A stretch of 64,000 nt of DNA from Halorubrum alkaliphilum (GCF_017873815.1 NZ_JAGGKQ010000005.1:62001-126000); one strand, 5' to 3'; positions 1 to 64,000 are shown, counted from the stretch's first letter. Notes: generated by a model from the letters alone, not told the origin. A program made the numbers and translations.

Positions 1-1
1 C

Positions 2-1126
2 TTCGCTGGCGAGTTCGAGACCGCGTACGAGGCCAGCTCTCGGGCTTACGCGCTCGCGGCATCGCTCGACGATCCGATCGCGGTCGCGAAGAGCCTGATG
101 AACGTGGCGAACGCGCTCGACGCCATGGGCGACTCCGAGACCGTGATCGCCCACTACCGGCTCGCACATGAACTGTTCCAGACGTACGATGACGTCCATG
201 GCGAGGCGAACGTGTCGACGAACCTCGGCGTGGCGCTCCGACGCAGGGGCGATCTCTCCGGGGCAAGACGGGCTGGGAGACGAGCGCTCGAAGGGTACCG
301 GACGGTCGGTGACACCCACCGGGAAGCGATCGTCCTGGTGAACCTCGGCGCGATCGCCGAACAGCGGGGGGAACTCGGCACGGCACGGGAGCGATACCGG
401 ACGGTCGAGTCGCTGGCGGAGCGAACCGGCTCGGAACCCCACCGGGGGTTCGCCCTGAACGGACTCGGATCGGTCGCGCTCCGGGAGCACGCGCTCGACG
501 AGGCCGAGCGACTGTCGCGGGACGCACTGGCGGCCTTCGAGGGGATCGACGCCGACCACCGAACCGCCATGGTGTCGACACAACTCGCGGAGATCGCCGT
601 CGAGCGAGGCGACGCCAACGAGGCCGAGCGATGGCTCTCCCGGTCGGCGGAGCTGCTCGACGACCACGCGGGTCGTAAACGTACTGCGGCCCTCAACCAC
701 GTACGCGGCAGGAAGCTCAGGCTACAAGGGGACCTCCCCGCGGCCGAACGCGCGCTCTCGTCCGCTCTCGAGGACGCCGAATCAGGCGGATTTATGGACC
801 TAAAAACGCGGATACTCGCTACGCTCGGCCAGATCGCTGCCGAGCGGGGAGAGAACCGGATCGCGGTCGATCGGCTCGTGACCGCTATCGAGCAGGGGAC
901 GGTCTACGAGTGTGAAACGGGCCTCTCCGACGCGTCAGACGCGTTGGAGTCGCTGGTGCCCGATCACGAGTTGCCGGGAGCCGACCGGGAAGCGACCGGA
1001 GCGGATGTCGTTCGGGAGGCGATCGAGGCGGTCGGCTCCGGGATCGAGATCGACGACGACGCGTGTCGCGAGTTGGCCGAACGCTGGCGGCTCGTGTCGC
1101 AATCGCTTTCCGCGCGGCAGGGGTAG
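2..1126 (+). CDS. TPR-repeat protein, 5' end missing
   Basis: The reading frame is open from the first bases of the window, so the true start lies upstream and only the C-terminal part is seen. The translation is a run of about 34-40-residue helical repeats of tetratricopeptide type, with recurring LG-A-LA-L-EA spacing such as NLGVALRRRGD and NLGAIAEQRGEL. TPR arrays are protein-protein interaction scaffolds, and no catalytic domain is visible in this part. It may be the sensor or scaffold half of a longer regulator whose N-terminus is off the window. The PUA gene follows after 7 nt, so the two are probably co-transcribed. The family assignment is secure but the function is unknown. Confidence 0.75.
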   Translation, partial: FAGEFETAYEASSRAYALAASLDDPIAVAKSLMNVANALDAMGDSETVIAHYRLAHELFQTYDDVHGEANVSTNLGVALRRRGDLSGARRAGRRALEGYRTVGDTHREAIVLVNLGAIAEQRGELGTARERYRTVESLAERTGSEPHRGFALNGLGSVALREHALDEAERLSRDALAAFEGIDADHRTAMVSTQLAEIAVERGDANEAERWLSRSAELLDDHAGRKRTAALNHVRGRKLRLQGDLPAAERALSSALEDAESGGFMDLKTRILATLGQIAAERGENRIAVDRLVTAIEQGTVYECETGLSDASDALESLVPDHELPGADREATGADVVREAIEAVGSGIEIDDDACRELAERWRLVSQSLSARQG

Positions 1127-1133
1127 CGCGAGT

Positions 1134-1667
1134 ATGAGCGACAGCGAGGACCTCGCCGACCTGCGGACGGGTGCCGACTACCAGTTCGGTGCGGGGGCCG
1201 GCGAAGCGCTGTTCCCGTCGGAGGGGACCGTGACGATCCGGCGGTCCAGCGGCGGACGACCGCGACAGATCATCGACGGCGACGTCGACGACACGCCCGG
1301 CAGTCCCGAAGGGGACAGGCTGGTGTCGTACGGCACCGACGGGCGGTTCACCCTCGGGATCACGGGCGCGAAACGGCTCCAAGCCGCGTTCCCGGACTCG
1401 ACACACCGGATCGTCGTCGGCTCCGAGAGCGAGCCGTACGTGCGGGACGGCCGAAACACCTTCGCGAAGTTCGTAACCGCGGCTGACGAGGGGATCCGCC
1501 CCGGCGACGAGGTGCTCGTCGTCGACGGCGACGACACGCTGTTCGCCGTCGGGCGCGCCGAACTATCGGGCGCGGAAGCGCTCGCTTTCGAGAGCGGCGT
1601 CGCCGTCAAGGTCCGCCACGGCGTCGGTAACGATGTACCTGCCGAAACCCTCCCCGAGGATCTCTGA
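1134..1667 (+). CDS. PUA-domain protein
   Basis: The 177-residue protein starts at the ATG 7 nt after the TPR gene; longer in-frame starts would overlap that gene and read as non-protein-like sequence. The C-terminal half (about residues 95-170) matches the PUA RNA-binding fold seen in archaeosine tRNA-guanine transglycosylases: a segment around VVGSESEPYVRDGRNTFAK, then GDEVLVVDGDD and VGRAELSG. The N-terminal part resembles the C-terminal extension of archaeal TGT-type enzymes. It probably binds structured RNA. No transglycosylase catalytic domain is present, so enzymatic activity is not expected from this gene alone. Confidence 0.7.
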   Translation: MSDSEDLADLRTGADYQFGAGAGEALFPSEGTVTIRRSSGGRPRQIIDGDVDDTPGSPEGDRLVSYGTDGRFTLGITGAKRLQAAFPDSTHRIVVGSESEPYVRDGRNTFAKFVTAADEGIRPGDEVLVVDGDDTLFAVGRAELSGAEALAFESGVAVKVRHGVGNDVPAETLPEDL

Positions 1668-1741
1668 CGCGCTCCCGCCGCCGAAGGCGCGAGTATTCCT
1701 CTCACAGACGGATCAAGTTGAGTTCCTCAGGGGTGACCGAA

Positions 1742-1784
1742 ATGCTCCATCCTGAAGCTGGCTGAACCTCAGCATACCCTTTTG
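1742..1784. terminator. Hairpin between convergent genes
   Basis: ATGCT at 1742-1746 pairs with AGCAT at 1771-1775 and is followed by accc and a TTTT run. It lies between the plus-strand PUA gene and the end of the minus-strand CoA-transferase gene, so it is a plausible terminator for the plus-strand transcript. The stem is only 5 bp, so the call is modest. Confidence 0.35.
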
Positions 1785-1824
1785 AGATCTGACCGCGACG
1801 ATCCGTTCGGCTGACGGGGTATCG

Positions 1825-3315
1825 TCACGGATCGACGCCCGTGTCCTCGGCGATCGGTGTAGCACCCGTTCGTTCGGAAACCTGATCCAGATACGACCGC
1901 AAACTCGGGCGGTACGCCGGGTCGGCGACGCTCATCACCGCGTCCGGTCGCTCCCGTAGCGATAGCCCTCGGAGATCAGCGACCCCGTGTTCAGTAACGA
2001 CGATATCGACATCGTGGTCGGTGTGATCGACGTGTGCCGTCGCAGGAACGATACGTGACACGTCACCGTCAGCAGCGGTCGAAGGCAGTGCGATAATGCT
2101 CAAGCGTGCGTTACGGACGAAGTCGTTGCTGCCACCGATCCCATTGACCACACGGGTGCCACGGATGTGGGTCGCGTTGGCGTTTCCGTGGAGGTCGACT
2201 TCGACGGCACTATTCACCGCGGTGACTCCGAACCGCTCGATCGGGCCGGTAGCGTTCGAGATGTCCCCCGGCCGCAGGACGATCTCGTTGGCGTACTGCG
2301 ATATGTCCGCGAACAATCGGTCCTGTCCGTCCGCCGACAGCGCCAGCGACGTGGCGCTTGCCCCCGATAGCCTGCCGGCGTCGATCAAGTCCAACAGCCC
2401 GTCTTGAATTACCTCACCGAAGTACACGAGCGGCCGGTCACCGACCTCAAGCTCTGTGAGCGCGCCCATCAGTGCGTTGCCGAGGCTTCCGACCCCGAAC
2501 TGTAGCGTGACCGCTTCGGCGAACAGGGGGTTGCGACCGATCTCCGCGTCGAGAAACCGCCTAAGATTGGCCGCTATCGCTCGGTCGCTGTCGTCCGGAT
2601 CGCGGAACTCGTACGGATCGTCGCGGCGATCGATCCGGACAACGGCAGCGAGGTCGTCGGAATCAAACCGGATCGCGGGAGAGCCGATCCGCTCTGTCGG
2701 GGTGGAAAGCGGAATCGGATCGCGCCCCGGCGGATCCCCGCGCGTGTACACGTCGTGGACCCTGGCAAGGTCCAGCGGCTGGGTGGCGTTCACCTCGACG
2801 ATGAGCCGGTCGGCGGCTCGAACGAACGCCGGAGTGTTTCCGACCGATGTCGTGGGAACGAGCCAGTCCGGGCCCACCGCGACCGCCTCGACCACGGCCA
2901 CGCGCTCGCCCCTGAGACCGGTGTGGAGCCCGTCAAACCGGAGATCATCGGCTACCCCCGCGATGTGTCTGTCATGGAACATCACCTCTCCGGTGTTGAT
3001 CGCCTCGCGGACAGCGGGGCGGGTCTGAAACGGATATCGGCGGGCCATGTCGCCGCTCTCGACGAGAGCCGCGTCGATCTCGTCGCCGACACCACCGCCG
3101 GAGACGACTGTCAGCGTCCGGTCGTCACCACGCGCGATCGCCTCCGGAACCACTTTCGGGTAGCCGACACCACCAAAGCCACTGACGAACAACGTCGCCT
3201 CCGCGGGGACCTTTTCGGCGGCCGTGGCGGCGTCGACGGTAGGGAGGTCGCCGACGACGCGAGCCGAGGGGACTGGGTCCTCACGCGTGGGCGGGTCGGT
3301 GGTCACGCGCTCCAC
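1825..3315 (-). CDS. Class I acyl-CoA hydrolase/CoA-transferase family protein
   Basis: The 496-residue protein belongs to the acetyl-CoA hydrolase/transferase family (Cat1, succinyl-CoA:acetate and 4-hydroxybutyrate CoA-transferases). The C-terminal half shows the family signatures LQFGVGSLGNALM, the HGNANATHIRGTRVVNGIGG region and VTEHGVADLRGLSLRER. Such enzymes use a glutamate to carry CoA as a thioester. The start is GTG after a GGGAGGTG ribosome site. It is the last gene of a five-gene operon for glutamate mutase and methylaspartate ammonia-lyase, so the likely job is to activate mesaconate with CoA taken from succinyl-CoA or acetyl-CoA. That substrate is inferred from context only. The classical haloarchaeal mesaconate CoA-transferase is of the unrelated CaiB (class III) family. 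Confidence 0.8.
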   Translation of the reverse strand: MERVTTDPPTREDPVPSARVVGDLPTVDAATAAEKVPAEATLFVSGFGGVGYPKVVPEAIARGDDRTLTVVSGGGVGDEIDAALVESGDMARRYPFQTRPAVREAINTGEVMFHDRHIAGVADDLRFDGLHTGLRGERVAVVEAVAVGPDWLVPTTSVGNTPAFVRAADRLIVEVNATQPLDLARVHDVYTRGDPPGRDPIPLSTPTERIGSPAIRFDSDDLAAVVRIDRRDDPYEFRDPDDSDRAIAANLRRFLDAEIGRNPLFAEAVTLQFGVGSLGNALMGALTELEVGDRPLVYFGEVIQDGLLDLIDAGRLSGASATSLALSADGQDRLFADISQYANEIVLRPGDISNATGPIERFGVTAVNSAVEVDLHGNANATHIRGTRVVNGIGGSNDFVRNARLSIIALPSTAADGDVSRIVPATAHVDHTDHDVDIVVTEHGVADLRGLSLRERPDAVMSVADPAYRPSLRSYLDQVSERTGATPIAEDTGVDP

Positions 3316-3343
3316 CTCCCACGCCGACGGAGCGGACTCGGAA

Positions 3344-3901
3344 TCATTGGAGGTCCTCCGGTTGCGTACCGATTCCCTCTGGCCAGCCGGTCGGGCGGGC
3401 GGCGGTCGGCTCTGCGCTGCCCCGCTTGCGGACCATCGGTGTCCGCTCTAACGAGAGCACGAGGTCGCCCTCCTGATTGTACGCCCGCAGCTCCGTCGAG
3501 ACGATCCCGACGTGGTCTCTGGACTCCGACTCCCGCTTGGCGATCACCTCCGACTCCGCGAATATCGTATCACCGTGGAAGACGGGGGCGTGGTGGGTCA
3601 CGTCGTCGTACCCGAGGTTAGCGGTTGCGTTCGCGCTCACGTCGATCACGCTCATCCCGACGGCGAGCGCAATCACGTACAGTCCGTTGACGAGACGCTC
3701 CCCGAACTCCGTTTCCGAAGCGTATGCCTCGTTGAAATGCATCGGATTCGTGTTGAGCGTCAGGTTCGTGAACCAGACGTCGTCCGTTTCCGTCACCGTT
3801 CGTCCGTACGGGTGTTTGTACACGTCCCCGATCGTGAAGTCCTCGTAGTAGCGGCCTTCCCATCCGGAGACGAGCCGTCTGTCGGTTTCGTTGTTTCTCA
3901 T
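3344..3901 (-). CDS. MaoC-type enoyl-CoA hydratase, candidate mesaconyl-CoA hydratase
   Basis: The 185-residue protein starts at MRNNETDRRL. The upstream in-frame stretch overlaps the mal gene and is not protein-like. It is a single hot-dog MaoC domain: YYEDFTIGDVYKHPYGRTVTETD, then the catalytic-type segment NTNPMHFNEAYAS, FGERLVNGLYV, and a C-terminal beta sheet ending LVLSLERTPMVRKR. Family members hydrate trans-2-enoyl-CoAs, and in this operon the natural substrate would be mesaconyl-CoA, giving beta-methylmalyl-CoA. It sits 58 nt after mal and 28 nt before the CoA-transferase. A single-domain protein of this size is short for known mesaconyl-CoA hydratases, so the substrate is an inference. 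Confidence 0.75.
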   Translation of the reverse strand: MRNNETDRRLVSGWEGRYYEDFTIGDVYKHPYGRTVTETDDVWFTNLTLNTNPMHFNEAYASETEFGERLVNGLYVIALAVGMSVIDVSANATANLGYDDVTHHAPVFHGDTIFAESEVIAKRESESRDHVGIVSTELRAYNQEGDLVLSLERTPMVRKRGSAEPTAARPTGWPEGIGTQPEDLQ

Positions 3902-3959
3902 TGTCACGTATGTGATCGGATCGTGGCGGTTCGTTTCGGCTCGCCCAGCGTCGGCCCCG

Positions 3960-5192
3960 TCATTGGTCCGACCGTTGGTGGCGCGCGAGCGTCCGGTACA
4001 TTTCGTTCGTGACGATGGAGTATCCTTCGTCGAACCCCATGCCGGGTTTCGCGAGGATCTGAGCTGCGTCGGTAGCGAGTGCGACGTGGGCGCTCGCCCG
4101 AGCGGACGCCGCAGTCTCGTTACACGTCCCACCGAGATACGCCCGGACCGGCGTCCCCTGACAGTACCGAACCGCGCGACCGCTTTCGAGGAGGCTCCCA
4201 GCATCCGGCGTTTTTATTTGGACGACATCGGCGGCAACAGCGTCGACGAACGCGAGTACGTCCTCGCGGTCGTCACACCACTCGTCAGCGACGAGGTCGA
4301 CGTCCACACCTGCATCGGCGAGCCCATCTCTAAGCGCTCCCATCGCCACGATCTGTCCCTCGCAGTCGTCGGCCATCACCGGCTCCTCAAGCTGTAGTGG
4401 ATACGGTGCCGCCGCGCGTTCCAACTCGTCTACGTAGTCAACAACCGAAGCGCGGTCGTACGGCGGACCGAACAGCTCATCGATCATCCCGTAGATATCA
4501 ATGTGAAACCTGGGTTGATACTCCGTCGTGCCGAGTTCATCCGCACGCTCGGACAGCCACGAGAGGTACTCGATGAGTCGCTCACCGTCCGAACCAACCT
4601 TTTCAACGTTGTTGAACAGCCCGTGTGGGAGCACGTCGACACGCTTGAGAAGCATTTTCTCGGCCCCACGTCGACGATCGTCACCGGACTGACCGAACAC
4701 CGGCACGGGCTCTGTTGCCGGTTCGGTTCCGAGCGTTTCCGCGAGAACGCGTGTGCGTGTCTCCTGACGAGCCTTCGAAGCCGCATCGAGCAGCGCGGCG
4801 GAAACGCCGTACTCAACGGCAGAGTGAATCCCGTCGAGCGCGCGGAGCGCAGCGTCGTTGTCGGCAAAGGCCGATGGGTCTCGACCAACGAGCGCGTCCG
4901 CGACCCGTCCCTCGACAGTTTCGACGTGATCGGACGCTCGGAACACCGGATCGCGGTCTCCTGCGGCGGCGTACTGGACCGCTGCGCAGTCGCCCCGACA
5001 AACTCGACCGTCGCTCGTTTCGAGTTCGACGATCAGTGCCTCTCCGGGTTCTCGGACCCGATCGAACCCGGGAGTGACCGGCTCGGCATCGTACGCGAAC
5101 CCGTCCGGCTCCGCGCCCGCGGTGATCGCCGCCTGATCGTCCGCGAAGAACGCCGAAATCGCAGGCGTCGCGGTGAGACGGACGATCTCCAT
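3960..5192 (-). CDS. mal: Methylaspartate ammonia-lyase
   Basis: The 410-residue protein has the length and motif order of 3-methylaspartate ammonia-lyase of the enolase superfamily. It eliminates ammonia from (2S,3S)-3-methylaspartate to give mesaconate. Visible features are the long capping domain, PVFGQSGDDRRRGAEKMLLKRVDVLPHG carrying the catalytic-lysine region, PRFHIDIYGMIDELFG (first metal aspartate), LEEPVMADD (glutamate ligand), DLVADEWCDDREDV (aspartate ligand) and VQIKTPDAGSL. It overlaps the stop of mamB as TGATG, indicating translational coupling. In haloarchaea the enzyme is part of the methylaspartate cycle for acetyl-CoA assimilation; in clostridia it acts in glutamate fermentation. 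Confidence 0.93.
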   Translation of the reverse strand: MEIVRLTATPAISAFFADDQAAITAGAEPDGFAYDAEPVTPGFDRVREPGEALIVELETSDGRVCRGDCAAVQYAAAGDRDPVFRASDHVETVEGRVADALVGRDPSAFADNDAALRALDGIHSAVEYGVSAALLDAASKARQETRTRVLAETLGTEPATEPVPVFGQSGDDRRRGAEKMLLKRVDVLPHGLFNNVEKVGSDGERLIEYLSWLSERADELGTTEYQPRFHIDIYGMIDELFGPPYDRASVVDYVDELERAAAPYPLQLEEPVMADDCEGQIVAMGALRDGLADAGVDVDLVADEWCDDREDVLAFVDAVAADVVQIKTPDAGSLLESGRAVRYCQGTPVRAYLGGTCNETAASARASAHVALATDAAQILAKPGMGFDEGYSIVTNEMYRTLARHQRSDQ

Positions 5193-6622
5193 CAGTTTTC
5201 CTCCGGGCGACCCACGAGTCGCCCGTTGCTTATGGCCGAGACATCGTCGGCGACCATCCTGAACGACGGATCGCGGCCCTCCGCGACCGCCCGCTCCTCC
5301 AGCCTAGCTTGATGCGTCTCCACGACATCGTCCGGAATCGCCAGCTCGCCGGATTTCAACAGACGGACGCGACCGTCGTCATCTCGCGCCGGGAGAACAT
5401 CGCCTGCGGCCGCTTCACTCGGTGGAAACGGCACGTCGAGGAGTCCGCGATCGAACGCGCGAACGGTACCGCGAGCGATATCTCCGTTCCCGGCGTCTTG
5501 AACTGCGCCTATCAGCGACCTGACCGAGCGCTCGATTAGCTCTTGCTCGCGGTCGACGCCGTCGAGCACAATGTCCTGATCTTCAAGCATTCGTAGCAGC
5601 TGATCTGTTTCTCGCAACCCGGCAGCGTTCGCTTCCGCGGTCGGAACACCACGCGCCTCCTGCGGCGACTTCGTGATGATCTTGTCTGGCTCGGCCATCG
5701 CCGCCGTAACGCTACCGAGACCGATCACGCCGTGTGCCCGGGCCTCATCGCGCGGGAACCCACCCATCCACTGGTGGAACACGGTCGTCACGGTCACCTC
5801 TCTCGGCAAGAACTCCCTACCGAGCGCTTCCATCGCCCGGATCGCAGCCACATCCTGAACGAGGTTCCCGACTTGGCCGTACCCCAGCGTGATGCTTCGG
5901 ACCCCCTGCGTGGCCGCGAGCAGCCCCTCGATGAGACAGATGGCGATCGAGATCGAGGGGGGAACGAGCGTCCCCGTCAGTGGTCCGAATGGCTCGCGGT
6001 TGATCCGTATTCCCTGCTCGGTGTACGCACCAGCGAGCCGGTCGACGTACTGCCAGTACTCGATTGTCTCGGCGAGATCGTACTTGCTGGTGTACGGAAG
6101 GTTGTACGTGATCGGGCCCCCCTCGAAGCTCTGGAACCCCCCAGCGAGCGTTACCGCGGCTAGTAGCCGAGCGTCCGGCGTTCCGTGTCGGACCTGTACG
6201 GGTGCGTCAGTAGCTTCGATGAGCCGCTGGCAGCGCTCAACTCCGTGGTTCACCGCCGGGAACCCGTTCAGTTCGTCGGTACCGGTCTCTCGTGACCGAT
6301 TCAGTCCCTCACGAGCCTCCTCGTACGCGTTATCACGAGTGTACGAGTCGATCGTCGTCGGCAACAGGTCGGCGTTCCCGTCACGGACGAGAGTGTCGAG
6401 GAGTTCTATCTGGTCGTCGAGTAGAGGAACCCCTGCCCGCGGCTGGGTCAGCACATCCTCGGCTCCCTCCAATACGCGAGCAAACTGCTTTTCTGCGGGT
6501 AACGACTCGTGGAAATCGACCGCGTCCCGGAACTCCGCGGGGTCGCCGCCGGGGTACCTGTCCCACACCTTCTGATCGATCCGTCTCAGTTCCGCTTCGC
6601 TGAGCGTAACGTCTCTCACCAT
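5192..6622 (-). CDS. mamB: Glutamate mutase, large (E) subunit
   Basis: The 476-residue protein is close to the usual length of the substrate-binding E subunit (about 480). Recognisable stretches are VRHGTPDARLLAAVTLAGGF, EGGPITYNLPYTSKYDL, INREPFGPLTGTLVPPSI and FHQWMGGFPRDEARAHGVI. With the cobalamin subunit it rearranges L-glutamate to threo-3-methylaspartate by a radical mechanism using adenosylcobalamin. It starts directly after the mamA stop (TAG then ATG) and overlaps mal by one base. The tight S-E-mal order is the hallmark of the methylaspartate route. Confidence 0.95.
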   Translation of the reverse strand: MVRDVTLSEAELRRIDQKVWDRYPGGDPAEFRDAVDFHESLPAEKQFARVLEGAEDVLTQPRAGVPLLDDQIELLDTLVRDGNADLLPTTIDSYTRDNAYEEAREGLNRSRETGTDELNGFPAVNHGVERCQRLIEATDAPVQVRHGTPDARLLAAVTLAGGFQSFEGGPITYNLPYTSKYDLAETIEYWQYVDRLAGAYTEQGIRINREPFGPLTGTLVPPSISIAICLIEGLLAATQGVRSITLGYGQVGNLVQDVAAIRAMEALGREFLPREVTVTTVFHQWMGGFPRDEARAHGVIGLGSVTAAMAEPDKIITKSPQEARGVPTAEANAAGLRETDQLLRMLEDQDIVLDGVDREQELIERSVRSLIGAVQDAGNGDIARGTVRAFDRGLLDVPFPPSEAAAGDVLPARDDDGRVRLLKSGELAIPDDVVETHQARLEERAVAEGRDPSFRMVADDVSAISNGRLVGRPEEN

Positions 6623-7069
6623 CTACGACGAAACTCGCGTAACCGGTTGGCTGACCTGCTCGTCCGTTCCAAACTCTGTTCGAAGGACCTCGACGACGGC
6701 GTCGATGTCGGTCTCAGATTCGAACACGCGGTCGAATCCCATCTCGCGGAACCGACGGCGTACCGTTTCGAACTCCGTCTGCCCGACTGCGAGGTTCCCG
6801 CCGATGTATGTGACGGGGTCAGCGGAAACCTCGGCCAGCGTCTCGTGAAGTCCCTCACAATCCTGCTCGGCATGGCCGTACAGCGAGGAAACGAGTACGG
6901 CGTTCGCGTCCACCTCGTCGGCCGCAGCGGCGAACTCTTCGGCAGGCGTCTGGGCTCCAAGGTTGCGTACCTCGAACCCGGCCTCCCTAAGCGCGTGTTC
7001 AAGCAGCGTGACGCCGATGACGTGTGCGTCAGATCCGATCGTGCCGACCACGATGGTTGGTCCTGACAT
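6623..7069 (-). CDS. mamA: Glutamate mutase, small cobalamin-binding (S) subunit
   Basis: The 148-residue Rossmann-type protein carries the B12-binding signature D14-A-H16-V-I-G19, in which the histidine replaces the dimethylbenzimidazole ligand of cobalamin. It also has the conserved SSLYGHAEQDCEGL and YIGGNLAVG segments. It forms the adenosylcobalamin site together with MamB. It is the first gene of the five-gene operon running down to 1825, so the regulation of the whole pathway should be at its upstream region, which holds an inverted repeat (7140-7161). Confidence 0.95.
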   Translation of the reverse strand: MSGPTIVVGTIGSDAHVIGVTLLEHALREAGFEVRNLGAQTPAEEFAAAADEVDANAVLVSSLYGHAEQDCEGLHETLAEVSADPVTYIGGNLAVGQTEFETVRRRFREMGFDRVFESETDIDAVVEVLRTEFGTDEQVSQPVTRVSS

Positions 7070-7303
7070 GACGTTATGTACCCATCAGAGCTGGTAGTTT
7101 CATACATTTGTCGAATGTCGTATCGTTGATAGTCGAAATACTAGCGAGCCGTCGTGCTAGTGGGATCTCGTATTTCTCATGCGGTTCAGGCATCAACAAC
7201 AGTAGCGCCGAGCGAAAAGATAACGAAAGTTAAGTATGATTATGAAGGTTTAAAAGGCGAATTCAGTGGCGGGTCGACCGACCACCGCTTCCGTACCAGG
7301 CGA
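7070..7303 (-). promoter_or_regulatory. mamA operon promoter region with inverted repeat
   Basis: This 234-nt AT-rich gap separates mamA from the end of the presenilin gene; both genes are on the minus strand. The clearest element is the perfect inverted repeat ACTAGC-N10-GCTAGT at 7140-7161, about 70-90 nt before the mamA start. AT-rich stretches on the minus strand near the start could be the TATA element, but none is clearly best. Farther upstream, T-rich stretches at about 7218-7260 on the minus strand could end the presenilin transcript. The repeat has the size of a dimeric regulator site. Confidence 0.45.
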
Positions 7304-8335
7304 TCACAACACGACGCCGAGACCGACCGCGTCGATGAGCGACACGCCCGCAAGCAACGATCCGATCAGGTAGCCGCCGATCGCGCCGCCGTTTAAAAGG
7401 GGGAGCCCGGCATGCGCCCGACCCTTCATCACCCAGCGCATCAGTACGAGCAGCCCGGCGATCGTCCCGATCATCGCGAGCACCGCCGGGAGGTTGACCT
7501 CGAAGAAGGGGATCGAAAGGGGGTCGGCCGGCGAGAACCGCGCCGCGCTGGCGACGAGCACTGCCGGGATCACGGCGTCGCCGAGCCCGATGAAGAAGGC
7601 GTCGCGGCTGCCGTCGGTTTCCTCGTCCGCATCCCCCCCTTCCACTGCGTCCTCGGTCGCATTGCCGTCAGCGTCCGCGTGGTCGTCTCCGCCACTGCTC
7701 CGTTCCGCTCCATCGCCGGCAGCGTCGTCCTCGTGAACGTCGTTCGCACCGGAGAAGTCGTCGTCGAGTAGCGAGTACGATAGCGAGAGCGGGATCACCA
7801 ACACCACGGGGATGTTCAGATCCATCACGCCCTCCGCCAGCGACAGCATGTGTTCGGTTCCATACACCGAGATCGCGTCGTAGACGGCCAAGAAACTCAG
7901 GAGCACGAGCGCGGGGAGGAGCCCGAACGAGATGCCGAACAACCCGGCCGCGCCCGCTCCCATCAACACCCCGGCGGTGTCGATGACGTACCACTCCGGA
8001 TGGACGAGCAGGCCGATGCCGACGGCGAGTGCTGGGATCGCGGCGAGAAGCGGGGAGACGAACGCCGCGAAGACGTACCACGAGAGCCACGCGGACACGC
8101 CGATGATCAGCAGACGGATCGCCCAGTCGAACTCGTATCGGAACGCCGCGAGCATGAACCCGGTCATGACGACGATCGCGACGATGTAGATCAGGCTGTT
8201 CGTCGGGTCCTGCGGGTTCTCGACCGGCTGGTAGCCGCTCGCCTCGAACGAGGGTACCAACGCCAACGCCCCCAGTTGGACGACGACGAACAGCACGACG
8301 ACGAAGGCGACGCCGCGATACTCGCGGGAAGACAT
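7304..8335 (-). CDS. Presenilin-type intramembrane aspartyl protease
   Basis: The 343-residue polytopic membrane protein has about nine hydrophobic segments. It carries the presenilin/signal-peptide-peptidase motifs: YDAISVY (catalytic Asp about residue 152), GLGD (catalytic Asp about residue 252), and GLPLLNGG near residue 311 in the place of the PAL motif. It should cleave transmembrane peptides within the bilayer. Between the two catalytic helices lies a strongly acidic hydrophilic loop of about 55 residues (roughly 190-248), reminiscent in place of the large loop of eukaryotic presenilin. Neither flank suggests a substrate. The PAL motif is degenerate (PLL). Confidence 0.88.
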   Translation of the reverse strand: MSSREYRGVAFVVVLFVVVQLGALALVPSFEASGYQPVENPQDPTNSLIYIVAIVVMTGFMLAAFRYEFDWAIRLLIIGVSAWLSWYVFAAFVSPLLAAIPALAVGIGLLVHPEWYVIDTAGVLMGAGAAGLFGISFGLLPALVLLSFLAVYDAISVYGTEHMLSLAEGVMDLNIPVVLVIPLSLSYSLLDDDFSGANDVHEDDAAGDGAERSSGGDDHADADGNATEDAVEGGDADEETDGSRDAFFIGLGDAVIPAVLVASAARFSPADPLSIPFFEVNLPAVLAMIGTIAGLLVLMRWVMKGRAHAGLPLLNGGAIGGYLIGSLLAGVSLIDAVGLGVVL

Positions 8336-8882
8336 TCGACCGTCGGTTCACGGGGCGGGGGTTTCGTCCTTGCGTTTCGTGTCTCTCAGTGGTTAGCGGA
8401 TGCTTCTCTGGACTTCGAAGAGACGGTCCGGGTGTGGTGTGGGAGCGGGTGGGCCCGGACCGGAATGCCGACGGACGACGGACGGTGGAAGCGAGTGGGA
8501 GTCGACCATGCCCGAAACGGGTGGTCGATAGACGTACGCCCGCGGCGTTTACGGACAAGTCGAAAGGGAATAAGAACCCATCGGCCGAATTATCCGAACT
8601 GATACGTGGGCGTCGGCGGACGCGCTCGCAGCTCATGATCGGGACCGAAACGGACGAGGAGAGAGGCGGGTTGGCGGGCGGCGCGAGCCGAACAGCGGAC
8701 CCCCAGGCTGTATACGGCACGCCGCCCGAGTGGGCGGGACGGGCGTGGGTCGTTGTCGCCGAACTCCGACGAGAAAAGCGTCGGACTCCGGCAAGTGACA
8801 GTACGGCCTCACCGAACATAAAACCACGAGAATTCGGGTCCGGTCCTCGACCGTGGCGAGCTTGGACGTCGGCTTCGGGGAC
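8336..8882. other. Intergenic gap without recognised gene
   Basis: 547 bases lie between the presenilin start and the nitrilase stop, both on the minus strand. Open frames here read as arginine- and serine-rich antisense-like sequence and were not accepted. A 7-bp hairpin, TCCGACG (8765-8771) with CGTCGGA (8779-8785), lies about 100 nt after the nitrilase stop and could be part of its 3' end. No tRNA, SRP RNA or RNase P RNA signature was recognised. The presenilin promoter must lie in the low-coordinate end. Confidence 0.4.
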
Positions 8883-9689
8883 TCAGCGACGGTCCCGAAG
8901 CGCCGGGAACTCCTCGCGAACCGCGGCGACGTCGGCGGGGTCGATCTCGGCGGTCACCGTCGCTGGGTTCGCACCGGCGGACGCGAGCGTCGTTCCCCAC
9001 GGATCGTAGACGGCACTCCGACCACAGAGAGACTCGTCGCCGAACGTTCCCGTTCCGTTGACCGTGGCGACGTACGCGAGGTTCTCGATCGCACGAGCCC
9101 GACCCAGCGTTCGCCAGTGTTCCACCCGCGGATACGGCCACGCGCTCGGCACCAGCACGCACTCGACGTCCTCCTCGACCATCTCCCGGTATAGCTCCGG
9201 GAACCGGAGGTCGTAACACGTCGTGACGCCGACCCGAATACCCTCGATCTCGACGACCGGGAGCCAGTCACCCGGAACCATCCGGTCCGTCTCCTCGGAG
9301 CCGTAGCCGAACAGGTGATGTTTCCGGTAGACGAGCCGTCGGTCGCCGTCCGCGTCGAACAACACCGCGGTGTTCGCCAGCCCGTCGCTCTCGGGCGTCT
9401 CGATCCCGTCCGCCGCGGAGGCCGCGAGATCTTCCACGGCCGTCCCGGCGAGCACGGCGACGCCGAGATTCTCGGCGATCTCGGCGAAGCGTCCGAGGCG
9501 CTCGCCGGCGACGCTCTCGGCCGCCCGTTGATACGCGTCGAACGCAAAGTATCCAACGTCGAATAGCTCCGGTAGCACGACGAGATCGGCTCCGGCGGCA
9601 GCCGCCTCCCGAACCCGGTCGAGCGCACGAGCGACGTTGTCCTCGACGGCTCCGGCCTCGACGTCGAGTTGGATACAGGCGAGTCTCAT
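8883..9689 (-). CDS. Carbon-nitrogen hydrolase (nitrilase superfamily)
   Basis: The 268-residue protein has the complete nitrilase catalytic triad: E41 in VVLPELFD, K123 in VYRKHHLFG and C158 in VTTCYDLRFPEL. The second glutamate region follows at ARAIEN. The length and the CYDLRFPE motif resemble omega-amidase/Nit2-like and deaminated-glutathione-amidase-like members, which hydrolyse small amides. The substrate cannot be told from sequence. It overlaps the upstream SRPBCC gene by 4 nt (ATGA), so the two are translationally coupled. Confidence 0.88.
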   Translation of the reverse strand: MRLACIQLDVEAGAVEDNVARALDRVREAAAAGADLVVLPELFDVGYFAFDAYQRAAESVAGERLGRFAEIAENLGVAVLAGTAVEDLAASAADGIETPESDGLANTAVLFDADGDRRLVYRKHHLFGYGSEETDRMVPGDWLPVVEIEGIRVGVTTCYDLRFPELYREMVEEDVECVLVPSAWPYPRVEHWRTLGRARAIENLAYVATVNGTGTFGDESLCGRSAVYDPWGTTLASAGANPATVTAEIDPADVAAVREEFPALRDRR

Positions 9690-10114
9690 ACGCCGGGAGC
9701 GAGCGAGCGTCGAAGCGCGTTCTCCAAGTTGTCGAGCTCGGCGTCGAAGTTCCGCTTGAAGAAGGACTCGACGCCCGGTAGCTTCCCGTCGACGACGAAC
9801 TCGTTCGCGAGCTCACAGCCGGTCGATGTCTCCGTAATGACGTGTTCACCCGTCACCCGGAACGCCTTGGATCTCCCGATAAATTTCACTCGGTTCGGCG
9901 GGTCGCGCTCGACCTCCTCGGTTTCGACCGAGATCGTCGAGCGGATCATCGGGATCGGAAGCGAAACGTGCCACGTCGCGTTCCTGTCGTCGTGTACGTC
10001 GAACGTGTCGACCACGCTGATGGCCCCGGCGCGCTGCTCCGCGTCCGAGATGAACGCCCACACGTCGGCGGCGGGCGCGTCGAACTCGAACGTCCGGGAG
10101 ACTCGGACGGTCAT
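9686..10114 (-). CDS. SRPBCC (START-like) family protein
   Basis: The 142-residue protein begins with the typical SRPBCC opening strand (VRVSRTFEFDAPAADVWAFISD), continues with a beta-rich middle and ends in a long C-terminal helix (VESFFKRNFDAELDNLENALR). This is the CoxG/polyketide-cyclase-like hydrophobic-ligand-binding fold. No catalytic residues can be assigned. It is coupled by a 4-nt overlap to the nitrilase gene; whether they act on the same compound is unknown. Confidence 0.75.
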   Translation of the reverse strand: MTVRVSRTFEFDAPAADVWAFISDAEQRAGAISVVDTFDVHDDRNATWHVSLPIPMIRSTISVETEEVERDPPNRVKFIGRSKAFRVTGEHVITETSTGCELANEFVVDGKLPGVESFFKRNFDAELDNLENALRRSLAPGV

Positions 10115-10171
10115 ACGCTGTTATGGAGCCGGGGAGAATTAAAAGGACTGGAGTCGGCGTTCGTCCCGCGA

Positions 10172-10396
10172 TCAACCCTGCGTGACCCGCCACGTCGTCG
10201 AGCGGGCACGACCCCACTTCTCGATCTCGACGTCATCGGCCTTCTCCGCGAGACGGGGGAGCCGAGTTCCGACCTCTTTGGCGGTGAGACCGATCGCGTC
10301 CGCGATGGTTCGTGAGCGGACGTACCGCTCGCCACGGGTGACGCTATCGGTGAGGTACGCGAGGATCCGCCGTTCTTCCTCGGTGTACTCGGTCAT
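10172..10396 (-). CDS. Small winged-helix protein, DUF7123-like
   Basis: The 74-residue protein has the layout of a compact helix-turn-helix domain: ERRILAYLTDSV, then RTIADAIGLTAKEVGTRLPRL as the recognition segment, and a C-terminal wing ending WGRARSTTWRVTQ. It resembles small haloarchaeal winged-helix proteins grouped as DUF7123. A DNA-binding role is likely but the target is unknown. The gene stands alone between two short intergenic gaps. Confidence 0.7.
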   Translation of the reverse strand: MTEYTEEERRILAYLTDSVTRGERYVRSRTIADAIGLTAKEVGTRLPRLAEKADDVEIEKWGRARSTTWRVTQG

Positions 10397-10468
10397 CGCT
10401 TTCAGCTAGGCGTCTGACGTTCTTAACGGTTTCTCGTCTCGACGGTCGCGGGTTCCCATCGGACGACG

Positions 10469-10651
10469 TCAATCAAAGACCTGAACGGTGACGATCGCGA
10501 GCAGCGCGAAGACGAACGCCGCCGCGAACCCCCAAGCTCGACCGATCTGCGTCGGATAGCCGAACAACACGATCGCGCCGATCACCGCGACCGCCCCGAA
10601 CGCGAGCGTCATGCCGATTCCCTTGTCCGACCCGATGGAAGCCTCGCTCAT
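10469..10651 (-). CDS. Small two-helix membrane protein, DUF7525-like
   Basis: The 60-residue protein is read from MSEASIGSDKG. An ATG 8 codons upstream is possible but adds no recognisable sequence. Two hydrophobic segments (GMTLAFGAVAVIGAIVLFGY and WGFAAAFVFALLAIVTVQVF) make a helical hairpin in the membrane. It resembles the haloarchaeal DUF7525 family, whose function is unknown. Confidence 0.65.
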   Translation of the reverse strand: MSEASIGSDKGIGMTLAFGAVAVIGAIVLFGYPTQIGRAWGFAAAFVFALLAIVTVQVFD

Positions 10652-10738
10652 GTCCGTCGGTTCGCGGGTGGCCACTTAATTCATACGAACCGGGGGTCGT
10701 CTGGACGGCCGATCGGGTGCTCTCGACGTGATTCGCGA

Positions 10739-11770
10739 TCAGATGATCTCGACGTGATCCGACGCCTCGTTGAGGGCAAGGTTCGCGGCGATCTCCGCGT
10801 TTCGCATCGCGTACTCCGCGGTGTGTTGGAGGCTGACGAGGACCTCTCGGGTCATCAACAGCGTCTCGTTGTCGAGGTCGTCGGGCAGCTCGTCGAGTAT
10901 CTCCTGTTCGCGGTCCTCCAGTCGTCCGAAGAGGTTTCGACACTCCACCGTGAGGTCGTAGTCGCGTTCGACGACGGCACGGACCGCGAGCGCCGTCAGA
11001 TCGTCGACCTGATCGGTGAACTCTCGGATCTGTCGCATCGTCGCGCTGTCGACGTTGAGCGTGTGACCGTCGGCCTCCATCACGATGTCGGCGATGTCCT
11101 CCGCGTTGTCGGCGGTGAGTTCGAGGTTCTTCGCGACCGACCGATAACCGATCAGCGGGAAGCCCTCCTCCAACCCCACCGCCCGTGCGAGGTTCGGGTT
11201 CTGGTAGGCCGTGAAGATCAGCCGCAGGAGGAGCACGAATATCTTGTTCGCCTGCCGCTCGCGATTGAGCGCGCGCTGTGCGAGGTCCGGATTCCCGTGG
11301 GCGAGCGCCTTCACTGCCTCCCCGCGCATCGTCGACCCCGTGTTTTCCAGACGTTCGAGGAGGTTGTCGAGCGTGAAGTCCTCCGGATCGACCGAACACC
11401 GGATCGAGATGTCCGAGGGCGTCTCCTCGATCACGCCGAGTCCCATCAGCTGGGTCTCCGCTTTATAAACCGCGTTGATGTGTTCGCTGTCGAGGGTTCC
11501 CTCGCTCCGGACGTGTATCACGCGCCGACCGAGCACGTACTGGGCGACGATGGCCCGTTCCAAGGAGCGCGCGTCGAGGCCGTCGGCGTTGATCACGGCC
11601 TCCGACTCCTCGGTGCTCACCGACTCGGGAAGCACCGTCAGCGTCCCCTTCCCACCCATCCGTAACGATACCTCGTCACCCTTGTTCACGCCGTGCTCCT
11701 TCGCCCACTCCGCGGGAAGGGTCATCGCCAACGTCGATGGACCCAGCCGCTGGACTTTCCGCGTTTCCAT
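10739..11770 (-). CDS. phoU: AbrB-PhoU phosphate uptake regulator
   Basis: The 343-residue protein has an N-terminal swapped-hairpin AbrB/SpoVT DNA-binding domain (METRKVQRLGPSTLAMTLPAEWAKEHGVNKGDEVSL) followed by two PhoU helical repeats (about residues 120-340). This fusion is the usual archaeal PhoU-family regulator and is thought to bind DNA and sense phosphate-transport status. The start at METRKV is preferred because upstream codons cross the divergent cheY promoter. No Pst transporter genes are adjacent, so the regulon is elsewhere. Confidence 0.88.
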   Translation of the reverse strand: METRKVQRLGPSTLAMTLPAEWAKEHGVNKGDEVSLRMGGKGTLTVLPESVSTEESEAVINADGLDARSLERAIVAQYVLGRRVIHVRSEGTLDSEHINAVYKAETQLMGLGVIEETPSDISIRCSVDPEDFTLDNLLERLENTGSTMRGEAVKALAHGNPDLAQRALNRERQANKIFVLLLRLIFTAYQNPNLARAVGLEEGFPLIGYRSVAKNLELTADNAEDIADIVMEADGHTLNVDSATMRQIREFTDQVDDLTALAVRAVVERDYDLTVECRNLFGRLEDREQEILDELPDDLDNETLLMTREVLVSLQHTAEYAMRNAEIAANLALNEASDHVEII

Positions 11771-11938
11771 GCGAGAGAATACCGCGGGATATACCTTAAC
11801 CTTGTTCCTATGTTCATTATACGCGCGCAGTGAAATACAAGGAATTTCATCGCTTCGACCACCGTCGATCGGTTCCCCAGTCCGCCTCGTCGTGGACGGA
11901 TCCGGGCGCTTATTATCTCCAGATACTGATATCTGTCC
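11771..11938. promoter_or_regulatory. Divergent promoter region, phoU and cheY-like
   Basis: The 168-nt gap separates two divergent genes. On the plus strand ttattat near 11912-11918 lies about 25 nt before the response-regulator ATG, the leaderless spacing. On the minus strand a TATAAT-like element near 11812-11819 faces phoU. An inverted repeat TGAAAT-N7-ATTTCA occupies 11831-11849, just upstream of the minus-strand TATA, and is a candidate operator for either gene. Confidence 0.5.
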
Positions 11939-12298
11939 ATGACTGAGCGAGTCCTCGTCGTCGACGACTCCTCGTTCCAGCGGACGGTCGTTCGAGACGC
12001 GCTGGAGGGGCCGTTCGACGTCATCGGCGAGGCGGAAAACGGTGCGGAGGCGGTCGAGCTGTTCGAGGCGTACGAGCCGGACGCGGTGTCGATGGACGTC
12101 GTCATGCCCGAGATGACCGGAATCGAGGCGACCGCCACGATCAAGGATCGATGGCCAGACGCCGTGATCGTGATGTGTACGAGCGTCGATCAGGAGGAGA
12201 AGATGATGGAGGCGGTGAAAGCCGGTGCCGACGGCTACGTAACGAAGCCGGTCGACGCCGACGAGCTGGTGCCGGAGTTCCAGCGTCACTTCGAGTGA
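11939..12298 (+). CDS. CheY-like single-domain response regulator
   Basis: The 119-residue protein is only a receiver domain. The acidic pocket is in VVDDSS, the phosphoacceptor is D53 in VSMDVVMP, the switch threonine is in VMCTSVD and the conserved lysine is K103 in VTKP. Such proteins relay phosphate from a histidine kinase to the archaellum motor or to other outputs. No chemotaxis kinase or Che gene is adjacent, so it may be CheY proper or a stand-alone relay. It is transcribed divergently from phoU. Confidence 0.88.
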   Translation: MTERVLVVDDSSFQRTVVRDALEGPFDVIGEAENGAEAVELFEAYEPDAVSMDVVMPEMTGIEATATIKDRWPDAVIVMCTSVDQEEKMMEAVKAGADGYVTKPVDADELVPEFQRHFE

Positions 12299-12348
12299 GT
12301 GGTCGACGGCCGTCAGCGGTCGTCATCGTACCGGTAAGTCGACACGGG

Positions 12349-12732
12349 CTACTCCATCGGCTCGAACGATCTCAGGATCGTCGCGAGCGCGCTTGCGAGT
12401 TCCTCGAATCGGTCCATCTCCATCGAATCGGCCGTCACCCAGACACCGTGTCCGTTCGCGATCACCCGAGTGAGGTATCCGTTCTCGAATATCCGGACGG
12501 TAAACAGGTAGTCGCCGAGCTCGCTGTTGGCGTACAGCGACTGCGCATGAAACCCGTTTCGTTCGTTCTCGGCGAACCCGAGCAGATCCGCCGTTTGATC
12601 CAGATCGCTCCTGAGGTAGACTTGGTCGATGTCCCGTTCGGTGAAGTACGTCAGGCTCCGTAGTTCGTCCCCGATCACCGTTCGCGACGCGCTGAGCAGT
12701 TCGTCCGTGTGTGTCTCCACTGAATGCGACAT
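12349..12732 (-). CDS. Conserved haloarchaeal protein, unknown function
   Basis: The 127-residue protein is read from MSHSVETHTDELL; upstream in-frame codons run into arginine/proline-rich non-coding sequence. It has alternating strands and helices (LRSLTYFTERDIDQVYLRSDL, YLFTVRIFENGYLTRVIANG) and resembles short haloarchaeal proteins of the DUF7522 type. No catalytic or metal motif stands out. Its start lies in an AT-rich patch (tatatatgg-like) that would serve as promoter. Function not recognised. Confidence 0.6.
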   Translation of the reverse strand: MSHSVETHTDELLSASRTVIGDELRSLTYFTERDIDQVYLRSDLDQTADLLGFAENERNGFHAQSLYANSELGDYLFTVRIFENGYLTRVIANGHGVWVTADSMEMDRFEELASALATILRSFEPME

Positions 12733-12875
12733 GCTACCATATATACCACGATCATATATGAGCGTATGGGTCGATGGGGGCTGATGGCGTGGTGAACGTG
12801 GTCGCACACGTCTTGACTGCCGCGTCACTGAACGGAATGGCAGGGTTTACGGACGCGCCCCGTATCGCTCCGTCA

Positions 12876-13892
12876 ATGAGCGAGTACGACGACGTCCGCG
12901 TCCTCCTACCGACCTACGACGAGGTCGAAACCGTCGAGACCGTCGTCTCGTCGTTCCGTGACGTCGGTCTTCGTGACGTCCTCGTGATCGACGGCGGATC
13001 GACGGACGGGACCCGTGAGGCCGCCCGCGATGCGGGGGCTCGCGTCGTTCGACAGTCGGGCGAGGGCAAAGGACAGGCGATCCGGGAGGCGGTTCGTGAT
13101 CACGTCGATACTCCCTACGTCCTCATGGCCGACGCCGACGCGACCTACGACGCGGCCGACGCCGCCGCGATGCTCGAACCGATCAGATCTGGCGACGCCG
13201 AGCACGTCATCGGGAACCGGTTCGCTGATATGCGGCCGGGCGCGATGACTCGACTGAATCGGGTCGGGAACCGACTCATCAACCGGTCGTTTCGCCTGAT
13301 ACACGGCGAGGACTACGGCGACATCCTCTCCGGATACCGGGCGTTCACGCGCGAGTCGTTCCGCCGACTCCACCTCTCGGCCGACGGGTTCGGCATCGAA
13401 ACGGAGATGGCGGTCGAGTGCGCGAAGAACCGCGTCGACGTCGCGGTCGTGCCGATCACGTACCGACCGCGTCCGGGAGGCTCATCGACCAACCTCCACC
13501 CGATCCGCGACGGCGGCGTGATATTCCTCGAGTTGTACCGGAAGGCGAAGACGAACAACCCCCTGTTCTACTTCGGGAGCGTGGGTGCGACGGTGACGGC
13601 GGCCGGAGCGGTGATGGCCGCATACGTCCTGTATCGGTGGCTCGTCCACGGGGTCGGCCACGAGATAATCGCCGTCGGTGCCGCGGGAGCGACGATTCTC
13701 GGGATCCAACTGCTCGTCTTCGGCTTTCTCGCTGACATGATCCTCTCGCTCCATCGCGAGCAACTCGTCCGTCACGATCGCGCCATCGACGCCGCCGGCG
13801 ATGATGGCCCGGTCAACGCCGCCGGCGAGGACGACGCGGTCGACGCCGCTGGCGAGGACGACGCGGTCGACGAGGGCGAAGACGGGAGATGA
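12876..13892 (+). CDS. aglJ: Dolichol-phosphate glycosyltransferase, AglJ-like
   Basis: The 338-residue protein is a GT2-family transferase. It has the nucleotide-sugar site VLLPTYDEVETVETVV, the DXD-type motif MADADATYDAAD, and the acceptor-side segment DILSGYRAFTRESFRR. Two C-terminal membrane segments follow (about residues 230-290). It closely fits AglJ, which puts the first sugar of the S-layer N-glycan on dolichol phosphate. The start ATG at MSEYDDVRV is preferred to longer alternatives. The C-terminus ends in three near-identical 9-residue acidic repeats (AAGEDDAVD type) that look like a recent expansion. Confidence 0.85.
   Translation: MSEYDDVRVLLPTYDEVETVETVVSSFRDVGLRDVLVIDGGSTDGTREAARDAGARVVRQSGEGKGQAIREAVRDHVDTPYVLMADADATYDAADAAAMLEPIRSGDAEHVIGNRFADMRPGAMTRLNRVGNRLINRSFRLIHGEDYGDILSGYRAFTRESFRRLHLSADGFGIETEMAVECAKNRVDVAVVPITYRPRPGGSSTNLHPIRDGGVIFLELYRKAKTNNPLFYFGSVGATVTAAGAVMAAYVLYRWLVHGVGHEIIAVGAAGATILGIQLLVFGFLADMILSLHREQLVRHDRAIDAAGDDGPVNAAGEDDAVDAAGEDDAVDEGEDGR
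13791..13871 (+). repeat. Three 27-bp tandem repeats in the aglJ 3' end
   Basis: Units at 13791-13817, 13818-13844 and 13845-13871 encode AAGDDGPVN, AAGEDDAVD and AAGEDDAVD. The last two are nearly identical in DNA. The unit length keeps the frame. Confidence 0.9.
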
Positions 13893-13953
13893 AACACGGA
13901 TCCGGGGTCCGGAGCCCCACATGGTTTATGCCGGGCCCGGGAGACCGGCACGC

Positions 13954-15069
13954 ATGGACGAGAAGCGCTTCGTCGTTGCCCTCTTCGGCCTCTCGATCGC
14001 GGTCATCGTCGGATACATCGCCTATCGATTCATCGCCGCGCTCACGGTTGCGGTGTTCCTCTATTACTCGACTCGGCGGTTCTACCACGATCTCGAACGC
14101 CTACGACTTCCCGCTAGGGTCCGCGCGGTGGCCTCGCTGTCGTTGATCGGACTCCCGCTTATACTACTCCTGAGTTCGACGGTCGTGTTACTCGTAGTGG
14201 AGGCGAGGCGGTTCCTCGAACAGTATCCGGTTACGGAGACGATTGACACGGACGAGCCGTGGTTGGAGGGGTTGGTCGGACTCTCCGATCTCACGGTCGA
14301 CGGCATTATCGAGGCGTACCGGTCCGGCGAGTTCGACCCGCTGATCCAGTTTCTCGCCGAACACGCTTCGTTGTTGACCAACACCGTCACCGGGTTCCTG
14401 TTGAACCTCCTGATCACGATCATCGTCACGTATTACCTGCTTCTCGACGGATCGAAGTTCCACGACTGGGTTCTCGCGTTCGACGACGACGCGGTGGTGC
14501 GGGAGTATCTGGAGGCGGCGGACGCCGAGTTGGAGGCAGTCCTCTACGGGAACCTGCTCAACGTCATCGCGATATCGATCATCGCGGTGGCGACGTTCAC
14601 CGGATACAACCTCCTCGTACCAGCGGCCGCGGAGGTCCCGTATCCGGCGCTTGCCGGTGCGATCACGGGAGTTGCGAGCCTCATTCCCGTCATCGGCATG
14701 AAGATCGTGTACGTCCCGGTCGCGGCAGCCACCGCGACGCCGATGATCATGGCCAACGAACTCGATCTCCTCGTCTACGTCGCCGGCTTCCTCGCGGTCT
14801 CCATCGTCGTCGTCGACACCATCCCGGACATCGTGTTGCGGCCGTACTTCAGCGGGAAGACGACGCACGTCGGCCTCCTCATGCTCGCGTACATCTTCGG
14901 CCCCGTCGTCTTCGGGTTTCACGGACTCTTCCTCGCGCCGATCGTGTTGGTGGTGGCGCTCACCTTCGCTGACACGGCGCTTCCACCCCTGCTCGGTGCG
15001 GACCGGGACGACGCCGAGTCGGCGGAGTCGAGCGTGCCGCGCGGCCAGCGTCGGCTCGACGAGTTCTAG
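13954..15069 (+). CDS. AI-2E family transporter (UPF0118/PerM type)
   Basis: The 371-residue protein has about eight hydrophobic helices and the family's large hydrophilic segment after the second pair of helices. The C-terminal PYFSGKTTHVGLLMLAYIFGPVVFG stretch is typical of the PerM/YdiK family. Members export small molecules, and AI-2 is only one proposed substrate. The start at MDEKRF follows a tttatg TATA element by about 27 nt; an upstream in-frame ATG overlaps that element. It is close behind aglJ (61 nt), perhaps with its own promoter. Confidence 0.82.
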   Translation: MDEKRFVVALFGLSIAVIVGYIAYRFIAALTVAVFLYYSTRRFYHDLERLRLPARVRAVASLSLIGLPLILLLSSTVVLLVVEARRFLEQYPVTETIDTDEPWLEGLVGLSDLTVDGIIEAYRSGEFDPLIQFLAEHASLLTNTVTGFLLNLLITIIVTYYLLLDGSKFHDWVLAFDDDAVVREYLEAADAELEAVLYGNLLNVIAISIIAVATFTGYNLLVPAAAEVPYPALAGAITGVASLIPVIGMKIVYVPVAAATATPMIMANELDLLVYVAGFLAVSIVVVDTIPDIVLRPYFSGKTTHVGLLMLAYIFGPVVFGFHGLFLAPIVLVVALTFADTALPPLLGADRDDAESAESSVPRGQRRLDEF

Positions 15070-15153
15070 CGGCCACCGATCCGGGCCGCTGCCGTCTTCC
15101 CGGAACCCCCCGGCCGAAGGAGATAACTCCCCGGTCGCCGACGGGATGGACGT

Positions 15154-16266
15154 ATGCGCGTGCACGTCATCGGTCTCGGAGGTGCCGGGGGCCGGATCGT
15201 CGACCGACTCGCCGCCGACCACGACGACGACCGATTCCTCCACGGGATCTCCGTCTTCGATACCGACATGGCGTCGCTCGACGCCCTCCGGTCGCTCGAC
15301 GAGGAGCGGCGGTATCGGTTCGGCGACGCTGCCGGCGGCGACGGGCTCGATGGCGACCTTCGAGCCGGACGGGAGTTAGGAGAGGCTCACGCGAACGAGC
15401 TCGGTCGCGCCATGGATGACCAGAACCCGTCGATCGCCGAGGCGTTCGTGCTCGTCGTCGGCCTCGGTGGAGCCGCCGGCGCAGGTGTCGCCCCGGCACT
15501 CGCGGCCGAACTTGGCCGCCTCTACGACGCCCCCGTCTACGCGGTCGGCGTGCTCCCGACACCGGCGGAAAGCGCCTCGACGTCGAACGACGAACCGCCG
15601 CGACGCCCGCTCGCCGAAAAGAACGCGGCACGGGCTCTTTCGGCCCTCTCAGACGCTGTCGACGCCGTGCTCCCCTTCGACAACGCGGCGTGGCTCCGGA
15701 GCGACGAGACGATAGTGGACGCTCACGAGCGAGTGAACGGCGTCGTCGTCGAGCGGCTGACCGCACTGTTCGGAGCCGGAGAGGGCGATGAGGACGCGGT
15801 CACGCCACAACAGGTGCTCGACGCGAGCGACGTCGCTCGTGCGGTCGGTAACGAAGGGGCGGTCGCAGCGCTCGGCTACGCGACACAGCCGGTTGAGCCG
15901 CCGGAACGGGAGTCACGGTTCGGACTTGGGTTGTTCGGATCGTCGGATCCGCCGGAGGTGGACACGAGTGCCGCGGTGTCGGCGGTCGAGACGGTCATCC
16001 GGAAGGCGACGCGCGGAAAGGGGACCATCGAAGTACCGAACGGACGGGCAGACCGGACGCTCCTCGTCGTCGGGGGTCCGCCCGCGTGGCTGAACCGCGA
16101 GGCGATCGCCGACGGTAGACGCTGGATCGCCGAGGAGACCGGCTCCGGCGCGATCCTGAGCGGCGACGCCCCAGTCCCCGACAGCGAGGCGGTCTTCGCG
16201 GTGGTCGTCCGGTCCGGAATCGACGAGCCGGAACGGATCCGTGACATCCGCGAGTCGATCGAATAG
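15154..16266 (+). CDS. Divergent FtsZ/tubulin-superfamily protein
   Basis: The 370-residue protein begins with a Rossmann-like strand and loop, VHVIGLGGAGGRIVDRL, matching the start of FtsZ. It has VVGLGGAAGAGVAPALAAELG where FtsZ and CetZ carry the GGGTGTG tubulin signature. The C-terminal domain also fits in length. It is therefore a non-canonical FtsZ/CetZ relative whose nucleotide loop has Ala in place of the conserved Thr. Canonical haloarchaeal FtsZ1/2 act in division and CetZs in cell shape; the role of this group is unsettled. It follows the AI-2E gene by 84 nt. Confidence 0.75.
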   Translation: MRVHVIGLGGAGGRIVDRLAADHDDDRFLHGISVFDTDMASLDALRSLDEERRYRFGDAAGGDGLDGDLRAGRELGEAHANELGRAMDDQNPSIAEAFVLVVGLGGAAGAGVAPALAAELGRLYDAPVYAVGVLPTPAESASTSNDEPPRRPLAEKNAARALSALSDAVDAVLPFDNAAWLRSDETIVDAHERVNGVVVERLTALFGAGEGDEDAVTPQQVLDASDVARAVGNEGAVAALGYATQPVEPPERESRFGLGLFGSSDPPEVDTSAAVSAVETVIRKATRGKGTIEVPNGRADRTLLVVGGPPAWLNREAIADGRRWIAEETGSGAILSGDAPVPDSEAVFAVVVRSGIDEPERIRDIRESIE

Positions 16267-16272
16267 TCTCCG

Positions 16273-16671
16273 TTAGAACGCGCCGGGATACACGTTCACG
16301 TTGGCCTGAAGCTCGTCTTTTAGTGCCGCGTGGACGTGGCAGATCCCTTCCGCGCGCTCGACGATCTCGTCGACCTGCTCGTCGTCGAGCTCGGCCTCGA
16401 CGTGGAGGTCAAACGCGATCGCGGAGAGGTCGTCCTCGTCGTCGAGCTCGGCGCTCGCGTCGATCTGAAGCTTGCCGAGCTCCTCCTCGCCACGCTGGCT
16501 GCCGCCGACGCGGAACGCGGGGATGAAACAGGAGGCGTACGTCGCGACGAGCGCAGCGTTCGGGTTCGGGCCGGTCTCGTCGGTCGCGTCGATCTGGAGG
16601 TCGAAGTCGCCGACCTGACTGGTACACGCGTAGCCCGCCTCTGAAACGGTGGTGGTTTCGATGTCGGACAT
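16273..16671 (-). CDS. OsmC/Ohr family protein
   Basis: The 132-residue protein has the two redox cysteines of the OsmC family, C48 in YASCFIPA and C111 in EGICHVH, about 60 residues apart with the usual central helix. Such proteins reduce organic or lipid hydroperoxides through a thiol cycle. A third cysteine (C16) is extra. The stop lies only 6 nt from the convergent FtsZ-like gene, so the 3' ends are nearly back to back. Confidence 0.82.
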   Translation of the reverse strand: MSDIETTTVSEAGYACTSQVGDFDLQIDATDETGPNPNAALVATYASCFIPAFRVGGSQRGEEELGKLQIDASAELDDEDDLSAIAFDLHVEAELDDEQVDEIVERAEGICHVHAALKDELQANVNVYPGAF

Positions 16672-16732
16672 GACGTATCTACGGACGGTTCCCGACGGCC
16701 TAAAGGTTGCTATACCCTGACGTATCGAGAGT

Positions 16733-16740
16733 ATAAAAAT
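16733..16740 (-). terminator. T-run after the metallo-hydrolase gene
   Basis: On the minus strand a run of five T (16739-16735) follows the stop of the metallo-hydrolase gene by about 48 nt and lies just upstream of the osmC promoter. Short T runs are the usual haloarchaeal termination signal. Confidence 0.4.
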
Positions 16741-16786
16741 CCGAAACGGGTCGATCGAGCCTACGACGTGGGTCCGGGTCCGGGAT

Positions 16787-17512
16787 TCAGGGGTCGAGAA
16801 CGTACGTCTCGTCGCCTTCGAGCACGACCGGCTCGGCGTTCGCCCCCGCGGCTTTCACTTCGTTAACGAACTCCCGTGTTTCGATCTCGATCGGCGGGAA
16901 CGTGTCGTAGTGCATCGGGAACACGACGTCGGCACCGACCCAGTCGGCGGCGATGCCGGCACCGGCCGGTCCCATCGTGAAGTGGTCGCCGGCGGGGAGC
17001 GCGGCGGCGTCCGGTTCGAGGTACGGCGCGATCACGTCCACCATTTCGGACATCAGCCCGGTGTCTCCCGCGTGATAGAAGGTCGTACAGTCGGGATCGG
17101 CCTCCTGTGTCGGTTTCTTGTCGCCGATCACGAACCCGGCGGGCATTCCGGCGGAGGTGCCGTAGCCCGTGTCGATCCCGTTCGAGTGGTCCGCGCGGAC
17201 CATCGTCACCCACGCGTCGCCACACTCGACGGTGCCACCGATGTTCATCCCCATGCCGCCGACGGCGGAGTCGTGGCCGAAGGTGTCCTGGACGTAGCTC
17301 GTCAGCTCCGGCGTGGCGACCACGGTCGCTCCCTCGTAGCGATCGGCGTCGCTGATGTGGTCGGTATGACCGTGTGTCAGGAGGAGGTAGTCGGGGTCGA
17401 GCTCCTCGGGGTCGACATCCGTCTTCGGGTTGTCGAAGTGCGGGTCGATCAGCAGTTCGGTATCATCGACGACGACGTGCCACGTCGAGTGGCCGTGCCA
17501 GGTGAGTTCCAT
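16787..17512 (-). CDS. Metal-dependent hydrolase, beta-lactamase fold (UPF0173 type)
   Basis: The 241-residue protein begins [26 protein letters not shown], typical of the UlaG/UPF0173 branch. It carries the metal motif LLTHGHTDH followed by H and D ligands in [15 protein letters not shown] and FPMHYDTFP. It should bind two metal ions, but the substrate is unknown. A TATA-like cttttattat on the minus strand about 30 nt upstream gives a promoter of its own. Confidence 0.85.
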
Positions 17513-17722
17513 GGTACGGCCGATACGTCTCGACGGACGATAATAAAAGTCGACACCGCGGATCGCGGGTTCCGATTCCGACCGTGGACGCGTTCGACCC
17601 GGGGGACTGCTCCCGCTTTTCGCCGATCGATCAGTTTCGTGCGTCCCCTCGCAATACCTTCCATCGGGTACACGCTTATGCCTGCGATGCTCGTATAGAA
17701 GTCACGATGGTCACCTCTCGAC

Positions 17723-19030
17723 ATGACTCGTGAGAACGCTTCGGGATCGACTGACGGGTCACGGTCGACACGGGATGACGATCCGGAACGACGTGACGGG
17801 TCGACTCGGATCGGCGACCCACAGTCGGCATGTGACGATACCGACGCCGACCGCTATCGGCATCTCATCGAGCACGTACAGGATGCGGTCGTCGAGTTCG
17901 AGTTCGTCGACGGGACGCCGATAGTTCGGGATACGAACCGTGCGTTCGTCGACGTGTTCGGCTATTCAGCCGATGAGATACGTGGTGAATCACTCAACGA
18001 GTGGGTCGTTCCTGCTTGGAACCGGTCGGAAGCGGCGGCACTCGACGAGAACACGGCGTCGGGGGAGATCAACTACCAAAAGGTCACACGCAAGACGAAA
18101 CACGGGCTTCGAGAGTTCCTCTATCGTGGAGTCCCCTATAATACACGCAGCGAGGAAGACGCTGGCGGGGAAAGGGATGCTGCTAACGGAGACGACGCTG
18201 ACGACAGGGAGGCCATCAGTGGCGGAGACGACGCTGACGGCGACCGAACCGGCGGATTCGCTGTCTACACGGATCTCACGGAGATATCCCGAAACGAGCG
18301 CCGGCTGAAAGTGCTCAACCGGATCCTGCGACACAACCTCCGAAACAACGCGAACGTCGTCGCCGGCCACACGACCCGGCTGTTGGCAGCGATCCCAGAC
18401 GGGGACGAGAAAACCGTCGAGGCCGCGGCGACGGTTGAGCGCGCGGCACACGAACTCGAACGGCTAGCTGACGAGGCGGGACACATCAGAACGGTGCTTC
18501 AACAGCGACCCGACGAGGACACACACGTCGATCCGGCACCGCTGGTTCAGTCGGTCGTCGACGACCGACGTAAACGGTCTCCAAACGCGACGATCGAGGT
18601 CGAGATCGCCGGATCAGGGACTGTTCTCGCCGATAGCCGCCTCCGGTACGCGGTGGAGAGCCTCGTCGACAATGCGATCAAACACAACCCGAGTGCGACA
18701 CCACGAGTTCGGGTCCGGATCGAACGGGCAACCGACTCTGTCGAAACGAATCCGACCGCGCCCGAAACCGACGATCACGGCCACGACGGGATCTCTTCGG
18801 ACGAGTGGGTTATCATCCACATTGAGGACGACGGGCCGCGGATTCCACCGCACGAACGGGACGTTATTCGGGATGGCGAGGAGATCACACCGACACACCA
18901 CGGGAGCGGACTCGGGCTCTGGTTGACGCAGTTGACCGTCGAGACGTTCGGCGGCGATCTCACTTTCGACACGAGCGATCTCGGCGGGAACGATGTCTCG
19001 ATCCGACTTCGTCACCGGGCTTCTGAGTAG
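17723..19030 (+). CDS. PAS-domain sensor histidine kinase
   Basis: The 435-residue soluble kinase has an acidic N-terminus, then a PAS domain (about residues 42-190) interrupted by an acidic Asp/Gly insertion. The dimerisation/phosphoacceptor segment is RILRHNLRNNANVVAGH (His about residue 204). The HATPase domain shows LVDNAIKHN, EDDGPRIPPHE and the glycine loop GSGLGLWL. No membrane helix is present, so it senses an internal signal. No response regulator is adjacent. Confidence 0.88.
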   Translation: MTRENASGSTDGSRSTRDDDPERRDGSTRIGDPQSACDDTDADRYRHLIEHVQDAVVEFEFVDGTPIVRDTNRAFVDVFGYSADEIRGESLNEWVVPAWNRSEAAALDENTASGEINYQKVTRKTKHGLREFLYRGVPYNTRSEEDAGGERDAANGDDADDREAISGGDDADGDRTGGFAVYTDLTEISRNERRLKVLNRILRHNLRNNANVVAGHTTRLLAAIPDGDEKTVEAAATVERAAHELERLADEAGHIRTVLQQRPDEDTHVDPAPLVQSVVDDRRKRSPNATIEVEIAGSGTVLADSRLRYAVESLVDNAIKHNPSATPRVRVRIERATDSVETNPTAPETDDHGHDGISSDEWVIIHIEDDGPRIPPHERDVIRDGEEITPTHHGSGLGLWLTQLTVETFGGDLTFDTSDLGGNDVSIRLRHRASE

Positions 19031-19132
19031 CGGTCGTCGGGACTCCGGTGGCGTCCCACGGCCGTCGTGCTGGCAGCGAGATGTGAGAGACACTCCGGTA
19101 GTCATTTTGCGGACCCCGGCGAGGGGTCGGAC

Positions 19133-19876
19133 ATGTACCACGCACGGTTCCGCGACCCCGCCGGCTCCGTCCGCGAGGGACGATACGATCCGGACGATCA
19201 CACCGTTTCGTTCGGCAGCGACGAGTACGCCTTCGACGATCCCGCGATCGACGTGCTCCCGCCCGCGGAGCCGACGAAGATCGCCTGTGTCGGCCGCAAC
19301 TACGCCGACCACGCCGCCGAGTTGGACAACGAGGTTCCCGACCGACCGCTACTGTTCCTGAAGGCCCCGAACGCGCTCGCGAGCCACGGATCGACGGTGA
19401 CGCTTCCCGGCGGCAAGGACCGTCTCGACTGGGAGGCGGAGCTCGCGGTCGTGATCGGCGAGTCATGTGCGGACGTTGACGCCGACGACGCGATGGACGT
19501 CGTCGCCGGCTTCACCTGTATGAACGACCTCTCGAACCGCGACGACCAGCACCGCGAGCAGAACTGGGTACGTGGCAAGGCGTTCGACAACGCCGCCCCG
19601 CTCGGCCCGGTCCTCGCGACGCCCGACGAGGTTCCCGACGACGCGACCGTCGAACTCCGCGTGAACGGCGAGCGGAAACAGCATGGAAACCGCTCGCAAC
19701 TCGCCTTCGACGTACCGACGCTGATCGAGGAGATAACGACGTACATGACTCTCGAAGCCGGCGACGTGATCGCCACCGGAACTCCCGACGGGGTCGGCCG
19801 GCTCTCCGACGGCGACGCGGTCGCGATCGAGATTGAGGGCGTCGGAACGCTCGAACACACGGTTCGGATCCCTTAA
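19133..19876 (+). CDS. Fumarylacetoacetate hydrolase family protein
   Basis: The 247-residue protein is read from MYHARFRDPAG; an upstream in-frame ATG is in non-coding-like sequence. It has the FAH core: KIACVGRNYADHAAEL, FLKAPNALASHGSTV, the metal-binding DWEAELAVVIG and the C-terminal ITTYMTLEAGDVIATGTPDGVG. These are Mg-dependent C-C hydrolases or decarboxylases of acylpyruvate-type substrates. The acylpyruvase branch fits the length, but the exact substrate is unknown. Confidence 0.85.
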   Translation: MYHARFRDPAGSVREGRYDPDDHTVSFGSDEYAFDDPAIDVLPPAEPTKIACVGRNYADHAAELDNEVPDRPLLFLKAPNALASHGSTVTLPGGKDRLDWEAELAVVIGESCADVDADDAMDVVAGFTCMNDLSNRDDQHREQNWVRGKAFDNAAPLGPVLATPDEVPDDATVELRVNGERKQHGNRSQLAFDVPTLIEEITTYMTLEAGDVIATGTPDGVGRLSDGDAVAIEIEGVGTLEHTVRIP

Positions 19877-20172
19877 CGGGCTCCGCGTAACGCTGTCGTT
19901 CCTGGAACGTCGCGGGGAGTGATCACACACCGCGTTTCCGGTGAACGCTTATGTTGCTCGGTTCGGTAGTATGGCGCATGAAGACCGTTTTCGCCTCGTT
20001 CTGATCCCGCCCTTCGTCTCACCGTGGACGCGGCTCGCGGGACTGGCTCCGGGATCACGCGAGAACTGCTGACGACTATGTATCGGAGCATCCGTACCGC
20101 CGCCGAATCGCGGGACCACTCGGCAGTGGTCGACCGCTCCCCTCTACGGGTCGACGTGGGCACCCGGACTGA
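19877..20172 (+). other. Intergenic region before hflX
   Basis: 296 nt with a TATA-like cttatg at about 19948. Starts at 19971 and 20078 open 33- and 40-codon frames with no recognisable features; the second runs into the hflX start. They are probably leader sequence rather than genes. No clear terminator is seen for the FAH gene. Confidence 0.35.
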
Positions 20173-21591
20173 ATGTCACGAGACGAAACACACCGAGTGA
20201 ACGACGAAACACCGACGGGAGAGGGTCTCCGCGCGATCGTCGCCGCTCGCGACGTGGACACGACGCCGGACACGGCGGAGATCCGCGGCCTTGCGGCGGC
20301 CACGGGCTATACGGTCGTCGGCGAAATCACCCAACGCCGGCGCGAGGACCCGACCTACGGACTCGGTCGCGGAAAGGCCGAGGACCTGATGCGGCTGGCG
20401 GCCGAACGCGACGCTGACGCCGTGATCTACGACGGGGAGCTCTCCCCGGGACAGACGTACTCGCTCGGCGAGCTGCTGCCGGCTGGAACCGCGGTGGTCG
20501 ACCGCCCCCGACTCGTCATGGAGCGGTTCACCGACGCCGCCGACTCCCGGGCGGCCGACCTCCAGCTCGAACTCGCCCGGTTACGGTACGAACTTCCCCG
20601 GTTACGGGAGGCGATAGCCCGGGACGACGCCGAGGAGATCCGGCTTCGACCGGAGGGCGACAGGCGCGTTCTCGACGTCGAGCGCCGGATCGAGTCGGCC
20701 AAGCGCGCGCTGGACGGTATCACCGACGACCGGGCCGAGCGTCGGACGCGCCGCCGGGAGGCCGGCTTCGACCTCGTGGCAGTCGTCGGGTACACGAACG
20801 CCGGGAAATCACGGCTCTGTCGGCGTCTCGCGGACGACGTCGACGGGAGCGGAGAGAGCAGCGTGGCCGAGAGCGACGAGTGTAACGACGGCGAGAACGG
20901 TGACCCCAACGACGGCGAGAACGGGAACCACGACGATCTCGATACCGTCCTCGCGACCGGCGACCGCCCCTTCGAGACGCTGTCGACGACGACCCATGAG
21001 GCGACGATGGACGGCCGGCGGACGCTCGTGACGGACACCGTCGGGTTCGTCGACGACCTGCCACACGACGCGATCCGCTCGTTCCGCACGACTGTCGAGG
21101 CGGCCCGCGAGGCCGACTGCGTTCTGCTCGTCGTCGACGCGAACGACGAGCCGGGCACTATCCGTCGGAAACTGCGAACGTCGCTGTCGACGGTGGAAGA
21201 GACGGCCGGTCCCGTCGTTCCTGTATTAAACAAGACCGACCGCCTCGACGCGGCAGAGCTCGGAACCGTCGTCGAATCCGTCGAGACGGTCGTCGACGGG
21301 GCGCGTCGGGACGGGCTGCCCGTGAGTGGCTCCCTCCGACCACCCGTTCCGACCAGTGCCCACGACGGACGCGGAGTCGGCGACCTCCGGGCGACCGTGG
21401 CGGACGCCCTCCCGACGGCGACCGAGACGGTCAACGCCCCGAACGGGAGCCACACGGAGTCAGCGCTCTCGTGGGCGTACGACCGCGGGATCGTCGACGG
21501 GACGACGTACACCGCCGACGGGGTCCGCGTCGTGCTCGCCGGTCGACCGGCGGTCGTCGCGGAGGCGACGCGCCGCTTCGAGCGGTCGTGA
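20173..21591 (+). CDS. hflX: Ribosome-associated GTPase HflX
   Basis: The 472-residue protein has the N-terminal HflX domain (with YGLGRGKAEDL and the DRPRLVMERF region), a helical hairpin rich in Arg/Glu, then a TRAFAC GTPase domain. G1 is GYTNAGKS at about residues 206-213, G3 is DTVGF and G4 is NKTD. HflX binds the ribosome and splits stalled or hibernating subunits. A roughly 30-residue Asp/Asn/Gly-rich insertion (about residues 224-256) lies between the P-loop helix and switch I, where most HflX proteins have a short link. It is followed by hisC after 51 nt. Confidence 0.9.
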   Translation: MSRDETHRVNDETPTGEGLRAIVAARDVDTTPDTAEIRGLAAATGYTVVGEITQRRREDPTYGLGRGKAEDLMRLAAERDADAVIYDGELSPGQTYSLGELLPAGTAVVDRPRLVMERFTDAADSRAADLQLELARLRYELPRLREAIARDDAEEIRLRPEGDRRVLDVERRIESAKRALDGITDDRAERRTRRREAGFDLVAVVGYTNAGKSRLCRRLADDVDGSGESSVAESDECNDGENGDPNDGENGNHDDLDTVLATGDRPFETLSTTTHEATMDGRRTLVTDTVGFVDDLPHDAIRSFRTTVEAAREADCVLLVVDANDEPGTIRRKLRTSLSTVEETAGPVVPVLNKTDRLDAAELGTVVESVETVVDGARRDGLPVSGSLRPPVPTSAHDGRGVGDLRATVADALPTATETVNAPNGSHTESALSWAYDRGIVDGTTYTADGVRVVLAGRPAVVAEATRRFERS

Positions 21592-21642
21592 CGGCGGTCC
21601 GGTTCGGCCACGCTTAAGGTCGGCCGCCGCCCAGAAACGGGC

Positions 21643-22737
21643 ATGCAACCACGGGATCTCTCGGATCACTCGCCGTACGTCCCCGGCCGGGGCGTCGAGG
21701 AGGTCGCCCGCGAGCTCGGGATCGACCCCGACTCGCTCATTAAACTCTCCTCGAACGAGAACCCACACGGCCCGAGTCCGGCGGCCGTCGAGGCGATCGA
21801 GGAGCACGCCGACCGGGTCCACCAGTACCCGAAATCCTCCCACACGGATCTCACGGCACGGATCGCCGAGAAGTGGGAGGTCGACCCCGAACAGGTGTGG
21901 GTCTCGCCCGGTGCGGACGGCTCGATCGACTACCTCTCACGGGCCGCGCTGGAGCCCGACGACGAGGTGCTCGTTCCCGCGCCCGGATTCGCGTACTACG
22001 CGATGTCCGCCCGATACCACCACGCGACCGTCTCGGAGTACGCGCTCTCGGCCGAGAACGGGTTCCTCCAGACCGCCGAGACCGTCCTGAACGCCTACGG
22101 GGGCGAGCGGATCGTCTATCTGACCTCTCCACACAACCCCTCAGGTTCGACGATCTCGCTCGACTCGATCCGGACGATAGCGGACGCGACGGCCGAGGAG
22201 ACGCTCGTCGTCGTCGACGAGGCGTACGGCGAGTTCTCGGACGTCGACAGCGCGGTTCCGCTCGTGACCGAGCGTGACGACGTCGCCGTCCTCCGGACGT
22301 TCTCGAAGGCGTACGGGCTCGCCGGCCTCCGGATCGGCTACAGCGTCGTCCCCGAGGAGTGGGGCGGCGCGTACGCCCGCGTCAACACGCCGTTCGCAGC
22401 CAACGAACTCGCGTGTCGGGCTGCCCTGGCCGCGCTCGACGACGAGGAACACGTCGAGAAGTCCGTCGAGACCGCCCGGTGGGCCCGCGAGTACATCAGC
22501 GAGGAGCTCGACGCGGAGACGTTCGACTCCGCCGGCAACTTCGTGCTCGCGAGGGTGGGCGACGGGAGCGCGGTCGCGGAGGCCGCGAAACGCGAGGGCG
22601 TCATCATCCGCGACTGTACGTCCTTCGGACTTCCCGAATGCGTTCGGATCTCGACGGGAACCCGCGAGGAGACCCCCGAAGCGGTCGACCGGCTCAACGA
22701 GACGTTAGCTGACCTCGAACTCGGGGTCGAAGCGTGA
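21643..22737 (+). CDS. hisC: Histidinol-phosphate aminotransferase
   Basis: The 364-residue fold-type I PLP enzyme shows LSSNENPHGPSPAAVEAI at the N-terminus, SPHNPSGS, DEAYGEFS and the PLP lysine K222 in TFSKAYGLAGLRIGY. It makes L-histidinol phosphate from imidazole acetol phosphate in histidine synthesis. A cttaagg TATA-like element about 27 nt upstream fits a leaderless start. It overlaps the next gene by 4 nt and heads a three-gene run. Confidence 0.92.
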   Translation: MQPRDLSDHSPYVPGRGVEEVARELGIDPDSLIKLSSNENPHGPSPAAVEAIEEHADRVHQYPKSSHTDLTARIAEKWEVDPEQVWVSPGADGSIDYLSRAALEPDDEVLVPAPGFAYYAMSARYHHATVSEYALSAENGFLQTAETVLNAYGGERIVYLTSPHNPSGSTISLDSIRTIADATAEETLVVVDEAYGEFSDVDSAVPLVTERDDVAVLRTFSKAYGLAGLRIGYSVVPEEWGGAYARVNTPFAANELACRAALAALDDEEHVEKSVETARWAREYISEELDAETFDSAGNFVLARVGDGSAVAEAAKREGVIIRDCTSFGLPECVRISTGTREETPEAVDRLNETLADLELGVEA

Positions 22738-23264
22738 CGGGCGGTTCCGGCCCGGTCGACCGCGTCGCCGTCACCGGCACGCCCGGAACCGGGAAGTCGA
22801 CCGCGACGGCGCTGCTCGGTGATGAGTACGACGTGATCCATCTCAACGACCGGATAAAGGGAAACGACGACCTGTGGACCGAACACGACGCCGACCGCGA
22901 CACTCTCGTCGCCGACCTCGACGCGGTACGCGACCACCTCGGCGACTGGTCGGGCGTGCTCGACTCGCATCTCGCGCATCACTTCGACGTCGACCGAGTC
23001 GTCGTGTTGCGGTGTCATCCCGAGCACGTGGAGCAACGACTTCTCGACCGCGGCGAGTCGCCGGCGACGGCGACCGAGAACGCCGAGTCGGAGGCGCTCG
23101 ACGTGGTGCTCTCGGAGGCGGTCTCGACACACGGGATCGAGTCCGTCTACGAGATCGACACCACCGATCGGGAGCCGGACGCCGTCGCCGACGCGATCCG
23201 GGCGACCATCGACGGCGATCGGGGACCCAGCGCCGGAACCGTCGACTTCACCGACTATTTATGA
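22734..23264 (+). CDS. Adenylate-kinase-like NMP kinase (AK6/Fap7 type)
   Basis: The 176-residue protein starts with GTG overlapping the hisC stop. The P-loop GTPGTGKST is at residues 15-23, followed by HLNDRIKGNDDL and the short lid segment RCHPEHVEQRLLDRGES. This is the AK6/Fap7 family, an adenylate kinase linked in eukaryotes and archaea to small ribosomal subunit maturation. No other ribosome-biogenesis gene is beside it. Confidence 0.85.
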   Translation: MTGGSGPVDRVAVTGTPGTGKSTATALLGDEYDVIHLNDRIKGNDDLWTEHDADRDTLVADLDAVRDHLGDWSGVLDSHLAHHFDVDRVVVLRCHPEHVEQRLLDRGESPATATENAESEALDVVLSEAVSTHGIESVYEIDTTDREPDAVADAIRATIDGDRGPSAGTVDFTDYL

Positions 23265-23373
23265 GGGAGCCGAGAGAGTCGGATCGACGTAGCATGGAGG
23301 CGACACGGCGTAGCATGGAGACGGCAAACGGGATCCACGTTGCGCACGTCACGAGCGTAAGAGGTGACCTCGC

Positions 23374-23976
23374 GTGACTCTCGATCAGTTCCGGTCGGTC
23401 GCGGACCGACTGCTCGGGCCGTGGGTGAGCGCGGCGGACCGGCTCGGCCTCTCGCCGGACCAAGTGAGCGTCCTCGCGTTCGTTGCGGCGGTGCTCGCCG
23501 CCGTCGCGTTCGCCGTCGCGGAGCCCGCCTTTTATATAGGCGGCGCGCTGCTCGTCCTGCTCAACGGGTGGCTCGACCTCGTCGATGGTGCGCTCGCCCG
23601 CGAGCAGAACGTCGCCTCCGACGGCGGCGACCTGCTCGATCACGTCCTCGACCGGTACGCCGATATCGCGGTTATCGCAGGCTTTACCGTCGGTATCGGC
23701 GCGTACGCGCTCGGATTTCTCGCCGTGACCGGCGTGTTGATGACGTCGTATCTCGGCACCCAGATCCAGGCGGTCGGCATCGGCCGCGCGTACGGCGGGC
23801 TTCTCGGGCGGGCGGACCGTCTCGCGCTGATGGGGATCGTCGGCGTCGTCGCCGCCGCCTACCCCGACCCGCTCGTGGCCGAGTTCGGGGTCGTCGCGCT
23901 GTTGCTCGTGCTGTTCGCCGTTATCGGCCACCTGACCGCCCTCCAGCGGTTCCTCGGCGCGTGGCGCGATCTGTGA
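23374..23976 (+). CDS. CDP-alcohol phosphatidyltransferase, archaetidylinositol-phosphate synthase-like
   Basis: The 200-residue integral membrane protein carries the full CDP-alcohol phosphotransferase signature: D68-x2-D71-G72-x2-A75-R76-x8-G85-x3-D89-x3-D93. It transfers a CDP-activated archaeol to a sugar alcohol, and the archaeal homologue in this position makes archaetidylinositol phosphate. The start is GTG at 23374; an in-frame stop two codons upstream excludes longer versions. A short duplicated stretch containing gtagcatggaga lies in the 109-nt gap before it. Confidence 0.85.
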   Translation: MTLDQFRSVADRLLGPWVSAADRLGLSPDQVSVLAFVAAVLAAVAFAVAEPAFYIGGALLVLLNGWLDLVDGALAREQNVASDGGDLLDHVLDRYADIAVIAGFTVGIGAYALGFLAVTGVLMTSYLGTQIQAVGIGRAYGGLLGRADRLALMGIVGVVAAAYPDPLVAEFGVVALLLVLFAVIGHLTALQRFLGAWRDL

Positions 23977-24078
23977 CCCACATCGGAACGAGTCAGTGAC
24001 TTTCGACTCACGCCGGGGCGAGTTGGCGAGGTCACCGGCGAGGGAACACTTAAAAACGTCCGGCCGGAACGGACGGGT

Positions 24079-24315
24079 ATGCCCACGTTCGAACTGAACC
24101 TGTCCGACGACGTGTACGCCGAGTTCCAGCAGCTCGCGGATCAGGAGTTCGTCACCGAGGAACAGGCCGCCGAGGACCTGATCGCGTCCGGAATCGAGGC
24201 GTACAACGTCAGCGTCGTCGACGACGACCCCCGCGACGAGATGCTCGACGGTGCGGAGAACAATATGTTCGACACCGCACAGGATCCGGGTAGCCTTGAA
24301 GACGATCGGTTATAA
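24079..24315 (+). CDS. Small conserved haloarchaeal protein, DUF7120-like
   Basis: The 78-residue protein starts MPTFELNLSDDVYAEFQQLADQEF, with a strand then two helices. That layout recalls ribbon-helix-helix proteins. The C-terminal 25 residues are acidic and probably disordered. Function is unknown; a DNA- or protein-binding role is possible. The stop codon lies inside the first TTATAA of the repeat array that follows. Confidence 0.65.
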   Translation: MPTFELNLSDDVYAEFQQLADQEFVTEEQAAEDLIASGIEAYNVSVVDDDPRDEMLDGAENNMFDTAQDPGSLEDDRL

Positions 24316-24467
24316 GCTCTCAGGGGCCGTTTTATATACACTCGGGGCCGTTTTATACGAGTTCGGAATCTACTTATAAACACCCTAGAATCCTCTTATA
24401 AATATCCTGGAATCATCTTATAAATACCCCAGAATCATCTTATAAATACCCCAGAATCATCTTATAA
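24310..24467. repeat. Phased array of eight TTATA elements, 21-22 nt period
   Basis: TTATA cores begin at 24310, 24332, 24353, 24374, 24396, 24418, 24440 and 24462, so the steps are 22, 21, 21, 22, 22, 22 and 22 nt. The last five are in near-identical 22-nt tandem units with core CTTATAAA, and the second and third share GGGGCCGTTTTATA. The whole stretch lies between convergent genes. It has no spacers and is not a CRISPR. It may be a terminator/insulator or a phased protein-binding site. Confidence 0.9.
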
Positions 24468-24484
24468 ACGGCTCGCCGACCCTT

Positions 24485-25669
24485 CTAGTATCTGGATCCG
24501 AGCGCGCGATTCGCCAGCAACGCGGCGAGACCGACGCCCATCACCGTCGCGAGTAGCCCGAATGCGACCGCCCAGCCCGCGAGGTCCGAGACCGCGCCGA
24601 CGACGACGCTGCCGGACGCGCCGAACACCATGTAGACGGTGCGAACGAGTCCGAACCCGGCCCCGCGCTCGGCGTCCGACAGTAGATCCATGAACCGTGA
24701 CTGGAGCGGCGCGCCCCACGACATCGCCAGTCCGACGAGGAGGACGCCGAGAACGACCGGAGCAAGTCCCGTTCCGTTCCGTGCCGAGACGACGAGCAAC
24801 CCGTATCCGGCGACGCCGGTCGCCATCGTCAGCGTCACGGCCCCGTCGCGGCCGATCCGGTCCGAGAGCGACCCTGTCAGGGGCTGGGTGCCGCCGTGAA
24901 CGAGAAAGTATACAGAGAACAATAGCGCCGAGAGCGCGGTCGAGAGCCCGCCGCCGACCTCCAGGAACGTCGGGAGGAACGAGGCGGTCGCCTGCCATGT
25001 GAACGCCCCGAGCGTCGCCAGTGCGGTCGTGTAGAGGATCGGCGGCCGCGAGAGGAGTTCGACGAGCGGCCCGACGGCGAACCGCTCGCCCATCGGCTGG
25101 TCGGGGCGTCTCGGCTCGGTCGGTCGAATCCGCCACGCAAACAGCACGAACACGGGGAGGGCGACGATCGCACCGAGCCCGATTCCGATCCGCCAGCCGT
25201 ACTGCGACCCGACGAGCGCGGCCGCGGGCGGCGCGGCGAGACCAGCGAGCGGTCCGCCGGCGACGTGGACGCCGATGGCGCTCCCGATGTCGTCGAACTG
25301 TCGAGTGAGAAACGTCGTCGCGACCGAGTAGTGGAGCCCCGCACCCGCACCGAGGACCACGGTGAAGAGCATGAACGCGACGATGGACGGGGACACGGCG
25401 ATGAGCAGCGAGGCGAGCATCGTCGAGCCGACTGCTGTCAGGATCACGGCTCGCTCGCCGTATCGGTCGCCGAGGACGCCGGAGGGGAACTGCGCGAGCG
25501 CGTACGCCAGCCACATCCCCGACAGCGCGAGCCCGACGGTCGTGTTCGACACCTGAAATGTCTCGGTGATCCGCGGGACGAGCGGGCTGATGACCAGCCG
25601 CGCGACCATCGTGGCGGTGAACGCGAGCGTACAGAGCGCGAGCGCCGTGTGAGCGTACCGCCAGTTCAC
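24485..25669 (-). CDS. Major facilitator superfamily transporter
   Basis: The 394-residue protein has 12 predicted helices, with the MFS loop 2-3 motif FPSGVLGDRYGERAV and a second copy GSLSDRIGRDG between helices 8 and 9. It resembles drug or metabolite exporters, but the substrate is unknown. The start is taken at a GTG (VNWRYAHTA) because a perfect TATAAAA element on the minus strand (25689-25695) lies about 23 nt upstream. The longer ATG at 25774 would place that promoter inside the gene and add a polar N-terminus. Confidence 0.85.
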   Translation of the reverse strand: MNWRYAHTALALCTLAFTATMVARLVISPLVPRITETFQVSNTTVGLALSGMWLAYALAQFPSGVLGDRYGERAVILTAVGSTMLASLLIAVSPSIVAFMLFTVVLGAGAGLHYSVATTFLTRQFDDIGSAIGVHVAGGPLAGLAAPPAAALVGSQYGWRIGIGLGAIVALPVFVLFAWRIRPTEPRRPDQPMGERFAVGPLVELLSRPPILYTTALATLGAFTWQATASFLPTFLEVGGGLSTALSALLFSVYFLVHGGTQPLTGSLSDRIGRDGAVTLTMATGVAGYGLLVVSARNGTGLAPVVLGVLLVGLAMSWGAPLQSRFMDLLSDAERGAGFGLVRTVYMVFGASGSVVVGAVSDLAGWAVAFGLLATVMGVGLAALLANRALGSRY

Positions 25670-25780
25670 GGGCGCCGTAGCCGTCGCGTATAAAAGCGGG
25701 TTCCGATCGCGGCCGGTCGGGCCGCGAAAGCCGACCTCGGAGGCGACCGGCCGAGCCGAAAGGACGGGTCCCAATCTCGG

Positions 25781-26956
25781 TCAGTCGACGACGAACTCCA
25801 CGGGATAGTCGGTGAGATTCTCGTAGCCGTCCTCGGTGACGACGACGAGGTCCTCGATCCGAACGCCGCCGACCGCGGGATCGTAGAGTCCGGGTTCAAC
25901 CGTGATCACGTGGCCAGGTTCGAGCTCCTCGCCGCCCGAGGAGAGGCTCGGGGCTTCGTGGACATCGAGGCCGATCCCGTGGCCGGTGGAGTGGATGAAC
26001 CCGGTCTCCGTCTCGGGATCGGTCCGAAACGTGGGCTCGCCCGCCTCCTCGTACACCTCGCAGGCCGCGGCGTGGACGTCCTCGCCGGTCGCCCCCGGTT
26101 CGATCGCGTCGAGGGCGGCCTCGAACGCACGCTCGGTGAGGTCGTACCACTCGCGGGCGGTCTCGCCCGGCTCGCCCACACAGAACGTCCGGGTCATGTC
26201 GCCGTTGTACTTCGTCGCCTTCGAGCGCGGGAAGATATCGACGATTATCGGCTCGTTCGCCCGGAGAGGGCCGGAGCCGCGGTCGTGGGGGTCCGCCGCC
26301 TGCTCGCCGCCGGCGACGATCGTCTCGTCGAGCGCACAGCCGTGTTCGAGCAGCGTCGTCTCGATGGCCGTCGACACCCGCTCGCTGGTGAGCGGTTCGC
26401 CGTCGTGGAGGAGGACTCCCGCGTCCGCGTCGTCGTCCGCGCCGGCCACGGTGGCGGCGGAGAGCATCGACTCGGCAGCACGCATCGCGGCCTGATTCGC
26501 CGTCTGTGCGTCGCGGATCGCCGCGACCTCCTCGTCGGTCTTCACTGCGCGGACCTCTCGGAGGAGGTCGTCGGCGTCGACGCCGACCCCTATTCCGCGG
26601 TCGCGGAGCGCGTCGGCGGTCCCGACCGGGCCGCGCGGCGGCATCAACACGGAATCGACGCCCTTGTCGCGGACGAACGCGGCGTACATGTCGTTTCGGT
26701 CCTCGCGGCCGCCGTACTCGTAGTCGTAGTCGGCGTGTCGTTCGACGGTATCGACATCGGCTTCCGATCTGGCGCGGCCGTACTCGAGCCCACTCACGAG
26801 GAGGTGTACCCGACCGTCGGCGTACAACGTCAGGAACGGGTCCGGGCCGGTGAACCCCGAGAGGTATAGCTGGTTGGCGTTGTCCTGTGAGGCGTCGAGC
26901 AAGTAGCCGTCGGCGTCGATCCCGGAGAGGGTTTCGTCGAGTCGGTCTCGATGCAT
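25781..26956 (-). CDS. M24 family Xaa-Pro aminopeptidase-like protein
   Basis: The 391-residue protein has an N-terminal creatinase-like domain (about 1-130) and a C-terminal pita-bread peptidase domain. Metal ligands are visible in order: IIVDIFPRSKATKYNGDMTRTF (two Asp), HSTGHGIGLDVHEAP (His), VEPGLYDP (Glu) and VRIEDLVVV (Glu). It probably removes an N-terminal residue before proline. The ATG start at MHRDRLDETL is chosen over a TTG 9 codons upstream. Confidence 0.88.
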   Translation of the reverse strand: MHRDRLDETLSGIDADGYLLDASQDNANQLYLSGFTGPDPFLTLYADGRVHLLVSGLEYGRARSEADVDTVERHADYDYEYGGREDRNDMYAAFVRDKGVDSVLMPPRGPVGTADALRDRGIGVGVDADDLLREVRAVKTDEEVAAIRDAQTANQAAMRAAESMLSAATVAGADDDADAGVLLHDGEPLTSERVSTAIETTLLEHGCALDETIVAGGEQAADPHDRGSGPLRANEPIIVDIFPRSKATKYNGDMTRTFCVGEPGETAREWYDLTERAFEAALDAIEPGATGEDVHAAACEVYEEAGEPTFRTDPETETGFIHSTGHGIGLDVHEAPSLSSGGEELEPGHVITVEPGLYDPAVGGVRIEDLVVVTEDGYENLTDYPVEFVVD

Positions 26957-27004
26957 GTAGCTCAGTGTCCGACGGACCACCAAATCGGTTGTCCTCGCGG
27001 AACC

Positions 27005-27084
27005 GTCGACTGGGTGTGTCGTCGACCGGGTGTGTCGTCGACCGGGTGTGCCATCAACTTGGTGCGCCGTCGGCTGAGTACCCG
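27005..27084 (+). repeat. Five decaying 16-bp tandem units upstream of TFB
   Basis: Units of 16 nt begin at 27005, 27021, 27037, 27053 and 27069. The first three read GTCGACYGGGTGTGYC, and the last two are diverged copies. They sit about 260-340 nt before the TFB start and 50-130 nt before the Xaa-Pro peptidase start on the other strand. Confidence 0.8.
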
Positions 27085-27226
27085 ATCAACCACTCCTATG
27101 AATGCGAAACGGATATATATCTCCGATCGGCGCGGAACCGACACGAACGATCACGCGAGTTTGGCGTAATTGTCGGTGGAAACTACCGCTTTCAACGTAG
27201 GATCAGTGCGTGGAGCAATCGTTTTT

Positions 27227-27275
27227 CATATCTGATATGGCCATAAGGTTTTAAGTATTTTGCCTCCTTACCTAC
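27227..27275 (+). promoter_or_regulatory. TFB promoter with upstream palindrome
   Basis: A perfect palindrome CATATC-T-GATATG (27227-27239) is followed directly by ATGGCCAT and then a TATA-like ggttttaagtattt (about 27247-27260). Transcription would start near 27280, giving a leader of roughly 60 nt that contains GGTGAGG as a possible ribosome site. The palindrome overlaps the BRE-side of the promoter, a natural repressor or autoregulation position. Confidence 0.55.
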
Positions 27276-27342
27276 TGGTGAGGAACGCAACGACAGACCC
27301 GTCTCTCGGTCCCCCCGATTCCCTCCATGCGAATACGACACA

Positions 27343-28320
27343 ATGAGCGATAACGTTCGAACCTATACGACGGAACACGTCGAGGACAGCGCCGAAACCG
27401 AATCCGAGTCGGCAGACGAGGAGCTACGCTGCCCCGAGTGCGACGGCCAGCTCGCGACCGACACCGAACACGGCGAGACCGTGTGTGCGGACTGTGGGCT
27501 CGTCGTCGAGGAGGACGAGATAGACCGTGGACCGGAATGGCGCGCGTTCGACTCCGCGGAGAAGGACCAGAAGTCCCGCGTCGGTGCCCCGACGACGAAC
27601 ATGATGCACGATAAGGGGCTCTCGACGAACATCGGCTGGCAGGACAAGGACGCCTACGGCAAGTCGCTGTCGAGCCGCCAGCGCGAGAAGATGCAGCGGC
27701 TCCGCACCTGGAACGAGCGGTTCCGCACCCGGGACTCGAAGGAGCGCAACCTCAAGCAGGCGCTCGGCGAGATCGACCGAATGGCCAGCGCGCTCGGCCT
27801 GCCGGACAACGTCCGCGAGACCGCTTCGGTGATCTACCGTCGCGCGCTCGACGAGGACCTGCTTCCCGGGCGCTCCATCGAGGGCGTCTCCACGTCGTCG
27901 CTGTACGCCGCCGCACGGCAGGCCGGCACCCCCCGGAGCCTCGACGAGATAGCCGCGGTCTCCCGCGTCGAGAAGGACGAGATCGCCCGGACGTATCGCT
28001 ACGTCGTCCGCGAACTCAAACTGGAGATCCAGCCGGCGGACCCCGAGAGCTACGTCCCCCGGTTCGCGAGCGATCTCGAACTCTCCGACGAGTCGGAGCG
28101 ACGCGCACGAGGGCTGCTGGAGACCGCGAAGTCACAGGGGATCCACTCCGGGAAGTCGCCGGTGGGGCTCGCCGCCGCCGCCGTCTACGCCGCCTCGCTG
28201 CTCACCAACGAGAAGGTGACCCAGAGCGAGGTGAGCGAGGTCGCGAACATCAGCGAGGTCACCATCCGAAACCGGTACCACGAACTCCTCGAAGCCGAGG
28301 ACGGTATCACGCCGAGCTGA
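27343..28320 (+). CDS. tfb: Transcription initiation factor TFB
   Basis: The 325-residue protein has the N-terminal zinc ribbon with C30, C33, C48 and C51, the B-reader/linker segment (FDSAEKDQKSRVGAPTTNMMHDKG), and two cyclin-like repeats (about 120-210 and 215-315). The C-terminal helix-turn-helix that contacts BRE is SQSEVSEVANISEVTIRNRY. It recruits RNA polymerase to TBP-bound promoters. Haloarchaea usually have several TFB paralogues, and this one cannot be matched to a numbered paralogue here. Confidence 0.93.
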   Translation: MSDNVRTYTTEHVEDSAETESESADEELRCPECDGQLATDTEHGETVCADCGLVVEEDEIDRGPEWRAFDSAEKDQKSRVGAPTTNMMHDKGLSTNIGWQDKDAYGKSLSSRQREKMQRLRTWNERFRTRDSKERNLKQALGEIDRMASALGLPDNVRETASVIYRRALDEDLLPGRSIEGVSTSSLYAAARQAGTPRSLDEIAAVSRVEKDEIARTYRYVVRELKLEIQPADPESYVPRFASDLELSDESERRARGLLETAKSQGIHSGKSPVGLAAAAVYAASLLTNEKVTQSEVSEVANISEVTIRNRYHELLEAEDGITPS

Positions 28321-28361
28321 GCGATGCCGGCTACCTCCGCGTGACTGCCGGTGCCGGACGG

Positions 28362-28790
28362 TCATGGTTCCCGCTCACGTTCGACGTCGCGCTGGCGCTC
28401 TCGTCGACGCCACTCCTCGGCTGACTCCGGCGTCTCCGTCTCCAACAGGCGGTCGAGCTTTCGCTCGAACTGATCGTCGGTTAGCTCGCCGTTCGCGTAT
28501 CGGGTCCGCAAGCGTTCGAGGGCATCGGCGTTGCTCTCGGCCTCGTAGTCCGTTTCGGGTTCGGCCATCGTCTCCTCGTCGTCTCCCTCGTCGACCCACT
28601 CCTCCCAGTCGTCCTCGTCGCCGAACAGCATCGTGGTGACGGGAACGACCACGACGTAGCCGAACAGCAGCAGCGCCAGCCACCACTCGAAGCCGAGGAA
28701 CAGCGCCGCGAGCCACGTTCCGGTGACGACCGTCGAGACGATCCCGGTCGCGTTCCGTCGAGCACGCTCGCGCGGGGAGGGCGCGTTCAT
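28362..28790 (-). CDS. SHOCT-domain membrane protein
   Basis: The 142-residue protein is read from MNAPSPRERARRN. Two hydrophobic segments (about residues 18-35 and 38-56) are followed by an acidic linker and a C-terminal SHOCT motif, ALERLRTRYANGELTDDQFERKLDRLL. SHOCT domains are short helical pairs often attached to membrane proteins and are thought to mediate oligomerisation. The C-terminus is rich in Arg/Glu. No function can be given. The start codons of this gene and the divergent DHPS gene are about 90 nt apart. Confidence 0.78.
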   Translation of the reverse strand: MNAPSPRERARRNATGIVSTVVTGTWLAALFLGFEWWLALLLFGYVVVVPVTTMLFGDEDDWEEWVDEGDDEETMAEPETDYEAESNADALERLRTRYANGELTDDQFERKLDRLLETETPESAEEWRRRERQRDVEREREP

Positions 28791-28880
28791 ACCACACAGT
28801 GTCTCCCGGTGGCTACAAAACGATATCGTCGCGCCCGCCGGTTCCGCGTCCTCTTTACGGGTTCGGCCCCTGTCACGGGT

Positions 28881-30113
28881 ATGCGAAACGTGGATGCTGC
28901 GGGCCTCGGGATCGGCGACGATCACCCGCCGCGGATCATGGGCGTGTTGAACGTCTCCGCAGAGTCGCCGTACGATCCGAGCGTGTACGACGATCCGGGC
29001 GAGGCCGCGGCGTACGTCGACGAGGAGCTGATAGGCGAGGGGGCGGACATCGTCGATGTCGGCCTGGAATCGGCGAACAAGGACCTCGACGTGCTCTCCG
29101 CCGAGGAGGAACTCGAACGGCTTGACACCGCGATCGAGACCCTTGAATCCACCTCCGGCGATGCGGTGTGGTCGATCGAGACCCGCTATCACGAGGTCGC
29201 CGACGCCGCGCTCTCGCGTGGGTTCGACATGGTCAACGACATCTGCGGGTTCGCCGACCCGGAGATGCCCCGCGTCTGTCGCGAGCACGACGCCGCCGTC
29301 TCGAAGATGGCCTCGCCCCCCGATCTCGAGCGTCCGGGGGCCATCGAGGACGTCGACGACATCTACGAGGCGCTTTCGATGAACGGGCTCACCGACAAGA
29401 CGATCCTCGACCCGGCGTTCGGCGGGTGGTCCGAGGCGAAAACCCACGCCGACGACCGGGAGACGTTCCATCGGCTCCGGGAGTTCCGTGGCTACGGTCG
29501 CCCCCTTCTCGTCTCGATCAACCGCAAGAGCTTCCTGAAAACGATCGCCGGTCGGAGTACGGAGGAAGCGCTTCCAGTGTCGCTGGCGGCGACATCGATG
29601 GCGGTCGAACGCGGCGCACACGTGGTCCGCACCCACGACGTGTCCGAGACGCGAGACGCCGCGCTGATCGGCGCGGAGTTCACTCGGGATCGGGTCCGAT
29701 CGTCCGCCGGCGACATCTCTGTCGAGGAGCTCGACGTGACCACGACTCGGGAGACACGCCGACACTTGGACCGACTCGGTGTGTCGGCGGATCTGGCCGG
29801 CGGGTCCGTCGTCCACAGCTACGAGCTCGGCGGCCTCTCCGAGGAGGCGATCGGGGCGCTCAGGGCGGTAACGGCAGGGGGGACCACGACCGATCCGGCT
29901 GCGACTGATGGGGGGAGAGACGGAGCCACCTCCGAACGGGAGCCCGACGGCGTGACGGCAGCGTTCGCGGTTAGCGAGCGAACCGACGGCGAACGCGGTC
30001 GTGGGATCCTGATCGGAACGTCAGACGGTCTAGAGCGGGTTTCTCAGCGTGTTTCGGACGTTTCGGACGATCTAGTTGCCGTGTTCGACGAGATCGGCAT
30101 GATCTCAAAGTAA
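28881..30113 (+). CDS. folP: Dihydropteroate synthase-like protein
   Basis: The 410-residue protein shows the DHPS opening IMGVLNVSAESPYDPSVYDDPGEAA, the GADIVDVGLESAN segment, MVNDICGFADPEM and LVSINRKSFL, in the order of a TIM-barrel pterin-binding enzyme. It joins hydroxymethyl-dihydropterin diphosphate to p-aminobenzoate in folate-type cofactor synthesis. About 110 C-terminal residues beyond the barrel are acidic and variable. A ctttacgg element about 27 nt upstream suits a leaderless start. MptE follows, which supplies the pterin diphosphate substrate. Confidence 0.85.
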   Translation: MRNVDAAGLGIGDDHPPRIMGVLNVSAESPYDPSVYDDPGEAAAYVDEELIGEGADIVDVGLESANKDLDVLSAEEELERLDTAIETLESTSGDAVWSIETRYHEVADAALSRGFDMVNDICGFADPEMPRVCREHDAAVSKMASPPDLERPGAIEDVDDIYEALSMNGLTDKTILDPAFGGWSEAKTHADDRETFHRLREFRGYGRPLLVSINRKSFLKTIAGRSTEEALPVSLAATSMAVERGAHVVRTHDVSETRDAALIGAEFTRDRVRSSAGDISVEELDVTTTRETRRHLDRLGVSADLAGGSVVHSYELGGLSEEAIGALRAVTAGGTTTDPAATDGGRDGATSEREPDGVTAAFAVSERTDGERGRGILIGTSDGLERVSQRVSDVSDDLVAVFDEIGMISK

Positions 30114-30156
30114 GAGAAAGTTTATGCCCTCGTGTGGACAACGGTTCAACCGGACG

Positions 30157-30197
30157 CCGGAAGGGCACTCGGGTAGGGGTACTCTGTGCCACTCCGG
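30157..30197 (+). promoter_or_regulatory. Stable hairpin in the mptE leader
   Basis: CCGGA (30157-30161) pairs with TCCGG (30193-30197), and GGCAC (30164-30168) with GTGCC (30186-30190). They are separated by a 2x2 internal loop and capped by a 17-nt loop containing gggtaggggt. It follows a tttatgcc TATA-like element (about 30120) and precedes mptE by 81 nt. A structured mRNA leader or attenuator is possible. Confidence 0.5.
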
Positions 30198-30278
30198 CCC
30201 ATACCGTATTACGCACCGCCAGCCGCGGCTCCGTCGACCGGGGGTGGCGGCGATCGTTCCACAGAAAATGGAGCCGAC

Positions 30279-30983
30279 ATGAACTTCGAGACGTTCGAGC
30301 CGATCTACGAGGCGATCCTCGCCGACTTCGGGTTCGGCCGCGAGGCCGACGAGCACGCTCGTGATGTCGCCGTAGAACTGTCGACGCCGTTCCCGTTGTC
30401 GCGGTTCGACGACTGGGAGGGCAAGACGGTCGCCGTCGTGGGTGCCGCGCCGTGTCTTCACGAGGCGGACTCGATCGCTCTCGCTCGCGAGGCGGACGTC
30501 GTCGTCGCGGCCTCGACCGCGGCGGACGTCCTCCTTGACGCCGGCGTCGACCTCGACTGTATGGTCACTGATCTCGACAAGAACCCGGAGACTGCGGCGT
30601 ATCTGACCCGGAACGGAGTGCCGGTCGCGGCACACGCTCACGGAGACAACGTCCCCGCGGTCCGCGAGTGGCTCCCGCGGTTCGAGGCCGCAAACACGCT
30701 GACGACCACGCAGGCGTCACCCGTCGGTCCCGTCCGCAACACGGGGGGGTTCACCGACGGCGATCGAGCTGCGTTCTTCGCGGACCAGGTCGGTGCGGAT
30801 CGATTGACGTTCCCCGGGTGGAACTTCGACGACCCCGCGGTGGGCCCGATGAAGGCGCGAAAACTCGAATGGGCCGCTCGTCTCCTTCGCTGGCTCGAAC
30901 GTCGCCGCGGGGAGCGGTTCGCCGTTCTCGACGATCGTCGCGAGCGCGTCGAGCGGGAGCTCGCTGCGCTACTCGACGAGTGA
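30279..30983 (+). CDS. mptE: 6-hydroxymethylpterin diphosphokinase, MptE-like
   Basis: The 234-residue protein belongs to the DUF115/MptE family: GKTVAVVGAAPCLHEAD (nucleotide-binding-type loop), VVVAASTAADVLLDAGVDLDCMVTDLDKNPE and HAHGDNVPAV. It phosphorylates 6-hydroxymethyl-7,8-dihydropterin with ATP, the archaeal replacement for FolK. The start at MNFETFEPIYE is chosen because the upstream in-frame codons are low-complexity. Its place after the DHPS gene supports the pathway call. Confidence 0.85.
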   Translation: MNFETFEPIYEAILADFGFGREADEHARDVAVELSTPFPLSRFDDWEGKTVAVVGAAPCLHEADSIALAREADVVVAASTAADVLLDAGVDLDCMVTDLDKNPETAAYLTRNGVPVAAHAHGDNVPAVREWLPRFEAANTLTTTQASPVGPVRNTGGFTDGDRAAFFADQVGADRLTFPGWNFDDPAVGPMKARKLEWAARLLRWLERRRGERFAVLDDRRERVERELAALLDE

Positions 30984-31031
30984 CCGAAGTCTCGCCGGCG
31001 GATCGGGACTCCTACGGCCGACTCTCCTGGC

Positions 31032-31172
31032 TCAGAACATCGTGATGATCCCGTACCCGAACAGAACGAGTAGCACGGCAAGCAGCGTGATCAGAACGCG
31101 TCGCTTCGTCACCCGGTTCCGTCGCGGACCGGGATCGGGAACTCGATCGTTCCGGGCTCCGTTCTTTCGCAT
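31032..31172 (-). CDS. Small basic single-pass membrane protein
   Basis: This 46-residue gene begins MRKNGARNDRVPDPGPRRNR, continues with more basic residues, and ends in one hydrophobic helix (VLITLLAVLLVLFGYGIITM). The positively charged N-terminus suggests N-in topology. It is on the same strand as and 45 nt downstream of the last secreted-protein gene of the SipW-type cluster, so it may be the cluster's final gene. It was found by reading the minus strand by eye. No homologue is recognised. Confidence 0.6.
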   Translation of the reverse strand: MRKNGARNDRVPDPGPRRNRVTKRRVLITLLAVLLVLFGYGIITMF

Positions 31173-31217
31173 CAGTACCGTCCCGAAAGGGATCGAACCG
31201 GTGGCCTGGTCGGATCG

Positions 31218-32018
31218 CTATTCATCGCCATTCGATCCGGTCGTAACGTCGCCGTCGTCTCCACCCTCGTTCCACTCGTCATCGCTCTGATCGTCACCGG
31301 CTGTGTCAGCCCCTTGTTCCGCATCGGCACTTTCGTCGGTGTGGTCGTCGGTTTGAGTCCCTTCGTCAGCGTGGTCGCCGGTTTGAGTCCCTTCGTCAGT
31401 GTGGTCGTCGCCCATCTCGGGACCATCATCCTCGTCGGAGTCGTCAATACCCTCATCCGAGGTGCCGTCACTAGGATCGACTTCGTCATCGGAGGCGTCA
31501 TCCTCCGGGTGTGTCGGATCCGAATCGGGGTCCGAAACTGCTGGTTCCGGAGCCGATTTACTGCCGGTCGCGTTCCCAGCCACGGTCTCGTCGTCGCTCT
31601 CGTTACCAACCGTCGACTGCGAGGAATCGCCCTGATCGGACGGCATCTCCTCATCCGGTGCCGATTCGACACTACCCTCGTCCGTCGAGTCCGTTTCGTT
31701 TGTGGGTGGCGTCACCGTTTCGTTTGTGGGTGGCGTCACCGTTTCGTTTGTGGGTGGCGTCACCGTTTCGTTTGTGGGTGGCGTCACCGTCCCGTTGTCG
31801 ATCGTTTCCGCCTCCACGCTCTCGGAACCGTCCGGACCCGCACCGTCGGGGTCGACAATGTTGGACTCCATCTCGTACTCGTGGAACCCGTCCGCGGCCG
31901 TGAAGCTCCCGTCGATGGTGGTCTCGTCCGAGAAGAACGCGACCGTCCCGTACCCGCCCCCGAAGGAGACGGAACAGACGAGGATTGCGACGACTACGAC
32001 CGCTAGGATTCGGGTCAT
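31218..32018 (-). CDS. Secreted acidic repeat protein with SipW-type signal
   Basis: The 266-residue protein opens with a hydrophobic signal (MTRILAVVVVAILVCSVSFG) followed by GYGTVAFFSDETTIDGSFTAAD. The FSDE block is characteristic of SipW/TasA-type precursors. It then has four perfect VTPPTNET repeats, each with an N-glycosylation sequon, and a 150-residue Asp/Glu/Thr/Ser tail with DDHTDEGTQT-type repeats. There is no globular enzyme domain or C-terminal anchor. It overlaps the signal-peptidase gene by 4 nt, so the pair is translationally coupled. It may be a mucin-like surface or matrix component. Confidence 0.75.
   Translation of the reverse strand: MTRILAVVVVAILVCSVSFGGGYGTVAFFSDETTIDGSFTAADGFHEYEMESNIVDPDGAGPDGSESVEAETIDNGTVTPPTNETVTPPTNETVTPPTNETVTPPTNETDSTDEGSVESAPDEEMPSDQGDSSQSTVGNESDDETVAGNATGSKSAPEPAVSDPDSDPTHPEDDASDDEVDPSDGTSDEGIDDSDEDDGPEMGDDHTDEGTQTGDHADEGTQTDDHTDESADAEQGADTAGDDQSDDEWNEGGDDGDVTTGSNGDE
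31693..31788 (-). repeat. Four perfect 24-bp tandem repeats
   Basis: Units 31693-31716, 31717-31740, 31741-31764 and 31765-31788 are identical in DNA. Each encodes eight residues including one NET sequon. Exact identity implies recent expansion or homogenisation, and copy number may vary between strains without changing the frame. Confidence 0.95.
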
Positions 32019-33019
32019 CGCTCCGCCTCATCGGCCCGTCCACCGTCCATCGCGGGCTCTATGACTGGGTCATCGAACACCCCGGGTCGCCTCGAGGAAC
32101 GGTCGTCGTTCTCTGCCGGTCCGTCGTCGTCCGTGGGAGTCACGCCATCGGTGGCCATCGGTTCGCCCGGATCGTCGTCTCGACCACCGAGATCGGCGTC
32201 CTCGACGACATCAGTCGTCTCCGGCGTGGCTGCGCTCGACTCGTTGCCACCGGTGACGAGCAGTACGAGGCCGATGAGTAGTCCCAGCGACGTACCGGTC
32301 GCGACGGCTATCGTGAGCCCGCTTCGAAGCGTGTACGCTACGTACCCGGCGTAGGGTACGAACGCGAGCAGCACTCCGACGGCCCCCTGAACGGTCCGCT
32401 CGGTCACCACGAGCCCGGAGCCGCCGGTCCTTCCGGATTCCGGCGTCTCGGTCGCGCTTTCGTCAGCGTCACCGTCTCCACCGTTTCCGTCGCCTCCGTC
32501 GTTCTCGACTCGGGTTCGCGCCCGATAGAGGTTCCACACCTCTGAGAGCGCGAGGAGCCCGAACGGAACCACGACGAGCGCGATGAACCCCACGGGCGAG
32601 TCGGCGAACTGGATCACGTATCCGAGATACGGGATCGTGAACGCGACGACTCCGAGGACGTTTGCTGCCGGAACCAGTCCGGCGTCTGCCGCATCGTTCG
32701 CATCTCCTTGGGTCTCAAACGCCACCTCGTCCCCGCTGGCGATCACGCCGATGACACGGTGGGTCACTGGCACCTCGTTGTCGCCGCGGACGAACGTGAT
32801 CACGTCGCCCTCGGCGATCGATGACGGGTCGCGCTCGTCGACGATCACGACGTCGCCCGGCGCGATCGCGGGCGTCATGCTCGCCGTGAGCACGACGAAG
32901 CTGTATTCCGCGCCGACGACGGCCGGGACCGCGTACACCACGAAGGGTGCGACGACCGCGATCAGCAGAACGATACCGAGAACGTTAGCGATTCTTCTAA
33001 TTGGTACGTGTGAATTCAT
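32015..33019 (-). CDS. Signal peptidase I, SipW/archaeal (ER) type
   Basis: The 334-residue membrane protein has an N-terminal helix, then the catalytic serine S47 in VVLTASMTPAIAPGDVVIV, the histidine H87 in VPVTHRVIGV (in place of the bacterial lysine), and acidic residues D106/D109 in TQGDANDAADAG. This Ser-His-Asp set is the archaeal and SipW form. Two more helices follow, then an acidic cytosolic-type tail of about 80 residues. It overlaps both neighbours (TAATG upstream, ATGA downstream), so it is embedded in the operon of its presumed substrates. Confidence 0.88.
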   Translation of the reverse strand: MNSHVPIRRIANVLGIVLLIAVVAPFVVYAVPAVVGAEYSFVVLTASMTPAIAPGDVVIVDERDPSSIAEGDVITFVRGDNEVPVTHRVIGVIASGDEVAFETQGDANDAADAGLVPAANVLGVVAFTIPYLGYVIQFADSPVGFIALVVVPFGLLALSEVWNLYRARTRVENDGGDGNGGDGDADESATETPESGRTGGSGLVVTERTVQGAVGVLLAFVPYAGYVAYTLRSGLTIAVATGTSLGLLIGLVLLVTGGNESSAATPETTDVVEDADLGGRDDDPGEPMATDGVTPTDDDGPAENDDRSSRRPGVFDDPVIEPAMDGGRADEAER

Positions 33020-34269
33020 TACAGTTCCTCCAGACCCGATTCACCGGGGTTGTCCGGCTTGCCGGGGTTGTCCGGCTTATCGGGCTTATCCGGCTTACCG
33101 GGGTTGTCCGGTTTGTCAGGGCCGTCCGGCTTGCCGGGTTTGTCCGGCTCGTCAGGGTCCGGATCACGTGGGTCGTCTTCGATCCCGTCAGCCGGATCAC
33201 AGAGCTGCTCCCCGTCGACGGTCGTACCGCTCACGAGCTCGAAGTTCCTGAAGACCATGCCGGGCACAAGCGGCTTCGAGCAACTGGTGTGGATCTTCAC
33301 CCCGTCCGGCTTATCCGAGTTGCCCGAGCTACCCGGATCGGATCCGTCGTCGACGTAGAGGTTCGGACCGATCCAGTTCCCGTCGGTATCGGCCACGTCG
33401 ATCGGGCCTGCGTCGACCGTGAACGTCTGGTCCGGATCGACGGTGTCGTCGAACACGACCGTTCCTCCGTTTCCGACGCCGCCAGCACCACCACCTGTTG
33501 CCGCTGCGACGATCGTTGCGGTCTCTCGTCCGAGGTATTCGAACGTGAGCGAGCCGATCTTCGTCCCGTTCTCGTCCTCACAGAGCACGCAGTCGGGCTT
33601 CTCGGGCTTATCACAGACGCGCCCGGCAAAGGGGTTCGAGTGCTCCGCTGCCGCCTCGGAGACGTGACGACACTGTTCGGTGTAGAGCCGGAGCGTAAGC
33701 GACGCCGAAGTGTTTGCGAACGAGTCGTCGACGTCATCGGGGAGTCGCCATGCGATCTCGAGGTCGATGGACTCGTTCGGTTCGAGACAGCCGTCATCGA
33801 TCCGCTCGCCGGCGACGAGATGTCGTAGTGCGACCGCTAGCGTCCGCCATCCGACCGTAACGGACTCGCCGTTCGCCCGTACGTTCACTTCCAGTGCGTC
33901 CGCAAGGCGATCTCCGGGAGCGGGACACTCGGCGGCGAGCCAGAGTCGCGCGGGGTTGTCTACCACTTCGATCTCGTACTGTTCCGTCCGTGAATCGCCA
34001 CGGTCGATCTCAGCGACACTGAAGCTGAGAGTACCGCTCGGCGCGGGTTCGCCGTCGATCAGAAACGTCACCTCGCCGGCTCCGACTTCGTTGTCCGTAA
34101 GCGACGCCCCGGCGGTGAAGTACGCGGCGGTCCCGGCACCGCTTCCCGCGCCAATCGCGCCGATGCCGCCGAGCCCCGCAAGCAGTCGACGACGACTCAA
34201 CCCGAATGCCGAACCACGGCCTTTTCCGGAGCCGCGGTCGCGGGAGTCTCGGCGTCGATCCGCGGTCAT
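33019..34269 (-). CDS. Secreted TasA-like protein with Pro/Lys/Asp repeat tail
   Basis: The 416-residue protein is read from MTADRRRDSRD, overlapping the previous stop as ATGA. It has a Tat-like twin arginine (LSRRRLLAGLGGIGAIGAG), then AAYFTAGASLTDNEVGAGEVTF, which matches the SipW-cognate region with FSDE changed to FTAG. The beta-rich body shares family blocks with its neighbours (VVDNPARLWLAAECP, NESIDLEIAWRLPDD, LRLYTEQCRHV). A second module has CXXC-type cysteines (KPDCVLCEDENG). The last 60 residues are PGKPD/PDKPDNPGKPD repeats, likely an extended stalk or matrix-binding tail. Confidence 0.78.
   Translation of the reverse strand: MTADRRRDSRDRGSGKGRGSAFGLSRRRLLAGLGGIGAIGAGSGAGTAAYFTAGASLTDNEVGAGEVTFLIDGEPAPSGTLSFSVAEIDRGDSRTEQYEIEVVDNPARLWLAAECPAPGDRLADALEVNVRANGESVTVGWRTLAVALRHLVAGERIDDGCLEPNESIDLEIAWRLPDDVDDSFANTSASLTLRLYTEQCRHVSEAAAEHSNPFAGRVCDKPEKPDCVLCEDENGTKIGSLTFEYLGRETATIVAAATGGGAGGVGNGGTVVFDDTVDPDQTFTVDAGPIDVADTDGNWIGPNLYVDDGSDPGSSGNSDKPDGVKIHTSCSKPLVPGMVFRNFELVSGTTVDGEQLCDPADGIEDDPRDPDPDEPDKPGKPDGPDKPDNPGKPDKPDKPDNPGKPDNPGESGLEEL
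33040..33150 (-). repeat. Degenerate repeats encoding PDKPDNPGKPD
   Basis: On the plus strand the stretch is a series of 9- and 18-nt variants built on ttgtccggcttgccgggg and tatccggctt. It encodes alternating Pro-Asp-Lys/Asn and Pro-Gly-Lys. The copies are diverged, unlike the 24-bp repeats nearby. Confidence 0.8.
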
Positions 34270-35018
34270 GACGATCCCTCCATACTGAACGGACTCTCTG
34301 TCCCGGCACCGCACGGATCGACCCCGAACGTCACGTCGAAGTCGACGGAACCACCACTGCCAGCGTTTCCTCTACCGGTCGGGAACCTCCAGTAGAGCAC
34401 TAGGCAGCGCTGTGCGTCCGGCGTAAGACAACCGTTGTCGAACAATCCTGGGTCGATAAGAACCCCCTCAGCGAGGTCGTCGTCGACGAGGTCGGCGAAG
34501 CTTCCCTCGTAGATCGGCGTACCGAATCCCGAGAAGTCGCCATCCGCACCCTCACAACCCCCCAATCCGAGGAGACCGTCGTCATATCGGAGGTCCACGT
34601 GGAGTCGGTCGGCGAGGTCCCGGCTCGCCGCGTCGGTGCCGATCGTGGGAACTAGGCGCAGCCACGCGCGGAGGCCCTCCTCGATGTCGTCCTCCACTCG
34701 TAGTCCAACGCTCGCGGCTCCTTCGTCGCCGGGGAGCACGTCGTCGAGGTCGATCAGACGGACGTCGGCGACTCCGTCGGCGAAGTCCTCCTCGTCCGTC
34801 GGGCCGTCGACGATCACGTCCGCGGATCTGAAGCCGTTGTACGTCGTCTGCCAGCCGACGAGCAGTCGCCGCCCGTCTCTCTCGGCGTAGGTGTAGTTCG
34901 TGTAGTCGCCCCAGCTGCCCGTGGAACGGCCGCGGATCAGCCCCACGGTCGCGAAGCCGACGGCTCCGACGCCCGCGAGTGCTTGCCTACGTGTCACCTC
35001 GTTGTTTCGGTTACTCAT
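34266..35018 (-). CDS. Secreted protein of the SipW cluster, Tat signal
   Basis: The 250-residue protein starts MSNRNNEVTRRQALAGVGAVGFATVGLI, a twin-arginine signal. The FSDE block of its neighbours is absent: after the hydrophobic stretch it reads IRGRSTGSWGDYTNYTYAERDGRRL. The body keeps the shared pattern: LIDLDDVLPGDEGAASVGLRVED, a loop with GCEGADGDFSG and GLFDNGCLTPDAQRCLVLYWRFPT. It may be a divergent fibre minor subunit using Tat and a different cleavage. It overlaps the next gene by 4 nt. Confidence 0.68.
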   Translation of the reverse strand: MSNRNNEVTRRQALAGVGAVGFATVGLIRGRSTGSWGDYTNYTYAERDGRRLLVGWQTTYNGFRSADVIVDGPTDEEDFADGVADVRLIDLDDVLPGDEGAASVGLRVEDDIEEGLRAWLRLVPTIGTDAASRDLADRLHVDLRYDDGLLGLGGCEGADGDFSGFGTPIYEGSFADLVDDDLAEGVLIDPGLFDNGCLTPDAQRCLVLYWRFPTGRGNAGSGGSVDFDVTFGVDPCGAGTESPFSMEGSS

Positions 35019-35362
35019 TCGTGTGTCTGGTCGGCTCCGGACGGCCGTTCGTCGAAAGTCCTCACGTCACCGCAGTACGTATGTATGCGCCGCCTACCCG
35101 AGCGGTCCGACGACCGAACCGGTCGGAAACCCCGTCTTACCAGTCCCTACTGGGTCGAAGCTCGGGGCCTGTCGGGACCTCCGTGGAGCGGTCCCTGGGC
35201 GGGTTGTTCAAACGGGTTCGTTTCGTCCGTCACCGTCGGATATTGCTTCTGAACTGTTCTTCATCGGCGAACGCCCGCTGGCGGAGTCGAACCGCCGCCA
35301 ACGACCGACCCCATGAGGGTTCGAGCGGGACGCGAACAGCGGAACTGTTCGAAGTCAGCCGT
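35019..35362 (-). other. 344-nt intergenic region in the secretion cluster
   Basis: The gap lies between the vWA-protein stop and the start of the Tat-signal protein, both on the minus strand. It contains the tRNA-like hairpin at 35274-35329, a CAGTAC hexamer at 35073-35078 and an AT-richer patch (acgtatgtatgc, about 35077-35088) close to the downstream start. The downstream gene probably has its own promoter or a processed 5' end here. Confidence 0.5.
35274..35329 (-). other. tRNA-like element: acceptor-type stem plus T-arm
   Basis: On the minus strand CCCGCT (35329-35324) pairs with AGCGGG (35279-35274). Inside it a 5-bp stem GGCGG/CCGCC encloses the loop TTCGACT, as in a tRNA T-arm placed directly before the 3' acceptor strand. 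A further ACCC/GGGT hairpin (35320-35308) occupies the position of another arm. No D-arm or normal anticodon arm can be drawn, so this is not a functional tRNA gene. Confidence 0.55.
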
Positions 35363-37090
35363 CTAGGCTGGCTGCTGCGGCTCCTCGAACGGGTTGTGCG
35401 AGCCCTCGTTGTGGCGGCACTGCTCGGCGTAGAAGTCCAGGTTGAAGACGATCGAATCTCCCTGAATCTCGTTGCCAACCTCGAACGGAAGGTGCCATTC
35501 CAACGCGATACAACGCGTGTCGGAGTTGGGGTAGCACTGTCGCCCGTCGCGGTTCCGGTCCGAATCAAGCGGGTAGCCGCCCGCGATGCCGTCGACCTCG
35601 TAGTCGTCGACGAAGCCGTCGTCGGTGATGTCCGCCCCCTCCGTGAGTAGATCGTACAGCGAGCCCTGGAAGATCGCCTGTTCACCGCCCGCGGTGAAGC
35701 CGATTTCCTCGGCGACGCTCGTGACCGGGTCCGTGTTTGGGTCGGCCGGGCCGTTGATCGCCTGGTCGATGTCCGGATCGGGGACGAGCATGAACTTGTG
35801 GTTGCCCGGGAGCGTGCTGATCTGCTCAAGGGTATTGATATCGTCCCCGAGAACACCGAAGCCGATGACGAGGTACCGATCGACTTCACCGCCGTTCTGT
35901 CGGAGGTTGGCGCTCGCCGGGGCGAGGAAGTCACCTGGGTCGACGTTGATCCCGTTCGTCACGAGGACCATGATCCGGTCTTCGTCTTCCGGGCAGTTGC
36001 TCAGTGCGTCCGCACCGGCTTCGATCGCTAACGGCAGATCGGTCCCCCCGTCAAGTGACTGGTAGTTGATCGTCTGGAGACCAGTGGAGTCGTCGTAGCT
36101 CCCGCCATCATTGCCGATGATGTCGTCAACATCGCTGGTCGGAAGGAGCACAGTATCCGTCTCCGTCGTCCAGTTAGTCAGCCCGACGCTGAACGGGCTG
36201 GTGTCGCCGTCGGAAGACTCCGCACCGTCTTTGGTGTCGAGCCGTCCGACGTACTCCTCAAGTGCCTCGATCAGGAGTTCGTCTTTGAGCTCATCGGTCG
36301 AACCGGGCGCTTGACTCCCCATCGAATCCGTGTTGTCGACGACGAGCTGGATACAGGCACCAGCGCCCTCGTCGAAGAAGTTGTCACAGTCGTCGTCGTA
36401 CCAGAGCGTGGCGTCGATCTCCTTGGCGAACTGCATCTCGGCGTCGGCCGCGTCGATGAGCTCCTGGTCGGACAGATCGTCTCCGTATATTTCCTGAAGT
36501 GCCTCGCGCTTGGGGTCGTTCAGCCCGCCGACGGTGTGCTGGTAGTTGCTCGCGTTCACCCAGAGATACGCCGGGTTGTCGAAGACGTGTTTGCTGATCG
36601 TGATCTCGCCTTTGTCACCGGGTTTCACGTCGTCGAGGTCGATCACGGGGCCGACGAACTCGTGGTTGCCCGTGCCGTCGGTCTCCGTGCCGTCGAAGCT
36701 CGCGAACTGGCCGCGGTAGCCGGCCTCGATCTCCTCGTCGCTCGCGTCCACCGGGAGGCCGACAAGCGTCGGGTCATCCTGTAGCTGGAACCGCGTGTAT
36801 ATCGGGTCTTGGAGGTTGTCGCCGTCCAGATCCGGGTAGGCGTTGATCGGCTCCCACGTGGTGTGGTCGTCCGGCTCCTGTCCGTCAATTCCGGTGTAGT
36901 AGCTCTGCTGCCAGTCCATCCGTAGTTCGACCGCCCCGGCGGTGATCGTGTTGTCCGTGAAGCTCTCCTCGTCGCTGAAGAACGCAGTGGTGCCGAGGCC
37001 CGCGCCGGCGCTCGCGACGCCGATAGCCCCGAGACCGCCGAGCAGTTTTCGGCGGGAGAGGTCGAAGTTGTTGGTGTTGTCGTCTGTCAT
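35363..37090 (-). CDS. Secreted TasA-like protein with nested vWA domain
   Basis: The 575-residue protein has a twin-arginine start (LSRRKLLGGLGAIGVASAGAG), the SipW-cognate block LGTTAFFSDEESFTDNTITAGAVEL and a beta-rich family body. Between FAKEIDATLWYDDDCDNFFD and the closing CIALEWHLPFEVGNEIQGDS lies a von Willebrand A domain (about residues 245-460). Its metal site is DNTDSMGS, a DxTxS variant of MIDAS, and it also carries VLVTNGINVDPGDF. The C-terminus YAEQCRHNEGSHNPF is shared with its neighbours. It likely forms an adhesive or tip subunit of a surface fibre. Confidence 0.82.
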   Translation of the reverse strand: MTDDNTNNFDLSRRKLLGGLGAIGVASAGAGLGTTAFFSDEESFTDNTITAGAVELRMDWQQSYYTGIDGQEPDDHTTWEPINAYPDLDGDNLQDPIYTRFQLQDDPTLVGLPVDASDEEIEAGYRGQFASFDGTETDGTGNHEFVGPVIDLDDVKPGDKGEITISKHVFDNPAYLWVNASNYQHTVGGLNDPKREALQEIYGDDLSDQELIDAADAEMQFAKEIDATLWYDDDCDNFFDEGAGACIQLVVDNTDSMGSQAPGSTDELKDELLIEALEEYVGRLDTKDGAESSDGDTSPFSVGLTNWTTETDTVLLPTSDVDDIIGNDGGSYDDSTGLQTINYQSLDGGTDLPLAIEAGADALSNCPEDEDRIMVLVTNGINVDPGDFLAPASANLRQNGGEVDRYLVIGFGVLGDDINTLEQISTLPGNHKFMLVPDPDIDQAINGPADPNTDPVTSVAEEIGFTAGGEQAIFQGSLYDLLTEGADITDDGFVDDYEVDGIAGGYPLDSDRNRDGRQCYPNSDTRCIALEWHLPFEVGNEIQGDSIVFNLDFYAEQCRHNEGSHNPFEEPQQPA

Positions 37091-37139
37091 TGGTGTATGA
37101 TTGGTCGAAAGTTGTTCGTCTACGTGTCAGCCGATCCGA

Positions 37140-38108
37140 TCACTCGGGGGTGATGTCGTCCACCAGCTCGTCATCGTTGTCGTCGTGGTCGTCGTCATCA
37201 TCGTGATCGTCGTTCTCGTCATCTCCGTTCTCGTCCTCCACGTCGTTCTCGAACGGCGTGTCGTTGTGGCGGCACTGCTCTGCGGCGAAGTGAACGTCAC
37301 CACTGAACGAGGCACCCTGTACGAGGTTGCCGGGCGACATCGACGCATCGACCGCGAACGTGGTCCCGTCGACTTCGACATCCTCGCCGACGTCCGCATG
37401 CGAGGGGAGGTACAGGTAGACGCACACCTCGACGGTGTCCTCGGCAAGTTCGGCGTCCTCGACGTCGGATTCACACGGCAGGTGGCAGTACTCGACGACC
37501 TCGACTTGTTCCTCGGTCTCGGGATCGGTCTCAGTCGTCGCGAGCGCGTGAACGAGACCGCCCTCGTCCCACTCGTCGATGAGGCCACCGAGAGTGCCCT
37601 GGAACACGATCTCTTCGCTGTCGCCGGCCTGCTGGTCGTCGATGGTGACGACCGCGAGCATGTACTCGCTGAGCAGGCCGGAGGCGTCGGTGTGGGTGAC
37701 GCCGTTGTCGTTTCCGGTCGATTCATCGCCGTCGAGCGTGATCTGGACGTAGCCGGGGTTGTGTTTCACACAGATGTCCCAGCAGTACTTGTAGGAGTCG
37801 CCGGGCTTCGCGTCCTCGATGTCGAGGAACCCGTCGAGGACTTCGACCGTTTCGTCCTCCGCTTGGGCGGCCGCCAGCATCTCGTCGAACCTCCCCTCGT
37901 CCGGGCCGATCCCGTCTTGGTCGACCATGTGCGTCGACTGGGTGACGTGTAGCTCGAACTGCCCGGCCGTGATCGTGTTGTCCTGGAACGACTCCTCGTC
38001 GCTGAAGAACGCCGTCGTTCCGAGTCCCGCACCCGCGGAGGCAACGCCGACTGCCCCGAGTCCGACCAGCACTTTACGCCGCGAGAGTCCGATGTTTGTG
38101 TCTTCCAT
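37140..38108 (-). CDS. Secreted TasA-like protein, Asp/His-rich tail
   Basis: The 322-residue protein starts with a twin-arginine signal (GLSRRKVLVGLGAVGVASAGAG) and the SipW-cognate block LGTTAFFSDEESFQDNTITAGQFEL. The body contains LDIEDAKPGDSYKYCWDICVKHNPGYV and ends with the shared HFAAEQCRHNDTPFEND. The last 35 residues are nearly all Asp, Glu, His and Asn, possibly a calcium- or metal-binding tail. The next gene starts 49 nt away, so co-transcription is likely. Confidence 0.8.
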   Translation of the reverse strand: MEDTNIGLSRRKVLVGLGAVGVASAGAGLGTTAFFSDEESFQDNTITAGQFELHVTQSTHMVDQDGIGPDEGRFDEMLAAAQAEDETVEVLDGFLDIEDAKPGDSYKYCWDICVKHNPGYVQITLDGDESTGNDNGVTHTDASGLLSEYMLAVVTIDDQQAGDSEEIVFQGTLGGLIDEWDEGGLVHALATTETDPETEEQVEVVEYCHLPCESDVEDAELAEDTVEVCVYLYLPSHADVGEDVEVDGTTFAVDASMSPGNLVQGASFSGDVHFAAEQCRHNDTPFENDVEDENGDDENDDHDDDDDHDDNDDELVDDITPE

Positions 38109-38132
38109 TGTGTATCATCCCCTGTGGGGAAC

Positions 38133-38172
38133 TCCCACCGACGGAGTCGAACCGTCGGACGCCACTGTGGGA
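38133..38172 (-). other. tRNA-like minihelix between two secreted-protein genes
   Basis: On the minus strand TCCCAC (38172-38167) pairs with GTGGGA (38138-38133). Directly nested is GACGG-TTCGACT-CCGTC, extendable to 7 bp, with the classic T-loop sequence. This is the coaxial acceptor/T-arm shape of a tRNA minihelix. It lies 25 nt before the next gene's start. A second hairpin, GAGTTCGG with CCGAACTC, lies just upstream after the previous stop and may be a terminator. Confidence 0.55.
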
Positions 38173-38217
38173 AGGTGAGTTCGGCGATGACGCGCCACCG
38201 AACTCGGTCAGGCGAGG

Positions 38218-39591
38218 CTACTGGAGCGTCGCGCTCTGCCCGCTCTGGCTACTGGTGAAGTTGTCATTGGCGTTGTAGGGGCCGCCAACGGGGATACCGA
38301 CGGACGGCGCTTCACCACCGGCACTCGCGCCAAAGCCGAAGACGTAGTCGTTGCCGCCGGTTTCGAGGTCGGATCGCGGGACGGCGATGACCGCCTGAGA
38401 ACCGAATTTAACGGCAGTGATCGTCGACGGAACCGGCGACCACGGTCCAACGTCCTTCTCCCAGTTGGGTGTGCCGTCCACCTCGGAGTAGAGGAAGTCA
38501 TCCCCGCCCTCTGCGTTCCAGGCGACCTGGTAGTCGTAGTTGCCGCTGTCGTCGAGGTCGAACGGCATCGAGAAGTTGGCGGCCGCGAAGTTCGGGTCGG
38601 CGAGGCTGTACTGACTCCCGGCGGGTTCGTCGAAGGTGATCCCGTAGAGGACCTGCTCGTCGCCGTAGGAGACGTCTACGCGGGCGATGCCGTCCGGAAT
38701 GGGCTGGCTGATGCCGTCGCGGTTGACGTAGTCCGCCGCGTACGACTCGTCCGCACACGGGTTGTTCGTCCCGTCGTTGTGGCGCTCCTGTTCCGCGTAG
38801 AACTCGAAGTTGAAATCGACGGAGTCTGACTGGATCTCGTTGCCGACCGTCGTGGGAACCTCCCACTCGAAGCAGACGCACGTCTCGTGAACGTTCGGTT
38901 CACCGTCAACGAACGGCTCTTCGACGCCGTCGAAAGCGGGGCGGTTCGCCACGGGCTGGTCCGGGTTGCCGTCGCCGTAGAGTGAAACGCCGGTCTGGAG
39001 CGCTGCCATTACCTCAGCGAGCGAGCCGGAGATGATCTCCGCGCCGGTGTTTCCGTCCTCGTCGCAGTACGACACGGTGATCTCCATCGCGTCCGCGAGC
39101 TGGCCGTCCTCCGGAATCTCGCCGAACAGCTCATCGAGGGCGGCCTCCTCGGGGTCGTTCGTTCCGTTCTGGTCGTTCGCGGTCAACTCCCCGCACATCC
39201 ACATGTACGCGGGGTTGTCGACGATGGAGAAACAGAACTCCCCCTCGCCGGAGTCGCCGGGCTTCAGGTCCTCTACGTGGATGCTGAGCGGTTCGCCGGG
39301 GACGACTCCGCTGGTATCCTCACCGTTCACACCGGCCAAACCGCCGTTGATGAACGTACCTGCGGGAGTGGAATACTGTGCGAACGAGCCCTGGTCCTCC
39401 GAGTAGTCGACGTGAACGAACAGATCGAGCTCGCCCGCCGTGAGAGTGTTCTCCTCGAAGCTTTCCTCGTCACTGAAATACGCCGTCGTTCCGAGTCCCG
39501 CACCCGCGGAGGCCACGCCCACGATGCCGAGTCCGCCGAGCATCTGTCGCCGCGAGAGTCCGAAGTCCGAAGTGGTGTCGTCGTTAGTCAT
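38218..39591 (-). CDS. Secreted TasA-like protein, first gene of the cluster
   Basis: The 457-residue protein begins with a twin-arginine signal (GLSRRQMLGGLGIVGVASAGAG) and the SipW-cognate block LGTTAYFSDEESFEENTLTAGELDL. The N-terminal fibre-like domain runs to FNFEFYAEQERHNDGTNNPCAD (about residue 280). An extra C-terminal beta domain of about 175 residues follows (IARVDVSYGDEQVLYGITF and on), without a recognised name. It is the most upstream member, behind a 390-nt divergent promoter region, and is a good candidate for the main fibre subunit. Confidence 0.8.
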   Translation of the reverse strand: MTNDDTTSDFGLSRRQMLGGLGIVGVASAGAGLGTTAYFSDEESFEENTLTAGELDLFVHVDYSEDQGSFAQYSTPAGTFINGGLAGVNGEDTSGVVPGEPLSIHVEDLKPGDSGEGEFCFSIVDNPAYMWMCGELTANDQNGTNDPEEAALDELFGEIPEDGQLADAMEITVSYCDEDGNTGAEIISGSLAEVMAALQTGVSLYGDGNPDQPVANRPAFDGVEEPFVDGEPNVHETCVCFEWEVPTTVGNEIQSDSVDFNFEFYAEQERHNDGTNNPCADESYAADYVNRDGISQPIPDGIARVDVSYGDEQVLYGITFDEPAGSQYSLADPNFAAANFSMPFDLDDSGNYDYQVAWNAEGGDDFLYSEVDGTPNWEKDVGPWSPVPSTITAVKFGSQAVIAVPRSDLETGGNDYVFGFGASAGGEAPSVGIPVGGPYNANDNFTSSQSGQSATLQ

Positions 39592-39981
39592 GATGGTCGC
39601 TGGCGGTACTGCCAGTACCCCCTCCTTAGCGGAAGGGGGGATAGTTACGACTCGACACGTCGGATCCTAACGCCGCCATCGACGAGACTAACGACACGTT
39701 CGGACTGAAACGGGTGTTTTCGAGCGATCAGATCCCACGTTCCCGATCCGGATGGGGACCGGTACTGCCCGAGGGGGTGTCGCCTACCGCCGCGGTTCGC
39801 GACCCATACCGCTCGCGTGTGGGTGTGCCTGTCGTGTCGTCCGAGCCACCCTACCGGATCGCGTGGGGAGAGCTACCGGCGACTCAAGCACAGGCGTGGT
39901 ATCATGACACATACCAGTACGCGGTACATAGATATCTCCCCTCCAGTCGTGGCTCCCGGTATCGAGGTGTTATACCGCTCA
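39592..39981. promoter_or_regulatory. Divergent control region of the secretion cluster
   Basis: 390 nt separate the first TasA-like gene from the winged-helix regulator. It holds a near-perfect palindrome GGTACTG-C-CAGTACC (39605-39619), a second GGTACTGCC (39761-39769) and CAGTAC (39915-39920). A C-rich/G-rich inverted repeat lies around 39619-39640 in the leader of the minus-strand gene. A TATA-like gtacatagatatct (about 39924-39937) faces the regulator. Confidence 0.5.
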
Positions 39982-40503
39982 ATGCAGATCCGATCCGAAA
40001 CGCTCCCGGAGACCGTCATCCACGATCTCCTCTCGAACAGCCGCCGAAAGAACGCGCTCCGCGAGCTGCGGACCCGCGGCGGGACGGTCACCGTCCGGGA
40101 GCTCTCAGAGGCGATAGCCGCCGCCGAGACCGGAACGAGTCCGGCACCCGCCTGCGTCCGCGAGAGCGTGTACGCCTCGCTCCACCAGACGCACCTCCCG
40201 CGACTCCACGAGCTGGGCGTCGTCGAATACGACCGGACGCGCAAGGAAGTCCGGACGTGTCGCGGGGCGCGCGACGTGGGACGCTACATGGAAGTCATCT
40301 CCGGCTACGGCGTCACGTGGACGGAGCTGTACCAAGTGCTCGGCGTCGTGACGCTGCTCGTCGTGTTGGCCGCCCAGCTCGACGCTCCCCTTATTAGTGC
40401 GATCGACCCGATACTCTGGACCAGCGGGTCGCTCGCGGTGTTCGCGGCCGTGACGGTCGTCCAACTGTGGCGAGCGTTCCGGATCTCAACGCTCCTTCAG
40501 TGA
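39982..40503 (+). CDS. DUF7344-type winged-helix regulator with two membrane helices
   Basis: The 173-residue protein is read from MQIRSETLPETVIHDLL; an ATG at 39904 would add 26 residues without family features and sits before the TATA element. The N-terminal domain (LLSNSRRKNALRELRTRGGTVTVRELSEAIA, then ESVYASLHQTHLPRLHELGVVEYD) is the haloarchaeal DUF7344-type winged helix. Two hydrophobic helices (about 115-165) anchor it in the membrane. It faces away from the TasA-like cluster and is the natural candidate for its regulator. Confidence 0.75.
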   Translation: MQIRSETLPETVIHDLLSNSRRKNALRELRTRGGTVTVRELSEAIAAAETGTSPAPACVRESVYASLHQTHLPRLHELGVVEYDRTRKEVRTCRGARDVGRYMEVISGYGVTWTELYQVLGVVTLLVVLAAQLDAPLISAIDPILWTSGSLAVFAAVTVVQLWRAFRISTLLQ

Positions 40504-40557
40504 ATTCCGGATCCCGATCGACGACCGGCGTGAGTATCGAACGGCGTCGCTAGCGGG

Positions 40558-40565
40558 TTTTTTTT
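40558..40565 (+). terminator. Eight-T terminator after the DUF7344-type gene
   Basis: A run of eight T follows gcggg 55 nt after the stop, the standard strong archaeal termination signal for the plus-strand transcript. Confidence 0.65.
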
Positions 40566-40602
40566 ATACTCTGACGGCCTCGATACGCCCGATCTGTACT
40601 CG

Positions 40603-41376
40603 TCAGTCGACGCGCGGCTCCGGCAGCAGCGTTTCGAGTTCGTGCGCGTCGAGCCACTCGACGAGTTGGACCAACTGGTCGGTCGCGGCGTCGAACAGCC
40701 GCTCGCCCTTTTCAGGGGTCACGTCGGTCGGGTCACCGAACGCTCCGTTCGCGGAGTTGTCGATCGCATCGTAGTAGGTCCGCGCGCCGTGGACGACCGC
40801 ATCGGAGTCCGCCAGATCGACGAGACCGCCGTCACGGGCGTTCTCGAACTGCTCCGTATCGACCAACTCGCGCGCGATGTGCGTGATCATCGCGGTTTCC
40901 TTCGGGCCGGCGTGCGGGCCGTTGTGTTCGAAGAGGTCGTCGACGAGTTCGGGGATCGACTCGTCCCACATCCATTCTATCGCGTACGCGGTCCCGTCCT
41001 CGTGGAGCCGTCGGCCCACCTCCCGGAGGTGTGAGACGTTGCCGCCGTGGGCGTTGACGTACACGACGCGATCGATCCCGTGGTACGTGAGGTTGCGCGT
41101 GAAACTCTCGACGTAGTCGCGGAACGCCGGCGGGTCGACCCATAGCGTTCCCGGGAACTGTCGATGGTGCGGGCTGACGCCGATGTCGACGGTCGGCGTT
41201 CGGGGGATCCCCGTCTCCTCGGCCGCGGCGGTCGCGAGCGCCTCGGCGATCAGGTGGTCGGTCGCGAGAGGGAGATGCGGGCCGTGCTGTTCCGTCGATC
41301 CGAGCGGGACGATCGCGGTCGACTCCTCGGTGAGGCGGTCACGAAGGTCCGGCCAAGTGTGGTCCGCGAGGTACAT
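40603..41376 (-). CDS. Creatininase-family amidohydrolase (ArfB/MftE-like)
   Basis: The 257-residue protein has the metal-ligand motifs of the creatininase family: VPLGSTEQHGPHLPLATDH (Glu, His, Asp), YVNAHGGN and the late glutamate in GPKETAMITH. In archaea one member, ArfB, deformylates the pyrimidine intermediate on the route to riboflavin and F420; others are amidases of modified peptides. Context does not decide between them. It is a single gene, with its start codon 129 nt from the divergent NAC gene's start codon. Confidence 0.82.
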   Translation of the reverse strand: MYLADHTWPDLRDRLTEESTAIVPLGSTEQHGPHLPLATDHLIAEALATAAAEETGIPRTPTVDIGVSPHHRQFPGTLWVDPPAFRDYVESFTRNLTYHGIDRVVYVNAHGGNVSHLREVGRRLHEDGTAYAIEWMWDESIPELVDDLFEHNGPHAGPKETAMITHIARELVDTEQFENARDGGLVDLADSDAVVHGARTYYDAIDNSANGAFGDPTDVTPEKGERLFDAATDQLVQLVEWLDAHELETLLPEPRVD

Positions 41377-41504
41377 GGGAGACTATCGGTCGGGAGACGA
41401 CATCAAACCATCCGTCCGGGACGACGCGGATCGACGAGTGGCGGGACGCCCGTTGACGACGCGTGTCGTCACCCTTTTTGTATCGCGCGGCCGAAACCCC
41501 GGGT

Positions 41505-41924
41505 ATGTTCGGAGGAGGCGGTATGAACCCGCGGAAGATGAAACAGATGATGAAACAGATGGGGATCGACGTCGAGGAGCTCGACGCCGAGCGAGTCGTC
41601 GTCGAGACGGCCGACGGCGACCTCGTCTTCGATGGCCCGCAGGTAACCAAGATGGACGCGCAGGGCCAGCAGACCTACCAGATCGTCGGCGAACCCGAGG
41701 AGGTCGCCGACGCTGGTGCCGGCGGAGCTGCCGACGCGATCGAGAGTGGTGCCGCCGGCGACGACGCCACGGCGTCCGGTGCCGATCCCGCGGATGACGA
41801 CGGGATCCCCGACGAGGATGTCGCGCTCGTCGCCGAGCGCGCCGGCGTTCCGAAGTCGACGGCCCGAGAGACGCTCGAATCCCATGACGGCGACCTTGCG
41901 GCCGCCATCGCGGAACTCGAGTGA
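41505..41924 (+). CDS. nac: Nascent polypeptide-associated complex protein (archaeal NAC)
   Basis: The 139-residue protein starts MFGGGGMNPRKMKQMMKQMGID. It has a NAC beta-barrel domain (about 15-65, with VVVETADGDLVFDGPQVTKM and QTYQIVG), an acidic Ala/Gly/Asp linker longer than usual, and a C-terminal UBA domain (IPDEDVALVAERAGVPKSTARETLESHDGDLAAAIAELE). It binds nascent chains at the ribosome. Its stop overlaps the GTG start of the tRNA methyltransferase gene. Confidence 0.92.
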   Translation: MFGGGGMNPRKMKQMMKQMGIDVEELDAERVVVETADGDLVFDGPQVTKMDAQGQQTYQIVGEPEEVADAGAGGAADAIESGAAGDDATASGADPADDDGIPDEDVALVAERAGVPKSTARETLESHDGDLAAAIAELE

Positions 41925-42661
41925 CTGACGCCGCGTATCTGCTGGTCCACGGGAACCGCGAGTACCTCCTCGAACCCGGAACGGAGTTCGGCACCGACCT
42001 CGGCGTGCTGGATATCCCTGAGGACGTCGCCGCCGGGGACAGCGTCGAGACGCATCTCGGCACCGTCTTCGAGGTTCGCGAGCTCCGCGGTCCGGACCTG
42101 TTCGACCACCTCGAGCGGACCGGCGCGCCGATGATGCCGCGGGATATCGGGCTCGTAATGGGACTTACCGGCGTGAGTGCCGGGGACCGCGTGCTCGACG
42201 CTGGAACCGGAACCGGGATCCTCTCGGCACACCTCGGTCGGGTCGGCGCGGACGTGACAACCTACGAGATAGACGCCGAGTTCGCCGCCGTCGCCCGTGA
42301 GAACATGACGGTTGCCGGGGTCGACGAGCACGTCGAGGTCCGAACCGGCGATCTCACCGAGGAGCTGGACACGTTGGCGGAGAGCGACCCGTTCGACGTT
42401 CTCACGCTCGATACGGGCGACGCGCCCGCGGTCGTCGAGAGGGCGACCGATCTCCTCGTGTCCGGCGGCCATCTCGCCGTCTACTCGCCGTTCGTCGAGG
42501 GGACTCGTGAGGTGGTTCTGGCGGCTCGGGAAGCCGGACTAACGGAGGTCGAGACGCTGGAAACGATCCAGCGCGAGATGGACTTCTCCGACCGCGGCTC
42601 TCGTCCCTCCACCGGTGGCGTCGGTCACACAGGCTATCTCGTGATAGCGCGAGCGCCGTAA
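41921..42661 (+). CDS. trmI: tRNA (adenine-N1)-methyltransferase, TrmI/Trm61 type
   Basis: The 246-residue protein has an N-terminal small domain and a class I methyltransferase core with VLDAGTGTGILSAHLGRVG (SAM site), YEIDAEFAAVAREN and DVLTLDTGDA, ending in the family tail HTGYLVIAR. The archaeal enzyme methylates A57/A58 in the T-loop of tRNA. The start is GTG and overlaps the NAC stop (GTGA), coupling translation. The NAC-trmI pair is a common haloarchaeal arrangement. Confidence 0.85.
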   Translation: MTDAAYLLVHGNREYLLEPGTEFGTDLGVLDIPEDVAAGDSVETHLGTVFEVRELRGPDLFDHLERTGAPMMPRDIGLVMGLTGVSAGDRVLDAGTGTGILSAHLGRVGADVTTYEIDAEFAAVARENMTVAGVDEHVEVRTGDLTEELDTLAESDPFDVLTLDTGDAPAVVERATDLLVSGGHLAVYSPFVEGTREVVLAAREAGLTEVETLETIQREMDFSDRGSRPSTGGVGHTGYLVIARAP

Positions 42662-42692
42662 CGTTCATCCGGTACCGACCGCCAGTTCGTGT

Positions 42693-43583
42693 ATGTCAGT
42701 CCCTGTCGAGGAGAATATCGAGGACACGCTCGCCGGGCGACCCGATCTCGTCGCCGTCGGCGTCGGTCTCGATCTGCTCCCCGCCGTCGTCTCGGCTCGC
42801 CGTCGCACGGACGGCGGTCGGTGGCGGATCGCCTGTCCGCCTGGCGTCGTCGACGAACTCGGCCGGACCTTCGCGCTCGGCACGGCGGTCGTTGAGGCCC
42901 GCAGTCGAGACGAGATCGACATCCGAACGGCGAGCGGATCTCGTCCCGATCGACCGCTGTTCGCGACGCCCGACCGGGTCGACGCGCTCGCGGGTCCTCC
43001 CGATCGTCGGACGCTGGTTACTGAAACGCAACCGGATCGAGCAGCCGCCGCCCACGGGACCGCTACCCGACGGTTCGGGCGCGCGGACCCGACCTCGATC
43101 CGGATGCCCGGCCGAACCGAGTTACTCGCGGCGGCCGGCGAGACGCTCGATGACCGCTTCGCGGACGACCTCGCGACTGTCCTCGACTCGATCGACCTTG
43201 ACCCGGCGTGTCTCGACCGATCGGACGTAATAGACGATCGGACGCTGTTCGTCGCGCTGGCAGCCCGTCACGACCACCTGTTCACCGACGTTCGGGAGTG
43301 GGCCGATGACGTCGATATTGTCGAGAAACAGCGTTTCAGCGACGCTCGAAGAGCTCTTGAGAACCGAGGCATCATCGAATCGATTAGAGTCCCGATAAAT
43401 AAGGGTCGACCGAACAACAGACTCCGGGCGCTCGACGAGACGCTCATCCGGGTCGATCCCGAGGAGTTCCTCCCGGCGCTGCGCGAGCGCGTCCGCATCG
43501 AGAACTCCTCCGACGGCTCCGATCCGAGGGGAGCCGACTCACGCGAGGACGACCGACCGGTTTGGGAGCGCCGTGGACGATAA
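42693..43583 (+). CDS. DUF5821/TbsP-like winged-helix regulator
   Basis: The 296-residue protein has an N-terminal alpha/beta domain (VEENIEDTLAGRPDLVAVGVGLDLLPAVV) and a C-terminal winged helix: LFVALAARHDHLFTDVREWADDVDIVEKQRFSDARRALENRGIIESIRVPINKGRPNNRLR. This layout fits the haloarchaeal DUF5821 family, one of whose members (TbsP) regulates sugar metabolism with TrmB in Haloferax. Target genes here are unknown. The family name is given with moderate certainty. Confidence 0.65.
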   Translation: MSVPVEENIEDTLAGRPDLVAVGVGLDLLPAVVSARRRTDGGRWRIACPPGVVDELGRTFALGTAVVEARSRDEIDIRTASGSRPDRPLFATPDRVDALAGPPDRRTLVTETQPDRAAAAHGTATRRFGRADPTSIRMPGRTELLAAAGETLDDRFADDLATVLDSIDLDPACLDRSDVIDDRTLFVALAARHDHLFTDVREWADDVDIVEKQRFSDARRALENRGIIESIRVPINKGRPNNRLRALDETLIRVDPEEFLPALRERVRIENSSDGSDPRGADSREDDRPVWERRGR

Positions 43584-43597
43584 GTGATCGAGAGTGC

Positions 43598-43666
43598 GGA
43601 CGACGGTCAGCCGAAAGCATGGATGACGGTCAGCCGAAAGCACGGACGACGGTCGACTGACCGAGG
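43598..43666 (+). repeat. 23-bp tandem repeats upstream of the YeeE pair
   Basis: Units 43598-43620 and 43621-43643 differ at two positions and share GACGGTCAGCCGAAAGCA. A third unit starts at 43644 and diverges after about 11 nt. It lies between the TbsP-like stop and the YeeE/YedE start (43752), about 60-150 nt before the latter. Confidence 0.85.
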
Positions 43667-43751
43667 TCGCGCATTGCGGATCGGATCCGGGAGACCGGCA
43701 ATTCCGGTCCGGGAGCGGGAGGTTTAGGCCGCCGCGTCGCTCACGAACGGT

Positions 43752-44240
43752 ATGAACGAACCCGTCCTGCTCGTCGATGCCCTGTTCCCGCGGGGCATCA
43801 CCCAGTACCTGCTGGGAGGGATCCTCATCGGACTCGGGACAGTCATCATCTACCTCGGCACCGGGATACACGCCGGCGCGAGCACGTTCCTCGAATCGAC
43901 GCTGTCGTACGCCTCGAAGCTCAAACGCTTCCAACGGCCAAGATTCGTCTCCTCGCGTGACTGGCGGGTCGTGTTCACGCTCGGCATCGTCGCCGGCGCG
44001 GCCGGCTACTCGATCGCTCTCGGCGACTTCGGATGGACGACGGAAGTCCAGCCGTGGCGGCTGTTCGTCGGCGGGATCCTCATCGGGATCGGGACGCGAC
44101 TCGGAAAGGGATGTACCTCCGGCCACGGCGTCTGTGGCGTCGGCTCCGGGTCTCGGACGTCGATACTCAACGTGGGGATATTCATGCTCGTCGCCATCGG
44201 CGTCGCACAGTTGGTCATGGCCGCGGGGGTGACGCCATGA
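43752..44240 (+). CDS. YeeE/YedE family membrane protein, N-terminal half
   Basis: The 162-residue protein has four hydrophobic helices and the conserved motif GKGCTSGHGVCGVG with essential-type cysteines. This is the first half of the sulfur/thiosulfate transporter family (YeeE/TsuA), here split in two genes. It overlaps the second half by 4 nt (ATGA). Together they would form a complete channel for thiosulfate or a similar reduced sulfur compound. No sulfurtransferase gene is adjacent. Confidence 0.85.
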   Translation: MNEPVLLVDALFPRGITQYLLGGILIGLGTVIIYLGTGIHAGASTFLESTLSYASKLKRFQRPRFVSSRDWRVVFTLGIVAGAAGYSIALGDFGWTTEVQPWRLFVGGILIGIGTRLGKGCTSGHGVCGVGSGSRTSILNVGIFMLVAIGVAQLVMAAGVTP

Positions 44241-44716
44241 GCGGTGCCGGCGTCGTCGCCGACCACGAGAGCCATCCCCTGTTCCTCCCGCTCGTCTTCA
44301 TCGGCGGCGCGGTGTTCGGGGTCGGTCTCGCGGTAAGCCAGATGGCCCGTCCCGAGATCGTCTTAGAGTTCCTCCAGTTCCGCGATCTCGGACTGGCGTT
44401 CGTGATGGGCGGCGCGAGCGTCGTCGTCGGGGTGACCTTTTGGGCGCTCACGCTGTCGGGTCGAAGCGCACCACTGACCGGCAAACGGTTCGGGCGGCGA
44501 CTCAAATCGATGGACCGGGACGTGATCGTCGGCGGCGGCGTGTTCGGCGTCGGTTGGGGACTCTCCGGTATCTGCCCGGGCGCGGCGTACGCCAGCCTCG
44601 GGATCGGCAACGTCGTCATCCTTTACGGGGTCGCCGGGATGTTCCTCGGCGCGTATCTACAGGGATACCTCCGTGAGTCACGCGTGGAGTCGGGCGCGGC
44701 GGCGACCGCAGACTGA
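44237..44716 (+). CDS. YeeE/YedE family membrane protein, C-terminal half
   Basis: The 159-residue protein is read from MSGAGVVADHES. It has four helices and the conserved segment GWGLSGICPGAAYASLG, the second cysteine-bearing loop of the family. It is translationally coupled to the previous gene. The halves match the N- and C-terminal parts of single-chain bacterial homologues. Confidence 0.85.
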   Translation: MSGAGVVADHESHPLFLPLVFIGGAVFGVGLAVSQMARPEIVLEFLQFRDLGLAFVMGGASVVVGVTFWALTLSGRSAPLTGKRFGRRLKSMDRDVIVGGGVFGVGWGLSGICPGAAYASLGIGNVVILYGVAGMFLGAYLQGYLRESRVESGAAATAD

Positions 44717-44770
44717 CGGAGAGAGCGGTCGGGACGAAAACACCAAGCCGCCGCGCCGACACACCGACAT

Positions 44771-46579
44771 ATGCGACTCGAGGACTACTGGGGGATCGGC
44801 CCGAAGACGAGCGAGCTGTTGACGGCCGAACTCGGGACCGAGCGGGCGGTCGAGGCGATCGAGTCGGCCGACGTGCGCGCACTCGTCGACGCCGGACTCC
44901 ATCGCGGACGCGCGACTCGGATCCTCCGGCGCGCGAACGGCGCGGCGGCGATGGACGTCCTCGCGACGAGCGACACGCGCGCGGTGTACGACGACCTGTT
45001 GACGCTCGCGGCCGGCTACGCTCTCACCGACCACGCCGCGGACCGGATCCGCGTGCTCACGCCGTATCTCGACCGCCCGGAGGTCGAGGAGCGGCTCGAC
45101 CGTGTCGTCGCCGCCCGCGACGCGTGGTCCGGGCTGAGCGACGCGGACCGCGAGCGCGTCGAGGAGGCGTTCGCGGAGTACGACGCCGCGGGCGGTACCG
45201 ACCGCGCGGCCGTCGAGACCGCACTCGCGCTCCGAGCGGTCGGGCTCACCGGCGAGACGTTCGACGCCCTCGACGCGCTCGACGACGACAGGCTCCGGGA
45301 GGCCGCCGAGGCCCTCGGCGACGTTCGGGGGTCGATCGACGGCGACGACGTAACGGTGGCGTCCGGTGCCGACGACGAACTTGATCGCCGGCGCGAACGT
45401 CTCGACGCGGCACGCGAGCTTTCGGACGCCGCCTTCGACGTACTGGAAGCCGTTCGAGACGGGTCGCTTCGAGACTTCGAAGCGCTGAAATCGGCCACCG
45501 TCGACCACGTCGCGACCGAGACCGGCGTCGAGCCCGCAACGGTCCGCGGGGTCGTACCGGACGACGCGCTCGACGCGGCCGACTTCGTCTCCGCGACCCT
45601 CCGGGGGCTCGTCGAGGAGCTGGAGACCGCCGTCGAGGAACGCGAGGCGACCGTGGCCGCCGACCTTCGCGACCGGATCGGCGACGCCGACGGCGACGTC
45701 GCCCGCGCGGTCGAGACCGTCTCGGACGTGGCGGTCGACCTCTCGCTCGGGCGGTTCGCGGCCGAGAGACGGATGGTCCGGCCGCGGCTCGTCGACGACG
45801 GCGTCGCCGTCCGGAACGCCCGAAACCCGTTCATCGACGAGCCGGTCCAGCCGGTGTCGTACGCGGTCGGCGAGCACGCGCTCGACGCGGACGGCTGGGA
45901 TGGAGCCGGGCGAACTGGAGGCGGAAGGGCTGACTCGGAACGGCCGCCCTCGGGTGACCGGGTGAGCGTGCTTACGGGGGCCAACTCCGGCGGGAAGACG
46001 ACCCTCTTGGAGACCGTCTGTGCGGTGACGCTACTCGCGTCGATGGGACTCCCGGTCCCGGCCGACGAGGCCGAGGTGGGAACGTTCGACCGGATCGTGT
46101 TCCACCGGCGGCACGCCTCCTTTAATGCCGGCGTGCTGGAGTCGACGCTGCGGTCGGTCGTCCCCCCGCTCGTCGAGGAGGGTCGGACGCTAATGTTAGT
46201 CGACGAGTTCGAGGCGATCACGGAGCCTGGCCGGGCCGCGGACCTCCTGAACGGGCTCGTCGATCTCACCGTCGACCGCGGGGCACTCGGCGTGTACGTC
46301 ACGCACCTCGCTGAGGATCTCAGTCCGCTACCGGACACCGCGCGGATAGACGGCATCTTCGCCGAGGGACTCACGAACGACCTCGAACTGCGCGTCGACT
46401 ACCAGCCGCGGTTCGGGACGCTCGGCAAGTCGACGCCGGAGTTCATCGTTTCGCGGCTCGTCGCCAACGCGACCGACCGCAGCGTCCGCGGCGGCTTCGA
46501 ACACCTCGCGGCCGCCGTCGGCGAAGAGGCGGTCCAGCGAACGCTCTCGGACGCCCGGTGGTCGCCGGGGGAGGAGTGA
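44771..46579 (+). CDS. MutS-family ATPase with N-terminal helix-hairpin-helix
   Basis: The 602-residue protein starts with a helix-hairpin-helix-like segment (YWGIGPKTSELLTAELG, VDAGLHRGRATRIL) and a long helical lever region with a probable coiled coil (about 190-330). The MutS ATPase follows: Walker A GANSGGKTTLL, FNAGVLESTLRSV and Walker B LMLVDEFEAITEPG. It lacks the MutS mismatch-reading domain and the Smr nuclease of MutS2, so it belongs to the MutS4/5-like group and may bind branched or recombination DNA. A second gene follows after 7 nt. Confidence 0.82.
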   Translation: MRLEDYWGIGPKTSELLTAELGTERAVEAIESADVRALVDAGLHRGRATRILRRANGAAAMDVLATSDTRAVYDDLLTLAAGYALTDHAADRIRVLTPYLDRPEVEERLDRVVAARDAWSGLSDADRERVEEAFAEYDAAGGTDRAAVETALALRAVGLTGETFDALDALDDDRLREAAEALGDVRGSIDGDDVTVASGADDELDRRRERLDAARELSDAAFDVLEAVRDGSLRDFEALKSATVDHVATETGVEPATVRGVVPDDALDAADFVSATLRGLVEELETAVEEREATVAADLRDRIGDADGDVARAVETVSDVAVDLSLGRFAAERRMVRPRLVDDGVAVRNARNPFIDEPVQPVSYAVGEHALDADGWDGAGRTGGGRADSERPPSGDRVSVLTGANSGGKTTLLETVCAVTLLASMGLPVPADEAEVGTFDRIVFHRRHASFNAGVLESTLRSVVPPLVEEGRTLMLVDEFEAITEPGRAADLLNGLVDLTVDRGALGVYVTHLAEDLSPLPDTARIDGIFAEGLTNDLELRVDYQPRFGTLGKSTPEFIVSRLVANATDRSVRGGFEHLAAAVGEEAVQRTLSDARWSPGEE

Positions 46580-46586
46580 TCCGTCG

Positions 46587-47093
46587 ATGACGGGGGAGCC
46601 GGGACCCGAAACCGATCCGACCCGGATCCGGTCCGTGGCGGTCCACCGCGAGGACGTCGCGAACGCGCTGGAGGCGACTCTGCGGAGCGACCGAACCGTA
46701 GTGCTCCGGGTGACGCCGCCGTACGCCGGACGAATGCGCGCGCGGATCCACCGCGTCGAGACGGCGAAGCAGGGCGGGTCGGGGATAGCCGGCGGGGACG
46801 AAAACGGCTCGTCGGGGCCGATCCACCTCGATCCCCGCGAGCTCGTCGAGACGATCCCGGCGTACCCCGAGGTCGACGACACGACCGCGGAGCGCCCCGG
46901 TTCGGACCTCGAAACGCGGCGAAAGCGACACGCTGAGGCGGTCGAGACGTGGCGCGAGCAGGTCCGCCAAGCCGTCGGTGGAACGGTCTCGATCCCGATC
47001 GGCCGCCGGCGCGACTCGAGTGTCCGTCGAGCGGATGCCGAAAGCGACGAACGAACCGAGACACACGACGTCGACGTCGTCGTGCTCGGCTGA
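46587..47093 (+). CDS. Conserved haloarchaeal protein of unknown function
   Basis: The 168-residue protein begins with an acidic leader, then DPTRIRSVAVHREDVANALEATLRSDRTVVLRVTPPYAGRMRARIHRVE, a mixed alpha/beta segment, and a helix TRRKRHAEAVETWREQVRQAVGG. No catalytic motif is seen. It starts 7 nt after the MutS-like gene, so it is probably its partner or is co-expressed with it. The function is not recognised. Confidence 0.65.
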   Translation: MTGEPGPETDPTRIRSVAVHREDVANALEATLRSDRTVVLRVTPPYAGRMRARIHRVETAKQGGSGIAGGDENGSSGPIHLDPRELVETIPAYPEVDDTTAERPGSDLETRRKRHAEAVETWREQVRQAVGGTVSIPIGRRRDSSVRRADAESDERTETHDVDVVVLG

Positions 47094-47371
47094 GTGCCGC
47101 GAAGGTAGCAGGATAGCCAGTCGGTGAAGAACGACTGGTGCGTTGGAGTCGTTCACCACCTACTCGACCGTTTATAAACAGCCGCTCGCAACACCACTCG
47201 ATCGCTTATAAACAACCAACGCAACGCCGTACGAAACGCACACTCGGAGTCGAGCGGCGACGCAGTTCACTGATCCAGACCGACGCCAAACGGACTTTTG
47301 AGGGTTTCACCGGAACGGAATCGGTATAAAAAGGTCGGACGGTCGGCGTGTGGGTGTGTCGGGACCGCGAG
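47094..47371. repeat. Convergent intergenic region with paired TTATAA repeats
   Basis: Between convergent genes: a hairpin CCAGTCG (47117-47123) with CGACTGG (47132-47138), an alternative pairing of GGTGAA...CGACT with AGTCGTTCACC, and two 34-nt-spaced repeats containing TTTATAAACA and CTTATAAACA (TTATAA at 47172 and 47206). A TATAAAAA lies at about 47325. No gene was accepted here. Confidence 0.6.
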
Positions 47372-47656
47372 TCAGTGCGAGTGGCCGAGCGCGTCCTCGA
47401 GCGACTGTCCGAAGCGCTCCTCGAATAACTCGGCGGCCGTCTCGTTCATCTCGGCGATGTCCTCGGGTACCTCACCCTCGCTGTGGTGGGCGATCACGTG
47501 TGCCTGCTGTGCCATCGCCTGGACGACGACGTCGGTGACGACGCGGGTCGACGGCTCGCCCTGCTCGCTGAGGACGTCGACGAGGCCGGCAGGCAGTTCG
47601 AAGGACTCCTCGTCGCCGTCGGGACCGCTGACCGTGTAGGTCTCTGTGTCTCCCAT
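47372..47656 (-). CDS. Small conserved haloarchaeal protein, DUF7545-like
   Basis: The 94-residue protein is read from MGDTETYTVSGPDGD; an ATG 8 codons upstream is less likely. It has an N-terminal beta hairpin (YTVSGPDGDEESFELPAGLVDVL), a helical middle (VVTDVVVQAMAQQAHVIAHHSEGE) and a C-terminal helix ending LGHSH. The histidines might bind a metal, but no site is clear. It lies downstream of the zinc-type ABC genes on the same strand, 84 nt before the start of this gene. Function unknown. Confidence 0.65.
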   Translation of the reverse strand: MGDTETYTVSGPDGDEESFELPAGLVDVLSEQGEPSTRVVTDVVVQAMAQQAHVIAHHSEGEVPEDIAEMNETAAELFEERFGQSLEDALGHSH

Positions 47657-47740
47657 ATCCGATCGTCGCGGCCGCGACATAAGGGTCTGTGGAAACCGGG
47701 TGCGGCGGCCGCCCCGTCACCGCGCCGTCGGTATCAGCGG

Positions 47741-48817
47741 TCACCCGCGCGTCGAGATCGCTTTCACCGAGAACCCGGAGACGGCGATCGCAGCCAGATA
47801 TATCGCGATGGCGACGACGACGATGGAGCCGCCTGAGGGGAGCCCCTGACTGATCGAGAAGGCGAACCCACCGATGACCGACAGCTGGCCGAAGATCACG
47901 GAGAGGTACGTCGTCTCCCGGAAGCTACGGGCGACCTGCGAGGCGGCGGCGACGGGGACGACGAGCATCGCCGCGACGAGGATGACGCCGAGCACCTGCA
48001 TCGCACCGACGACGACGACCGCCGTCAACACGATGAGCAGCGTGTTGTACCCGGTGACGTTCAACTGCGCGACCCGGGCCGCCTGCTCGTCGAAGGTGAT
48101 GAACAACAGCTGTTTGTAGGTGAACGCGACCGCGCCGACGACGAGGATCGACAGCGCCCCCATCAGCCGCGCGCCCTCGACGGTCACCACCGCGATGTTC
48201 CCGAAGAGGTAGCCCTCGATGTTGATCCCGGTGAGTCCCCGACCGTAGCTGACGATCAGCGTCCCGATCGCGAAACTCCCGCTGAGCATGATCGCGATGG
48301 GAACGTCGCCGTACGTGTTCGTCCGCGCGGTGAGCCACTGGACGCCGAGCGCGCCGAGTATTCCGACCGCCAGCGCGACGACCAACACCGGCCCGTCCCA
48401 CGCGGTGGTCGCGTTGACGAGGAACCCGAGCGCGACCCCGGCGAAGGCGGTGTGCGCGAGCGTCTCGCCGATCAGCGCCATCTCGCGATGGACGAGGAAC
48501 GACCCGACGAGGGGGGCGACCACGCCGATCAACACGCCGGTGGCGATCGACTGCCACATGAACGGGTGCTGGAATACGTTCGTACCGAGCACCGCGTCCA
48601 TGTCCCGGCCGAACGAGCGGAAGGCGTCGTACAGCCCGCTCGCGACCGGGAGGTCCTGCGCCCAGTAGAGGACGAGAAACGCGACCATTACGGCGGCAAG
48701 GAGCGCGGTCATCCCGACGCCGGCCAACTCGACGAGATGGCGTGAATCACGGGCCGGCGTCGCGGGATTCGCCACTCGCGTGTCGGACTCGGAGTGAGCG
48801 CCGTCCGCCCCGCTCAT
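47741..48817 (-). CDS. znuB: Metal ABC transporter permease (ZnuB/MntB type)
   Basis: The 358-residue protein is read from MSGADGAHSES, overlapping the ATPase stop by 4 nt. It has 8-9 hydrophobic helices, and the core from FMWQSIATGVLIGVVAPLVGSF to the C-terminus is the family-9 metal permease, with GETLAHTAFAGVALGFLV as the ATPase-contact region. A helix of about 25 residues and a hydrophilic tail precede the core. It imports Zn(II) or Mn(II) together with ZnuA and ZnuC. Confidence 0.87.
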   Translation of the reverse strand: MSGADGAHSESDTRVANPATPARDSRHLVELAGVGMTALLAAVMVAFLVLYWAQDLPVASGLYDAFRSFGRDMDAVLGTNVFQHPFMWQSIATGVLIGVVAPLVGSFLVHREMALIGETLAHTAFAGVALGFLVNATTAWDGPVLVVALAVGILGALGVQWLTARTNTYGDVPIAIMLSGSFAIGTLIVSYGRGLTGINIEGYLFGNIAVVTVEGARLMGALSILVVGAVAFTYKQLLFITFDEQAARVAQLNVTGYNTLLIVLTAVVVVGAMQVLGVILVAAMLVVPVAAASQVARSFRETTYLSVIFGQLSVIGGFAFSISQGLPSGGSIVVVAIAIYLAAIAVSGFSVKAISTRG

Positions 48818-49557
48818 GGGTGATGGTGGTGGACGACCTGTCCGGTCGCGCCGTAGGCGTCTTCCAGAGCGTCGCTCTCGACGAACGACTCCGTGTCCCC
48901 GTGGTGGAACAGCTCCGTGTTGATACACGCCACGTGGTCGGCACGATCGGTGACGACGCCGATGTCGTGTTCGATGAGGACGATTGTGATACCCTCGTCG
49001 TTCAGACCGTCGAGAAGTGCGTAGAACGCGTCCCGTGACTCCGCGTCGACGCCGACGGTCGGCTCGTCGAGCGCGAGCAGGTCGGCCTCGGACGCGAGCG
49101 CACGGGCAATGTACGCCCGCTGTTTCTGCCCGCCCGAGAGTTCCGTCATCAGCCGGTCCGCGAGGTTGACGATTCCAACCGTCTCCATCGCGTTCGCGAC
49201 CGCGTCCCGATCCGCCTCCGTAAGTCGGCCGTGCCCCACGTGGGCGAACCGCCCCATTGTGACGCACTCGCGGACCGTCACGGGCATCGTGCCGCCACGG
49301 TTCGTCGCCTGCTGGGAGACGTAGCCGACGCGGCCGCCCGCATCGAACTCCTCGACCGGCCGGCCGAACAGTCGGATCGTTCCCTCGTCCGGCGTGTGAA
49401 GGCCCAACATGAGATGGAGCAGCGTCGTCTTCCCGGAGCCGTTGGGACCGACGAGTCCGAGGAAGTCACCCGCCTCGATCGTTAGTGAGACATCTCTCAC
49501 GGCGACCGAGTCGCCGTACGCGAACGAAACGGAATCGAGCTCGACGACGGGGGTCAC
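48814..49557 (-). CDS. znuC: Metal ABC transporter ATP-binding protein
   Basis: The 247-residue ATPase has Walker A GPNGSGKTTLL, the Q-loop in VGYVSQQAT, signature ELSGGQKQRAYIARAL, Walker B DLLALDEPT and the switch His in IEHDIG. The last residues are HHHH, a possible metal-sensing tail seen in other zinc ATPases. It powers the adjacent permease. The binding-protein gene lies 127 nt upstream on the same strand. Confidence 0.9.
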   Translation of the reverse strand: MTPVVELDSVSFAYGDSVAVRDVSLTIEAGDFLGLVGPNGSGKTTLLHLMLGLHTPDEGTIRLFGRPVEEFDAGGRVGYVSQQATNRGGTMPVTVRECVTMGRFAHVGHGRLTEADRDAVANAMETVGIVNLADRLMTELSGGQKQRAYIARALASEADLLALDEPTVGVDAESRDAFYALLDGLNDEGITIVLIEHDIGVVTDRADHVACINTELFHHGDTESFVESDALEDAYGATGQVVHHHHP

Positions 49558-49684
49558 TGGATACGACCCCGCTTGGAAGCGTCGTGACTTACCTCTTTAG
49601 GTCCGCCGGCGACCGTACGACACACTGTCCCACTGGAGGTCGACGGGGATGATCCGTCCGCCGGCCGCCGACTAATCCGCCGAT

Positions 49685-51064
49685 TCACTCCGCACCCAAC
49701 GCTCGCGCGAACGACGGGAGCGTTACTTCCGTCATCTGTTCGACCCATCCGTATCCCTCATCGGCCCACTCCGAAGTCGTTCCCTCTGCGGGCGTGACGG
49801 TCGCCGTCTCCGTGGCTTGGCTGTTCTCGACGATGGTTTCCGCGAGATTCGGCGACTCGAAGTGGTCGTAGAGGACGACATCGATGTCGTGCTCGTTCAC
49901 GAACTCGATGGCGTCGGCGATGTCGTTCTGGCTCGGCTCCTCCTCCGGCGAGACGCCGACCGGAGTGTACAGCTCGAAGTCGTATCGCTCCTCCAAGTAC
50001 CCGAACGAGTCGTGACCGGCGAGGATCGCGACGTCGCGGTCAGCCGAGGCCGTCATCTCCGAGAACGACTCGTGGACCGCGTCGAGTCGCTCCCGATACG
50101 CGGCCGCGTTCTCACGGTAGGTCTCCTCGTTGTCGGGATCGACCTCCACGATCGCGTCCGCGATGTTCTCGACCATCTCGCCGGCCAACACAGGGTCGAC
50201 CCAGACGTGCGGATCGACGAACTCCGTCGCACCGGCCAGCTCCTCCACGACGGAGACGCTGATCGCGTCGGCCTCGGTGTCCCAGAGCACCGTCCCGTCG
50301 TGGCGGAGTTCGAAGACGAACTGGGTCCGCCCGAGAGCGTCTCCAGTGATCTCCACGCGATCCCCCTGTGTGTCGAGGGAAACGGGGTCCTCGGTCGCGC
50401 CGCTGAAGAAGCGTGCGCCGAATTGGAACGGATCGTCCTCGCCGAGCGGGAGAACACGCCCCTCCGGGTCCTCGAAGACGCCCTCGACGACGACGGATCC
50501 GTCCAGTGGCACATCGGGGACTGCTCCGTGCCAGTGGCCGCCGTGCCAGTACGCGCTTGAATCGCCGGTTCGGCGGTCGATCACGTCGAACTCGGCGACC
50601 TCGACGGTCTCGGGATCCCAGTCGTGGTCGCGGTCGGGAGTTCGGTCGGAGTCGTCCCCGTCGTCCCCGCCGTCCCACGGAAGCAGATCGCCCTCCAGAC
50701 CCGACATGACATCAGCGACGTGGACGTCGTCGTAATCGTCCCGGATCTGGTCCGCAGCGGTCTGTGCCCATGAGAAATCGGGCGTGTCGAGGTAGACGAA
50801 CAGCTCCGTTCCGGCGACGTTTCGGAGAAGGTCGCCCTCGGGCTCCCACCCGTGACCCATCTCGCCGACATCGATGGGATTCTCGAGCGGGAACTCGTCG
50901 CCACCGACCTCGTTTCCCCAGTCCCAGAGCGTGAAGAACGCCCCGTAGCCGCGGGGATCTCCGGATCCCCCAGCCGCGGAGCAGCCCGCGAGGCCCGCCA
51001 TCCCGGCCGCTCCGAGACCGGTCTTGAGCAGCGTTCGACGTGACAGCGTCATATCCGAATTCAT
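49685..51064 (-). CDS. znuA: Zinc-type ABC binding lipoprotein with nested His-rich domain
   Basis: The 459-residue protein has a Tat motif (LSRRTLLKTGLG) and a lipobox (GLAGCSAAG), so it is a membrane-anchored binding protein. ZnuA-type ligands are visible: His in GEMGHGWEPE, VDPHVWVDPVLA, LAGHDSFGYLEERYDFE and the acidic LYDHFESPNLAE. Between the first two, instead of the usual short His-rich loop, lies an inserted domain of about 120 residues (roughly 150-270) with YWHGGHWHG. That domain resembles both halves of the upstream lipoprotein. The usual ZnuA is about 300 residues, so the insertion explains the extra length. Confidence 0.87.
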   Translation of the reverse strand: MNSDMTLSRRTLLKTGLGAAGMAGLAGCSAAGGSGDPRGYGAFFTLWDWGNEVGGDEFPLENPIDVGEMGHGWEPEGDLLRNVAGTELFVYLDTPDFSWAQTAADQIRDDYDDVHVADVMSGLEGDLLPWDGGDDGDDSDRTPDRDHDWDPETVEVAEFDVIDRRTGDSSAYWHGGHWHGAVPDVPLDGSVVVEGVFEDPEGRVLPLGEDDPFQFGARFFSGATEDPVSLDTQGDRVEITGDALGRTQFVFELRHDGTVLWDTEADAISVSVVEELAGATEFVDPHVWVDPVLAGEMVENIADAIVEVDPDNEETYRENAAAYRERLDAVHESFSEMTASADRDVAILAGHDSFGYLEERYDFELYTPVGVSPEEEPSQNDIADAIEFVNEHDIDVVLYDHFESPNLAETIVENSQATETATVTPAEGTTSEWADEGYGWVEQMTEVTLPSFARALGAE

Positions 51065-51118
51065 GTGTCGTGTGAATAAATGGGTTGTTATATAAGTTCT
51101 ACAAGTTAATAAAACAGC
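51065..51118 (-). promoter_or_regulatory. znuA promoter
   Basis: On the minus strand acttatataac provides a TATA element (complement of about 51087-51098) roughly 25-35 nt before the znuA start. A GTTTTATTAAC element lies immediately upstream (about 51106-51116), resembling the GTTATTA repeats in front of the lipoprotein gene. znuA can therefore be transcribed separately from the lipoprotein gene. Confidence 0.5.
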
Positions 51119-52090
51119 TCAGTACCCGCCGGACCCTACTTCCTCGTCGTCGGCGACGACGTCGAGGTGGACCGCCGGTGACTCGTAGTCGGCGTGGTCG
51201 TCGTGCCAGAGCTGGAAGACGACATCAGTATGTCCCTCCTCTTCGCCCTCGACGTGGAGGTGGTCGCCGTGGAACTCGAAGGTGACGAGCTCGTCGGCCC
51301 CGTCGGCAAGGCGCGCGCGGAACTCGTACTCCTCGTCCCCGCCGAGGTGGAACTCGTGGCCGTCGTGGTCGTAGAAGTTCGCGCCGAGCGAGAGGTTGTC
51401 GCCGACGGAGACGCCCGGGAGCGACCCGTCCCAGTGGCCGTCGTGGGCGTTCGCCACGACCTCGTCAGTCGAGCGATCGACGATCTCGAGTTCGTCGACG
51501 TCGCCGTCATCGCCGTGTTCGTGACCGTCCTCGTGATCGTGGGCGACCTGGACCGTGATCGGCGGGGTGGTGTAGTCGGCGTGGTCGTCGTGCCAGAGCA
51601 TGAACTCGAGCTCGGTAACCCCTTCCTCCTCGCCGTGGATGTCGACGTGGTCCCCGTGGTTATCCAGCGAGACGACCCCGTCGGCGGCCGCGTCCAAGAC
51701 CTCCGCTCGTATCTCGTAGGTCGCGTCGCCGCCGAGATCCAGTGCGTGGCCCTCTTCATCCTCCACATTGGCTTCCACAGTCAGGCTATGGCCCTCCTCG
51801 ATGGTCGGGAGACCACCGTCCCAGTGGTCGTCGTGGACCCACGCGAGGACGTCCTCGCCGTCGGAATCGAGTAGCTCGAACTCGGCGATCGACGAGGTCC
51901 CGTCGTGGTCGTGGTCATCATCAGCGTGGTCATCGTCGTGGTCGTCGTCGTCATGATCGTCCTCGTCGTGATCGTCGTCCGGCTCGTCCCCTTCATCGTC
52001 CGCACAGCCGGCAAGCGCCAAGGTACCGAGCGTAGCAGTGCCGAGGAGTACTCGCCGACGCGATGCGTTGAACCGGGATTCCCTCTCCAT
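51119..52090 (-). CDS. Lipoprotein with two copies of a His-rich domain, candidate zinc chaperone
   Basis: The 323-residue protein has a twin-arginine-like start (FNASRRRVLLGTATLG) and lipobox LALAGCADDEG. An Asp/His linker (about 32-65) precedes two copies of one domain, about 67-180 and 198-315. Each begins EFELLDSDGED.../ELEIVDRSTDE, has HDDHWDGGLP or HDGHWDGSLP, a middle HGDHVDIHGEEEG or HGDHLHVEGEEEG, and ends LWHDDHADY. The same domain is nested in the neighbouring ZnuA-like protein. A metal-donating or buffering role is inferred. Confidence 0.75.
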   Translation of the reverse strand: MERESRFNASRRRVLLGTATLGTLALAGCADDEGDEPDDDHDEDDHDDDDHDDDHADDDHDHDGTSSIAEFELLDSDGEDVLAWVHDDHWDGGLPTIEEGHSLTVEANVEDEEGHALDLGGDATYEIRAEVLDAAADGVVSLDNHGDHVDIHGEEEGVTELEFMLWHDDHADYTTPPITVQVAHDHEDGHEHGDDGDVDELEIVDRSTDEVVANAHDGHWDGSLPGVSVGDNLSLGANFYDHDGHEFHLGGDEEYEFRARLADGADELVTFEFHGDHLHVEGEEEGHTDVVFQLWHDDHADYESPAVHLDVVADDEEVGSGGY

Positions 52091-52183
52091 ACACGGTCAT
52101 ACGGCGTTACCGGGAATAAGTGTTATTATATTCTTTCTTTTGGTTATTATTAACGACGCTCTAAGTCAGGCGGTGTTATTAAT
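52091..52183 (-). promoter_or_regulatory. Promoter of the zinc operon with repeated GTTATTA elements
   Basis: The AT-rich gap holds GTTATTATA at 52122, GTTATTATTAAC at 52143 and GTTATTAAT at 52175, so the steps are 21 and 32 nt, close to two and three helical turns. The middle copy is nearly palindromic. This is the layout expected for a metalloregulator overlapping a promoter. The YbaK gene ends inside the upstream edge. Confidence 0.5.
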
Positions 52184-52670
52184 TTGTCTCGGTCACGTCC
52201 ATGATCGTCGCATCGGCGAGTGCCGCGAGCTCGTCGGGATCGATCGCGAACAGGGCATTCGGCGTGCCGGCCGCGCCGTACACCGTTTCGTACTCCTGAA
52301 GCGTGGGATCCATCAGGGCCGGAACCGCCGTCTCGTGACAGATCGGCGGGACGCCGCCGATGCTCCATCCGATCGTCTCGCGGATCCGGTCCGGATCGCC
52401 CATCGACGCCTCCTCGACCCCGAACTGCTCGGCGGCGGCGTCGAGGTCGAGCCGGTTCGCGCCGCTCGTGATCGCGGCGACGAGCTCACCGTCACGGTCG
52501 CCGCCGGACAGCGACACGACGATCGTTGAGGCGATGGCTGCCGTCTCACAACCGACCGCCTCCGCGGCGGCCGCCGCGGTCTTCGTCCCAGACTCGAACT
52601 CCGAAACGTCGAGTTCGATCCCGTAGCGCTCCCGCGCCCGCTCCGTGAACTCCGCTGCTCGTTCGTGCAT
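52179..52670 (-). CDS. YbaK/aminoacyl-tRNA deacylase-like protein
   Basis: The 163-residue protein is read from MHERAAEFTERARER. It has the YbaK/EbsC fold signatures: GCETAAIASTIVVSLSGGDRDGELVAAITSGANRLDL, IGWSIGGVPPICHETAVPALMDPTL and YGAAGTPNALFAIDPDEL. Family members hydrolyse mischarged aminoacyl-tRNA such as Cys-tRNA(Pro). The conserved basic residue of the active site is less clear here than in bacterial YbaK, so activity is presumed. Confidence 0.82.
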   Translation of the reverse strand: MHERAAEFTERARERYGIELDVSEFESGTKTAAAAAEAVGCETAAIASTIVVSLSGGDRDGELVAAITSGANRLDLDAAAEQFGVEEASMGDPDRIRETIGWSIGGVPPICHETAVPALMDPTLQEYETVYGAAGTPNALFAIDPDELAALADATIMDVTETN

Positions 52671-52815
52671 ACCGCCCGGGGATCCTCCATCAATATCAAC
52701 GCCACGAATGGTGCGACGACCACGATCCTGATCATATGTGACGTACTGATTGGTACATGGCCGCACGTCCGTGCTGACTCGCAACCCTTTTTGTCACCGC
52801 CTCACGACGGTTTAT

Positions 52816-54294
52816 ATGGCGAAGGACTTCTCTGCGAAACTCGACGTACCGGAGGCGTTAACGTTCGACGACGTACTGTTACGACCGAAAGAGAGCCGCG
52901 TCGAACCGGACGACGCGGATCTGGCGTCGCACGTCTCGAAGAACGTCCGACTCACGGTTCCCGTCCTCTCGGCGGCGATGGACACCGTCACCGAAAGCGA
53001 ACTCGCGATCGCGATGGCCCGCGAGGGCGGACTCGGCGTCCTCCATCGAAACATGACCGTCGAGGAGACGGCCGCGGAGGTCGAGCGGGTCAAGCGCGCA
53101 CACGAGCTCGTGATCCGCCGCGAGAACGTCGTGACCGTCTCGCCCGACGACACCGTTCGCGAGGCCGACCAACTGATGGAACACGAAGGCGTTTCCGGCG
53201 CGCCGGTCGTCGACGATGACGATGTCGTGCTCGGGATCATCTCCGGAACTGATATTCGACCGTATCTGGAGGTCGGTGAAGAGGATGCGGTCCGCGAGGC
53301 GATGACCGACGAAGTCATTACAGCACCTGAATCGGTCGACGCCCGGGAGGCGCTTGAACTGATGTACGACCACAAGATTGAGCGAGTCCCGGTTGTCGAC
53401 GGTGACAACCACCTCGTTGGCCTCGTGACGATGCAGGGCGTCCTCCAGCGGCGCGAACACGAGGAGGCCGCACGCGACGAGGACGGGCGTCTGCTCGCGG
53501 GCGTCGCCGTCGGCCCCTTCGAGGAGGAGCGGGCCGTCGCCGCCGACGAGGCCGACGCGGACGTGCTGTTCATCGACTGTGCCCACGCGCACAATCTCAA
53601 CGTCTTGGAGTCCGCGGAGGCGATCAAGGAGACCGTTGACGCCGACGTCGTCGTCGGCAATGTCGGAACTCGGGAAGCGGCCGAGGCCGCGGCCGACTTC
53701 GCCGACGGCCTGAAGGTCGGCATCGGACCGGGCTCGATCTGTACGACGCGCGTCGTCAGCGGCGCGGGGATGCCACAGATCACCGCCGTGAGCGAGGTCG
53801 CCGACGTGGCCGCAGAACACGGGATCCCCGTGATCGCCGACGGCGGGATCCGCTACTCCGGCGACGCGATCAAGGCCATCGCCGCCGGCGCGGACGCGGT
53901 GATGCTCGGCTCGTACTTCGCGGGCACCGAGGAGGCCCCGGGCCGAGTCATCACGATGCAGGGGAAAAAATACAAGCAGTATCGAGGGATGGGCTCCGTC
54001 GGCGCGATGAAGTCCGGCGGCGGCGATCGATACCTCAAGGACGACGACGAGGACGAGGAGTTCGTTCCCGAGGGCGTCGAAGCGGCCACGCCGTACAAGG
54101 GTACGCTCGCGTCGGAGCTCCACCAGCTCACGGGCGGAATGCGCTCGGGCATGGGCTACGTCGGCGCGGACACGATCCCGGCCGTTCACGAGCGCGCGGA
54201 GTTCGTTCGCGTGTCGACGGCGGGCCAGACCGAGGGGCACCCCCACGACGTGATGATCACGGACGAGGCGCCGAACTATAGTCCGCAGGAGTGA
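52816..54294 (+). CDS. guaB: IMP dehydrogenase
   Basis: The 492-residue protein has the IMPDH barrel split by two CBS domains (about residues 95-225: [32 protein letters not shown]). The active-site loop is [15 protein letters not shown] (catalytic Cys about 309), followed by [27 protein letters not shown] and the mobile-flap region [18 protein letters not shown]. It oxidises IMP to XMP, the committed step to GTP. The start is the ATG at [20 protein letters not shown]. Confidence 0.95.
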
Positions 54295-54426
54295 CCCTCG
54301 GACCGGCACTCTCCACCGCGGCCGGAACTGCGTCCGACGTCGAATCGGTACCACGTCGGAAGAGGTATTTTAATATAGCACGCGAAAAGACGAAACATGT
54401 GAGCGAACTCGTCGCTCGGCTGAACC

Positions 54427-55011
54427 ATGAGTGAACAACCCCCCCTCGTCCTCGTGGTGGAGGACGAAGCCGATCTGGCAGACCTCTACGCCGCTTGGCT
54501 CGGCGACGAGTACCGGGTCCGTACCGCGTACGGTGGCCACGAAGCTCTCGAAACGCTCGACGAACTCGACGACGAGGTCGACGCGATCCTTCTCGACAGG
54601 CGGATGCCCGGCCTCTCCGGCGATGAAGTTCTTTCGGCGGTTCGAGAGCGCGGGATCGACTGTCGCGTGGCGATGGTGACGGCCGTCGAACCCGACTTCG
54701 ACATTCTGGCGATGGGGTTCGACGACTACCTAGTCAAACCCGTTAGCAGCGACACGCTCCGTGAGACGGTCGAGAGTCTGCTCCAACGGAGCGAGTACGA
54801 CGCCGGCGTACAGGACCTGTTCTCGTTGACTTCGAAGAAGGCGATGCTCGAAGCGGAAAAGAGCCCGAGCGAACTCGCCGACAACCAGGAGTACCAGGAA
54901 CTCACTGCGCGTATCGAACGCCTTCGGACGGACGTCGACCGGTCGCTCGAAGCGGTCACCGAGGATGACGACTTCGAGGGACTGTTCCGGGAGTTCGACA
55001 CCGAAGAGTAG
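54427..55011 (+). CDS. HalX-domain response regulator
   Basis: The 194-residue protein has a receiver domain (VEDEADLADLY, phospho-Asp in AILLDRRMPGLSG, VTAVEPDFD, Lys in YLVKPVSS) and a C-terminal HalX helical domain (LFSLTSKKAMLEAEKSPSELADNQEYQELTARIERL). HalX is a haloarchaeal output domain of unknown action. A tattttaatata TATA element lies at about 54365-54376, giving a short leader. No partner kinase is adjacent. Confidence 0.9.
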   Translation: MSEQPPLVLVVEDEADLADLYAAWLGDEYRVRTAYGGHEALETLDELDDEVDAILLDRRMPGLSGDEVLSAVRERGIDCRVAMVTAVEPDFDILAMGFDDYLVKPVSSDTLRETVESLLQRSEYDAGVQDLFSLTSKKAMLEAEKSPSELADNQEYQELTARIERLRTDVDRSLEAVTEDDDFEGLFREFDTEE

Positions 55012-55044
55012 CGTCTCGTGACGCGATCGGGCCGATCCCGGCGA

Positions 55045-55054
55045 CTATTTAAAT
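55045..55054 (+). promoter_or_regulatory. TATA element of the Hel308-like gene
   Basis: The perfect palindrome TATTTAAATA lies 25 nt before the ATG at 55080, the leaderless spacing. Confidence 0.6.
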
Positions 55055-55079
55055 ACGATCGCGGCGAATCGATGATCGG

Positions 55080-57062
55080 ATGCGCGTTTCCGACCTCCCA
55101 CTCTCCGAGCCGTTCGTCGATCACTTCACGGGTCAGGGGATCGGCGAGCTGTATCCGCCACAGGCGACTGCGGTCGAGGCAGGTGTCTGTACGGGTTCGA
55201 ACGTCGTCGCCGCCGTCCCGACCGCGTCGGGAAAAACGTTCATCGCCGAGATTGCGCTCCTAACCGCCGACGGGCCGGGACTGTACGTCTGTCCGCTGCG
55301 CGCGCTCGCCCGCGAGAAATACGAGACGTTCGCGGAGTTACCGGGCATTGACGCCGGGATCGCGACGGGAGATTTCGACGCGACGGGCGAGGAGCTCGCG
55401 GGCCACGACGTGGTAGTAGCCACGAGCGAGAAGGTCGATTCCGCGATCCGGAACGGCGCAGAATGGGTCGACGATCTCGCCTGTGTCGTCGTCGACGAGG
55501 TTCACCTCCTCGGTACCGACCGTCGGGGGCCGACGCTCGAAGTGACGCTTGCGACCCTTCGACGCCGGATAGCCGAGCTCCAAGTCGTCGCGCTCTCGGC
55601 GACCGTCGACAATCCGGAGGACATTGCCGACTGGCTGGACGCGACGCTCATCGAATCGGAGTGGCGGCCCGTGGACCTCCGGACGGGCGTCTGTGTCGAC
55701 GGCGACGTGGCCTTTGATGACGGAACCGCACTCCACGTCGATGTCGACGGGGAGCCACCGACGACGGACGGGAACCGGGCGGATCACGACGACGACGGTG
55801 ACGGGCCGGACGAGACGGATCTGGCGGTCGCGCTCGTCGCCGATGCGGTCGCCGACGGCGGACAGTGTCTGGCGTTCGTGCGCTCGCGGGCGGAGGCGGC
55901 CGCACTCGCCGACCGACTCGCGGACGTCGGACTCGGCGAGACGATGGGAGTTGCGGCGGCTGCCGAAACGGTCGCCGACGAGGTGGCCGACATCGACGGA
56001 ACGGTGACGGGTCAACGGCTCGCCGACGATCTCCGAGCCGGAGTCGCCTTCCATCATGCCGGACTCCGTGCGGGCCACCGTAGCGCCGTCGAGCGGGCGT
56101 TTCGCGACCGATCGATCGCCTGTATCTGTGCCACCCCGACGCTTGCGGCGGGGATCAACGTCCCGGCGAGACGGGTCGTCGTCCGCGACCAGAAGCGATA
56201 CACCGGGTCGTCGATGGAGTGGGTGCCGACGCTCGAGGTCAAACAGATGTGTGGTCGCGCGGGTCGCCCCGGTCTCGACCCGCACGGCGAGGCGGTGCTC
56301 GTCGGCGAGGAGAGAACGCGTGACGAGCTGGTCGCGCGGTACGTCGACGGCGACCCTGAGGCCGTCGAGTCGACGCTTGCGGAGCCGGCCTCGCTCCGAA
56401 CACACGTCCTCTCGGCGATAGCAACGGGATTCGCGGAGACGGAGGCGGAGATCCTCGACGTGTTCGAGGGGACCTTTTACGCACGTGAAACCGGAGCCGG
56501 CGGATTAGCTGATGCCGTTGCCGTCGCCGCAGACGACCTCGTCGATGCCGGAATGGTGCGCCGTGAGACCGGCGGCGCGGACGGCTATCGCCTCGTGGCG
56601 ACCCCCGTAGGATCGACCACTTCCAAACAGTACGTGCGCCCGGAGACGGGTGAACGGATCGTTTCGGGGCTCGAAACGGCGGCCGGCATGGCGGACGCGA
56701 CCACGCTCACTGCTTTCGAAGTGATCTGTGACACGCCGGACATGCAGGACACGTATCTCGGGAACCGCGAGCGCGCCGAGATGTACCGGTTCGCGCGGGC
56801 TAACGCGTCCGAGCTGACGACTGCCATGGGCGAGGCCGAGTCGTTCGAGGAGTGGCTGGAGTCGGTGAAGACCGCCAGGATCCTCGACGAGTGGATCGGG
56901 GGCGCGACCGTCGAGGAGCTGGTCGAGAACTACCGGATCGGTCCCGGTGACTTGGACTCGCGAGTGGAGCGCGCGGAGTGGCTTCTGAGCGCGGCTGAGG
57001 CGCTCGCGGACACGCTCGGTCTTTCCGTCCCGGCGGTTTCGCGGGCGCGTGCCCGCCTGTAA
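55080..57062 (+). CDS. Short Hel308-like superfamily 2 DNA helicase
   Basis: The 660-residue protein has the Hel308/Ski2-like motifs: Q-motif region YPPQATAV, motif I PTASGKT (about 47-53), Ia PLRALAREK, II VVDEVHLLG (about 136-144), III LSATVDN, IV FVRSRAEA, V ATPTLAAGINVPA and VI QMCGRAGRPG (about 388-397). A winged helix and ratchet follow. An acidic insertion lies near residue 225-240. The chain ends at VSRARARL where full Hel308 continues into the C-terminal helix-hairpin-helix brake domain. It probably unwinds forked or branched DNA but with altered control. Confidence 0.85.
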   Translation: MRVSDLPLSEPFVDHFTGQGIGELYPPQATAVEAGVCTGSNVVAAVPTASGKTFIAEIALLTADGPGLYVCPLRALAREKYETFAELPGIDAGIATGDFDATGEELAGHDVVVATSEKVDSAIRNGAEWVDDLACVVVDEVHLLGTDRRGPTLEVTLATLRRRIAELQVVALSATVDNPEDIADWLDATLIESEWRPVDLRTGVCVDGDVAFDDGTALHVDVDGEPPTTDGNRADHDDDGDGPDETDLAVALVADAVADGGQCLAFVRSRAEAAALADRLADVGLGETMGVAAAAETVADEVADIDGTVTGQRLADDLRAGVAFHHAGLRAGHRSAVERAFRDRSIACICATPTLAAGINVPARRVVVRDQKRYTGSSMEWVPTLEVKQMCGRAGRPGLDPHGEAVLVGEERTRDELVARYVDGDPEAVESTLAEPASLRTHVLSAIATGFAETEAEILDVFEGTFYARETGAGGLADAVAVAADDLVDAGMVRRETGGADGYRLVATPVGSTTSKQYVRPETGERIVSGLETAAGMADATTLTAFEVICDTPDMQDTYLGNRERAEMYRFARANASELTTAMGEAESFEEWLESVKTARILDEWIGGATVEELVENYRIGPGDLDSRVERAEWLLSAAEALADTLGLSVPAVSRARARL

Positions 57063-57102
57063 GTCGACGAACCCGGACGCTCAGAACGATCCGGTCGGGC
57101 AG

Positions 57103-58170
57103 TCAGTCGGCCGGTTCGACGGCTCGGTGGTAGGGCGTTCGAGCGATCGTTTCACGCAGCTCGGCGAGAGAGTCGCGTCCGGCCTCGCCCGCGACGGACA
57201 TGACCGCGAACACTTCCTGTCGAGAGATCTTTACGCCTGACTCGGTCAACGCGTCCTCGGGGCGAGTACCAAGCTCCCGGAGGGTACCGACCGCGAGCAG
57301 GTACGGGACCGTCCACGCCTCCATCGTGTTCCCGTGTGAGAGCGGCATCGTCTCGAGGTACGCCTGTGCGTCGTCGAGGAACGATCGGGCGTACTGTGCG
57401 GTTCGGTCGACGACACGCGCGGACGACTCGCGGTTCTCGGGGTCGATCACCGACTCCTGATCGACGCCCTCGGCCTCCAGCCACTCCGCGGGGAGATAGA
57501 CGTTGTTCTCCTCGGTGTAGTCGTCGTAGACATCCTTCGAGACGTTCACGAGCTGGAGGAGGAGGCCGAACTCCTCGGCGGTCTCGCGTAGCCGCCGAGC
57601 CCGTTCGTCTCCGACTTCGTCGCGCGTGAGAAGGTTCGTGATCAGGTTGCCGACGGTGCCCGCAGCGTAGTAACAGTACTGTTCGAGTTCGTCACGGTCG
57701 TCGATACGGAGACCGCCCTCCGCGGCGTGTCGGTCGACGAACATTGCCATCCCGTCCACCATCTCGATAACGGGGGGGACGATGGCCTCCTGTGCCTCGG
57801 GATCGAGCTCCTCGAACGTCGCGACGATCGTCGGCGACTCGGCGACGACGTCCCAGTCGTCGTTGCGGTCTTCGGGGGCGGGAAGCCACTCGTCGACCGC
57901 CGCGCGGAACTCCCCGACATCGCCGTTTTCCTCGGGGTCGATCGCTCGCTTGTACGTCTCGAGGACCGCGGTCTGTTCTTCGGGGGGGATGTGACCCGCG
58001 TCCTCGACGGTGTCGGCGACACGGCAAAGGAGGTATCCGAGACATATCTGTGACGCCATCGGTTCTTCCAACACGTCGACGGTCAACGCGAAGGTACGGG
58101 ACACCCCCTGGACCGCCTCGTGACACCACGAGAGGTCGGGCTCAGCGGGATAGTGTTCTCGTCCGCTCAT
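57103..58170 (-). CDS. Squalene/phytoene synthase family protein
   Basis: The 355-residue protein has the all-helical isoprenoid synthase features: SRTFALTVDVL, first Asp-rich motif D53-TVED57, the YCYYAAGTVGNLITNLL segment and second Asp-rich motif SKDVYDDY. The length and the first motif fit squalene synthase, which joins two farnesyl diphosphates head to head, better than the shorter phytoene synthases, but the two cannot be separated with certainty. Haloarchaeal membranes contain squalenes, and bacterioruberin starts from phytoene. It converges on the helicase gene with a 40-nt gap. Confidence 0.83.
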   Translation of the reverse strand: MSGREHYPAEPDLSWCHEAVQGVSRTFALTVDVLEEPMASQICLGYLLCRVADTVEDAGHIPPEEQTAVLETYKRAIDPEENGDVGEFRAAVDEWLPAPEDRNDDWDVVAESPTIVATFEELDPEAQEAIVPPVIEMVDGMAMFVDRHAAEGGLRIDDRDELEQYCYYAAGTVGNLITNLLTRDEVGDERARRLRETAEEFGLLLQLVNVSKDVYDDYTEENNVYLPAEWLEAEGVDQESVIDPENRESSARVVDRTAQYARSFLDDAQAYLETMPLSHGNTMEAWTVPYLLAVGTLRELGTRPEDALTESGVKISRQEVFAVMSVAGEAGRDSLAELRETIARTPYHRAVEPAD

Positions 58171-58360
58171 TCAGTTACCCGTTCTTACGGCACTACCCAT
58201 AAAAAAGCCTCGCGGCACGTCCTGACACGAAACCGGACGTCTCGACGCCCCCGGGGCACTGACCGATCGGCCCGATGGCGTTCGGGTCACGCGATCAGAT
58301 CGTAGTCCGATGGCGGTGAGAGGTGAAAACTGCTAAGTCCTCCGAAGAGGACGATCGATC

Positions 58361-59506
58361 ATGGACTTCACGCTCTCAGCGGAACAGACACAGATCCGCG
58401 ACACCGTCGCGGAGTTCGTCGACGAGGAGGTCGTCCCGCGGGCCGCCGAGATCGACGAGACCGACGAGTTCCCCGCCGACCTGATCGACGAGATGGCAGA
58501 GCTCGGGCTGATGGGGATGCCGTTCCCGATGGAGTACGGCGGTGCCGGCCTCGACTACCACAGCTATGCGATCGGCCTCTCAGAAATCGCCCGCGGGTCC
58601 GGCGGGCTCGGCACCGTCGTCGCCGCCCACACCTCGCTCGCCGGCAACATGGTGTACGCCTTCGGCGACGAGACGCAGAAAGAACGGTTCCTCACGCCGT
58701 TGAACACGGGCGAGGACATCGGGGCGTTCGCACTCTCGGAGGCGGAGGCAGGCTCTGACGTGCCCGCGATGTCGACGACCGCGGAGCCCGACGGGGACGG
58801 ATTCGTCATCAATGGCGGAAAGCTATGGATCTCCAACGGCTCCGTCGCGGACACGGTCACAGTGTTCGCGAAGACTGACCCCGACGCGGGCCGGAAGGGG
58901 ATATCCTCTTTCGTCGTTCGGCCGGAGGCCGACGACGGTTTCATTGTAGAGGGAACGGAGGAGAAACTCGGCGACAAGGGCTGTCCGACCGCGGAGCTCC
59001 GCTTCGACGACATGTGGGTTCCGGAGGGCAGGCTGATCGGCGAGCCCGGGGAGGGGTTCGTTCAGGCGCTGAAGACGCTGAACGGCGGCCGGATCACGAT
59101 CGCGGCACGGTCGGTCGGGATCGCGCGAGCCGCGCTCGACGCCGCCGCGGAGTACGCGACCGAACGCGAGCAGTTTGGGGGTCCGATCGCCGACTTCCAG
59201 GCGATCCAGCACAAGCTCGCGGACATGGACACGAAGGTCCGGGCGGCCGAACTACTGATGCACGAGGCAGCTGATTTAAAAGAGCGCGACGAGGAGTTCA
59301 TCAAGGAGGCAGCACAGGCGAAGCTTTACGCCTCGGAGATCTCCCGTGAAGTCGCGAACGAGGGGATCCAGATCCACGGTGGCTACGGCTACACGAAGGA
59401 CTTCCCGGCCGAGCGGTTCTACCGCGACGCCAAGCTCTCGGAGATCTACGAGGGAACGAGCGAAGTGCTACGGAACACGATCGCACAACAGTTGCTCGAC
59501 GAGTGA
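58361..59506 (+). CDS. Acyl-CoA dehydrogenase
   Basis: The 381-residue FAD enzyme has AFALSEAEAGSDVPAMSTTA, the FVINGGKLWISNGSVADTVTVFAKT core, and GGRITIAARSVGIARAALDAA. The catalytic base glutamate is in EIYEGTSEVLRN near the C-terminus, the position of short- and medium-chain dehydrogenases. The C-terminus reads IHGGYGYTKDFPAERFYRDAK, also family-typical. It oxidises an acyl-CoA to the 2-enoyl-CoA, passing electrons to ETF. Chain length cannot be assigned. Confidence 0.92.
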   Translation: MDFTLSAEQTQIRDTVAEFVDEEVVPRAAEIDETDEFPADLIDEMAELGLMGMPFPMEYGGAGLDYHSYAIGLSEIARGSGGLGTVVAAHTSLAGNMVYAFGDETQKERFLTPLNTGEDIGAFALSEAEAGSDVPAMSTTAEPDGDGFVINGGKLWISNGSVADTVTVFAKTDPDAGRKGISSFVVRPEADDGFIVEGTEEKLGDKGCPTAELRFDDMWVPEGRLIGEPGEGFVQALKTLNGGRITIAARSVGIARAALDAAAEYATEREQFGGPIADFQAIQHKLADMDTKVRAAELLMHEAADLKERDEEFIKEAAQAKLYASEISREVANEGIQIHGGYGYTKDFPAERFYRDAKLSEIYEGTSEVLRNTIAQQLLDE

Positions 59507-59632
59507 GATCCCGGAAGTGGATTGAGTATACAGGTTTTATAAGTGGACGTACGGCCCGATCCTAGGGTTTATAAGTAAACCGCGAACGCTTGCGTGAAGT
59601 GTGTGCGTCCGGTATCGACCGAGGATCCGCGT
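59507..59632. repeat. Convergent intergenic region with two TTATAAGT repeats
   Basis: Between the acyl-CoA dehydrogenase and PH-protein ends lie two copies of GGTTTTATAAGTGGAC-like sequence. The TTATAA cores are at 59537-59542 and 59569-59574, 32 nt apart (about three helical turns). The position matches the arrays at 24.3 and 47.2 kb. Confidence 0.7.
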
Positions 59633-61546
59633 CTATCGCTCGTCGTCTTCCCGACCGTTTTCGGAGGGATCGGTACCCTCGTCGTCCTCGTTTCCGGAGG
59701 GTCCTTCCCTTTTATATGTCTCGCTCTCGTCGTCCTCGGCCGAGTCGCCGTCATTCTCGTCCACCTCCGGACGGTGAGCGACGTCGGCGTCGGAGGGGAA
59801 CCGGTCGACCGCGTACTCGCCGGTATCGACCCGCTCGGCCGGTTCGGAGTAATCCCGCGTCGACGTCGAGAAGTCCGGACGAACGACCCCGTCCTCGGGG
59901 GGATCGATCCCTTCGTCCGCGTCCGTCACCGAGTCGTCCACACCCGCTACTGAGTCGTCGTCGGCGGCAGGAGCGGGCGAGTCGTCGGCGGCGGCAGGAG
60001 CGGGCGAGTCGTCGTCAGCGGCGGAACCGTCCTCGTCGTCGCGATCGTCGACGGGCCGCTCGCCGACGTCTCCCTCGAACCACTCGAACGCGGTTCGTCG
60101 CGCTCGACGCTCCGACAGCGCGTCCTGAAGTCGCGTCCTGAGTTCGTCGCGAAGTTCGATCGCCTCGTCGATATCGAAGTCGATGGCAGCGGCGTCGCTG
60201 CCGACGAGCGACCCCGTTCCGGCAGTGTCGGCGACGATCGTGGCGACGTTCCAGCGCCGCTGGAATATCGTCCGACTGTCGATGACGTTCTGGATCCGGT
60301 AGTACGGCACCGCCTTCACTTCTCGACTCCAGAAGCCGTTCCGGGTCAGTAAGTGGTCCTCGGCCAGCCAGTAGCCGCGATGTTTCCATTTCAAGTGTGC
60401 CGCAACGGGGACCACGAGCAGCAACCCGAGCGGGGCGACCCACGGCACGTCGGGGACGACGTACCAGTCGACCGCGAACGCGATCGCAGCCAGAACCCCG
60501 ACCATCATGGCGTAGCGGAAGACGTACCGCCACCGGATCCGCTTCGGAGGGCGGCTGAAAGACGGCTCGCCGAACGATTCGACCTCGCGCGCCAGTTCGT
60601 ACACGCGATCGGTCGACGCGATCGGAACGGCCGCCTGACTCCCGTAGTCGCCGCCCTGCCCCGGTGCGTAGCCGGCCGTCTCGATGGAGAGGCTGGCATA
60701 CCCGAGGGCACGCTTGGCCGGGTTGTCGGAGATGGTTAGCGTCTGGACCTTTTCGGTCGGGATCGATCCGCTGTACCGGCGGAACAGTCCGCGTTCGTAC
60801 CGAAGCTCGTTGCCCGCACGTGAGAGCCTGAAGCCGTAGTAGTTCGAGAACGCGAGTCCCGCCCCGATCACCCACGAGACGAGGAAGAGGACTCCGACGG
60901 CGACGATGGCGAACGCCGTGAGTACCGCCGCGGAGGTGTCCGGAAGGAATCCGGAGAGCACGGGGAACGACCCGGACCCTAAAAAGGCGAGCAGTCCGAT
61001 GAGCCGTCCGTCGAAGGAGAGGGCACCGACCAAGGCGAGTTCGCGCGGCGAGATAGCGAACAGGTCCTCCTCGGTCGGGCCGACCGGGTCCCCGTTCTCG
61101 TCGGTTCCCGTCGCCGGAGAGGCATCGGACTTCCGCCGCTGGACCTCACGCTGGAGTCGGGTGGCCTCCTCGGGGGTGACGAACCGGATCGATCCCTCCG
61201 TGCTGGAACCGCCGGCGGTCTCGAGATCGACCGCAGCGACGCCGATAGCTCGCTGGATCACGCTTCGGCTTACGTCGACGTTCTGGATCCGCCGGTACGG
61301 GATCTCGCGTTCCCGCCGGGAGATCACGCCCGAGGAGATGTCCAGCGTGTCGTCGGTGAGTTCGTACTCGAACCGGCGGTAGTACGCGACCTCGTAGCCG
61401 ACGGAGACGAGCAGGACGGCGGCGGCGACCGCTCCCCCGATCAGCAGTCCCCAGTCGTTGGCCGATGCGAGGAAGAACAGCAGGATCACGATCCCGACGA
61501 CCCGCTGGAACGCCCGATACGGGATCGACTGCGGCGCGAGTTTCAC
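59633..61546 (-). CDS. Membrane protein with repeated bacterial PH (YdbT-like) domains
   Basis: The 637-residue protein starts with GTG overlapping the upstream stop. It has paired N-terminal helices, then three bPH2 repeats recognisable by IPYRRIQNVDVSRSVIQRAIGVAAVDLETAGG, IPTEKVQTLTISDNPAKRALGYASLSIETAG and VPYYRIQNVIDSRTIFQRRWNVATIVADTAG. Further helix pairs lie between them. The last 160 residues are acidic with short Asp/Ser/Pro/Ala repeats. With the YdbS-like partner it resembles the YdbS/YdbT pair of Bacillus, implicated in membrane stress. The function in archaea is unknown. Confidence 0.83.
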   Translation of the reverse strand: MKLAPQSIPYRAFQRVVGIVILLFFLASANDWGLLIGGAVAAAVLLVSVGYEVAYYRRFEYELTDDTLDISSGVISRREREIPYRRIQNVDVSRSVIQRAIGVAAVDLETAGGSSTEGSIRFVTPEEATRLQREVQRRKSDASPATGTDENGDPVGPTEEDLFAISPRELALVGALSFDGRLIGLLAFLGSGSFPVLSGFLPDTSAAVLTAFAIVAVGVLFLVSWVIGAGLAFSNYYGFRLSRAGNELRYERGLFRRYSGSIPTEKVQTLTISDNPAKRALGYASLSIETAGYAPGQGGDYGSQAAVPIASTDRVYELAREVESFGEPSFSRPPKRIRWRYVFRYAMMVGVLAAIAFAVDWYVVPDVPWVAPLGLLLVVPVAAHLKWKHRGYWLAEDHLLTRNGFWSREVKAVPYYRIQNVIDSRTIFQRRWNVATIVADTAGTGSLVGSDAAAIDFDIDEAIELRDELRTRLQDALSERRARRTAFEWFEGDVGERPVDDRDDEDGSAADDDSPAPAAADDSPAPAADDDSVAGVDDSVTDADEGIDPPEDGVVRPDFSTSTRDYSEPAERVDTGEYAVDRFPSDADVAHRPEVDENDGDSAEDDESETYKREGPSGNEDDEGTDPSENGREDDER

Positions 61547-62007
61547 ACCGCGTCCTCCCCGTCGGCACGGATCGCCAGCCGTTTCAGTTCCTCACGGAGG
61601 TCGCTCGCACCGTCCGGCGTCAACCCCGGGATCCGCACGTCGGCCCCTCGCGATCCGGCGGTATAGACGACACAGGAAGCGAGTCCGACTCCTCGTTCGA
61701 CGGGGCCGCGTCGCGAGTCCACGTGTTGGATGCGAACGAGCGGCACCGTGGTCCGAACCTGCGTGATCACGCCGCGATCGAGGTAGAGCGCGTCCTCACG
61801 GATCTCGTAGCTCCAGCGGCGATAGCGGAGGACCGCGTGGACGACGCCGAGTACGGCGAACGTCGCGCCGACAACGATCGGGACCCACTCGGGAACGTAG
61901 CCGAAATAAAACGCTCCGGCAACGGGGGCGGTCAGGAAGGCCGCGACGATGACGGCACGGATCATCCAGACGATCCGCACGCGGGGGTGTAGTCGCTGCG
62001 TCGTCAT
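61543..62007 (-). CDS. PH-domain membrane protein, YdbS-like
   Basis: The 154-residue protein has two N-terminal helices (about 14-60) followed by one bPH2 domain: WSYEIREDALYLDRGVITQVRTTVPLVRIQHVDSRRGPVERGVGLASCVVYTAGS. It overlaps the larger partner gene by 4 nt (GTGA). The pair is probably one complex. Confidence 0.83.
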   Translation of the reverse strand: MTTQRLHPRVRIVWMIRAVIVAAFLTAPVAGAFYFGYVPEWVPIVVGATFAVLGVVHAVLRYRRWSYEIREDALYLDRGVITQVRTTVPLVRIQHVDSRRGPVERGVGLASCVVYTAGSRGADVRIPGLTPDGASDLREELKRLAIRADGEDAV

Positions 62008-62191
62008 CGACGGCCCTCCATCGCGTGTCCCAGTCTCATGGCCCGTCGTTGTCGGCGGTCACATATAAGTTCCGGCGGAACGGGTACACAGAGCGCCTGT
62101 CGGAGGAGACTCTCATCGAGTGGGTGTGTCACACACACATCCGCAATATTTGTCGAAAACGATATCCCGTGCCAGTCGAGACTCACGGACG

Positions 62192-63478
<1,287 letters not shown>

Positions 63479-63507
63479 ATCGGACCCCTGCTACCGACGA
63501 GGCGTCT

Positions 63508-64000
63508 CTACGCCCGTCGGATCCGGTCTGCGGTCACGTCGATCGGCTCCGCGTAGTGGACGATCGGCTTGTCGGCTGGTTTCTCGAACCCGTTCGTCTC
63601 GAATAGGTCGTTCCGGCGGAGATCGACCCTCGCCTCCCGAAGCGTCCAGGGCTCGTGGGCTATCTCACCGCAGTAGAGTCGGTTTCCGGCCGCGTAGAAG
63701 CGATAGTTTTCGACGAGAAACGCGGGCAACGACCCTGGCTCGGGAACAAACGCGTCGCCGACCGGTTCGTACGTCGCGTCGAACCGCGCCGACGGTGCGC
63801 CACGGTGCCGGCGATCGCTTTTGAACCGTACGGCACCGTTCTCTCGGGTCACGTCCATCCGAGCACGATAGTACGGGAGCGCGAACAGGCGTCGCGCGAC
63901 AGCGACACCCAGCCGGTCGGCCGCATCGAGATTATAAAAGTACACGCCCGGCCCGTTCGGTCCGTCGACGTACGTTCGGAGGTTCAACTCCGGAAACGAG
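63508..64000 (-). CDS. DUF2071/YqjF-like protein, 5' end missing
   Basis: The frame stays open to the edge of the window, reading SFPELNLRTYVDGPNGPGVYFYNLDAADRLGVAVARRLFALPYYRARM, so the start is beyond 64000 and about 160 C-terminal residues are visible. The FPELN-RTYV block and the LPYY-A-M segment are the core of the YqjF/DUF2071 family. The fold is uncharacterised enzymatically. A TTG in the visible part is not believed to be the start. Confidence 0.8.
   Translation of the reverse strand, partial: SFPELNLRTYVDGPNGPGVYFYNLDAADRLGVAVARRLFALPYYRARMDVTRENGAVRFKSDRRHRGAPSARFDATYEPVGDAFVPEPGSLPAFLVENYRFYAAGNRLYCGEIAHEPWTLREARVDLRRNDLFETNGFEKPADKPIVHYAEPIDVTADRIRRA

Follow-up and report, generated by a model that had tools for sequence, protein, structure and literature searches.

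The gene cluster described here raises the question of whether a haloarchaeon carries a complete extracellular fibre system of the TasA/SipW type. Seven genes were found to be open in one direction on the minus strand, from 39591 to 31218 of the 64-kb window (the whole stretch of DNA that was analysed). They encode six secreted proteins, A (457 aa), B (322 aa), C (575 aa), D (250 aa), E (416 aa, counted from the ATG at 34269) and F (266 aa), and a signal peptidase, S (334 aa). The initial annotation had described a peptidase gene embedded among six secreted-protein genes by overlapping stops and starts. The embedding was evident, and overlaps were present at D-E (4 bases, ATGA), E-S (1 base, TAATG) and S-F (4 bases, ATGA), which suggests coupled translation, but A-B, B-C and C-D were separated by 109, 49 and 344 nt, respectively. 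The features are as follows.

38218..39591, minus strand: A, with a twin-arginine (RR) signal peptide, a SipW-type site, a TasA-like domain (about residues 51-290) and an immunoglobulin-like C-terminal domain (about residues 300-440); PF12389, TIGR04088 and fold matches
39421..39480, minus strand: mature N-terminus of A, YFSDEESFEENTLTAGELDL, putative counterpart of the TasA donor strand; alignment, with the TasA numbering of PMC9674648
37140..38108, minus strand: B, with an RR signal peptide, donor block, TasA-like domain and acidic tail; TIGR04088 and a search of its own genome with the A module
37950-38009, minus strand: donor block of B
35363..37090, minus strand: C, a TasA-like domain with an inserted vWA domain; the A-module profile aligns on either side of the insert
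36923-36982, minus strand: donor block of C
35771..36346, minus strand: vWA domain of C, with the DxTxS metal-site motif (DNTDS); weak here, strong in the family
34266..35018, minus strand: D, with an RR signal peptide and a TasA-like domain without a donor block, a possible cap; profile and fold
33019..34269, minus strand: E, with an RR signal peptide, a degenerate donor block and a TasA-like domain; mature-domain profile match
about 33229-33495, minus strand: DUF7467 of E; PF24269, 34.1 bits
about 33027-33161, minus strand: Pro/Asp/Lys-rich stalk of E; repeats
32015..33019, minus strand: S, a SipW-like signal peptidase I (Ser47-His87-Asp106); TIGR02228 and invariant residues
31218..32018, minus strand: F, with a Sec-type SipW-like signal and an acidic low-complexity tail, a possible starter; TIGR04088 near its cut-off, and block score
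31878-31937, minus strand: donor-like block of F; score against shuffles
39817..40503, plus strand: DUF7344 gene, divergent, upstream of A; PF24035, 93.2 bits

The start codon of the DUF7344 gene is uncertain, 39817 being that of the longest open reading frame. MptE-like and creatininase-like genes flank the cluster and are not conserved alongside it in other genomes.

The block TTA(F/Y)FSDEESF, which had been reported in three of the secreted proteins with relatives in two others, was recovered as GTTAYFSDEESF in A and as GTTAFFSDEESF in B and C, with related blocks in E (GTAAYFTAGASL) and F (GTVAFFSDETTI). At the DNA level, a 145-nt repeat family was located at 36924, 37951 and 39422, with 78-80% identity across the three genes. 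The SipW-dependent-type signal peptide model (TIGR04088) was matched above its cut-off by A, B (27.4 bits) and C, with F just under it (18.7 bits, cut-off 19), and a search of the whole genome up to E = 1 returned five matches, all of them within this locus. The haloarchaeal block begins directly after GTTA, and its pattern, F.D......(F/L).(S/A)G.LDL, is that of TasA. A, B, C and F all have Phe at P2', as is typical of SipW substrates; TasA itself has Phe at this position, which makes it a poor substrate of Escherichia coli LepB, and its processing is done by SipW, an ER-type enzyme (PMC10269814). The donor strand of TasA comprises residues 28-38, with contacts at F29, I32 and F39 (PMC9674648). 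From the pattern and the TasA numbering, the alignment indicates that the block combines a SipW-type cleavage site with, directly behind it, the counterpart of the donor strand. This arrangement was clear in A, B and C, weaker in E and F, and absent in D. A position-specific donor-block score was built from 148 distinct blocks of A, B and C homologues, all of which scored at least 12.8; B scored 52 and E scored -2. The C-terminal AEQCRHN-type motif, which was said to be shared by the secreted proteins, was present in A (AEQERHND), B, C and E (TEQCRHVS) and absent from D and F. As read from the sequence, it is the end of the TasA-like domain, at the position of FEATQ in TasA.

One domain is common to five of the six secreted proteins, A to E; the assignment of the TasA fold was made by structural model for A and D, by profile for E and C, and by sequence for B. 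A sequence search of the PDB tied the module weakly to TasA (E 0.0014), and sialoadhesin scored as well or better; because this search was indecisive, folds were compared instead. In the model of A, built from 54 homologues, most of residues 100-290 had a pLDDT of about 90 or higher, and residues 1-46, which comprise the signal peptide and the start of the mature protein, were below 50. When A was searched against 350,542 PDB chains with Foldseek, the single match at E≤0.001 was the TasA fibre 8aur (E 1e-4; TM-score by target length 0.43, which is moderate). With VIA-align, TasA structures were placed first (5of1; Z 9.4, rmsd 3.4, 153 residues), second (5of2; Z 9.1, rmsd 3.3, 148 residues) and fourth (8aur; Z 8.2), most other rows matching the immunoglobulin-like sandwich at residues 300-440. 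For D, there was no match to any Pfam or NCBIfam model and none by Foldseek at E≤0.001, so VIA-align was needed; TasA took the top three places (Z 8.2, 8.2 and 7.8). The initial annotation had made its reading depend on a likeness to the TasA fold, and TasA was the best solved match for both of the proteins modelled.

Z-scores of about 8 to 9 are moderate and alone could reflect a common arrangement. The relevance of TasA comes from the same family heading the list for two models, together with the profile homology of D and A. Since signal peptides could have driven profile matches, the comparison was limited to mature domains, where D matched A at 99.5% (E 2.6e-22) and E matched A at 99.6% (E 3.1e-24); a control comparison with the peptidase gave 0.1%. 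By fold and profile, then, D is TasA-like rather than the small membrane protein originally proposed. The profile of the A domain aligned with C before and after its vWA domain (E 1.2e-72), which places the vWA domain inside the TasA-like fold. The vWA model (PF00092) scored under its cut-off against C (18 bits, E 0.0036; cut-off 23.8) and was matched at E≤0.001 by 34 of 42 C homologues; this family-level match and the DxTxS motif bear out the vWA domain first noted. E had a Pro/Asp/Lys-rich stalk with repeats; a stalked subunit had been part of the initial annotation.

S was identified as an archaeal/ER-type signal peptidase I (TIGR02228; 110.3 bits, cut-off 51.85). Its score against the Bacillus SipW equivalog model NF046067 was 117.6 bits, under the cut-off of 190, and for this reason S is called SipW-like and not SipW. 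Residues S47, H87, R88, G105 and D106 were invariant in 23 homologues, in agreement with the Ser-His-Asp peptidase originally described (Ser47, His87 and Asp106). Three further signal-peptidase-like genes were present in the same genome, all scoring under the model cut-off.

The distribution of these genes was determined in 195 genomes of the order. The peptidase was present in 69 and the A-like protein in 62; both were found in 62, the peptidase only in seven and neither in 126 (Fisher p 2e-43, a value that ignores the relatedness of the genomes). Because all 62 genomes with an A-like protein also have S, S is dedicated to the TasA-like subunits. Gene order was compared in 69 loci from named genomes. 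As these loci were retrieved through their A-like module, the counts describe the company that the module keeps and not its presence. S was in the same gene run in 59 of 65 loci, and in 41 of 58 an F-like gene began where S ends or close to it; five of 46 pattern matches were left out of the latter count, as they read as RR-type or other proteins. The SipW-like peptidase is thus tied to the subunits by both gene order and presence or absence. In 57 of 63 loci a divergent DUF7344 gene lay no more than 2.5 kb away (median distance 343 bp). The usual order, a divergent DUF7344 gene followed by A/B/C-like genes, D, E, S and F, recurred in many genera. The DUF7344 gene belongs to the set, a membership that is new. 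Its product has an HTH-like domain and C-terminal hydrophobic segments and is probably a regulator. Surface loci are not the only setting of DUF7344; another copy in the same genome, on contig C3 (L147), had no recognisable surface-locus neighbours.

A TasA-like domain stands behind a SipW-type cleavage site in A, B, C and, more weakly, E, and we regard the cluster as probably a haloarchaeal TasA/SipW-type fibre locus, the fibre itself being what we infer from these features. The fibre system first proposed is largely upheld in its TasA folds and dedicated peptidase; the roles given to D and F were revised, and a probable DUF7344 regulator was added. The alternative that comes closest is that proteins with the TasA fold are cut by the peptidase and remain monomeric, as secreted or surface adhesins and matrix proteins, with no fibre formed. 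Large extra domains (vWA, immunoglobulin-like and stalk) are unusual for a packed fibre, and there are several paralogues per locus rather than a single repeated subunit, both of which fit this explanation. However, homologues of A, B and C keep the donor block (the 148 distinct blocks), which starts precisely at the cleavage site. In addition, the model of A left the beginning of the mature protein unordered, as it should be if this strand is to pair with another subunit. We therefore consider the monomeric alternative unlikely.

A second question is how the subunits leave the cell. Twin arginines were found in the signals of A, B, C, D and E, with F the exception, as had been stated for most of the substrates. 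The alternative here is that the RR is unused, a feature of the n-region, and that the subunits, like TasA, are exported by Sec. This would be consistent with the lack of an RR in F and with a score of about 12 bits against the TAT model TIGR01409, under its cut-off of 16.7. It would also fit the homologues in other groups of the phylum: 18 A-like proteins from seven other genomes had Sec-like signals; an RR was present in one, L163:1260-1892, whose surroundings differ from those of the haloarchaeal motif. Against it, RR was present in 313 of 326 haloarchaeal subunit homologues and invariant in the homologue alignments A2, A3, A5, A6 and A7, and Tat is the route of 39-55% of secreted proteins in haloarchaea (PMC2945643). 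Export by Sec thus appears quite improbable. The pairing of Tat-type signals with SipW-type cleavage had been called unusual; at 313 of 326 it is the lineage-wide norm in haloarchaea and, given the Sec-like relatives elsewhere, appears to mark a switch of export route in haloarchaea.

The Pfam family PF12389 was matched by A at 25.3 bits (cut-off 22.5) and at E≤0.001 by 41 of its 54 homologues, with B and C below the cut-off. A search of the same genome at E≤0.001 returned no match even though A passes the curated cut-off, which reflects the search settings and not absence. The family name, Peptidase_M73, would make A and its relatives camelysin-type metallo-endopeptidases, and those matches speak for it, but this was rejected as very improbable, since the match in A is confined to residues 32-60, in the signal peptide and donor region, and no motif of a metal-protease was recognised. 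TasA, a structural protein and the best fold match of A, is moreover itself a member of the family.

The TasA-TapA-SipW system of Bacillus subtilis (5of1, 5of2, 8aur) resembles the haloarchaeal locus in its subunit fold, SipW-type cleavage, Phe at P2', donor strand at the mature N-terminus and operon with an ER-type signal peptidase. In contrast, the haloarchaeal locus has several different subunits, extra domains (the in-fold vWA, the immunoglobulin-like domain, and DUF7467 with a stalk), twin-arginine signals and a divergent DUF7344 gene. The searches made returned no TapA homologue; F is likened to TapA on its layout. AbpA of Pyrobaculum calidifontis (7ueg), an archaeal bundling pilus, is reportedly a TasA-like donor-strand fibre of a single subunit with about 180 ordered residues, from a phylum other than that of the haloarchaeal locus. 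It was matched by D with VIA-align (Z 6.2, rank 8) and was not among the rows for A. Minimal TasA-like/SipW loci elsewhere in the phylum of the haloarchaea (L159-L165) have subunits with the same block, with a SipW-like peptidase adjoining in seven of seven; unlike the haloarchaeal locus, they have subunits of mostly 200-310 aa with Sec-like signals, and no vWA module was noticed in them. A second surface locus in the genome that carries the cluster (L144), with PDB 9p0a ('Pilin'), is alike in its RR-type signal and nearby DUF7344 and signal peptidase genes. It differs in its subunit family (L144:1322-1960 matched 9p0a at E 1.9e-7) and its DUF1102 and DUF5305 partners, and its peptidase did not match S at E≤0.001.

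F had been taken for an acidic mucin-like protein and is better read as a candidate starter that provides a donor strand only. Its donor-block score of -6.3 stood out from shuffles (p 0.0005), as did the scores of 12 of 14 F homologues (p≤0.05); D scored -39.9 and the best windows of D homologues -25 or lower. On these scores F looks like a donor strand that lacks the fold, and D like the fold that lacks a donor strand. The first donor strand for TasA is presumed to come from TapA (PMC9674648). That F is the starter and D the cap is suggested by their motifs, and we put it forward as possible though somewhat doubtful; the N-terminal strand of D might still take part in exchange.

A mechanism can be proposed tentatively, as less probable than the fibre locus itself. 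Subunits with Tat-type signals would leave the cell folded, and the peptidase would cut after GT(T/S)A, exactly at the start of the donor strand. The freed strand would complete the sandwich of the next subunit, so that cleavage would be the trigger for assembly. Less certainly, F, with its donor-like block, acidic tail and no fold of its own, may start or anchor the fibre in the manner of TapA, and D may end it; C (vWA), E (stalk) and the extra domain of A may be displayed for adhesion, and the DUF7344 protein may control expression as a membrane-bound regulator. If true, donor-strand subunits would be exported folded, unlike those of chaperone-usher pili, which use chaperones for the same problem, and the question would be how a strand-exchange fibre copes with such subunits. 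The fibre reading, if correct, would account for a type of multi-gene surface locus seen across many haloarchaeal genera and would extend TasA-like fibres to organisms some of which can be grown and genetically altered.

No description of a haloarchaeal TasA-type system was found in the openly readable literature searched, nor anything on SipW with Haloferax or on DUF7344. On the annotated copy, the names given by RefSeq are 'SipW-dependent-type signal peptide-containing protein', 'signal peptidase I' and 'hypothetical protein'.

A second surface locus, L144, was present in the same genome as the window; its position and gene content are given below.

G000:C23:3000-17000, second surface locus: DUF7344 gene, twin-arginine proteins, DUF1102/CARDB protein, signal peptidase and DUF5305

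The twin-arginine proteins of this locus were relatives of PDB 9p0a 'Pilin' (E 1.9e-7). From the gene content, therefore, the combination of DUF7344, a signal peptidase and twin-arginine subunits was repeated with a different subunit family.

Two clusters of TasA-like subunits with a SipW-like peptidase were observed per genome in some cases (L066, L100 and the SHRA6 loci L067/L083); in L066 both were located on a single contig and were convergent. Loci from other groups of the phylum (L159-L165) carried minimal TasA-like subunits, the signals of which were Sec-like, together with SipW-like peptidases.

In the window, the last gene after the peptidase, F, contained identical 24-nt tandem repeats (31691-31810) that encoded TNETVTPP units in the protein. 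In some Halobellus loci (L100, L103 and L116) the gene that followed the peptidase was not F-like but encoded a twin-arginine protein with a GSGVAAMLTDTE block. A GC-rich inverted repeat, CCCCCTCCTTAGCGGAAGGGGGG, was located at 39610-39645, in the leader that separates TasA-like gene A from the DUF7344 gene.
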